Shown in pieces: positions 1 to 45,324 of a DNA stretch of 45,324 bases. Every line of letters begins with the position of its first letter. Position 1 is the first letter of the stretch. The notes under the pieces are model-generated. The model was not told the DNA's origin and searched no databases. It saw only the letters and a list, made by a program, of their open reading frames with translations. The stretch covers positions 1-45,324 of the forward strand of contig JACSSA010000159.1 in assembly GCA_014879465.1 (NCBI GenBank). Direction: 5' to 3'. The position numbers were made by a program, and so were the translations under genes. The DNA is from Rhodothermales bacterium (lineage in GTDB: Bacteria > Bacteroidota > Rhodothermia > Rhodothermales > BA12).

Positions 1-2016
1 GGCGCTCCGGTCGTGATCGACGGACGCGGCACGGTGCGGGTGCGCACCGACGCCTCGCAGGCACTGGCGCGCTACATGGGCGTGCTCGCGCCCGGCGGCA
101 CGTCGGCGGCGCAGCCGTGGACGTTCGACGTGGCCGAGGGCGTGGAAGCGTTCACCGTGCAGGTGGCCGTGGCTGGCGTCGCCACGATCCCGGCGGTGTA
201 CGCCACCAACGCCGCGCCTGCGGCGCGGGGACTGAACGGCACCAACGAGACCATCGCCGCCGCCGTGCGCACCGCGACAGGGCTTCGGCTGCCGTCGAGC
301 GTCTACACCTGGAGCACGTCCGATGCGGGCGTGGCCACGGTGTCGGCCTCTGGCGAAGTGGCGCGGACGGGCGTGGGCAACGCCACGGTGACGCTCTCGG
401 CCAACGGCGTCCCGGCGGCGCAGTACCCGGTGCAGGTGTGCCCCAACTTGGCCGTGGGCGAGGTTCACCACTTCACCGCCGGGCAAGCGCCGTCGTTCTG
501 CGTGGCGGGCGGCGCGGCGGGCGCGGCAGAGTACACACTCCTCCCGTCGAACACCACGACCTCGCCGCTCTCGGTCACCGTAACCGGCAGCGGCATTCAA
601 GCCGTCACCGGCCCGCCCTCGCCGAGCGCCTTTCGCCGCGACGCAAACGCCGACGGCCTGATCGTTCCCACCTTCAGCGAAGACGACGAGCGCAGCAACG
701 CCCTTGCGTTCGCTCCCGCCGTCTTGCCCGACGGCTTCGCGCCGCAACGCCTCCAAGCGACGGCCCGCGCCGTGGCTGTCCCCAACGTGGGCGACCAACT
801 GAGTTACCAAGCAGCAACGGGATGCTCCGGAGCGATCGACATTCGCACGGGCACGGTGAAGAACGTGACCGACCACGCAATCATCGTCGCCGACAACAAC
901 AACCCGGCGGGCGGTTTCACCCAGACGCAGTACGACTCGCTCGCCGCCCGGTACGAGCAGGCTGTCTGGACGGGCGTCGTTCCTACGTTTGGCACCCCGA
1001 CGGATGTGGACGGCAACGGGCGCGTTATCCTGTTCTACACCCGCCTCGTCAACGAGCTTTCGCCGCCCGCCTCCAACGTGGTTGTGTATGGAGAATTCCA
1101 CAGCCAAGACCTGCTTTCGACCGCTGACTGCCCCCGAAGCAACCATGCCGAGATCCTGTACATGCTGGTGCCCGACCCCACAGGCGTGGTCAACAGCAAC
1201 GTCCGGACGGTATCGTCGGTGGAGGGGAACACCATCGCCGCGGCAGGCTCCCAAACCGCTCGTATGGTATCCCAAGGCCGACGGTGGTACGCTACAGGCG
1301 ACACCCAAACCGAGGATCCGTGGCTCGACATGGGCTTGGCGTCCATGGCCGAGGAGCTGATGTTCTACCGGATGGCCTACGGCCTCGTACCGCGCCAAAA
1401 CATCCAACTGTCTAACCTCACCACCGGCACCTTCGCCACGCGGCGCGTGACGGCCTTCAACGCGTACGCCAACCCGAACTACGGACGTCTCCGGCCCTTC
1501 CTGAATCGCCCGGACACGTCCGGAGCGTTCCGGAGCGGCACATCGCTGGCTGCGCGAGGCGTTACATGGGCGTTCCTGCGCTACGCGGTAGACCGGCGGG
1601 TGACAGAAGGCGGCGTAACAGATGCCTCGATCTTGCAAACGCTGGCGGGGGGACAGCCGTACGTTGGCAAGGAGAACCTGCGCCGGGCGCTCGGCCTCGC
1701 CTCCACTGACGAACTCGACCAGTGGTACCGCGACTTCCTCGTGGCGATGTACACCGACGATGCCGTGGCGGGCGTGCCCGCCCGCTACACCCAGCCGTCG
1801 TGGAACTTCCGGTCGGTGTTTGGAGGCCTTGGCGGATTCCCGCTGGGCGTGCGCCCGCTCACCAACGCCTTCAGTCTAACGCTCACCTACGCGCACGGCG
1901 GTGGCACGGCGTACCAGCGCTTTGGCGTGGCGCAGGGCGGCTTTGCCACGTTCACGGCCAACCGCGCCGGCGGCGACCCTGCCCCGATGCGCTTCTCCCT
2001 TGTTCGCACCAAATAA
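1..2016 (+). CDS. Secreted/surface protein with BIG2-like Ig domain and M30-like metalloprotease-related region (5' truncated by window)
   Basis: Frame is open to base 1 (track ORF starts at GTG 13). Ig-like segment 'YTWSTSDAGVATVSASGEVARTGVGNATVTLSANG'; 'CPRSNHAEILYMLVPDPTG...WLDMGLASMAEELMFYR' resembles secreted M30-like proteins. Confidence 0.7.
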   Translation, partial: GAPVVIDGRGTVRVRTDASQALARYMGVLAPGGTSAAQPWTFDVAEGVEAFTVQVAVAGVATIPAVYATNAAPAARGLNGTNETIAAAVRTATGLRLPSSVYTWSTSDAGVATVSASGEVARTGVGNATVTLSANGVPAAQYPVQVCPNLAVGEVHHFTAGQAPSFCVAGGAAGAAEYTLLPSNTTTSPLSVTVTGSGIQAVTGPPSPSAFRRDANADGLIVPTFSEDDERSNALAFAPAVLPDGFAPQRLQATARAVAVPNVGDQLSYQAATGCSGAIDIRTGTVKNVTDHAIIVADNNNPAGGFTQTQYDSLAARYEQAVWTGVVPTFGTPTDVDGNGRVILFYTRLVNELSPPASNVVVYGEFHSQDLLSTADCPRSNHAEILYMLVPDPTGVVNSNVRTVSSVEGNTIAAAGSQTARMVSQGRRWYATGDTQTEDPWLDMGLASMAEELMFYRMAYGLVPRQNIQLSNLTTGTFATRRVTAFNAYANPNYGRLRPFLNRPDTSGAFRSGTSLAARGVTWAFLRYAVDRRVTEGGVTDASILQTLAGGQPYVGKENLRRALGLASTDELDQWYRDFLVAMYTDDAVAGVPARYTQPSWNFRSVFGGLGGFPLGVRPLTNAFSLTLTYAHGGGTAYQRFGVAQGGFATFTANRAGGDPAPMRFSLVRTK

Positions 2017-2029
2017 CCCCGTTCGCGTG

Positions 2030-3880
2030 ATGACTACGCTTCTTTCTTCCCGCGTGGCGCGGACGGGTACGCTGGCCGTGCTCACCGCCTTGGGCCTCGC
2101 ACTTCCGCTTCGCGCCCAAACCGTCGACCCGACGTTCGGCGGCAGCGGCTCCGTTACAACCACCGTCGGCGACGCCTCCACCGGCGTCCGCATCCTCACC
2201 CAAACCGACGACGCGATCGTCGTGGCGGGCTACTCCGTCGCGAGCGGCAACACCGACGCGCTGCTGCTGCGCTACCTGCCCGGCGGCACGCTCGACCCGG
2301 CGTTCGGCGGCGGCGACGGCATCGCCACGTCCGACTTTGGCGGCCAAGACGTGCTCCAAGCCCTCGCCCGGCAGGCCGACGGCGCGTACGTCGTGGCAGG
2401 CTACACGTCGAGCGCCACCGGCTTCCTCGTCGCCCGCTACCTCGCCGACGGCACCCTTGACCCGTCGTTTGGCGGAGGCGACGGCTGGACGGTCGTGCCC
2501 GTGGGATCGTTCCACGACGAAGCGCACGACGTGCTCGTGCTGCCGTCCGGCGAAATCGTCGTGGCCGGCTTCTCGGGCCAAAACGCCAGCCTGTCCAACA
2601 CCCAGTGGGCCGTGGTGCAGCTCACCTCGGCGGGCGATCTTGACAGCGGCTTTGGCACCGGTGGGATCGTCACCCGCGACTTCGGCGGCGTGGACATCGC
2701 CTACCGCTTGGGTCGCGACTCTGCCGGAAAGATGCTCGTGACCGGCCTTGCGCCCACGAGCGACACCGCCTCCGACTTCACCGTGCTGCGCCTCAACCCC
2801 AACGGCTCCGCCGACGGCGGCTTCGGCAGCGGCGGCGTCGCCACGCTCAACGTGAACGACGGCACCTACTCCATCGCCCACAGCTTTGGCCTGGCCGTGA
2901 CCGCCACCGACGAGGTGATCGTCGGCGGGGCGGTGCGGACGGCGGGCGGCGACCCGAGCGTCGCGGTGGCCAAGTTCACGTCGACCGGCGCGGTCGATAC
3001 CGGCTTCGGCGGCGGCGACGGCTGGGCATCGATCGACCTTGCCGTGCGTGCGTGCGGCGGCCAGTCGTGCGAGCAGTTCAACACCGTCAAACTACAAGGA
3101 GATGGTAAAATTCTCGGCGCAGGGTTCGTCGTGACCGACGCGGGCAACTTCGAGCACGTCGTCGCCCGGTTCCTCTCCGACGGCACACCCGACACGGCGT
3201 TCGACGATGCGCCTCCGGCTCCGGCGGGTGGCGTGGCGCAGAAGACCGCTGCAGGAGACGGCGCACTCGTCACGTCCGGCGTAGACGGCGTGCTCACCGA
3301 CGCCGCGTTCCAGCCCAACAACAAACTCGTCACCACCGGCTCGTCGTCCACAGGCGCATCCACGACCCGCACCGAAACCGGCCAGCCGCTGCCCGTCGAA
3401 CTCGTCGCCTTTACTGCCACCCTCGACGGCACGGCGGCGCGGCTGACGTGGTCGACCGTCTCCGAGACCAACAACGCAGGCTTCGCGGTGGAGCAAGAGG
3501 CGGGCACGGCGTGGACGGAGCGCGGCTTCGTGGACGGCCACGGCACGACGACCGAGCGCCACGACTACGCCTTCCTCGCCGACGCGCTCGCGCCCGGACG
3601 CCACCGCTTCCGGCTGCGGCAAGTGGACTTCGACGGGACGACCCACTACAGCGCCGCCGTCGAGGTCTTCCTCGGCGTGACGGAACTGCGCGTGGGCCGC
3701 ACCCGGAGCGGACTGTACCTGTGGGTGCCCGAGGGCGAAACCGCCGACGTGTACGACGTGAGCGGACGCCGCCTGCGCACCGGCCTCACCACCGGCCCGC
3801 TCGCCACCGACGGCTTCGGCGTGGGCGTGTACTACGTCCGCACCGCGAGCAAGACCGTCGCCGTGCCCGTGCTGCGGTAA
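2030..3880 (+). CDS. Delta-60 repeat beta-propeller protein with C-terminal sorting-type domain
   Basis: Repeated 'LDPxFGGGDG...LPxGxIVVAGxS' units; 'PVELVAFTATLDGTAARLTWSTVSETNNAGFAVE' and 'VYDVSGRRLRTG...GVYYVRT' C-terminus; ATG 2030 followed by signal peptide. Confidence 0.85.
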   Translation: MTTLLSSRVARTGTLAVLTALGLALPLRAQTVDPTFGGSGSVTTTVGDASTGVRILTQTDDAIVVAGYSVASGNTDALLLRYLPGGTLDPAFGGGDGIATSDFGGQDVLQALARQADGAYVVAGYTSSATGFLVARYLADGTLDPSFGGGDGWTVVPVGSFHDEAHDVLVLPSGEIVVAGFSGQNASLSNTQWAVVQLTSAGDLDSGFGTGGIVTRDFGGVDIAYRLGRDSAGKMLVTGLAPTSDTASDFTVLRLNPNGSADGGFGSGGVATLNVNDGTYSIAHSFGLAVTATDEVIVGGAVRTAGGDPSVAVAKFTSTGAVDTGFGGGDGWASIDLAVRACGGQSCEQFNTVKLQGDGKILGAGFVVTDAGNFEHVVARFLSDGTPDTAFDDAPPAPAGGVAQKTAAGDGALVTSGVDGVLTDAAFQPNNKLVTTGSSSTGASTTRTETGQPLPVELVAFTATLDGTAARLTWSTVSETNNAGFAVEQEAGTAWTERGFVDGHGTTTERHDYAFLADALAPGRHRFRLRQVDFDGTTHYSAAVEVFLGVTELRVGRTRSGLYLWVPEGETADVYDVSGRRLRTGLTTGPLATDGFGVGVYYVRTASKTVAVPVLR

Positions 3881-4033
3881 CGGCCGACGCGACCGAACGC
3901 GGCGGGGCCGTCTTCTATCGGGGAGGCGGCCTCGCGTGCGTCTGTGCGGCGCAGATCCGGGCGAAGGTTGCGTCAATCAGACGGTTCGGGCGCGGCGCGG
4001 TGGGAACGGGAGCGTTTCGCATCCGGTTCGCTT

Positions 4034-4052
4034 GTTTGGACACCGTCTAAAC
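4034..4052. promoter_or_regulatory. Candidate operator: inverted repeat GTTTGGAC-ACC-GTCTAAAC upstream of sufB
   Basis: 8-nt arms with one mismatch/wobble, ending 20 nt before sufB ATG at 4072. Confidence 0.45.
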
Positions 4053-4071
4053 CCGCTCCCCCTCCCCGCCG

Positions 4072-5538
<1,467 letters not shown>

Positions 5539-5657
5539 ACGGCGAAGGACGAACGGCGAGCGCCGAACGGATCGACCCACCGGATCGACCCTTCCGCGTC
5601 CGTTCGCCCCTCTCGGCCTCCCTCGACATTCGACATTCGCATTTGACACTCTTCCCC

Positions 5658-6425
<768 letters not shown>

Positions 6426-6443
6426 CCCCACCCGACACTTATG

Positions 6444-6475
6444 CCGTCGTCCCCGCGAAGGCGGGGATCTCGACG
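6444..6475. repeat. Short intergenic palindrome 'CGTCGTCCCCGCGAAGGCGGGGATCTCGACGC'
   Basis: TCCCCGC-GAAG-GCGGGGA stem-loop between sufC and sufD; translates as 'SPRRRGSR' / 'DPRLRGDD', resembling widespread intergenic palindromes. Confidence 0.6.
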
Positions 6476-6553
6476 CACGGGCCGTGCCCTTGCTGCGAGG
6501 CTCTCGCGTTTGCGGGAGCGACGCTTGTTTCGAGGTCTTCTCCTCGACCTGCC

Positions 6554-8065
6554 ATGAACTTCCCCACCTCCGCTTCCGAAGGCAGCTTCGAACATCCCGA
6601 AGCCCAGACGCTCACCGGCGGCTACGCGCACGCCGCACACGCTGCCGCCGACACCCCCGCCGCCGTGGGCAGCCAGACCGGCGCTCGCCTCGTGCCGCCT
6701 GCCGCAACGGCCTCGGCGTGGCTGCCCGAACGCACCGACGCGCCGCTTCTGAAGCGCGCCGCCGAGGCTTTCGCCGCGATGGACGGGACGGCGCTCAACG
6801 GAGCGTTTGACCACCTGAAGACGCTGCGCCGCACCGCGCTGGCCCACGCCCTCCGCCTCGGCCTGCCCACGCGCCGCAGCGAGGCGTGGAAGTACACGCC
6901 CATTGAACGGCTCGCCGACCGCGCATGGCGCTTCCCGATGCCTGCCGACGCCACGGCCTCGCCCGACGATGTGGCTGCGGCGCTGCTCCCCGGCGTCTGC
7001 GACGTGCCCGACCTCGCCGATGTGGTCGTGCTGGTGAACGGGCGCTTCGACGCCGACCACTCGCACATCGGAACGCTGCCCGACGGCGCGTTCGTCGGGG
7101 CCATCTCGACGGCTCCGGAGGCGTTGCAGCCCGTCATTGAACAGGCCTTGGGAAGCCGCACCCGGATGGACACCGAAATGTTTTCGGCCCTTTCCACCGC
7201 GTTTATGCCGGACGCGGCGTTCGTGTACCTCCCCGAAGGCGCGGCGCTCACGCGGCCCGTTGCGGTGGTGCACCTCGCCTCCGGAGACAGCGTGATCGTG
7301 TCCACCCGCACGCTGATCGTCGCGGAGACGAACGCTTCGGCAACGGTGATCGAGCGGGCAGCGGCGGTGGACCGCACCCACGCGACCTTCTTCCTTCCCG
7401 TAACCGAGATCGTGGTCGCCGAAGGCGCATCCGTCAAACATCTGCGCGTCCAAGATGCCGGGGAACGTGTGGTGGAAGTCTCCAACACCGAAGCGTACCA
7501 GAGCGGCCCGTCGGTGTTCGACACGCTCACGGTGGGCTTGTCCGGCGCGACGGTGCGCAACAACCTCCGCATCCACCCCGATGCCGAGCACTGCGAATCC
7601 CACCTGCGCGGCCTGTTCGTGGCAGGTGGGCAGATGCACCTCGACAACGCGACGTTCGTGGACCACGCGATGCCGAACTGCGACTCGAACGAACTCTACA
7701 AGACGTTGCTCGACGGACAGGCCAAAGGCGTGTTCAACGGACGGATTCTCGTGCGAAAAGACGCGCAGAAGACCAACGCCTACCAGTCCAGCCGCGCCAT
7801 TCTTCTCTCCGAAGGGGCCGAGATGAACTCGAAGCCGGAGTTGGAAATCTACGCCGACGACGTGAAGTGCAGCCACGGCGCGGCCACCGGCCGCCTCGAC
7901 GACACGGCGATGTTCTACCTCCGCCAGCGCGGCCTGACGACCGCGCAAGCCCGGGCGCTGCTGCTGCTCGCGTTCGCCCGCGACGTCACCGACACCATCG
8001 CCCTCGAACCGCTGCGCGACTGGGTGGACGGGCGGCTCCAAGACCTCCTCCACGCCGAGGGCTGA
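6554..8065 (+). CDS. sufD: Fe-S cluster assembly protein SufD
   Basis: 'RRSEAWKYTPIERL', 'KTLLDGQAKGVFNGRILVRKDAQKTNAYQSSRAILLSEGAEMNSKPELEIYADDVKCSHGAATGRLDDTAMFYLRQRG'. Confidence 0.95.
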   Translation: MNFPTSASEGSFEHPEAQTLTGGYAHAAHAAADTPAAVGSQTGARLVPPAATASAWLPERTDAPLLKRAAEAFAAMDGTALNGAFDHLKTLRRTALAHALRLGLPTRRSEAWKYTPIERLADRAWRFPMPADATASPDDVAAALLPGVCDVPDLADVVVLVNGRFDADHSHIGTLPDGAFVGAISTAPEALQPVIEQALGSRTRMDTEMFSALSTAFMPDAAFVYLPEGAALTRPVAVVHLASGDSVIVSTRTLIVAETNASATVIERAAAVDRTHATFFLPVTEIVVAEGASVKHLRVQDAGERVVEVSNTEAYQSGPSVFDTLTVGLSGATVRNNLRIHPDAEHCESHLRGLFVAGGQMHLDNATFVDHAMPNCDSNELYKTLLDGQAKGVFNGRILVRKDAQKTNAYQSSRAILLSEGAEMNSKPELEIYADDVKCSHGAATGRLDDTAMFYLRQRGLTTAQARALLLLAFARDVTDTIALEPLRDWVDGRLQDLLHAEG

Positions 8066-8077
8066 ATCGCTGCGACG

Positions 8078-8115
8078 GCACCCGATCAGGGGCAATACCC
8101 TGACCGGGTGCTTGG
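8078..8115 (+). terminator. Stem-loop after sufD, probable terminator
   Basis: GCACCCGATCAGGG-GCAATA-CCCTGACCGGGTGC, 14-nt arms with one mismatch; only a weak T-tract. Confidence 0.55.
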
Positions 8116-8118
8116 GTC

Positions 8119-8147
8119 TTGACATCGGCGACGTGCGGTTGTATCGT
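8119..8147 (+). promoter_or_regulatory. Sigma70-like promoter TTGACA-N17-TATCGT
   Basis: Perfect -35 hexamer, 17-nt spacer, -10 TATCGT, 19 nt upstream of ATG 8167. Confidence 0.65.
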
Positions 8148-8166
8148 AGCCGAAACCTCTGCTGCG

Positions 8167-8736
8167 ATGCGTCTCGCACTGCTGCTTCTCGTTCTCGCGG
8201 CCACTCCCGCGACGGCGCAACCATTCGATCCGCACGCGCTCACGTTTGTCTTTGGTAGCGGACCGGGCCTGGGGCGTACCTACCATTGGGGCGGGTTGGT
8301 CACCCACCAGCGCGGCAACGTGGTTTGGACGGCCCAACTGGCGTCGCACCGCCTGCGTCGAACCGTCGTGGCGGAAGAATTCCTTCAAGATGCAGACGCC
8401 TTCGATACCGCTCTGCTCGTAGGCCGGGCCGTGCGCCTACACCAACGGTTGGACGCAAACGCATCGGCGGGGATCGCAGCGGTGCATGTCTGGCGGACCG
8501 AGCCGGCGTGCCGCTACAGCGACTCCGATCCGTACGGTCGTTCCTGTATGCCGTTTCAAGGCACAGCCCCAGCCTCGGGTTGGGCCATCGGTCTGCCGCT
8601 TAATGCGGGCGTTCACGCCGATGTAGGCTGGGGTCTCGGCGTGGGGCTGCGGGCGTTTGCCAACCTCAACGCCGAAGCGTCGTACAGCGGCGTTGCCGTA
8701 GACCTGCGCATCCAGCCCTTGCAGCCCCGCCGCTGA
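8167..8736 (+). CDS. Hypothetical secreted/outer-membrane protein
   Basis: ORF with signal peptide 'MRLALLLLVLAATPATAQ'. Confidence 0.6.
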   Translation: MRLALLLLVLAATPATAQPFDPHALTFVFGSGPGLGRTYHWGGLVTHQRGNVVWTAQLASHRLRRTVVAEEFLQDADAFDTALLVGRAVRLHQRLDANASAGIAAVHVWRTEPACRYSDSDPYGRSCMPFQGTAPASGWAIGLPLNAGVHADVGWGLGVGLRAFANLNAEASYSGVAVDLRIQPLQPRR

Positions 8737-8786
8737 AATCCGGCGACGGCGTGCGTTCGTCGCTCCGCCGTGCGTATCTTTCCGCC

Positions 8787-8867
8787 ATGACGACCCGCAC
8801 CCACGTTTCGCTGCATCTCTGGGGATGGCATCTGGCCTCCGCAGCGGCTGCGCGTGGACGGGCCTAA
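8787..8867 (+). CDS. trpL: trp operon leader peptide (26 aa: MTTRTHVSLHLWGWHLASAAAARGRA)
   Basis: Short ORF with near-adjacent Trp codons (8820-8822, 8826-8828), followed by a terminator hairpin and trpE. Confidence 0.8.
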   Translation: MTTRTHVSLHLWGWHLASAAAARGRA

Positions 8868-8912
8868 CGGCCCGCGTTTCGTCTTGACGACGGTTCCTCT
8901 ACGCCCCGCTGC
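8841..8912 (+). promoter_or_regulatory. Candidate antiterminator pairing of the trp attenuator
   Basis: GCAGCGG (8841-8847) is exactly complementary to CCGCTGC (8906-8912), which forms the 5' arm of the terminator. Confidence 0.6.
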
Positions 8913-8940
8913 CGACCCCGGCGACGGGGCTTTTCGCTTT
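8903..8940 (+). terminator. Attenuator intrinsic terminator upstream of trpE
   Basis: GCCCCG-CT-GCCG-ACCC-CGGC-GA-CGGGGC followed by TTTTCGCTTT. Confidence 0.8.
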
Positions 8941-8978
8941 CCCCCAGAGACGTCACCGATGGGACGTTTCTCCCCCCG

Positions 8979-10493
8979 ATGCCACCTGCGACGACGCTTT
9001 CCCCGATGACCGCCCTGCCCTCGCCCGAGTCCCTTGCCGAGAACGCCCGCGCCCGCGGCCTTACGCGCTTCGCCGTGCCCGTCGTCCGGCGACTTTCGGC
9101 GGATTTGCTCACGCCCGTCTCCGCGTTTCTGGCGCTGCGCGAGGGGGCCGTCGCGCCGTTTCTGCTTGAATCCGTAGAAGGGGGCGAACGGATGGCGCGG
9201 TATTCGTTTCTCGGGCGCAATCCGTACCTGACCGTCCGGGCGTTCGGAGCAACCACCGAGGTGCAGCGGGCGGGCGGAGTCTTTGAGCCGGTGGACGGAA
9301 CGATCTTCGACGTGCTCGAACGCCTTGCCGCCGAGCGTCCGGAAGTGCCCGTGCCCGGCCTGCCGCGCTTCACCGGCGGCGGCGTCGGCTACCTCGGCTA
9401 CGACACCGTGCGGCTGATCGAGCACCTGCCCGACGTGCCGCCCGACACGCTCGGCCTTCCGGATGCGCTCTGGAGCTTCTACCAAGAGGTCGTCGCCTTC
9501 GACCATGTGCAACACCAACTGGTGCTGGTGGCGCAGGCGTTCTGCGACGTTCCGGAGGACGACGGGCGCGCCATCGCCGACGCCCACGCCGCGCTCGACC
9601 GCCTCGCCGCCGACCTGCGCCGTCCCGCTCCGACACCCGCTCCGCTCGTGCTGGGCGAGGCCGTCCCGGAGCGATTCGGGCAAGCGGCCTACGAAGCCGC
9701 CGTGCGACAGGTCAAGCGCCACATATACGAAGGCGACATCTTCCAAGCCGTTCCCAGCCGTCGCACGGGGTTTCGGGTGAACGGCGACGCGTTCCAGCTG
9801 TACCGCGCGCTGCGGCAGGTCAACCCCGCGCCGTACCTGTTTTTCTTGGACTTCGAGGACGTGACGCTCTGCGGCGCGTCGCCCGAGGTGCTGGTTCGGG
9901 TGGAAGACGGACGCGCCGACGTGCTGCCGATTGCCGGAACGCGACGGCGCGGGGCCACGCCGGAGGACGATGCCGCGCTGGAAGCCGATCTTCTGGCCGA
10001 TGCCAAAGAGCGCGCCGAGCACCTGATGCTGGTCGATTTGGGCCGCAACGACCTCGGGCGGGTGTGCGAAACCGGCAGCGTCGAGGTGACGCGCTACGCC
10101 TTCGTGGAGCGCTACAGCCACGTCATGCACCTCGTCTCGCAGGTGTCCGGGCGCGTGCGATCGGGCGTGTCGCCGCTCGACGTCTTCCGCGCCGCGTTCC
10201 CGGCCGGGACGCTCACCGGAGCGCCGAAGGTGCGGGCGATGCAGATTCTCGACGCCCTCGAACCCGAGAAACGCGGCGTCTACGGCGGGGCCGTGGGCTA
10301 CCTCGACATGCGCGGCAACCTCGACACCTGCATCGCCATCCGGACGCTCGTTGTGACCGGCGGCGTGGCGTACTTGCAAGCCGGAGCGGGCGTCGTGGCC
10401 GATTCCGATCCCGCCTTCGAGTTCGAGGAAACCGTGGCCAAGGCGCGGGCGCTGCGGGCGGCGCTCGAAGTGGCCGCCGGCGATTTGCTCTAA
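8979..10493 (+). CDS. trpE: Anthranilate synthase component I
   Basis: 'SPEVLVRVEDGRADVLPIAGTRRRG', 'LMLVDLGRNDLGRVC', 'AFPAGTLTGAPKVRAMQIL'. Alternative start ATG 9006. Confidence 0.95.
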   Translation: MPPATTLSPMTALPSPESLAENARARGLTRFAVPVVRRLSADLLTPVSAFLALREGAVAPFLLESVEGGERMARYSFLGRNPYLTVRAFGATTEVQRAGGVFEPVDGTIFDVLERLAAERPEVPVPGLPRFTGGGVGYLGYDTVRLIEHLPDVPPDTLGLPDALWSFYQEVVAFDHVQHQLVLVAQAFCDVPEDDGRAIADAHAALDRLAADLRRPAPTPAPLVLGEAVPERFGQAAYEAAVRQVKRHIYEGDIFQAVPSRRTGFRVNGDAFQLYRALRQVNPAPYLFFLDFEDVTLCGASPEVLVRVEDGRADVLPIAGTRRRGATPEDDAALEADLLADAKERAEHLMLVDLGRNDLGRVCETGSVEVTRYAFVERYSHVMHLVSQVSGRVRSGVSPLDVFRAAFPAGTLTGAPKVRAMQILDALEPEKRGVYGGAVGYLDMRGNLDTCIAIRTLVVTGGVAYLQAGAGVVADSDPAFEFEETVAKARALRAALEVAAGDLL

Positions 10494-10630
10494 CCTGCCG
10501 CTGCAATGCGCCCCCAAAACGCTTTCCTCCATCGGCTCTTCGCAAAAACAGGGCTTGACGCGGGGGCTTTTTCGATGTTGATTGCGTTACGCCGCAACCC
10601 TCCTGCGGCCTTATCCTTTCACTCCCTTCG

Positions 10631-11092
10631 ATGCTCAACCCGGTTCTCAACAAGGGCGGCTGGGGCCTTAGCCTCACCCGCGCCGACTCGGTCGAAACCC
10701 TTCAGCCGATCCTCCGCGCCCATTACCAGCTGCTCAACGCCTACGAGTTTGCCCGGCAACAGGCCGGCAACGGCTTCCCCGACCGCGTCGAGAGCGCCCT
10801 CCGAACGTTCCGCACCGACATCGGCAAGATTTCCGAGACGATCTTGTCGTTCGGCGGCGCGCCCTACAACGGCACCGACATCGAGCCGGGCGCTACCGGC
10901 GACACCGAGGCGACACCTGCCCAGCGTATCGAGGCGCTCGACGCCGCCGAGCGCGATCTCAACGACAGCCTCGAAGCCAGCATGAACGTGCCGCAGCAGA
11001 TCCGTACGCTCGCCACGCTCAAACTGCTGCGCAACCACTCCAACGACCGTCTCGCCATCCTGCGCGAAGCCGCCCGCACCGTCCGCGCCTGA
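10631..11092 (+). CDS. Hypothetical small helical protein in trp operon
   Basis: 153-aa ORF between trpE and trpS, same strand; no family firmly recognised. Confidence 0.65.
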   Translation: MLNPVLNKGGWGLSLTRADSVETLQPILRAHYQLLNAYEFARQQAGNGFPDRVESALRTFRTDIGKISETILSFGGAPYNGTDIEPGATGDTEATPAQRIEALDAAERDLNDSLEASMNVPQQIRTLATLKLLRNHSNDRLAILREAARTVRA

Positions 11093-11166
11093 CCGCCCGC
11101 GCCGTGGCCCTGCTTGACGGGCCGTCCGGCAGAACCCTCGCCGGGCGGCCCGTTCCTGTTCCGCCG

Positions 11167-12189
11167 ATGCCTGCTCCCTCTACCCGCCGCGTTGTCCTCT
11201 CCGGCATCCAGCCCTCGGGCACCCTCCACCTTGGCAACTACTTCGGTGCCCTCCGCCAGCACGTCGAACGGTCCAAACACACCACCGGAGACGGCAACGA
11301 CGCCTTCTTCTTCGTCGTCAACTACCACGCGCTGACGAGCCTGCGCGACGCCGACGCGCTCCGGCGCTACACGTTCGACGTGGCGCTCGACTACCTCGCC
11401 CTCGGCTTCGACCCGACGCACGCCGCGCTGTTCGTCCAGTCCGATGTGCCTGCCGTGACGGAGTTGGCATGGATCTTCAACTGCCTCACGCCCGTCGCCA
11501 GACTCGAAAAAGGCGTCGCGTACAAGGACAAGGTGCAGAACGGCCTCGTCGCCAACGCCGGGCTGTTCACGTACCCCATCTTGCAAGCCGCCGACATCCT
11601 GATCTACGGCGGCGACGTCCCGACGGTCGTGCCGGTGGGAGCCGACCAGAGGCAAAACCTCGAAACCGCGCGGGACGTGGCCGATTGGTTCAACGCCGCG
11701 TTTCCCGGCCCCGAAGGCGAACCGACGTTCGCGCTGCCCGAAGCGGAGATTCTCCCCGACGTGGCGATCGTACCGGGCGTGGACGGGCGGAAAATGTCCA
11801 AATCCTACGGCAACACCATCGGGCTGTTCGACGAGGGCAACGTGCTGAAGAAGCGGGTGGCGGCCATCGTCACGGATTCGACGCCGCTGGAAGAGCCGAA
11901 AGACCCCGACGCCGACAACGTCTTCGCGCTCATCAAACTCTTCGCCACGCCCGAGGAGACGGCGGAGATCGCCGCGAAGTACCGCGCAGGCGGTTACGGC
12001 TACGGCCACGCCAAAGGGAGGCTGCGCGAACTCATCGACGCGCACTTCGCCGAGGCCCGCGAACGACGCAAGGAACTGGCGGAACGGCCGGATTTCGTCC
12101 GCGACGTGCTGGCCGACGGCGCTCGCAAGGCCCGCCGTCGCGCCGATGCGGTGATGGACACGGTGCGCCGCCGCACGGGCCTGCGCTAA
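11167..12189 (+). CDS. trpS: Tryptophanyl-tRNA synthetase
   Basis: 'SGIQPSGTLHLGNYFGALRQ' and 'GRKMSKSYGNTI'; track ORF begins upstream at 11104. Confidence 0.95.
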   Translation: MPAPSTRRVVLSGIQPSGTLHLGNYFGALRQHVERSKHTTGDGNDAFFFVVNYHALTSLRDADALRRYTFDVALDYLALGFDPTHAALFVQSDVPAVTELAWIFNCLTPVARLEKGVAYKDKVQNGLVANAGLFTYPILQAADILIYGGDVPTVVPVGADQRQNLETARDVADWFNAAFPGPEGEPTFALPEAEILPDVAIVPGVDGRKMSKSYGNTIGLFDEGNVLKKRVAAIVTDSTPLEEPKDPDADNVFALIKLFATPEETAEIAAKYRAGGYGYGHAKGRLRELIDAHFAEARERRKELAERPDFVRDVLADGARKARRRADAVMDTVRRRTGLR

Positions 12190-12194
12190 CCTTT

Positions 12195-12221
12195 GAGACA
12201 CCCCAACGGGGTGTCTCTACG
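12195..12221. repeat. Dispersed palindrome copy A (GAGACACCCC-AAC-GGGGTGTCTC-TACG)
   Basis: 10-bp perfect stem between trpS and trpG; left outer arm degenerate relative to copies B and C. Confidence 0.7.
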
Positions 12222-12247
12222 TCGGCCCCCGACCTTCGACCGTCGCT

Positions 12248-12837
<590 letters not shown>

Positions 12838-12841
<4 letters not shown>

Positions 12842-13872
12842 CGCCGCCGCTGCGCCCGTACCTCACCCGCATTGCTGGCGGAGACGAACTCACCCGCGCC
12901 GAGGCCGCCGAGGTGATGGGCGTGCTGCTTCGCGGCGAGGCCTCGCCCGAAGAAACCGCCGGGCTGCTCGTCGGGCTGGCCTCTCGCGGCGAAACGGTCG
13001 ACGAACTTACGGGCTTCGCCGAGGCGATGCGGGCGTACGCGGTTTCGGTGGACTGCCCCGACCCCGACGCCGTAGACCTGTGCGGCACCGGTGGCGACCT
13101 CTCCCACACGTTCAACGTCTCCACCGCCGCCAGCTTTGTCGTGGCCGGTGCGGGCGTGACGGTCGCCAAGCACGGCAACCGCAGCGTCTCGTCGCTCACC
13201 GGCAGCGCCGACGTGCTCGAAGCGCTCGGCGTGCAGGTCGGGCTGGGCAAGGCGGGTGTCGAGTTCTGCCTGCGCGAGACCGGTCTCGCGTTTCTGTTCG
13301 CACCCAACTTCCACCCGGCCTTGCGGCACGTCATGCCCGTGCGCCGGGCGCTGGGCGTGCGCACCGCCTTCAACCTGCTCGGTCCGCTATGCAACCCGGC
13401 AGGCGTCCGCCGTCAACTCGTGGGATGTTTTCGCGACTCGGCGGCGCGCAAGGTCGCCGGGATTTTGGCTGGATTGGGGACGGAACGCGCCTTGGCCGTC
13501 TGGGCGGTGGACGGTCTGGACGAGGCGTCGCCTGCCGACATCACCCGCATGTACCCCGTCGACGGCTCCCGCACGCTGCACGCGACGTCTATTGCGCCGG
13601 AAACGTTCGGCCTGCCCCGGCACTCGCTGGAGGAAATTCGCGGCGGATCGGCCACGGACAACGCGCAGATCATCCGCCATGTGCTGGACGGACGTCTCGG
13701 CGCTCCCCGAGACGCCGTGCTGATGAACGCGGCCCTCGGCCTGTTCGTGTCGGGGCGACACGACGACCCTGCCGACGCCTTTGCCGCCGCCGTCGAATCG
13801 GTGGATACGGGTCGCGCCAAGGCCAAACTGGCGGATTTGGTCGCCGCCTCCTGCGCTGCGCCCGTGGCCTGA
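12838..13872 (+). CDS. trpD: Anthranilate phosphoribosyltransferase
   Basis: 'DLCGTGGDLSHTFNVSTAASFVVAGAGVTVAKHGNRSVSS'; GTGA overlap with trpG stop. Confidence 0.95.
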
Positions 13873-13928
13873 ACCGATTACGACTTGTACGGGCTGTTCG
13901 CGAACGGCCCCTGCCACCATCTTCCCCC

Positions 13929-14753
13929 ATGACCATCCTCGACACCATCCTCGACGCCACGCGCACGACGGTTGAACGCCGCCGGAGGGTCGTGCCGCTG
14001 CGTGCGCTGGAAGACGCGCCGGGATTTGCCCGCACGCCGTTCGACGGAGCGCGGGCGCTGCGCTGCACCGACGATCAAGGCCGCGCCGAAGTCGCGTTCA
14101 TCGCCGAGTCGAAGAAGCGCAGCCCATCCAAAGGCCTGCTGCGCCCGGACTACGACGCCGCCGCGAACGTTCGCGCCTACGCCGAAGCCGGCGCGGCGGT
14201 GTCCAGCGTCCTCACCGAACCCGACTTCTTCGACGGCGCGCCGGAGCATCTTCAAGCCGCACGCGAAGCCGCGCCGCTGTTGCCGTTGCTGCGGAAGGAT
14301 TTCGTGATCGACGTCTACCAACTCGCCGAGGCGCGGGCGTGGGGGGCAGATCTGGTGTTGCTGATCGCGGCGGCGCTGGACAAGCACGCCCTCCACGATT
14401 TGCTCGACGGCGCGAAGGCGTACGGCCTGACGCCGCTGGTGGAAGTCCACGACGTGCGCGAACTGGATCGCTTCGAAGTCGACCGCGCGCCCATCGTGGG
14501 CGTCAACCACCGCGACCTGCGCACCTTCGAGGTTGATCTTCAGAAATCGCCGGAGGTGTTTCGCGTGCTGCCTCCGGAGATCGTCCGCGTGGCCGAGTCG
14601 GGGCTGAAAGACGCCGCGACGATTGCCGACCTGCACCGCGCCGGAGCCGACGCCGTCCTGATCGGCGAGACGTTCATGCGCGAACCGTCGCCGGGCGACG
14701 CGCTGCGGCAGCTCCGCGCCGACGTCCACGCCCTGCTCTACCCCACCGACTAA
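13929..14753 (+). CDS. trpC: Indole-3-glycerol phosphate synthase
   Basis: 'FIAESKKRSPSKGLLRPDYDAAANVRAYAEAGAAVSSVLTEPDFFDG', 'VGVNHRDLRTFEVDL'. Confidence 0.95.
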   Translation: MTILDTILDATRTTVERRRRVVPLRALEDAPGFARTPFDGARALRCTDDQGRAEVAFIAESKKRSPSKGLLRPDYDAAANVRAYAEAGAAVSSVLTEPDFFDGAPEHLQAAREAAPLLPLLRKDFVIDVYQLAEARAWGADLVLLIAAALDKHALHDLLDGAKAYGLTPLVEVHDVRELDRFEVDRAPIVGVNHRDLRTFEVDLQKSPEVFRVLPPEIVRVAESGLKDAATIADLHRAGADAVLIGETFMREPSPGDALRQLRADVHALLYPTD

Positions 14754-14757
14754 CCCT

Positions 14758-15390
14758 TTGCCTGTGCGCCCCAAAATCAAAATCTGCGGCTTGACGACGC
14801 TCGAAGACGCCCGGTTCGCCTCCGGGCTTGGAGCCGATCTTCTTGGCTTCGTCCAGCACGAAGCCAGCCCGCGCCACATCCGCCCGGAAGACGCCGCCGA
14901 GATCATCCAATGGATCTACGGCCCCCAAACCGTCGGCGTGTTCGTCAACAAGACGCCCGAGGAGGTCAACGCCGCGTGCGAAACGGCGGGCTTCGCGTAC
15001 GCCCAGCTTCACGGCACGGAGTCGGTGGACGAATGCCGTCGGATCGACCGGCCCGTCATCAAGGCGTTTCGGGTGATGCACGACGCCTCCGCCGAGCAAC
15101 TCCGCGCCGCGATGGAGCCGTACCGCGACGTGGCAGAGATCTTCCTGCTGGATACGCATTCCACCAGCCTGTGGGGCGGCACGGGCGAGAGTTTCAACTG
15201 GCGGCTGGCCCGCGACCTCGCCGCCGACTTCCCGATCCTGCTCGCGGGCGGCCTCACGCCCGAGAACGCGGCCGAAGCCGTCGAGACGATGCGTCCGTGG
15301 GGCGTCGACGTCTCCTCCGGCGTGGAGGCCTCGCCCGGCATCAAGGATTTCGACAAGATGATGGCCTTCTTCAATGCGTTGGAGCCGTGA
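14758..15390 (+). CDS. trpF: Phosphoribosylanthranilate isomerase
   Basis: 'KIKICGLTTLEDARFASGLGADLLGFV', 'LLAGGLTPENAAEAV', 'DVSSGVEASPGIKDFDKM'; TTG start. Confidence 0.92.
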   Translation: MPVRPKIKICGLTTLEDARFASGLGADLLGFVQHEASPRHIRPEDAAEIIQWIYGPQTVGVFVNKTPEEVNAACETAGFAYAQLHGTESVDECRRIDRPVIKAFRVMHDASAEQLRAAMEPYRDVAEIFLLDTHSTSLWGGTGESFNWRLARDLAADFPILLAGGLTPENAAEAVETMRPWGVDVSSGVEASPGIKDFDKMMAFFNALEP

Positions 15391-15513
15391 TCCAACCCGT
15401 TCGCTTTTGTTCGTTGGACGCTCGCTTTGCTCGCGGTTGATGTTGTTAGACGACGCTCCGGCCTCCTGCCGCGCATGCTCCTTCTGACAACCAACCGGTA
15501 TCTACCAACTACC

Positions 15514-16722
15514 ATGCTTCCTCCCAAAACGCTGCGCTACGTCGCGCCCGACGCGACCGGCCACTTCGGCCCGTACGGCGGCTCGTTCATCCCGGAAATC
15601 CTCGTCCCGACGTTCGAGGCGCTGCGGTCGGCGTGGAACGAGGCCAAAAACGATTCGGCGTTCTGGAACGAATGGCGCAGCGTCTTGAACGAGTACGTCG
15701 GGCGACCGACGCCGTTGACCTTCGCCGAGCGGCTGTCCGAGCAGACCGGGTTGAAGGTGTACTTGAAGCGCGAAGACCTCTGCCACACCGGCGCGCACAA
15801 GGTCAACAACACCGTCGGGCAGGTGCTGCTGGCGCGGCGGATGGGGCGCACCCGCATCATCGCCGAGACCGGCGCGGGGCAACACGGCGTGGCCACGGCC
15901 ACCGTCTGCGCCAAATACGGCCTGCCGTGCGTCGTCTACATGGGCGAAGAGGACATGCGCCGTCAAGAGCTGAACGTGCTGCGGATGCGGCTGCTGGGGG
16001 CGGAAGTCGTCCCCGCGACCTCCGGCAGCAAAACCCTCAAAGACGCCACGAACGAGGCCTTTCGCGACTGGGTGGCGCACCCCGACGACACCTTTTATGT
16101 GATCGGCAGCGTGGTTGGGCCGCACCCGTATCCCGAAATGGTGCGCGACTTTCAGCGCATCATTGGCGACGAAGTCCGGCAGCAACTGGCCGAGCGCGAA
16201 GGCCGAGAGACGCCCGACGCGGCGTTCGCCTGCGTGGGCGGTGGCTCCAACGCGATGGGCCTGTTCTACCCGTTCGTGGACAACTGGGGCACCCTCCTCT
16301 TCGGTGCGGAAGCCGCCGGCGAGGGCCTCGGCGGGCGACACGCGGCGACGCTCACGCTGGGCACGCCGGGCGTCCTCCACGGCTCGATGTCGTACCTGCT
16401 GCAAGACGCCGCCGGGCAGGTGCAGGAGGCGCATTCCATCTCCGCCGGGCTGGACTATCCGGGCGTCGGGCCGGAGCACGCCTACCTTCGCGACCTCGGG
16501 CGCGTGCGCTACGAGGCCGTCACCGACGACGAGGCGCTGGCCGCCGTGCAGACGCTTTCGCGGCTCGAAGGCATCATTCCCGCCCTCGAATCCGCGCACG
16601 CCGTGGCGTTGCTGCTGCGCACCGCGCCCTCGCTCGACGCGGGCAGCGTGGTCGTGCTCAACGTGTCCGGACGCGGCGACAAGGACATGCACACCCTCTC
16701 CGAACGCTGGGGCAATGGTTGA
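15514..16722 (+). CDS. trpB: Tryptophan synthase beta chain
   Basis: '[28 protein letters not shown]', '[16 protein letters not shown]', '[13 protein letters not shown]'. Confidence 0.97.
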
Positions 16723-17161
16723 TTCGGCTCCCGACGGCTACCGGCTCTCGTTCGACCGTTCCGAGGTGGATATCGACGCGGTGCACGCCTTCCTGACAGC
16801 CTCGTACTGGTCGCCCGGCATCTCGCGCGAGCGCGTGGCGCGCGCCGTGGCCGGTTCGCTGTGCGTTTCGGCGTTCGCGCCGTCGGGGGCGCAAGTCGGT
16901 TTTGCGCGGGCCGTCACGGACTACGCCTCGTTCGCCTACCTCGCCGACGTGTACGTCGTGCCTGAACACGGCGGGCGCGGGTTGGCGCGAAAGATGACGC
17001 AGGCGCTGCTCGACCACCCAGAGATGCAAACGATTCGGCGCTGGATGCTCGCCACCCGCGACGCGCACGGCGTCTACGAGGCGCTGGGGTTTCACGCGCT
17101 GGAAGATCCCACGAAGGCGATGGAATACCGACCGCCTCGGGGGCAATTCCCTCCCGCCTAA
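16715..17161 (+). CDS. GNAT family N-acetyltransferase
   Basis: '[28 protein letters not shown]...LGFHALEDP'; ATG 16715 overlaps trpB stop. Confidence 0.88.
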
Positions 17162-17189
17162 CGTTCCCTTTTTCAGCCCACGCCCTGCA

Positions 17190-17996
17190 ATGCCCGACTT
17201 ACGCCGCCACCTGCTCGACCTGCGCACGCAAGGCCGCACCGCGATGGGGCTGTTTCTAACCAGCGGCTTCCCCGATCCCGCATCGACCGGCCCCATCCTC
17301 GATGCGCTCGTGGCGGGCGGGGCAGACGTTGTGGAGCTGGGGATGCCGTTCTCCGACCCGCTCGCCGAAGGCCTGCCGATCCAGCGAGCCTCGGCGCGGG
17401 CGCTGGCGCACGGCGTCGCAATGGACGATGCGTTTGAGACGGCGCGGGCGTTTACCGCGCACCATCCGCACATCCCGCTCGTGCTGATGGGCTACTACAA
17501 CCCGGTGTTGCAGTACGGCCTCGACCGGTTTTGCGCCGACGCCCAAGCCGCAGGCGTTGCCGGATTGATCCTTCCCGACTTGCCGCCGGAAGAATCGGGG
17601 GCGCTGGAAGCCGCCGCCGCCGCACACGGCCTCGACGTCACGTTCCTCGTCGCTCCCAACACGCCGGACGAGCGCATGCAGACCGTCGCCGAGCGCTCCA
17701 CCGGCTTCGTCTATGCCGTCTCGTCGCCGGGGCTGACCGGTCAGACGCTCTCTGCCCACGACGCCATCGGCGCGTACTTGGATCGGGCGAAGGCGCTGGT
17801 TGGAGACGTGCCGCTGCTCGTGGGTTTCGGCATCCGCACCGCCCACGATGCCGCCCGGCTCTCCGCCCACACCGACGGCTTCATCGTCGGGACGGCCCTC
17901 ATCGAGACCGTCGAGCGCCTCTGGGACGACCCGTTGCTTTCCGATGCCGAGCGACGGGCCGAAGTGGAAGCGTTCGTGCGCGGCCTGCGTTCGTAA
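17190..17996 (+). CDS. trpA: Tryptophan synthase alpha chain
   Basis: '[26 protein letters not shown]', '[12 protein letters not shown]', '[12 protein letters not shown]'. Confidence 0.96.
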
Positions 17997-18070
17997 GAAC
18001 GAGCATCGTAGAGGGTGTATTGAAAGAGCCTTTTCGATACCCAACCAACCATACACCAACACCATACACC

Positions 18071-18952
18071 GTGTCCATTCTCCGCCTCGGCCTCCCCAAA
18101 GGCAGCCTCCAAGACGCCACCCTTGACCTGCTCAAACGCGCCGGGTACGGATTCCACGTCAAAGACCGCAACTACTTCCCCGGCTCCGACGACGACGAGA
18201 TCGAGGCGATGCTCATTCGGGCGCAGGAAATGGCCCCGTACGTTGCCGACGGCGTGTTCGACGCGGGCATCACGGGCAAGGACTGGGTGAAGGAAACCGG
18301 CAACGAGGGCAACGTGGTGGTCGTGGCCGATCTCGTGTACTCGAAGGCGTCGATGCGGCCCGTGCGGTGGGTGCTGGCCGTCCCGGAAGCGTCGGAGATC
18401 CATTCCGTGCAAGACCTGCAAGGCAAGCGCATCGCCACCGAAGTCGTGCAGCTCACCAAGGCGTGGCTGGCGGAAAACGGCGTCGAGGCCGACGTCGAGT
18501 TTTCGTGGGGCGCGACCGAAGCCAAGTGCCCGGAACTCGTCGATGCCATCGTGGAAGTGACCGAGACCGGCTCGTCGCTGCGGGCCAACCGCCTGCGCAT
18601 CGTCGAGACGCTGATGACGTCCAACACCCAGCTCATCGCCAACGCCGACGCGTGGAACGACCCGTGGAAGCGCCGCAAGATCGAGACGCTGGCCATGCTG
18701 ATGCAGGGCGCGATCCTCGCCGAGGGCAAGGTGGCGCTCAAGATGAACGCCCGCCGGGGCGATCTCCAAAAGATCCTCGCCGTATTGCCCGCACTCAAGA
18801 TGCCGACCGTCGCGCCGCTGGCCGTGGGCGAAGAATGGGTGGCCATCGAGACGGTGATCGAGGAACGCGAAGTGCGTCGTTTGATCCCCGCACTCAAAGA
18901 CGCCGGTGCCGAAGGCATCTACGAGTACCCGATCTCCAAAATCATCCCGTGA
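18071..18952 (+). CDS. hisG: ATP phosphoribosyltransferase
   Basis: '[23 protein letters not shown]', '[13 protein letters not shown]', long form with C-terminal domain; GTG start. Confidence 0.93.
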
Positions 18953-19410
18953 GCGACGCCGCTGCCCGAGCACGCCTTGCCAGCGCGGCCATCTCGCGGA
19001 TCGGGCGAGATGCGCGGACGAGGCTTGGGGTGTTCGCGCTGCTGCTGGCGGGGCTGCTCGTCGGGTGCAAGGCCAAGCCCGCAGGCCGCACGGCGGAGCC
19101 GTTTCCGCAACCCGATACGGCGCTCGTGGCAACGCTCGGCACGCTGCATCTGCTGGAGGCGCGGCAGGCGCGGTTTGGCGACGTGCCCCCGACGATGCGC
19201 GAAGAAGCCATGGCGGCGCACGGCTTCACGGAAGCGTCGCTGCGGCAGGCCGTAGAGCACGCCCAGCGGGACGTGCCGACGTGGGAGTCGCTGGCGATTG
19301 CGGTAGATGCGTGGCTACTGGATCCGGCGCACGGCGGCGGCACCGTATCCGACAGCGTGCAAGAAAACCTCGGTTCGCCCGCGCTGCCGTCGGACTTGCA
19401 GGGCCGATGA
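18949..19410 (+). CDS. Small lipoprotein, possibly DUF4296-like
   Basis: GTGA overlap with hisG stop; lipobox 'LLVGC'; helical C-terminal part. Confidence 0.65.
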
Positions 19411-19411
19411 C

Positions 19412-19472
19412 CGGGGGGACGGCAACGTAGCGCGGGGGGACGGCAACGTAGCGCGGGGGGACGGCAACGTAG
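19412..19472. repeat. Three tandem copies of a 21-bp unit CGGGGGGACGGCAACGTAGCG
   Basis: Copies at 19412-19432, 19433-19453 and 19454-19472 (last one merges into the palindrome). Confidence 0.9.
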
Positions 19473-19498
19473 AGACGCCCCAGTGGGGCGTCTCTACG
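19468..19498. repeat. Dispersed palindrome copy B (CGTAGAGACGCCCC-AGT-GGGGCGTCTCTACG)
   Basis: Perfect 14-bp arms; right arm carries the recQ TAG stop (minus strand). Confidence 0.9.
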
Positions 19499-21437
19499 AC
19501 GGATTGGACGACAGAAATCGTCGGCCCGCGTCGGTGAGGGCATAGCGGGCGGAAAACGCGTCCACGACCGTCACCCACCCGGCCTCCACCCATCCCGGCA
19601 GCAACGGCGTGGCCTCGGGCGGCACACGTCCGGTGTCGGCGAGGCGTTGCAGCAGCGCCCGCTCGTCCGGGTGCGCCGTGCGGCGGCAGATATCGCACGT
19701 TCCACACGCCGACACGACTTCGCCAAAGTACGCGGCGATGAGCACCCGCCTGCACGCTTGGGCGCTCGTGTAGGCCAGCAGCGCATCGAGGCCTCCTTCG
19801 GCGGCATCGCGAGAGGCGCGCACCAGCGCATCGTCCAACGGAAGATGCTTCGAGCGTTCCACGAGCGCCTCAAACACGATCCGTCCGTCGAGGTCGTGCC
19901 ACGCCAAAAGCCCGCGTTCCGCCAGAAAATCCAGGCCGCGCCGGAGACGTGCCTCGTCCACCCGGAGCGCCTTCGCCAGCGGCGCCAGCGACACGACGAT
20001 GGGCGCGCGAAACGCCTCGGCGGGAACGTGCCGGGCCAGATCGAGCACAAACGATTGCAGCGACGGCGACTGCCCCTCGGCGTACGTTCGGAGCGCGGGC
20101 GGCGAGGCCACGATGTGCAGCCGCGCCGTGCCCGCCTTCGTCGGGAGCATCCGCACGATACCGCTCTGTTCGAGCAGCCGAAACGTCGGCTCAAGCAGCG
20201 CCGCGTCCACGCCCGCGAGTTTGGCCAGCAGCGCCGCATCGAGCGACACCGGCGTCTCGGGCTGGCTTCCGACCGCCACCTGCGCCAGATTCAGCGCCGC
20301 ATCGAACACCTCGCGGGCCTGCTTCGCCGTCGGGTGCGAGCGGTCGATGAGCGCCCGCTGCGTGTCGGCATCGCCGTCGTCGGCCAGCAACAACGCCCGC
20401 GCCGGAAGGCCGTCGCGCCCGGCCCGTCCGGCTTCTTGGTAGTAGGCTTCGAGGCTCGCGGGAAGATGGGCATGCACCACGAGCCGCACGTCCGGCTTGT
20501 CGATGCCCATACCGAAGGCGTTGGTGGCCACCATCACCCGCGCCCGCCCGGCGAGCCAGTCGACCTGCGCCGCCGTCCGTGCCTCCGGAGGCATCCCGCC
20601 GTGGTACACCGCCGCCGTGTGCCCCGAGCGCCGAAGCCGCTCGCCCGTCTCCTCCGCCTGTCGCCGCGTGGCCGTGTACACAATCGCCGAGCCGTCGGGA
20701 GCCGACCGCAGCGCCGCATCAAGTTCCCGGTGGCGAGCCGCCGAGACCTGCACGTCGTACGTCAGATTCGGTCGGTCGAAGCCCTGCACAAACGTGTTCG
20801 GCCGGCGAAGCCCCAGCAGTTCAACCAAATCGCGCCGGACAGCAGGCGTGGCGCTGGCCGTCACGGCCACCATTGGTGCAGACGGCCAGATTGGGCGGAC
20901 ATCGCGGATGCGTCGGTAGGCCGGGCGGAAGTTCTTGCCCCACATCGACACGCAATGCGCCTCGTCTACGGCGATGCGTGCCACCGGAAGATGCGGCGCA
21001 TACCCCAGAAACAAATCGTTGTCGAGGCGCTCCGGCGACACATACAGCAGCCGGTACTGGCCGTAGCGGGCGTTCGTGAGCAGCTGATCGGCCTTGCGGC
21101 GCGGCACCGAGGCATCCAGAAAGGCCGCCGAGACGCCCTCTTTCACGAGCCGCGAAACCTGATCGCGGATCAGCGCCACCAGCGGCGACACCACGAGCGT
21201 CATCCCCGTCGGGTCCATCGCCGCAGGAACTTGGTAGAGCAGGCTTTTGCCGCCGCCGGTGGGCAAAATGGCCAGCACATCGTGCCCGGCCAGCACCGCC
21301 CGCAACGGCTCGACCTGTGCCGGGCGGAAGTCGTCGTAGCCCCACACCCGCTGCAGCGTGGCACGGGCCGCTTCGAGCGATTCAAAAGCCTCATCAACAG
21401 ACACCGAAGGACAGGGGCAAATAGGTGCAGTAAACAT
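19494..21437 (-). CDS. recQ: RecQ family ATP-dependent DNA helicase
   Basis: 'ILPTGGGKSLLYQVPA', 'DEAHCVSMWGKNFRPAYRRI', 'ATNAFGMGIDKPDVRLVVH', 'YYQEAGRAGRDGLPARALLL', 'CGTCDICRR'. Confidence 0.95.
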   Translation of the reverse strand: MFTAPICPCPSVSVDEAFESLEAARATLQRVWGYDDFRPAQVEPLRAVLAGHDVLAILPTGGGKSLLYQVPAAMDPTGMTLVVSPLVALIRDQVSRLVKEGVSAAFLDASVPRRKADQLLTNARYGQYRLLYVSPERLDNDLFLGYAPHLPVARIAVDEAHCVSMWGKNFRPAYRRIRDVRPIWPSAPMVAVTASATPAVRRDLVELLGLRRPNTFVQGFDRPNLTYDVQVSAARHRELDAALRSAPDGSAIVYTATRRQAEETGERLRRSGHTAAVYHGGMPPEARTAAQVDWLAGRARVMVATNAFGMGIDKPDVRLVVHAHLPASLEAYYQEAGRAGRDGLPARALLLADDGDADTQRALIDRSHPTAKQAREVFDAALNLAQVAVGSQPETPVSLDAALLAKLAGVDAALLEPTFRLLEQSGIVRMLPTKAGTARLHIVASPPALRTYAEGQSPSLQSFVLDLARHVPAEAFRAPIVVSLAPLAKALRVDEARLRRGLDFLAERGLLAWHDLDGRIVFEALVERSKHLPLDDALVRASRDAAEGGLDALLAYTSAQACRRVLIAAYFGEVVSACGTCDICRRTAHPDERALLQRLADTGRVPPEATPLLPGWVEAGWVTVVDAFSARYALTDAGRRFLSSNPS

Positions 21438-21440
21438 CCG

Positions 21441-21457
21441 CGTCGTATCATACGACG
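21441..21457. promoter_or_regulatory. Perfect dyad CGTCGTAT-C-ATACGACG between recQ and divergent lipoprotein gene
   Basis: 8-bp arms with a 1-nt centre in the 62-nt divergent intergenic region. Confidence 0.5.
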
Positions 21458-21499
21458 TTCGCCCCCCAACGTCACTACCGTCTTACTCTCTCTACGAAT

Positions 21500-22129
21500 A
21501 TGCGTCCTCGCCTACTTCTCGTCCCGATGTTCCTCGTGTTCGCCGCCCTTGCTTGGGCCGGTTGCGACGCCATCGCCAGCAAACTGGGCATCGACAAGGT
21601 TGCCGTGCCGCTGGGGTCGGCGGGCCAGAACCTCGCCGTCAACACGGCCACGGCGGCAGCTCAAACGGCTTCGCTCAGTCGCCCCGGAGGCGATCTGCCC
21701 GACGTGTTCGACGTAGCGTCGATCCTTCTCGAATCCTCCCAGATCACGTTCACGCCGACAGCAGCCACCAAAACGGCACAGTCGGGCACGGTACGCGTCG
21801 CCGTGGTGGTCAGCGGATACCCTGCTATCTTGGGCGACATCACCATCGTCAACGACATCGTCACGCAGGTGTCGCCTGCGCCGATGCCCGTAGGTGCGGT
21901 GGACATGACGAAGTTCAACGCCATGGTGGCCGCCACGCCCCAGGCGCAGCGCCCGGTGCTCGCCAGCGACTACGCCACCGCCTCCGGCCCGGCGATTCGC
22001 ACCAAGGTTGGCACTGCCCTTCGCAGCACGTCGTTTTCGGTGACCGTGCTGGTGCAAGGCGTCGCCGGTGGGGGCACGATTGCGGGCACGCTCACGATCA
22101 ACCAAGGCACGTTCAACCTCGACTTCTGA
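21500..22129 (+). CDS. Lipoprotein, uncharacterised (paralog of next gene)
   Basis: 'AALAWAGCD' lipobox; shares 'RPGG[DN]LPDVFDV' and 'MPVG..D.TKF.AM' with downstream ORF. Confidence 0.8.
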   Translation: MRPRLLLVPMFLVFAALAWAGCDAIASKLGIDKVAVPLGSAGQNLAVNTATAAAQTASLSRPGGDLPDVFDVASILLESSQITFTPTAATKTAQSGTVRVAVVVSGYPAILGDITIVNDIVTQVSPAPMPVGAVDMTKFNAMVAATPQAQRPVLASDYATASGPAIRTKVGTALRSTSFSVTVLVQGVAGGGTIAGTLTINQGTFNLDF

Positions 22130-22139
22130 CCGTACGTTG

Positions 22140-22742
22140 ATGCGCCGTATCCGCCCTGCCCTCGTCCTTACGTTCGTTGCGGTATTTTCGTGGGCAGGGT
22201 GTGATATTGCCGACAAGCTGAGCCGGGTAGAGATCCCGCTTGGCACCACCGCGCAAAACGTCCCGGTCATTAGCGGCATCACCATCGCAGGAGAAACGAC
22301 GTTCGACCGTCCCGGTGGCAACCTGCCGGATGTGTTCGACGTCTCGACTATGACCATCGACCCAGCCGACCTCACCTTCCAGGCCGGTTCGAGCGGGATT
22401 TCGCAAAACGGAACCATCGAAGCCGCTTTTATCGTCGGGGGATATGTGGCAGGAATGACGACGGCGACCGTTCAGGGCGGCCAGATCACCGCGGTATCGC
22501 CCACCACGATGCCGGTGGGAACGTTTGATGCGACGAAGTTCCAGGCGATGTACGCCGAGGCCCAACCCAGTCAGCCGTCGCTGGCATCGGACTGGAACAC
22601 CATTACGCCTGCGCAGGCGCAAAAGAAGATCGGCACAGCGATGCGCAGCAGCACGTTCGCGTTCGCGATGATCGCCCGCACGACCGGCCAAATGCAAGGC
22701 TCGATGTCGCTGTCTAAAGTGACCGTCGGCCTTTCGTTCTGA
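22140..22742 (+). CDS. Lipoprotein, uncharacterised (paralog of previous gene)
   Basis: 'AVFSWAGCD' lipobox; same motifs as 21500-22129. Confidence 0.8.
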   Translation: MRRIRPALVLTFVAVFSWAGCDIADKLSRVEIPLGTTAQNVPVISGITIAGETTFDRPGGNLPDVFDVSTMTIDPADLTFQAGSSGISQNGTIEAAFIVGGYVAGMTTATVQGGQITAVSPTTMPVGTFDATKFQAMYAEAQPSQPSLASDWNTITPAQAQKKIGTAMRSSTFAFAMIARTTGQMQGSMSLSKVTVGLSF

Positions 22743-22764
22743 ATCCCGCCCGGCCCACGCCACG

Positions 22765-23802
22765 ATGCCCCGAATCTCCGTTGTTGTCGTCTCGTGGAAC
22801 GGGAAACCGCTGCTCGAGCGGTTCCTGCCGGGCGTCGTCGCCGACAGCCCCGAAGCCGAGATCGTGGTCGTGGACAACGGCTCGACCGACGGTTCGGTCG
22901 CGTGGCTGCGAGCGCATCTCCCCGACGTAAAGGTTGTCGCCTTGACCGAAAACCGAGGCTTCTGCGGCGGAAACAACGCCGGGTTTCGCGAAGCCTCGGG
23001 CGCGTACGTCGTGTTTCTCAACAACGACGTCGAGACGACCCCCGGCTGGCTCGATCCGCTTGCCGCGTGGCTTGACGACCATCCGCGCTGCGCCGCCGTG
23101 CAGCCCAAGCTGCTCCAACTCGACGACCGCCGCCGGTTCGAGTACGCCGGTGCGGCGGGCGGTTTTCTGGATCGCTACGGCTTCCCGTTCACCCGAGGCC
23201 GGCTCTTCTTCACGATGGAAGAGGATCGCGGCCAGTACGACGTGCCCCGGAACGTTTTCTGGGCTTCCGGCGCGGCGTTGATGCTGCGGCGGGGCGCGAT
23301 GGAGCCGGACGAGCCGGTGTTCGACGAGCGCTACTTCATGCACATGGAAGAAATCGACTTGTGCTGGAGGCTGCATCGGCGCGGCTGGACGGTGGCGTGC
23401 GAACCGGCGAGCACTGTCTACCATCTCGGTGGTGCGAGCCTGCCCAAAGGCGACCGCAAGACCTTTCTCAACTACCGCAACAACCTGCTGATGCTCTACC
23501 GCCACCTCAGTCCGGGGGCGTGGCGGCGGCTGTTTCCCCGGCGGTTGGCGCTGGACGCGGCAGCGGCGGCGCGGGCGTTGGCGTCCGGAAACGTCGGCGA
23601 GGCGCGAGCCATCGGGCGTGCGTACGCCGAGGCGCACCGGATGAAACGGACGTTCGACGCCGACCGTCCCGACCGCGAGGACTCGTCGGTGTTTCCACCG
23701 TACCGGCACTCCGTCGTGGTCGACTATTTCGCCCGTGGTCGAAAGACCTTCGCCTCGTTGCCTCCCGACGCCTTCCCCCCCGGCTTTCGTTCGTCCGAAT
23801 AG
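22765..23802 (+). CDS. Glycosyltransferase family 2
   Basis: 'ISVVVVSWNGKPLLERFL', 'VVDNGSTDGSV', 'NRGFCGGNNAGFREASGAYVVFLNNDVETTPGWL'. Confidence 0.93.
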   Translation: MPRISVVVVSWNGKPLLERFLPGVVADSPEAEIVVVDNGSTDGSVAWLRAHLPDVKVVALTENRGFCGGNNAGFREASGAYVVFLNNDVETTPGWLDPLAAWLDDHPRCAAVQPKLLQLDDRRRFEYAGAAGGFLDRYGFPFTRGRLFFTMEEDRGQYDVPRNVFWASGAALMLRRGAMEPDEPVFDERYFMHMEEIDLCWRLHRRGWTVACEPASTVYHLGGASLPKGDRKTFLNYRNNLLMLYRHLSPGAWRRLFPRRLALDAAAAARALASGNVGEARAIGRAYAEAHRMKRTFDADRPDREDSSVFPPYRHSVVVDYFARGRKTFASLPPDAFPPGFRSSE

Positions 23803-23805
23803 CCG

Positions 23806-24699
23806 CTACGTCCGTCGCTGAGCGGTCATGGCCAGGCCGATGCCGACGAGCGTGAGCGCCATCCCGGCGAGGCCTAGCGCGGGCGGCGCTTCCTTCCACA
23901 ACAGGTACGCGATCAGGCTCGCCCCGATAGGTTCGAGCAGGCTAAGCAGCCCCAGCATCAGCGGCGAGACGAATCGCACGGCATAGTTGACGGCCCCATG
24001 ACCGGCGATCTGCGGCCCGACGGCCATTGCCAAGCACACCGCGTACGTTTCGGCGGAGAGGCCCACGAGCGGCGCTCCGCGCAGCACGGCGTACGCGCCG
24101 CTGAAGAGCGCGACGCATGCGAACAGCGGCAGCACATACGCGCCCCACGATAGCCGCTGCCGAAGCCGCTGCCCGATGAGCAGGTACGCGGCAATGGTCA
24201 CCGCCGCCCCAAGCGCAAGCGCATTGCCCAGCAGCGGATGCGCTCCCGGTACCGCGCCGCGTCCGTCGGCCCAGCCCAAAAGCGCCGCACCGCCCACACC
24301 GAACAGAAGTGCTGCAAGAAGCAGCCGACCTGGTGGCTGTCCACGCAGCATGGCGTAGGCCCCCAGCCACAGCGGTGTTGTGGTGACAAGCACCGTGGAC
24401 GACGCCACGCTCGTGTGGCGCAGACTCTCGAACCAGAGCACAAAATGCAGCGCCAGCAACGCCCCGGCCCCCACCAGCGCCATCCAGCCGCGCGCGCTCA
24501 GGCGCGTCCGTTCGCGCACAAACGGGCCGAAGCACACGGGCGCAAGCAGTACCACCGCCATCGCTGAGCGCATCGTGACGAGCGACACCGACGGCGCGGC
24601 GTCGCCTGCGAGGCGCACCAGAATGGAACTCGACGCGTACGCGAACACGCTCACCGCCAGCGCAGCTACGACCGAAGACGGAATGCGCGTTGTTTCCAT
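23806..24699 (-). CDS. EamA/DMT family transporter
   Basis: Multiple TM segments with two EamA-like halves; 'LLEPIGASLIAYLLWKEAP'. Confidence 0.88.
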   Translation of the reverse strand: METTRIPSSVVAALAVSVFAYASSSILVRLAGDAAPSVSLVTMRSAMAVVLLAPVCFGPFVRERTRLSARGWMALVGAGALLALHFVLWFESLRHTSVASSTVLVTTTPLWLGAYAMLRGQPPGRLLLAALLFGVGGAALLGWADGRGAVPGAHPLLGNALALGAAVTIAAYLLIGQRLRQRLSWGAYVLPLFACVALFSGAYAVLRGAPLVGLSAETYAVCLAMAVGPQIAGHGAVNYAVRFVSPLMLGLLSLLEPIGASLIAYLLWKEAPPALGLAGMALTLVGIGLAMTAQRRT

Positions 24700-24709
24700 C
24701 GGTAGCCCC

Positions 24710-25120
24710 TTAGCGCAAGCGATCCATCGACTTCACCAGCGCGATGTCTCGGGCAATGGCCCGGCGAGCCAGCATCGCAAACACAAACGCCGCCACGGCC
24801 AGCGCGGTCGTGGTAAACACCTCCGTCTGCCCCGACTCAAAATCGCCGCCCACGGCAAACGCCACGCCGAAGAGCACGACCAGCGCGAGCGTCGCTAACG
24901 ACACGAACGCTACCGTACGAAGCTGTCGGGGGCGATCCCGGAACTGCGCAATTCCAATGCCGCTCGCCAACACAACGACCGCGGCCATCAGGTAGAAGGC
25001 GTTCGTAAACCACGGCCACATCGTCGCCGCAAGACCCGAAACAGGCGTTTGCAGCGAGAAGAGCGCGGCGGTGCACACGACAACGAGCAGCAGAAATGCG
25101 GTCTGAATGCGCTGAATCAT
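24710..25120 (-). CDS. DUF4293-like small membrane protein
   Basis: 'MIQRIQTAFLLLVVVC' start and four predicted TM segments. Confidence 0.75.
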   Translation of the reverse strand: MIQRIQTAFLLLVVVCTAALFSLQTPVSGLAATMWPWFTNAFYLMAAVVVLASGIGIAQFRDRPRQLRTVAFVSLATLALVVLFGVAFAVGGDFESGQTEVFTTTALAVAAFVFAMLARRAIARDIALVKSMDRLR

Positions 25121-25157
25121 AAAGAGTCGAGCAAGGAAAAAGCGGGGAATAGCCCCT

Positions 25158-26783
25158 TCATCGGGCCATGGCTGTGGCTTCGGGCCAGTGCCGCATCGCC
25201 TCTTCGAGGGTACGATCGCGGACGTTGTAGAGGCGGAGCGAGGATTCGCGGTCGAACACACGACCGGCAATGCGCCCGCGCAGCAGCGCATCAAGTTCGA
25301 GACGCTCGAGGTCGAGACGGCTGCGCCAGGTGGCGGCAGACGTGCGGTCGTCGGCGAGGTTGGTGGACGTGTAGTCGAGGAAGGCGTTGTAGTCCTCCGG
25401 CGCAATTCGATAGGACGCGACGAAGGCCGATCCGTCACGGTAGCCGCTGCGCAGCGTAGTGGCACGGGAGTACACAAAACTGCGCACCCAGCGATCAATC
25501 AACCCTTGGCGTAGCACCACCGCCGTGGCCGTGCCGAGCGTGTCGGTCACCAGCACATCGGGGAGAATGCCGCCGCCGCCGATCACGATGCGCCCGGCGG
25601 GGGTACGGTACTTGAGGCTGTCGGGCACTTCCGAAAGCAATGCTTCAAGGCGTAGGTTGCGGTCCCGGCTCTGGCGGTCGCGCTTCGAAGCGTAATACTC
25701 TTCCGGCGTCTCGCCACGCGTGTAGGGCGTTTGGATGAGCCGTCCGGACGGAGTGAGAAACCGGGCGATGGTGACGCGGATGGCCGAACCGTCCACAAGT
25801 TCGCGCTGTTGCTGGACAAGTCCTTTGCCAAACGTGCGCCGCCCGACGAGCAAGGCGCGGTCTTGGTCTTGCATCGCCCCGGCTACAATTTCGCTCGCCG
25901 ACGCGCTGCTGCCGTCCACGAGCACAATCAAAGGCAGAGCTTCGAACTCGTTGCCGCGCTCGGTCTTGAAGACCTGAGTGGTTCGCCCTTGCTGCGTCAC
26001 CACCGTTTTGCCCGACGGCAGAAACAGGTCAGAGATGCGCACGGCTTGGTCAAGGTATCCGCCGCCGTTCCCGCGAAGATCGAGCACCGCGCGTTTCATA
26101 CCCATCGTCGAGAGCCGTGAGAGCGCGTCACGGACTTCGTCGGTGGTGGTGCGAGAGAATCGGACGAGGCGGACGTAGCCCGTCTCGTCGTCTATCAAAT
26201 ACGCCGCTTCCACCGAGTTGACGGGGATGCGCCCGCGGGTGATGCGCACCGTCCGCGGCGACGGCTCACCGTAGCGCTGCACCTGAAGCTCCAGCGACGA
26301 TCTCCCCGGCCCTCGTAGTGTCCGCACGATCAGGCTGTCGGGAAGGCCGAGCAGACTTTTGCCGTCGGCGCGAAGCAATCGGTCGCCGGGGAGCAGGCCT
26401 GCCGCCTCGCTCGGCCCTCCGGGCAACACCGACTGCACGGCAGCGGTGTCGGGCGTGCCCGTGAGGCGCTCAAACGCAATACCGATGCCCTCAAAGCCCG
26501 CGCTGAACTCGTCGCGAACGCGCCGCATTTCGGAGACGGTCAGGTAGGTAGAATGCGGATCAAGTTCCTTGAGCATCGTCTGGATGCCGTGTTCCACCAC
26601 CCGATCCACCGGCACATCGTCCACATAGCTCTGGTAGATGGTAGCGAAGGCGCTACGGATCAGGTCCAGCGGCGCATCGGCTACGCGGAAGCCCAGCGTG
26701 CCCACAGCAAGAAGCGCAAGCGCTCCCCCCGGCACAAGTAGGCGGCGTACGGAGAGCTGCGGGCGGGTGAAAAAACGAGGCAT
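25158..26783 (-). CDS. S41 family C-terminal processing peptidase
   Basis: PDZ region plus 'RNGGGYLDQAVRISDLFL' and 'DGSSASASEIVAGAMQDQDRALLVGRRTFGKGLVQ'. Confidence 0.93.
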   Translation of the reverse strand: MPRFFTRPQLSVRRLLVPGGALALLAVGTLGFRVADAPLDLIRSAFATIYQSYVDDVPVDRVVEHGIQTMLKELDPHSTYLTVSEMRRVRDEFSAGFEGIGIAFERLTGTPDTAAVQSVLPGGPSEAAGLLPGDRLLRADGKSLLGLPDSLIVRTLRGPGRSSLELQVQRYGEPSPRTVRITRGRIPVNSVEAAYLIDDETGYVRLVRFSRTTTDEVRDALSRLSTMGMKRAVLDLRGNGGGYLDQAVRISDLFLPSGKTVVTQQGRTTQVFKTERGNEFEALPLIVLVDGSSASASEIVAGAMQDQDRALLVGRRTFGKGLVQQQRELVDGSAIRVTIARFLTPSGRLIQTPYTRGETPEEYYASKRDRQSRDRNLRLEALLSEVPDSLKYRTPAGRIVIGGGGILPDVLVTDTLGTATAVVLRQGLIDRWVRSFVYSRATTLRSGYRDGSAFVASYRIAPEDYNAFLDYTSTNLADDRTSAATWRSRLDLERLELDALLRGRIAGRVFDRESSLRLYNVRDRTLEEAMRHWPEATAMAR

Positions 26784-26896
26784 AGGGCGAGCACGTTCGT
26801 CGGAAGGTACGCCAACGCCGCAAACCGACGTTGGATCGGCCACTTGGAACGGGCAAGCGCAGGGTATATTCCATCGATTCTCCAGTCCAGGCCTCA

Positions 26897-28891
26897 GTGC
26901 GCATTTTTTCGTCCGTCTTTGGAGCGCTGCTGGCCGCCCTGGCTTTCGCCGCCGGGGTGGCGTGGATGAGCTATCGCACGCCCCCTCCGCCCGCGACGCT
27001 ACGCCTTTCCGGGCTGAGCGCACCCGTCCGGTTGGCCTTTGACGACGGTACACCCGGAACGCCCCTTGACGTGACGGTGGCTTCGCTCGACGACCTCTGG
27101 CCGGCTCTCGGTGCAGCACAAGCCCGCGACCATTTGTGGACGATCTCGCTATGGCGTCAAGCGGCACGCAGCCGACTTGCGGTGTGGTTCGGCGACGGGG
27201 CTTTTCCGGTGGATCGGCTCACGAAGCGCCTTGCCCTCTACGACACCGCCTACACCCAGACGCTCACGTCCCAAGACCGCGAAGCCCTCGAACGGTTCGT
27301 TTCAGGCGTCAATGCCACGCTGACGACGAGGCGGGCCGTGCTCGATCCCAATCCTGCGCTCTTTCGGATCGCGCTGGAGCCGTGGACGGTAAGCGACGTT
27401 CTGGCCGTAGAGCGGCTGGCAGCGTGGCTCGCCGGTCGCCCCTTCTCCCACGAAGCCCCGCAGGCCGACCGCACCCTCGCGCACTTCGCCGCCCAAGACC
27501 GGCTGCTGCGCGACCTGCTCTGCGCCGACGCCTTCGACCAAAGCCGCGTCCTCGCCTACCGCCGCGACGATGGCGTCTACCTCGTTGCCCAGTGGATGAC
27601 GGGGTCAAGCGCCCTGCCTGTATTCCCAACCGTCCGTGTTCGCGTCGGCGATCAGGCTGGCGAGGCCACGCTGCTGCCCGGCACGCCGTTCCCGCTCGGC
27701 GGGCGGCTCGGCGCGTTTCGGTGGGCGATCCGCCCGGTAGGAACGGCAACCGTGGAAGCGCAAAGCGGCGACGATGGCTCGGAGCGATGGGCAACGCTAA
27801 CCAGCACCGACGGCTTCCTCGAAGAACACCGCTATGTGCGGCGGGCCGATGCTGTCCTGCTTGGCGATATCCAGCCGCCGCCTCGGCAGCCACAGGCCGA
27901 CACGCTCCGGCAGGCCGTCGTAGATTCCACGCCGCTTCCTGCACCAACGCCGGTGCCCGATTCCGTGCAGGCTTCCCCTGCCGAAGCGCGGTTTTGGTGG
28001 GTGCGATGGCGCGGCCTCGCCATCCCAACCGATGCCGGGCGCTGGCTGGCGCTCTGGCGCGGCATGCCGCAACCGCCCACGCTTCTGGCTCCGGCGATGA
28101 TCTGGACGAATGGGCAAGCGGTACGCCTCTGGGGCGATGGCCCGCGCGATGCCTACTGGGCGGTGCTGGCCCCCTCCAGCGAAGCCCCGTATTTGGCCGC
28201 TCGCCTCGCCCAAGTACTCCGCCAGCCCGGTGCCGTGCCCGAAGACGACGCTACGAGCGCGTGGGCGGAAGCGTGGGTGGCAGCATTGCGGCCGCGCGTG
28301 CTTGAAAACCGGCTTTCGCCCCGGCAACTCGAAGCCCTTCAGTACGTCCGCAACTGGACGTTCGGCTACTCGGCAGGCGACCTCGCGCCGACGCTTATCG
28401 AGGCGTGGGAGGCAGAAATCCGTCGACAAACTGGAAAAACGGTCGATGAGGCGGTCGCCGACACCAGCAACTTCTCCGGTTTGCGTTACACCAACGCATT
28501 TCGCGCCGCCGTTGATCGTGTGGCTGCAACCTACGGCCCGGATGTCACCGACTGGCGCTGGGGCACGCGAATGCCCGCAACCCGGCACTTCCCCGTGGCC
28601 TCGGTGGCTTCGCGCCTTCGCTACGACGTGCCTGCAGCCAGCCGCTACCGGCCGTTGCCGCTCGCCGGGGCGACCCACCCGACGACGCTCGCCTTTCTCC
28701 CCGGCGATCCCGCCGGCCATGCTACTGCCCCACTCGAACTGCGTCTACCTCCCAGCCCAGTACGCGACGAGCTTCGCCAGCTTCCGCCGCCATCGGGCGT
28801 ACTGGCCACCTATCGCTACCCCGAACGCCCCGTCGCATTTGCGCTGCGGGCCTCCCTTCCCGGTTTCACTTCTATTCTCCCTGCTCCGTGA
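26897..28891 (+). CDS. Divergent penicillin acylase family protein
   Basis: 'ALGAAQARDHLWTISLWRQAARSRLAVWFG', 'LERFVSGVNATL', 'LQYVRNWTFGYSAGDLAPTLIEAWEAEI'; GTG 26897 preferred over ATG 26831 because TATATT at 26865-26870 suggests a promoter between them. Confidence 0.72.
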   Translation: MRIFSSVFGALLAALAFAAGVAWMSYRTPPPPATLRLSGLSAPVRLAFDDGTPGTPLDVTVASLDDLWPALGAAQARDHLWTISLWRQAARSRLAVWFGDGAFPVDRLTKRLALYDTAYTQTLTSQDREALERFVSGVNATLTTRRAVLDPNPALFRIALEPWTVSDVLAVERLAAWLAGRPFSHEAPQADRTLAHFAAQDRLLRDLLCADAFDQSRVLAYRRDDGVYLVAQWMTGSSALPVFPTVRVRVGDQAGEATLLPGTPFPLGGRLGAFRWAIRPVGTATVEAQSGDDGSERWATLTSTDGFLEEHRYVRRADAVLLGDIQPPPRQPQADTLRQAVVDSTPLPAPTPVPDSVQASPAEARFWWVRWRGLAIPTDAGRWLALWRGMPQPPTLLAPAMIWTNGQAVRLWGDGPRDAYWAVLAPSSEAPYLAARLAQVLRQPGAVPEDDATSAWAEAWVAALRPRVLENRLSPRQLEALQYVRNWTFGYSAGDLAPTLIEAWEAEIRRQTGKTVDEAVADTSNFSGLRYTNAFRAAVDRVAATYGPDVTDWRWGTRMPATRHFPVASVASRLRYDVPAASRYRPLPLAGATHPTTLAFLPGDPAGHATAPLELRLPPSPVRDELRQLPPPSGVLATYRYPERPVAFALRASLPGFTSILPAP

Positions 28892-29811
28892 TTGTGATGC
28901 TTGGTGCCGACGCTGGCGGCACGAAAGTCGAAGCCCTTGCCGAGTCTGTCGACGGCCGCCGCCACGAGGCGCACGGCCCAGCCTGCAACCTCCAACGGCT
29001 TGGCAACGATGCCGCCGCCGATGTGCTCGAACGCCTCGTCCGCGAGTTGCTCGCCCACTACCCCGACGCCACGCGCCTCGTGCTGGCCGCAGGCCTGTCC
29101 GGCGCAGGCAATCCGGCCGACCGTGAACAGCTCACCCGCACGCTCCTCGCTCGTTTCAACGATCTTCCGCTCGACACCACCATCGTCGTCACACACGACG
29201 CCGACATCGCCCTCGAAGGCGCGTTTGGCACGGGCAGCGGGTTTATTGTGATTGCTGGCACCGGCTCGGTGGTCATGGCCCGCTCGCACGACGGCACGCT
29301 TCACCGCAAAGGCGGCTGGGGCTATTTGCTGGGCGACGAAGGCAGCGGCTACGCGGTCGGGATGGCGGCGCTTCGCCACCTCGCCGCCGTACTGGACGAC
29401 GCCCTTCCGCCCAGCGCGCTTTCGGGCGCGCTGCAACGCGAGCTGGCCCTTCCCGACCAAGCCGCGCTCATTCAAGCCGTCTACCGCGAAAACTTCCCGG
29501 TGCAACGGGCCGCGCCGTGGGTGTGCCGGGCTGCCGAAACCGGCGACGACGCCGCGCTCGATGTGCTGACCGACCAAGCCACTCGCCTTGCCGCGCAGGT
29601 GGCGCTGCTGGCCCGGTCGCTGGGCGAAAACGTAGCCCCCGCCGTGGCGTTGCTCGGCGGCCTCACCCGCGAGACGGTCTACCGCGACACCCTCACCCAC
29701 GCCATCCGCCACGCCGTGGCCGCCGACGGCCGAGCGTGGGCCATCGCGCCGCTTCCGTGCACGCCTGTCGAAGGAGCACTTCGGATGGCCCGGCGCATCG
29801 CGACCCCGTAA
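28888..29811 (+). CDS. BadF/BadG/BcrA/BcrD-type ATPase (N-acetylglucosamine kinase-like)
   Basis: 'LGADAGGTKVEALA', 'GTGSVVMARSHDGTLHRKGGWGYLLGDEGSGYAVG'. Confidence 0.88.
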   Translation: MIVMLGADAGGTKVEALAESVDGRRHEAHGPACNLQRLGNDAAADVLERLVRELLAHYPDATRLVLAAGLSGAGNPADREQLTRTLLARFNDLPLDTTIVVTHDADIALEGAFGTGSGFIVIAGTGSVVMARSHDGTLHRKGGWGYLLGDEGSGYAVGMAALRHLAAVLDDALPPSALSGALQRELALPDQAALIQAVYRENFPVQRAAPWVCRAAETGDDAALDVLTDQATRLAAQVALLARSLGENVAPAVALLGGLTRETVYRDTLTHAIRHAVAADGRAWAIAPLPCTPVEGALRMARRIATP

Positions 29812-29813
29812 CG

Positions 29814-32468
29814 GTGAACGTGCGCGTCCTCGCCTCTCTCGTGCGCGTGCTTGCGCTTTTGCTCGTGGCCCTGTCGGCCGGAGCGCGGTGGGCGTTGGCC
29901 CAACCCGCACCGCGCTTTGTCTTGGACGTGCAAGGCGTCCCGCTGGCGGACGCGCTTCGAGAGGCGGCGCAGATGTCGGGGGTGGCGCTTTCGTACGAAT
30001 CGGCGTTGGTTGCAGGGAAACGGGCCACATGCCGCATCCAGACCGACGGCGTAGAGGCCCTTTTGGGATGCGTTCTGCGCGGCTCTGGGCTTGACCTTTC
30101 GCGCCAAAACGTCTCCACCTATACGCTCGTCCCCCGCAGCGATGCGACGCAGCCTGAGCCTGCTGCCCGCATCGCTGCAATTGTAGGTGTGGTGGTGGAC
30201 GAGGTGTCAGGGCAAGCGGTGGAAGACGCCGTGCTCACGCTTCTGCCGCCGGGGCGAACGCTGCGTTCCGGACGGTTTTTCGCTTTCTCCTCGCTCGCGC
30301 CGGGCACCTACCGCCTCCGGGCGTCTCATGTCGGCTTCGAGGATTTCGAACAGGTTGTTGAGCTTTCCAGCGGCCAGCGCACCCTGCGCCTGCGCCTGCG
30401 CCCCCACGCTGCCGAGCTTCCGCAGGTTGTGGTGGACGGACTTTCGGTGGCACGCCCATACATGCGCCTCGGCACCGACCAGCGCCCTGCTGAAGCGGCC
30501 ACATCTACCTCGAGCGTAGAAACGGCCGTTCCTTCGTTTGGCATCTCGCCATTGGCCGACTACCGCTTGCAAGGCTGGGGCGAAGGCGAGTACCTCCTCA
30601 CCCTCGATGGGGCACGGACGTTTCCCGTGCCAACGCTGCTGGGCATTGTAGGCCCGATGGGGCCGCTCGCCATCGGGCAAATCACGGCGCAGAAGGCCGC
30701 CTACGGCTCGCTCGTGGGATCCAGCGTTGTGGGACTTGTTGACGCCACCCATTACCTGCCCGATCAGCCGGAGGTGACGGCCCATCTTGACCCGTTCGTG
30801 GCCGAAATTCGCGCAGGCGGACGGCTGGCCTCCAACACGTCGTCGCGGGCGATGGTGTCCATCCACGCCAACCTGCCGGTCGAACGGGAAGTGGGGGCGC
30901 TGTCTCATGCCCTATCCGACCGGGTGCACCCGGATCCGCTGCTAAGCCGGTTGGTCGGCCCGGATACAGCAGCGCACCTGCCCATGGGCCTGCCCCGAAG
31001 CGGTGCGTCGCACTTCGATGCGCACGCGGCAGCGCATTACCAAGGCTCCGGCATCAACGCGGTGTCGGTGTCGGGCTATTACGGCTCTCGGCGGCTGCTC
31101 ACCCGTTACCCCGACGCCCCCGATAGCGACCGCGACGATCAAAGCTGGATGACGTACAACGGGCGTGCTCTTTGGCTCACCGGCCTCGGATCGCGCATGC
31201 TGCTGCGGCTTCGCGGCTCGCTGGCCGGCTACGAGCACGAAGCATTCGGCGAGATCGGCGGCGCTTCGGAAACGACCACGCTGCATACCCTCAACCGAGC
31301 ATTCCACTCATCGCTCGATGCTCGGCTTGACTTCGCGCTCAACGACGACATCCGCAGCGAGTTTGGGATGACGTACGAACGCCTCTCCACCCGTCTCACC
31401 GCCCCCACGCCGTCGGCGCAGTCGTATCACCACGCGTCCCGATCCGGGCTGCTCGCCGGCTTTGGCAGCCTGCGGCTCTCTCCAACGCCCATCGTCGAGG
31501 CCGAGCTGGGCGTGCGCATCGTATACGCCACCTCCCACCGGCGTTTCTACCCGGATCCCCACGTCACGCTCCGCATGGGCCAAGCCCAATCGCTTGTGGG
31601 ACCGTGGGCGGCGCGCATCGGCTTCGGTACGTTTCACCAGCATCTGCTGGCTAACCGTACCCCATCGTATAGCCCGGCTTCTCCGTTCGGGACGGATCTG
31701 GTATGGACCGTGCTCGACACGAGCCTCCAAATCCCTACTGCGGGGCACCTCGCGGCAGAAATGCGCCTTGAACCGTTGTCGTGGCTTGCCTTTCAAGCCG
31801 ATGGGTACTACCGCACCCAACGCCGTGCTCCCACAATCGCCTCGCCCGACACGGTATCGGGAACGGTCGCTTCCGCCGATTTTCTTCGCCTCGAGCAAGC
31901 CACAGGCTTCGGCCTTAGCCTGCTCGTGGATGTTCGCTACAAAGGCCTTGCAACTCAGGCCCGCTACGGCTACCACCGCACGCGTACCGAACATCCCTTT
32001 GCACCCAACTCAACGCGGAACCCTCCAGGCAGCCGTCCCCACTACGGAACGCTGGCGCTAACCCTCCGGCTGGCGAGGCACCTCGAAGGGCTGGCACGTC
32101 TCAACGTGGCCACATTCGACGGCTGGGCCTACCGGCTGGCCTACTACGCCGCTGCCGACGCGCTCCAACGCGGTACGATTCCCACCGATCGCGCCGAGGC
32201 CATCCGCCCGCTTATAGACGCTCTCGAACCCGACGCGCCCAACACTACGCTACCCGCGACCGTCCGGCTGGACGTGGGCGTCGGGTACCGGCGCACTTTC
32301 GGCCCGCTCGCCGCCCTGGCCCGCATCGAAGTTTATAACCTGCTCGACCGGACCAACCCCGACGAACAATCCTTGACCTACGATACCGGCGCACTCGCCG
32401 TGGCGCAGCGCCCTACGCTGCCCATCAGCCTTGCGGCGTCGCTGCGGGTGACGTGGAAAGATCGGTAG
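29814..32468 (+). CDS. TonB-dependent receptor with N-terminal STN and carboxypeptidase-regulatory-like domain
   Basis: 'FVLDVQGVPLADALREAAQMSGVALSYESALV' (STN), 'VVVDEVSGQAVEDAVLTLLPPG...APGTYRLRASHVGFEDFEQVVEL', long beta-barrel region. Confidence 0.85.
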   Translation: MNVRVLASLVRVLALLLVALSAGARWALAQPAPRFVLDVQGVPLADALREAAQMSGVALSYESALVAGKRATCRIQTDGVEALLGCVLRGSGLDLSRQNVSTYTLVPRSDATQPEPAARIAAIVGVVVDEVSGQAVEDAVLTLLPPGRTLRSGRFFAFSSLAPGTYRLRASHVGFEDFEQVVELSSGQRTLRLRLRPHAAELPQVVVDGLSVARPYMRLGTDQRPAEAATSTSSVETAVPSFGISPLADYRLQGWGEGEYLLTLDGARTFPVPTLLGIVGPMGPLAIGQITAQKAAYGSLVGSSVVGLVDATHYLPDQPEVTAHLDPFVAEIRAGGRLASNTSSRAMVSIHANLPVEREVGALSHALSDRVHPDPLLSRLVGPDTAAHLPMGLPRSGASHFDAHAAAHYQGSGINAVSVSGYYGSRRLLTRYPDAPDSDRDDQSWMTYNGRALWLTGLGSRMLLRLRGSLAGYEHEAFGEIGGASETTTLHTLNRAFHSSLDARLDFALNDDIRSEFGMTYERLSTRLTAPTPSAQSYHHASRSGLLAGFGSLRLSPTPIVEAELGVRIVYATSHRRFYPDPHVTLRMGQAQSLVGPWAARIGFGTFHQHLLANRTPSYSPASPFGTDLVWTVLDTSLQIPTAGHLAAEMRLEPLSWLAFQADGYYRTQRRAPTIASPDTVSGTVASADFLRLEQATGFGLSLLVDVRYKGLATQARYGYHRTRTEHPFAPNSTRNPPGSRPHYGTLALTLRLARHLEGLARLNVATFDGWAYRLAYYAAADALQRGTIPTDRAEAIRPLIDALEPDAPNTTLPATVRLDVGVGYRRTFGPLAALARIEVYNLLDRTNPDEQSLTYDTGALAVAQRPTLPISLAASLRVTWKDR

Positions 32469-33057
32469 CGGCCACCGGCACACGGGCCTTTATCGCCTGC
32501 TCAAACATGAGCTGGAACTTGGTCTGAAAGACGATGAACCCGATCACGCCGAAGACGATGCACATGTCGGCGACGTTCCAGATCGGGAAAAGTGCACGTT
32601 CGCCCAGCAGGGGCAAGTTCACGATGCCGATATCGACATGGACGAAGTCCACCACCTGCCCGCGAAACCACTGCGCCGGAGCCGGAAACGGCGAGCGCGC
32701 GAACGACTCGAACCACCCCCCTGCGCCAAAGAACACGCCGTAGGCCACCCGGTCGATGATGTTACCCAGCGCCCCGCCGAGAATCAGTGCGAGGCTGGCA
32801 CGGTAGGGCGTGTAGGCCCCGCGGATGTATCGAAGATAGAGCACGATGAGCACGGTGGCGAACACCGCGAAGGCCGTGACGACAAACGGAGGGCCGAGCG
32901 TCACGCCGAAGGCCATCCCCGGGTTGGTCGTATACGTCCACTTTAACCAGTCGCCAACGACGGGAATGGACTCGCCGAGGTACATCTTGCTCACCACCGT
33001 CAGCTTGATGATCTGATCCAGCAAAACGGCAACGAGAGTGATCCAGAGGACGCGCAT
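32425..33057 (-). CDS. lspA: Lipoprotein signal peptidase (signal peptidase II)
   Basis: 'TNPGMAFGV', 'LILGGALGNIIDRVAYG', 'PIWNVADMCIVFG'. Confidence 0.92.
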   Translation of the reverse strand: MRVLWITLVAVLLDQIIKLTVVSKMYLGESIPVVGDWLKWTYTTNPGMAFGVTLGPPFVVTAFAVFATVLIVLYLRYIRGAYTPYRASLALILGGALGNIIDRVAYGVFFGAGGWFESFARSPFPAPAQWFRGQVVDFVHVDIGIVNLPLLGERALFPIWNVADMCIVFGVIGFIVFQTKFQLMFEQAIKARVPVAATDLSTSPAATPQG

Positions 33058-33102
33058 ACGCTTATACGATTCTGCAGAAGGGGTTCGGAGTACTCGCCAG
33101 CC

Positions 33103-33189
33103 TCAAAACGACAGGCTCAGACCGGCATAGGTACCCCTAAAATGGATGCCATGGTGGGTGCCAGCGAGGTCATACCGTTGCACCGATCG
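33103..33189 (-). pseudogene. Possible remnant of an outer-membrane beta-barrel C-terminus
   Basis: Minus-strand '*RSVQRYDLAGTHHGIHFRGTYAGLSLSF*': alternating pattern and terminal Phe, no intact upstream ORF. Confidence 0.3.
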
Positions 33190-33255
33190 CTAAGCAACGA
33201 GATGACCGCTTCGTCCCACGCGACGACACCATTTGGAGTTTGGTTTTAGGCCACC

Positions 33256-33678
33256 TTAGCGGCGACCGGTTTTGCCTTCGACGCTGGTTTCGGTGTGCGG
33301 CACCACCATCAGCCGCTCTTTGGCGATGGGCTTGCCCGTCACCTTGCACACGCCGTAGGTTTTGTGGCGAATGCGTTCGAGCGCCCGTTCGAGGTAGCCG
33401 ACGTATTTCTGCTCGCGCGCCACCATCAGGTACATTTTCTCCCGCTCCATCGCGTCGGTGCCCGCATCGGCCATATGGAACGAATACGCCGTGTCGTTCT
33501 CGGCGTGGTCGCGGGCGTTGGCCAGCTGCGCCTTCATCGACTCGATGTCTTCGATGGCCTCCCGGCGCTTTTTGAGGATGAGTTGGCGAAATTCCTCCAG
33601 CTCCTCGTCGGTGAACGGCGTGCGGCGCTCGTTCGGGTCGGGCGGAAGGATGGGGGTTTCGATGGGGAGTTCGGACAT
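33256..33678 (-). CDS. DksA/TraR-family protein with degenerate zinc finger (Bacteroidota type)
   Basis: 'DNAxxxE'-like coiled region and 'RIRHKTYGVCKVTGKPIAKERLMVVPHTETSVEGK'. Confidence 0.85.
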   Translation of the reverse strand: MSELPIETPILPPDPNERRTPFTDEELEEFRQLILKKRREAIEDIESMKAQLANARDHAENDTAYSFHMADAGTDAMEREKMYLMVAREQKYVGYLERALERIRHKTYGVCKVTGKPIAKERLMVVPHTETSVEGKTGRR

Positions 33679-33705
33679 CGTCGTCGAGGGGGGCCGCACC
33701 GGGAC

Positions 33706-36700
33706 TCAGGCACGGGAAAGCAAATACTGAAACGTCTCACCGTCGAAGTCGGCCTCGGCCCATGCTTCGGTCGGTGAAGCGGTTGTGAATGCTTCAATGA
33801 GCACTTCGTTCCGCACATAGCCCTCGTGCGCGACCAGCGCCTCGGCCAAAACCGGCGTGGCGGCGTAGTCCACCCGAACGCGGTCGGAGACGTGCAGGTC
33901 TTGCCGCTTGCGTTCCTGCTGGAGGTGGAACACCGCCTCGCGCATCAGCCCCTCGGCCACCAGCGACGGGTCGCGGTTGGTGTCGAGCGCCACGGTCACG
34001 CCGTCCTCGCTCGCCACATGCCAGCCCGGCACGCCCTCGGTGACGAGCGTCACGTCCTCGGCCACGACTTCCAGCGGGCCGTCGTCCAGCACCAGCGAGA
34101 GCGCGCCGGTCGCGGCGAGCGTGTCCATCTCGTCGGACGTCAGCGTGGCGATGCGCGCGGCGGCAGCCTTCATCCGAGGGCCGATCTTTTTGCCGAGCAC
34201 GCGGAAGTTGGCGGCGGCGCGGCGGCTGGCAAACGCCGCGTCGGGCGGGGCCAGTTCGAGCGTGCGGACGTTCACTTCGTCGCGGACGATCTCTTCCACT
34301 GCCGCCAAGTCCTCGCCGTTCGTGCCGCCAGGCAAGATCACGAGCGCCTTGGCCAGCGGCTTGCGCACGTTCAGGCGCGTCTCGTTGCGCAGGCTCAGCA
34401 CGAGCGTCGAGACGGTGCGGGCCAGCGCCATCCGCCGGTCGAGGTCGGCGTCGAGCGCGGAGGCGTCCACCGACGGAAATTCGGCCAGATGCACCGACGC
34501 CGCCGTGCCTTCCCCGCGCAGCGCCTGCCAGAGCCACTCGGCAAAGAACGGCGCGATCGGGGCCATCAAAAGCGCCACGTTCGAGAGGCACTCGAACACC
34601 GTCGCGTAGGCGTGCTGCTTGTCGCTGTCGGACTCCGACTTCCAAAAACGACGGCGCGACCGTCGCAGGTACCAGTTCGACAGGTCGTCCACGAACCCTT
34701 CGACGGCGCGGGCGGCGCGGGTCGGATTGTAGTCTTCGAACGCCACCTGCACGTCGTGGATGCAGGTATGCAGCCGGTGCCGCACCCAGCGGTCGAGTTC
34801 GGGGCGGTCGCCCCCGGGCGCATCTTGCCCGGTGTAGCCGTCGAGGTTGGCGTAGGTGGCGAAGAAGCTGTAGACGTTGGCGAGCGTGCCGAAGAAGCGG
34901 TTGCGCGTCTCCTCCACCAGCGCCTTCTCGGAGAACTTGAGGTTCTCCCACGGGCTGGCGTTGCTCATCATGTACCACCGCGTCACGTCCGCGCCGTAGT
35001 CGGTCATCAGGCGGAACGGGTCGAGGGTGTTGCCCTTGGACTTGGACATCTTCTCGCCCTTGGCATCGAGCACGAGGCCGTTGACAACCACGTTTTTAAA
35101 CGCGACGGAGTCTTCGACGAGCGTGGCGATGGCGTGGAGCGTGTAGAACCAGCCCCGCGTTTGGTCGACGCCCTCGGCGATGAAGTCGGCGGGGAACGCC
35201 TCGCGGAAGGCTTCGCCGTTCGTCTCGCCCGCGTCGGTGCGAAGGTAGCCGTGCTGGGCGAACGGCATCGCGCCGGAGTCGAACCACACGTCGATCAGGT
35301 CGGGCACCCGCCGCATCGTCCCGCCATCCGGCGAGGGCCATGTGAGCGCATCCACATACGGGCGGTGCAGGTCGAGTTCGCCGGTGTCGGGGTTGATGGC
35401 CTCCTGCGGGATCTCGCCCACCTTGGCCTTCAGTTCCTCGATGGAGCCGATGCACTCGATGTAGTTCGGGTCGCGGTCGCTCACCCAGATCGGCAGCGGC
35501 GTGCCCCAGAAGCGGCGGCGTGACAGCGCCCAGTCCACCCCGCCCTTGAGCCACTCGCCGAAGCGCCCGCGCCCGACGCCCTCCGGCTGCCACCGGATCG
35601 TGTCGTTGAGCGCGACGAGCCGGTCGGTGTGCGCCGACGTGCGGACGAACCACGACTCCACCGGGTACTGCATCAGCGGCGTGCCCTTGCGCCAGTCGTG
35701 CGGGTAGTTGTGCAGGTACGAATCCTCGCGGTACAGCAGGCCGCGCCGCTTGAGGTCGCGGATGATGACGCGGTCGGCGTCCTTGAAGTTCAGCCCTTCG
35801 ACCTGCGCCTCGCCGAAGTTCTGCTTGAACGTGCCGTCGGGGGCGATGGGGTTGAACAGCGGCATCCCCGCGCCGAGCACGACGGCGTTGTAGTCGTCCG
35901 CGCCGAACGCGGGCGCTTCGTGCGCCACGCCCGTGCCGTCGGTGTCCGTCACAAAATCCGCGTGGATGACCGTCCATGGCTTATTCCAGTGTTTCTCAAC
36001 TACTCGAAGGGCCTTTCCGTAATTTAGAATCTTATCAAATCCAGGATTCGATCCAGCCAGCAAACCAGCCTGCCTCATAAACGAAAGAGCACCTCCAAGA
36101 TCTTCAATATCGATATCCCTCTCTGACAACTCCCTGAAATTATTTAAGACATTATCTACAAGACTGGAATAGAAATCAATGTACGGAGGCAGATATCTAA
36201 CCCCCTCAAAATCTGAGCCGCGGAACGTCTCCACGACCGTCGCGCCGTCGTCTTTGAGCGCCGGGACACGCTTTTCGGCCACGATCACATGCGAGCCGTC
36301 GGAGAGGCGGACTTTGGCGTACGGGAGGTCGCGGTGGATGGCGATGGCCGTATTGGACGGCAGCGTCCACGGCGTCGTCGTCCACGCGAGCAGGTGGGTG
36401 TCCGGATCGTCCACCAGCGGAAAGCGGACGTACACCGAGGCGTCTTGCACCTCTTTGTAGCCCTGCGCGACTTCGTGCGACGACAGCACGGTGCCGCTGC
36501 CGGGGCTGTACCACTGGATTTTGTATCCCTGATACAGCATCCCCTTATCGAACAGCCGCTTGAGCAGGTTCCACACGGACGCGATGTAGCCGTTGTGGAA
36601 CGTGACGTACGGGTGCTCCAAGTCCACCCAGTAGCCCATCCGGGTGGTCATCTCGTTCCACAGGCCCGTGTATTCGAGCACCGACTCGCGGCAGGCCTTG

Positions 36701-37062
36701 TTGTAGGCGGCGATGCCGTACGCCTCGATGTCGGCGCGGGACTTGAGCCCCAGCCGCTTCTCGACCTCGATTTCGACGGGCAGGCCGTGGGTGTCCCACC
36801 CGGCCTTGCGGAGGACGCGGTAGCCGCGCAGCGTTTTGTAGCGGCAGAAGGCGTCCTTCACCGTCCGCGCCATCACGTGGTGGATGCCGGGGCGTCCGTT
36901 GGCCGTTGGCGGGCCTTCGTAGAACGTGAACGCCGGTGCGCCGGGCCGGTCGATGGACTGCGCGAAGATGCCGCGTTCGGCCCAGAAGGCGAGCGTTTCC
37001 TGTTCGAGGGCGGGATAGTCGAAGCGTTTGACTTCGGGAAAACGGCGCGTTTCAGGCGGCAT
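33706..37062 (-). CDS. ileS: Isoleucyl-tRNA synthetase
   Basis: 'PTANGRPGIHHVMARTVKDAFCRYKTLRGYRVLRKAGWDTHGLPVE', 'KGEKMSKSKGNTLDP'; ATG at 37062-37060, track ORF extends upstream through a repeat. Confidence 0.96.
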   Translation of the reverse strand: MPPETRRFPEVKRFDYPALEQETLAFWAERGIFAQSIDRPGAPAFTFYEGPPTANGRPGIHHVMARTVKDAFCRYKTLRGYRVLRKAGWDTHGLPVEIEVEKRLGLKSRADIEAYGIAAYNKACRESVLEYTGLWNEMTTRMGYWVDLEHPYVTFHNGYIASVWNLLKRLFDKGMLYQGYKIQWYSPGSGTVLSSHEVAQGYKEVQDASVYVRFPLVDDPDTHLLAWTTTPWTLPSNTAIAIHRDLPYAKVRLSDGSHVIVAEKRVPALKDDGATVVETFRGSDFEGVRYLPPYIDFYSSLVDNVLNNFRELSERDIDIEDLGGALSFMRQAGLLAGSNPGFDKILNYGKALRVVEKHWNKPWTVIHADFVTDTDGTGVAHEAPAFGADDYNAVVLGAGMPLFNPIAPDGTFKQNFGEAQVEGLNFKDADRVIIRDLKRRGLLYREDSYLHNYPHDWRKGTPLMQYPVESWFVRTSAHTDRLVALNDTIRWQPEGVGRGRFGEWLKGGVDWALSRRRFWGTPLPIWVSDRDPNYIECIGSIEELKAKVGEIPQEAINPDTGELDLHRPYVDALTWPSPDGGTMRRVPDLIDVWFDSGAMPFAQHGYLRTDAGETNGEAFREAFPADFIAEGVDQTRGWFYTLHAIATLVEDSVAFKNVVVNGLVLDAKGEKMSKSKGNTLDPFRLMTDYGADVTRWYMMSNASPWENLKFSEKALVEETRNRFFGTLANVYSFFATYANLDGYTGQDAPGGDRPELDRWVRHRLHTCIHDVQVAFEDYNPTRAARAVEGFVDDLSNWYLRRSRRRFWKSESDSDKQHAYATVFECLSNVALLMAPIAPFFAEWLWQALRGEGTAASVHLAEFPSVDASALDADLDRRMALARTVSTLVLSLRNETRLNVRKPLAKALVILPGGTNGEDLAAVEEIVRDEVNVRTLELAPPDAAFASRRAAANFRVLGKKIGPRMKAAAARIATLTSDEMDTLAATGALSLVLDDGPLEVVAEDVTLVTEGVPGWHVASEDGVTVALDTNRDPSLVAEGLMREAVFHLQQERKRQDLHVSDRVRVDYAATPVLAEALVAHEGYVRNEVLIEAFTTASPTEAWAEADFDGETFQYLLSRA

Positions 37063-37159
37063 CGGGCATCGGCGAATGAGCCGAAAAATACGCCGTGGGC
37101 CGTGAAGGCACGGTGAGGGCGTGGGAACCGCCGACAAACGTCTATTCCAACGCCGTACG

Positions 37160-37188
37160 GTAGAGACGCCCCGCTGGGGCGTCTCTAC
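37160..37188. repeat. Dispersed palindrome copy C (GTAGAGACGCCCC-GCT-GGGGCGTCTCTAC)
   Basis: Perfect 13-bp arms between punA 3' end and ileS 5' end. Confidence 0.9.
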
Positions 37189-37222
37189 GCCGTTCGTTTC
37201 CACACGGTCGTCCGGCGGTCGG

Positions 37223-38068
37223 TTACGCGCCCTGCCCGATCCTTGCCACCACGCCGCGCATCACCGCCGTCATCTTCGGCTCGGCCAACCCGGCGGCCTC
37301 CACGATCTCGGCCAGTTCCACCGGCGCGAGGCATTCGGGGAAGCACTCGTCCGTGATGACCGAGAAGGCGAGGCAGCGCAGGCCCATGTGCCGCGCTACG
37401 ATTACCTCCGGCACTGTGCTCATCCCGACCACGTCCGCGCCCATCTGCCGCAGCATTCGGTATTCGGCGCGGGTTTCGAGGTTGGGGCCGGTCACGACGA
37501 CGTACACGCCCTGCTGCATCTTGATACCCTCTTCGAGTGCCACAGCCTCGGCCAACGCGCGGAGCGACCTATCGTACGGATCAGACATGTCGGGGAAGCG
37601 CGGCCCCCACGCGTCCACGTTCGGCCCGATCAGCGGGTTGACGCCTTGCAGGTTGATGTGGTCGGTGATGAGCATCAGGTCGCCGCGCCGGAACAGCGGG
37701 TTCATCCCGCCTGCCGCGTTGGAGACGAGCAGCGTGCCGACGCCGAGTTCCTTCATCACCCGCACGGGGAAGGTGATCTGCTGCGGCGAGTAGCCCTCGT
37801 AGAGGTGAAAACGGCCCTGCATCGCCACCACGTCCACGCCCGCAAGCGTGCCGAAGAGCAAACGTCCGGCGTGGGTCTCGACCGTCGAAACGGGAAAACC
37901 GGGGATGGCATCGTACGGGATTGAATCCCGCACCTCGATGTCGTCGGCAAGGGCACCCAAGCCGGTACCAAGGATGATGCCCACCTTGGGTCGAACCGCG
38001 GTTTGATCGCGCAAGAAGGCGGCAGCGGCTTCAACGGCTGCGACGTACGACGTAGGAGATTCGGTCAT
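37223..38068 (-). CDS. punA: Purine nucleoside phosphorylase
   Basis: '[15 protein letters not shown]', '[31 protein letters not shown]', '[37 protein letters not shown]'. Confidence 0.94.
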
Positions 38069-38118
38069 TTTGGACGTTCAGGCTTCGAATTTCAGACTTC
38101 AGATTTTGGACATCCCCT

Positions 38119-39741
38119 TCAACCCAACCCCGAGAGCAAGCGACGGATGCGCTCAATCTCTTCGCCAGACCCGCTCGCCACCGGAGGCGGTTGCGCGTCG
38201 GGCGGAGCGCTGGTTTCGGACAGATCACCCAGGAGGGATTCGACGGCGTACCCGGAACGGGCAACCGTGCGCGGCACAGGCAACGGATCAGGCGAGGCTT
38301 CGGGCGGCGACGCGGCGGTAGGCGGTGGGGCAGACGGCGTCGAGGCAGGATCCTCCACCGGAGAAACGCGGTCGCCCACCGGCGGCATCAACCGGTCGAG
38401 CAGGTCGTCGCTCCACACCGCCTGATTCGTCGCGGACAGGTCAACGGGGCCGGGGTCGAACGCGAACTCGGACGATACCGTATACCCCGTCGGGGGAAAG
38501 ACTGCTTCCGTTGGAGCATCGGGAGGCCTTGGCGACGATTCCAGCGGTTCCGGTTCCCACGTCGTTCCGGGCTGGGGAACGTAAACGTCGTCGTACGCGG
38601 GCGGCAAATCGGCTTCGGAAACAGGCCGCTCTGTCTCCCACAGCATCGGCTCCGGTGCGGGAAGCTCCACCGTCCATTCCTCGGTGTACTGGTCGTAGTC
38701 GGTCGGCTCGGGCGCGTTAGCGTCTGCCGGCGGTTGCGGCAACGCCGCAGCGCTCTGGGCATCGGAGAAAATGTCGGAGAGCGCCACCATCTGCGGCGTC
38801 TCCGGCTCTGCATTCGGCTCGTCAGCGGGCGTAGGCGGCGCACCAAACGTGTCGGCAGACTCGTCCGAGGCGGGCAGCGTTTCGGCGGCACCCTCGGCCT
38901 CCACCAAGGACGTCTCCTCGCTAAATGTCGCTGCGGCGGACGTCTCGTCCGTGGGAAGAGCATCCGGCAAAACCACTTCCGGCTCGAACGGCAACCCGTC
39001 GAACCCCTCGCTTTCATCGCTCGCAAGCGTTTCCTCCGCCTCCATCCGGATGTCCATCGTTGGAGCGGTGTCCGTCGTCTCATCGTCCAACCCAATCCCC
39101 TCGTCGGCATCGTCGGCGTACACGACCGGCTCATCGTGCGAGTGCGGTGTGCCGGCTATCGCCTCCATGTCCGTCAACGCCTCATCGGCCATCGCCTCGT
39201 CCATCAGGGACTCGTACGGGCCAAGGCCGTCGGCAGGTGCAGCGGGCAGCTGACCGGATCCGGGCGGCATCAGGCGGATGAAGCCCACCGGATCTTCGCC
39301 CTCGAAATGGGCGAGCATCTCCATTTCCGACATCAAAAACGCCCGCAGCCGCGCCACGATTTCCTTGCGCCGGGCGGCGATGGCCTGGGTTTCTTGGCGG
39401 AGGCGGAGGCGTTCGGTCTCGGCGTCGCGCTTGATGCCGCGCGCTTCTTCGTGCGCTTCGATGCGCAGCTGTTCGGCCTTGGCCTCGGCGGTGGCCATCG
39501 CTTGTCGGCTCGATTCCCGCGCCGTTTCGATGGCTTGCTGCAGCGCCTCTTCCACCCGCTCGTAGTGCTGAAGCTTGACCTCCAGCTGGGTCAGCCGGTC
39601 GTCGCGGCGGCGTAGCTCGGTCTCCATCTCGTCCCACTGCTGCGCCAAAACGGTCAGCGTGGCGTTGACTTCGTCGGGATCGTAGCCGCGAAATCGGGTG
39701 TGGAATTCCTGCTTACGAATGTCGAGGGGCGAAGGCCGCAT
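38119..39741 (-). CDS. DivIVA domain-containing protein with long acidic C-terminal region
   Basis: 'PSPLDIRKQEFHTRFRGYDPDEVNATL' plus coiled coil. Confidence 0.85.
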   Translation of the reverse strand: MRPSPLDIRKQEFHTRFRGYDPDEVNATLTVLAQQWDEMETELRRRDDRLTQLEVKLQHYERVEEALQQAIETARESSRQAMATAEAKAEQLRIEAHEEARGIKRDAETERLRLRQETQAIAARRKEIVARLRAFLMSEMEMLAHFEGEDPVGFIRLMPPGSGQLPAAPADGLGPYESLMDEAMADEALTDMEAIAGTPHSHDEPVVYADDADEGIGLDDETTDTAPTMDIRMEAEETLASDESEGFDGLPFEPEVVLPDALPTDETSAAATFSEETSLVEAEGAAETLPASDESADTFGAPPTPADEPNAEPETPQMVALSDIFSDAQSAAALPQPPADANAPEPTDYDQYTEEWTVELPAPEPMLWETERPVSEADLPPAYDDVYVPQPGTTWEPEPLESSPRPPDAPTEAVFPPTGYTVSSEFAFDPGPVDLSATNQAVWSDDLLDRLMPPVGDRVSPVEDPASTPSAPPPTAASPPEASPDPLPVPRTVARSGYAVESLLGDLSETSAPPDAQPPPVASGSGEEIERIRRLLSGLG

Positions 39742-39789
39742 CGTCGAATGGGCATAAACACGGCAAGATAGGGTATGCGGCGGTCTTCC

Positions 39790-40467
39790 TTACGCCCGAT
39801 CCCCGAACAACGCGCTCCCGACGCGCACATGCGTGGCACCTTCTTCGACGGCCACCTCAAAATCCCCGGACATTCCCATCGACAGGATCGGCAGGCGGTC
39901 GGCCCCGCCCAGATCGTCGCGGAGGCGGCGCATCCGTGCAAACTCCGGGCGCACCGCCTCTGGGTCGTCGGCGGGCGACGCGAGCGTCATCAGCCCGTGC
40001 ACATCGAGGCCAAGGCCGCGCAGCCCGTCCACCAGCGTAGCCGCCTCGTCGGGGCCGACGCCCGCCTTCGACGCCTCGCCGGAGACGTTCACCTGCACCA
40101 GCACCGGCACGCGTCGGCCTTCAGCTTCCATCCGCCGCGCCAACGCCTCGCCCGCCCGAAGCGAGTCGACGCCGTGGATCAGATCGGCGTACCGGACGAT
40201 GTCGCGGGCCTTGTTCGTCTGCACCCGTCCGAGGTAGTGCCACACCGCCGGGGCGCTGGCGAGGGCCTCGCGCTTGGCGGCGAGTTCTTGCACCTTGTTC
40301 TCGCCGAACGCCGTCAGACCCGCATCCAGCGCCGCGTGCACGGTTTCGACAGGATGGGTTTTGGTGACGGCCACGAGCGTCACGGCCCGCGGATCTCGAC
40401 CGGCCCGGCGACAGGCCGCATCGATGCGTCCGTGAATGGCGGCGAGACGGGCGGCGAGGTCGGACAC
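39790..40467 (-). CDS. YggS family PLP-binding protein
   Basis: 'VTLVAVTKTHPVETVHAALDAGLTAFGENKVQE', 'WHYLGRVQTNKARDIVRY', 'LSMGMSGDFEVAVEEGATHVRVGSALFG'. Confidence 0.95.
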   Translation of the reverse strand: MSDLAARLAAIHGRIDAACRRAGRDPRAVTLVAVTKTHPVETVHAALDAGLTAFGENKVQELAAKREALASAPAVWHYLGRVQTNKARDIVRYADLIHGVDSLRAGEALARRMEAEGRRVPVLVQVNVSGEASKAGVGPDEAATLVDGLRGLGLDVHGLMTLASPADDPEAVRPEFARMRRLRDDLGGADRLPILSMGMSGDFEVAVEEGATHVRVGSALFGDRA

Positions 40468-40516
40468 AGCGGAGGGCGTTTGTGCCGGTCAACGGCGGGC
40501 CGCCGTGCAGGGTTCG

Positions 40517-42463
40517 CTACGCGTCGCCGTGCAAAAAGGCGCGGGCCTGCACCTCGCGCCGCAGCGTGTGCAGCGCCATCAGCCGCCGCTGCTCGGCTTC
40601 GAGTGCGTCGGTGCCCTGCCCTGCGGCTACGCGGACGCGCCCCTCCTGCCGTTCGATTTCGGCGTCGACGCGGGCAGTTTTCAGCAGCGTCATCGCGCTT
40701 TTGGCCGACTCATCGGCGTCGATGCGTACGTTCGCGCCCTCCTTGGCCCACCCGTCCGACACCACCGGGCGCGCCGCCAGCAGCCGCGCCACCAGCGCCT
40801 GCGCTTCCGGGCCGTATTTGCCCGAGAGAAACCCGTCGCGCTCGACCGGCCCTTCCTCGTACGCCTCGGCGACGGTCGCAGCCAGCCGCCGCGCCGGGCC
40901 GTCGGTGAACTCGTCGAGGGCCATATGGCCGAGCACCAGCTCGACCATCGGATCGCCGTGTTCGAGCATCAACACAAGCAGTTCGCGCTCGGGCGGCAGC
41001 AAGGCGATCTCGGCAGGCGCGGGCGGAGCCGACGGCTCCGGGCGGAGCGTGGCGTCGGCCACGGCAGGTGCGGCGGCGCGGCGGCGCGGGTCGCGGCGTA
41101 CCTGTTCCAGCCGCTCGGCAAGCGAAGGCGTGGGCACGTCCATCTCCTCGGCGACGCGCTTCAGGTACGTCTGCTGCAACAGCGGACTCGGCAGCGCCGC
41201 CACCACGTCGAGCAGCTCGTCGGTCACCTCGGCCTGCCCGTCGGCGGTGGCCAGCCGCCCGGCCCGTTCGGCGGCGCGGCGGGCAAACGCGACGAAGTCC
41301 ATCCGGTGCGTCCCGAGGTACTCGCGCAGTTTCTCCGCCCCGTGGGTCTTGGTGTACGAGTCCGGATCGTCGCCCGGCGGGAGGCTCACGGCGTACACCA
41401 TCAGCCCTTTTTTGAGCACCTCGCCCACGCCCATTCGCCGCGTCGCCTGCTCGTCGTCGGGGTCGAGGCCAAGGTTGGCCACCACCGTCCCCGCGCCCTT
41501 GAGCGCCGCACCCGTGCCCGCGTTGTCGGCGTCGTAGAGCAGCACGATGCGTTTGGCGTAGCGCCCGATGAGTTGGACTTGATCGGGCGTCAGCGCCGTC
41601 CCGCAGGTCGCCACCGCGTTGGCGAGGCCGGCTTGGTGCATCGCCAAGACGTCGGTGTAGCCTTCCACGAGAATCGCCTCCTCGGTGCGGCGGATCTCCT
41701 GCCGCCCGGCGTAGAGGCCGTAGAGGACGCGGCTTTTTTGGTAGACGGCGGTTTCGGGCGAGTTGACGTACTTGGGCTGCGTCTTGTCGTCTACGAGTTG
41801 CCGCCCGCCGAAGCCCACCACGCGCCCGGTGTGGGAGAAGATGGGAAACATCACCCGCCCGCGGTAGCGGTCGTAGAAGCCGTCTTTTTCGCGACGGCGG
41901 ATGACCAGCCCGGCGCGTTCGAGCACGTCCGGGTCATAACCCGCTTCGAGGGCGGCGTTCAGCAGCGCGTCCCACCGATCCGGCGCGTAGCCAAGGCCGT
42001 ACGCCTTGATCGTGTCGTCGGTGAAGCCCCGTCCGCGCAGGTAGGCGAGCGCCTCCGCGCCTTCGCCCGTACCCAACTGGCGGTAGAAAAACTTCCCGGC
42101 GAAGCGCAGCGCGGCGGTGAGCGCCTCGGCCTCGGTGGCGCGCTCGCGGTCGGCGTCGTCGGCCTCGTCTTCCGGAATCGGCACGCCGAAACGCTCGGCG
42201 AGGTGGCGGACGGCGTCGAGGAAACCCACGCCCTCGGTGTCCTGCACGAACTTGAACACGTCGCCGCCCCGGTGGCAGCCGAAGCAGTAGTAGAGGCCGT
42301 GCGCGGCGTCGACGGAAAACGACGGCGACTTTTCGTTGTGGAACGGGCAGAGACCGACGAAGCGCGTCGCGCCTTGGCGTTTGAGCCGCACGGTGTCGCC
42401 GATCACCGCCACCAGATCGGTGGCCGCGCGGACTTCGGCGATCTTGTCGTCGGAAATGGGCAT
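40517..42463 (-). CDS. dnaG: DNA primase
   Basis: CHC2 zinc finger 'CPFHNEKSPSFSVDAAHGLYYCFGCHRGGD', TOPRIM 'LVEGYTDVLAMHQAGLANAVATCGTALT'. Confidence 0.96.
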   Translation of the reverse strand: MPISDDKIAEVRAATDLVAVIGDTVRLKRQGATRFVGLCPFHNEKSPSFSVDAAHGLYYCFGCHRGGDVFKFVQDTEGVGFLDAVRHLAERFGVPIPEDEADDADRERATEAEALTAALRFAGKFFYRQLGTGEGAEALAYLRGRGFTDDTIKAYGLGYAPDRWDALLNAALEAGYDPDVLERAGLVIRRREKDGFYDRYRGRVMFPIFSHTGRVVGFGGRQLVDDKTQPKYVNSPETAVYQKSRVLYGLYAGRQEIRRTEEAILVEGYTDVLAMHQAGLANAVATCGTALTPDQVQLIGRYAKRIVLLYDADNAGTGAALKGAGTVVANLGLDPDDEQATRRMGVGEVLKKGLMVYAVSLPPGDDPDSYTKTHGAEKLREYLGTHRMDFVAFARRAAERAGRLATADGQAEVTDELLDVVAALPSPLLQQTYLKRVAEEMDVPTPSLAERLEQVRRDPRRRAAAPAVADATLRPEPSAPPAPAEIALLPPERELLVLMLEHGDPMVELVLGHMALDEFTDGPARRLAATVAEAYEEGPVERDGFLSGKYGPEAQALVARLLAARPVVSDGWAKEGANVRIDADESAKSAMTLLKTARVDAEIERQEGRVRVAAGQGTDALEAEQRRLMALHTLRREVQARAFLHGDA

Positions 42464-42532
42464 CGGAGGCGGGAGACGTCTCGTCTCAACGACGCCCAAA
42501 CGGGCCGGTTCGGCAGCGGCAGCGCGACCGGC

Positions 42533-42667
42533 TTACGTCAGCGACAACGCGACCGGCACGGCCTGCGCGGCGGGCTGCACCGGCCCTACGGGCGGCTTGT
42601 GGTCGCACTGGCACGCGGGCAGCGACGAGAGGGCGAGGACGGCGGCGACGGCGAGGAGGCGCTTCAT
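42533..42667 (-). CDS. Small putative lipoprotein (44 aa)
   Basis: '[44 protein letters not shown]' with lipobox. Confidence 0.5.
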
Positions 42668-42822
42668 CGGGCAGGAGGCGGAGTTCCGGGTGATGCCGTG
42701 CAAGGTACGGACGACGAACGGAGGCTGCGAATCCCTGCGCACGGGAAAATGCCGCGAACGGCAACGGCGAACGACCAACGTCCCAGCGCCTATCTTCCCT
42801 GTGATCCTCGCACTTCTTCGTT

Positions 42823-43569
42823 ATGAACGTCCTCGGTATCGACATCGGCGGCTCGGGCATCAAAGGCGCACCCGTGAACGTGAAAACCGGCGAACTGCTC
42901 GCCAAACGCAAACGCTTCGACACGCCGCAGCCGGCCACCCCGGACGCCGTGGCCGACACGGTGCTCCGACTCGTCCGTCACTTCGACTGGGACGGGCCGC
43001 TGGGCGTCGCCTTTCCCGCCCGCGTGCGGCGCGGCGTGGCCGAAACGGCGTCGAACATCGACAAGGCGTTCATCGGGCTGGACGTGGACAAGCTTCTGGA
43101 GGAACGCACCGGCCTTCCGACGCACGTCCTCAACGACGCCGACGCGGCGGGCGTGGGGGAAGTCCACTTCGGCGGCGGACAGGGCGTCAAGGGCGTGGTG
43201 ATGATGATCACGCTCGGCACCGGCATCGGGTCGGGGCTGTTTGTCGACGGGCATCTCGTGCCCAACACCGAACTCGGCCACGTCGTGCTCCCGGGCGGAA
43301 AAGTCGCCGAGCCGTTTGCCGCCGACCGCGTCCGCAAGGCCGAGAAACTCGACTGGAAGACGTACGGCAAGCGCGTGCAAAAGGTGATTGCGTACTACGA
43401 CTTCCTGTTCGCGCCGGATTTGATGATCGTGGGCGGCGGCGTGTCCAAACCCGAGCGCTGGAGCGAGTTCGGGCCGCTGCTCACGGCGTCGTGCCCCATC
43501 GTCCCGGCCACGCTCAAGAACGACGCCGGCATCATCGGCGCGGCCTACCACAGCTCGACGCTCAAGTGA
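42823..43569 (+). CDS. ppgK: Polyphosphate glucokinase (ROK family)
   Basis: '[16 protein letters not shown]', '[14 protein letters not shown]', '[25 protein letters not shown]'. Confidence 0.92.
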
Positions 43570-44006
43570 AAAGCCGGATCACGCTCTCGCCCGGTCAGAC
43601 CGTCGCGCTGCGCGACGTGTCGAAGGAAGCGCTCGCCGCCGCGATGCGGGCGCATCTCCCGTCGTTTTCGGCCCGCAACGACCCGTTTCTGGTCGTCGTA
43701 GACGATGCCTATCGGTTCGTGCAGCTTTGGGCTAATGCCCCCGACGGCTTTCAGGTCGAATACGGCGAGAACGGCCAGCCGTTCGAGCACCCCGACGGTG
43801 ACCGCACGTTGGAGGAGACCGTGGCCCTTTTCGAGCGCTTCGCCGACGGCGTCTGGCCGCCGTTTGACGGCGGCGTACCGCTGGATATGGGTGAGCCGCT
43901 TGCTGCGCCCGCGCCCAATCCCACAGCTGTCCGTACGTTCAACACGCAGACGCTGCTGTTTCTGCTGCTGCTCCTCTTCCTGATCCTGGCCTATTTCTTC
44001 GGTTGA
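43566..44006 (+). CDS. Hypothetical tail-anchored membrane protein
   Basis: GTGA overlap with ppgK stop; C-terminal TM '[17 protein letters not shown]'. Confidence 0.65.
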
Positions 44007-44014
44007 CTCCGCAC

Positions 44015-44476
44015 CTACTCCGCGCGCAACGACGCGTCGCCGGGTTGGCCGGGAGTCTGCCGGGCAGGCTTGGCGGCATCCTCCTGGCCACGCGCGCGGG
44101 TGGTGAGACCCCAATAGCTCGCCAACTGCTGAATGAACGACACTTCGAGCGGAAGCAGCTTGCCGTCGGCGTAGGCCAAGTCGGTTAGGTCGTTGAGAAT
44201 GCCCAGTCGTTCGTTCGGCGACAACGTCTGGCGGAGACTTTCGGCAGCCAAGGCAATCAACTGATCCCGCTCCGGTGCGATGTAGGCCAGCATCACATCG
44301 CAGAGCGTCTTTTTGACCACGCTCTCCGGGGATTCGGGCGCCCACTTGCCCAGCAAGCGCGTTCCGGTTTCGATCTCAGCCGGGGCCAGCTCGTGATCGG
44401 TACCGTGGGCAAGGGCGATGAAGAGCAGCGCCATCTCGTGCAATTCCATCCAGCCTTCCACTTTTTTGAAGCGCAT
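44015..44476 (-). CDS. TerB-like helical protein
   Basis: 'MALLFIALAHGTDHELAPAEIETGTRLLGKW...DLAYADGKLLPLEVSFIQQLASYWGL'; ATG at 44476. Confidence 0.65.
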   Translation of the reverse strand: MRFKKVEGWMELHEMALLFIALAHGTDHELAPAEIETGTRLLGKWAPESPESVVKKTLCDVMLAYIAPERDQLIALAAESLRQTLSPNERLGILNDLTDLAYADGKLLPLEVSFIQQLASYWGLTTRARGQEDAAKPARQTPGQPGDASLRAE

Positions 44477-44572
44477 CAGGGTGATTGGGATAGAAGTGGC
44501 ACAGACTCCGGGCCATCGGCGTTGCACACCGCAGCGCCCGAATCGCCGCAAGTGTACGGCACACCCGTGCCC

Positions 44573-45324
44573 ATGTCTGACCTTTTCACGATGCCGATCC
44601 ACGTTTGTTACCGTTTTTCCGCCACTTCGCCCGAACGAGCGCGCGATCACGCCGAGGCGCTGCTGGTCGAACAAACCGTTGAGACGCCGCCGGAGGTGTC
44701 GCAGCGTTACCCGTTTGTGCGCGAACACCTGATGGGATCGGTGGAATCGGTGGAGGATCTGGGCGGCGGCACGTTTCGCGTGGCCCTTGCGCTGCCCGAA
44801 GGTGTGGCCTGCACGGACATGGCTCAGCTGCTGAACGTGATCTTCGGCAACGCCTCCATCCACCCCGGCATCGTCCTCGACGGCCTTGAATTGCCGCCCG
44901 CGCTACTCGACGGCCTCGGGCCGCGCCACGGCCTCGCCGGGCTGCAACGGCTCTGCGGTGTGACCGATCGCCCGCTTGTGGCCAGCGCCCTCAAACCCGC
45001 TGGGCTGTCGGTGGACGAACTGGCGCACCTCGCCTACGGCTTTGGCCTCGGCGGCCTCGATCTGGTGAAGGACGACCACTACCTCGCCGACCACGCCTTT
45101 GCGCCACTCGAACCCCGCGTGCGGGCCGTCGTGGAGATGCTCAGCCGGGCTGCCGACCGCACGGGCCGCCGGACGCGCTACGCGCCCAACCTCTCCGGCA
45201 CGCCAGCGGAAGTGTTTCGGCAGGCAGAGATCGCCCAAAAGCTCGGAGCCGACGCCGTGATGGTCGCGCCGATGCTGATCGGATTGCCTACGACGGCGGA
45301 ACTCGTCCGCGACCATCTGTCCGT
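44573..45324 (+). CDS. RuBisCO-like protein (form IV type), 3' truncated by window
   Basis: Own translation from ATG 44573: 'GPRHGLAGLQRLCGVTDRPLVASALKPAGLSVDELAHLAYGFGLGGLDLVKDDHYLADHAFAPLEPRV...TRYAPNLSGTPAEVFRQAEIAQKLGADAVMVAPMLIGLPT'; no stop before window end. Confidence 0.88.
   Translation, partial: MSDLFTMPIHVCYRFSATSPERARDHAEALLVEQTVETPPEVSQRYPFVREHLMGSVESVEDLGGGTFRVALALPEGVACTDMAQLLNVIFGNASIHPGIVLDGLELPPALLDGLGPRHGLAGLQRLCGVTDRPLVASALKPAGLSVDELAHLAYGFGLGGLDLVKDDHYLADHAFAPLEPRVRAVVEMLSRAADRTGRRTRYAPNLSGTPAEVFRQAEIAQKLGADAVMVAPMLIGLPTTAELVRDHLS

Follow-up and report, generated by a model that had tools for sequence, protein, structure and literature searches.

In Escherichia coli, the trp leader (trpL; Rfam RF00513, Trp_leader) consists of a leader peptide with Trp codons, competing 1:2, 2:3 and 3:4 pairings and an intrinsic terminator before trpE, and segment 2 lies beyond the leader stop codon. 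A Trp leader also precedes trpE in Sinorhizobium meliloti, where no Trp repressor acts on the promoter and the rnTrpL transcript begins at the trpL ATG and is leaderless (PMC7298713). Classical Trp-codon attenuators are described from the Actinobacteria Corynebacterium and Streptomyces, including one before trpS2 in S. avermitilis (PMC1262725). The TRAP and T-box systems of Bacillus likewise provide Trp-responsive transcription attenuation by means of alternative hairpins. Attenuators in Bacteroidetes/Chlorobi were reportedly mentioned by Vitreschak et al. in 2004. When a leader-peptide case in Firmicutes was described in 2010, the survey reporting it was aware of earlier such systems only from Proteobacteria and Actinobacteria (PMC2965389). 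Within the phylum considered here, a 2021 transcriptome study of Flavobacterium psychrophilum noted, in its main text, strong clues of leader-peptide attenuation before amino-acid operons and named no trp case there (PMC9723704). Neither a trp attenuator in Rhodothermota nor a phylum-wide survey was found described in the open-access literature searched.

The locus compared here with these systems lies in a stretch of 45,324 bases, hereafter the window, from a Rhodothermales genome (G000; 2.97 Mb, 219 contigs) that has no family-mate in the genome set and many relatives in its order. By every testable feature, the element at positions 8787–8930 belongs to the ribosome-mediated kind of trp attenuator found in Proteobacteria and Actinobacteria, and we assign a probability of about 0.92 to its attenuating transcription of the trp operon in this ribosome-mediated way. 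The element shares with E. coli trpL the features listed above but differs from it in that segment 2 lies inside the leader ORF, a Shine-Dalgarno sequence is absent, the leader is apparently leaderless, trpS is part of the operon, TrpR was not found in the genome and no Rfam family is matched. No match in the window, T-box included, was obtained at the Rfam gathering score, and a permissive search of positions 8600–9100 gave no match to Trp_leader even at E values up to 10 and none to T-box. In contrast with the window element, trpL of S. meliloti is alphaproteobacterial, encodes a 14-aa peptide, controls only trpE(G) and has another type of promoter. In Actinobacteria, trp operons and a TrpRS gene are attenuated separately, whereas in the window a single attenuator precedes the trp genes together with the only TrpRS gene. 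Unlike the Bacillus systems, the window element would sense tryptophan through a translated ORF, and TRAP (mtrB, PF02081) had no match in the genome in a search that did find the control from B. subtilis.

All features described below are on the forward (+) strand. The initial annotation, made from the letters of the window, had proposed a trp attenuator before trpE, a reading that the anatomy, the folding switch and the relatives support. Its 26-codon leader ORF at 8787–8867 (MTTRTHVSLHLWGWHLASAAAARGRA*, predicted to be leaderless), with TGG codons at 8820 and 8826, was found as described; the two codons are part of TGG-GGA-TGG (Trp-Gly-Trp, 8820–8828), and the Trp cluster is kept in relatives. 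When both strands of the 45,324-base window were scanned for short ORFs that have a W-x(0-2)-W motif and a terminator no more than 110 nt past the stop, this ORF alone was returned. Segment 1, the protector strand (8801–8814), pairs with 8844–8848 and 8852–8857, and the 1:2 protector fold of 8787–8858 has a computed free energy of −27.8 kcal/mol. Segment 2, the 5' strand of the antiterminator (8841–8858), lies within the leader ORF, begins 12 nt past the last Trp codon and was placed by folding and by a register common to the relatives. Segment 3 (8898–8914) comprises both the 3' strand of the antiterminator (8898–8912) and the 5' arm of the terminator (8903–8914), and covaries with segments 2 and 4 in relatives. 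The intrinsic terminator hairpin (8903–8930, with segment 4 at 8919–8930) is GC-rich, begins 35 bases past the leader stop, folds at −20.9 kcal/mol and is followed by the U run, TTTT, at 8931–8934, as the initial annotation had it. The exact complementarity between GCAGCGG (8841–8847) and CCGCTGC (8906–8912) pointed out there also stands and is extended by folding to an antiterminator helix of 15 bp between 8841–8858 and 8898–8912. This helix encloses the small hairpin CGGGCC-TAAC-GGCCCG (8859–8874) previously noted over the leader stop codon; the hairpin is present by folding, and no shared counterpart was seen in the relatives inspected.

The folding of RNA 8780–8945 proposed earlier as a check showed it to be more stable than dinucleotide shuffles (z = −2.56), and masking of the footprint of a stalled ribosome flipped the structure. 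With a ribosome stalled such that its A site holds the last Trp codon, the probability of the terminator was 0.01, as opposed to 0.90 with the ribosome at the stop codon and 0.90 for ribosome-free RNA. Of the ribosome positions envisaged in the initial annotation, the stalled one would indeed leave the antiterminator strand free; a ribosome at the stop would cover approximately 8847–8878, i.e., the 3' part of that strand, and not GCAGCGG itself as had been supposed. Several relatives switched like the window in masked folding; the candidate 1:2 protector pairings of relatives were scored. In other relatives the terminator was thermodynamically favoured even in the starved state, which counts against the attenuator reading and means that kinetics must be invoked for them; in all such relatives the 5' arm of the terminator pairs upstream, with probability 0.5–1.0, before the 3' arm has been made. 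Also counting against this reading is the presence of only two Trp codons (WGW) in the window leader, as most relatives have WW or WWW.

From this anatomy we infer a course of events of the classical kind. When charged tRNA-Trp is scarce, a ribosome would stall at 8820–8828 and cover segment 1, leaving segment 2 (8841–8858) free to pair with segment 3 (8898–8912) and so block the terminator, and polymerase would then continue through the operon, trpE-orf-trpS-trpGDCFB-A. With Trp-tRNA in the charged form, the ribosome would reach the stop codon or depart, segment 2 would be covered or paired again with segment 1, the terminator at 8903–8930 would form and transcription would end before trpE.

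The genes that would be under this control are, in order, trpE, orf10631, trpS, trpG, trpD, trpC, trpF, trpB, an acetyltransferase gene and trpA. The first, trpE (8979–10493), encodes anthranilate synthase I (Pfam PF04715 and PF00425); translation may actually begin at 9006, an in-frame ATG, instead of 8979, since relatives align from about residue 15–30. The genes trpG, trpD, trpC, trpF, trpB, the GNAT acetyltransferase gene and trpA occupy 12248–17996. The acetyltransferase gene (16658–17161) lies between trpB and trpA, and a similar gene follows trpB in relatives from families f10 and f12. Close behind trpA on the same strand is hisG (17190–18952), and a HisG match occurs about 1.2 kb past trpA in L238. 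The tryptophanyl-tRNA synthetase gene trpS (11104–12189) follows trpE, or trpE and a gene of the orf10631 type, in 19 of the 20 regions of the class that were examined, and searches of six genomes, that of the window included, found no second TrpRS gene in any of them. With the sole TrpRS gene placed in the operon, the charging signal and its producer would be regulated together.

The gene between trpE and trpS, orf10631 (10631–11092), codes for a ferritin-like or DUF2383-like protein of 153 aa that is conserved at this place in the order, at 27–38% identity; it was not found in the sister order and had no Pfam match at E 0.001. A four-helix bundle with a ferritin/Dps-like fold was predicted with confidence (pLDDT 89), the best PDB matches were Dps and bacterioferritin, none of them below E 0.001, and DUF2383 was weakly matched by 6 of 15 orthologs. 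PDB profile matches to TAL-effector repeats were dismissed as spurious, since none of their stretches passed.

Conservation was assessed by scanning 450 bases upstream of trpE for short ORFs that contain a Trp pair and have a terminator behind them. The Trp-codon ORF that the initial annotation would have had relatives lack, if mistaken, is carried by many of them: a Trp-cluster leader with terminator was detected before trpE in 71 of the 101 class genomes (46/72 in the order and 25/29 in the sister order) and, as a Trp pair with terminator, in 26 of 40 genomes from other classes of Bacteroidota, as compared with a rate of 0.4–0.8% in dinucleotide shuffles. Relatives in the class with such a leader include Rhodothermus marinus (G016), in agreement with the placement of the host in Bacteroidota that had earlier been left conditional; G012 is presumably Salinibacter ruber DSM 13855. 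The upstream leader signal is Trp-specific. In the comparison between amino acids, a Trp pair with a terminator occurred in 71 of 100 class genomes, as opposed to 0.75% of shuffles, and WWW with a terminator in 43 of the 100 and in 21 of 40 genomes from other classes, whereas triplets of 11 other amino acids with a terminator occurred in at most 2 and 3, respectively. The distance from leader stop to terminator was 20–41 nt in 34 annotated relatives. In 30 of the 101 class genomes no leader was detected by the scan, which counts against the attenuator reading; these absences were clustered, with a leader in none of 3 genomes of family f4 and in 3 of 16 of f15, and with further absences in f22, f28, f41 and f42 from other classes. 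Three members of f4 (L034, L037 and L038) have a strong terminator 150–170 nt before trpE that is not accompanied by a Trp leader, and the neighbourhood of trpE in G003, the f4 genome looked at, showed no further trp gene. A simple search for an in-register antiterminator failed in f24, f31 and f45 of the other classes, where leader and terminator are both present.

By itself, the antiterminator of the window was marginal against shuffles (p = 0.05, or 0.27 with a stricter score for short helices), and the case for an attenuator therefore rests on the relatives. Among 24 distinct sequences of the order with segments 2, 3 and 4 in register, 84% of the cells of the 2:3 antiterminator helix were paired and 6 of its 9 pairs showed two-sided changes, as opposed to 29–45% of cells and 1–2 pairs in slid controls, figures that are not probabilities because segment 2 was picked for best pairing, which inflates the 84%, and because the sequences are related. 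The 3:4 terminator helix had 94% of cells paired and two-sided changes likewise in 6 of 9 pairs, against 0–2 in slid controls, such that the compensatory changes called for in the initial annotation are present in each of the competing helices. In an independent test, in which the leader segment was shuffled and the median per family taken, combined p values for antiterminator complementarity were 1.7e-7 for 12 families and 1e-10 for 30 families. A three-way matched change was evident within one genus: segments 2/3/4 are GCGGTGGGC / GCCCACCGC / GCGGTGGGC in R. marinus and GCAGTGGGC / GCCCACTGC / GCAGTGGGC in G044.

These comparisons bear on the other explanations of the locus. The terminator before trpE is strong, and the three f4 genomes carry one with no Trp leader, as would be expected if it were constitutive or factor-controlled (the terminator of the upstream gene or one of TRAP type) and the Trp-codon ORF incidental; this is nevertheless very improbable, given that ORFs with Trp clusters, and with Trp only, adjoin the terminator far above chance, that covariation links the terminator arm to a strand within the leader ORF and that TRAP is absent from the genome. 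Slightly less probable still is translational attenuation, in which leader translation would govern access to the trpE start and the hairpin would act on translation: other systems are known in which a leader peptide controls translation, but a U run follows the conserved 3' hairpin in nearly all relatives and the hairpin ends well upstream of trpE, the U run of the window being separated from the trpE ATG by 44 nt. That the parts came together by chance in GC-rich intergenic DNA, for which the marginal statistics of the window antiterminator might speak, has a negligible probability and is already contradicted by the comparative data, as tens of genomes from many families show this anatomy, which is unique in the window.

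Features of the ribosome-mediated attenuator that set it apart from the textbook case emerged from comparison of 97 leaders. Segment 2 most often begins 12–13 nt past the last Trp codon and lies wholly within the leader ORF in 75 of the 97. The leading edge of a ribosome with a codon in its A site is about 11 nt beyond that codon, and stalling at the last Trp codon would thus place the ribosome just short of the antiterminator strand. The window has a candidate −7 box, TATCTTTC (8775–8782), that is near the Bacteroidota sigma-A consensus TAnnTTTG and ends 4 nt before the leader ATG, and a weak −33-like element, GTG (8751–8753; consensus TTG), 21 nt before that box; a spacer of 20 nt between TTG and the −7 box is the commonest in relatives (59/97). 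In F. psychrophilum the −7 box occupies −12 to −5, according to the transcriptome study (PMC9723704), and the same spacing applied to 8775–8782 would place +1 at 8787, the A of the leader ATG. Of the 97 leaders, 82 had their best −7 box ending 4–8 nt ahead of the start codon, and a good promoter at the leaderless position was present in 70 of 97 as compared with a shuffle mean of 4.4 (maximum 8), a count flattered by taking the start with the best promoter in leaders with several possible starts. A Shine-Dalgarno-like 4-mer was noted in only 1 of the 97. Judged from promoter geometry, transcription of the trp leader appears to start on the ATG or only a few bases away from it, and the leader is probably therefore translated as a leaderless ORF. 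This geometry, the antiterminator strand inside the leader ORF and the single trpS in the operon go beyond the initial annotation.

With regard to the wider group, we lean towards the view that much of Bacteroidota uses an old leaderless trp attenuator, in which the promoter abuts the leader ATG and the antiterminator strand lies in the leader ORF about one ribosome edge past the last Trp codon, and which in Rhodothermia would also control the only TrpRS gene and thereby provide direct feedback on the charging of tRNA-Trp. The locus offers an RNA element absent from Rfam and a concrete trp attenuator that extends across a class and much of a phylum in which promoters and translation starts are unlike those of the textbook. 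Leaderless mRNAs are rare in Bacteroidota (5.5% in F. psychrophilum according to PMC9723704; in Bacteroides thetaiotaomicron approximately 3.7% of 5' UTRs are shorter than 10 nt), and a conserved leaderless regulatory ORF would for this reason be a useful model for the translation of such ORFs.
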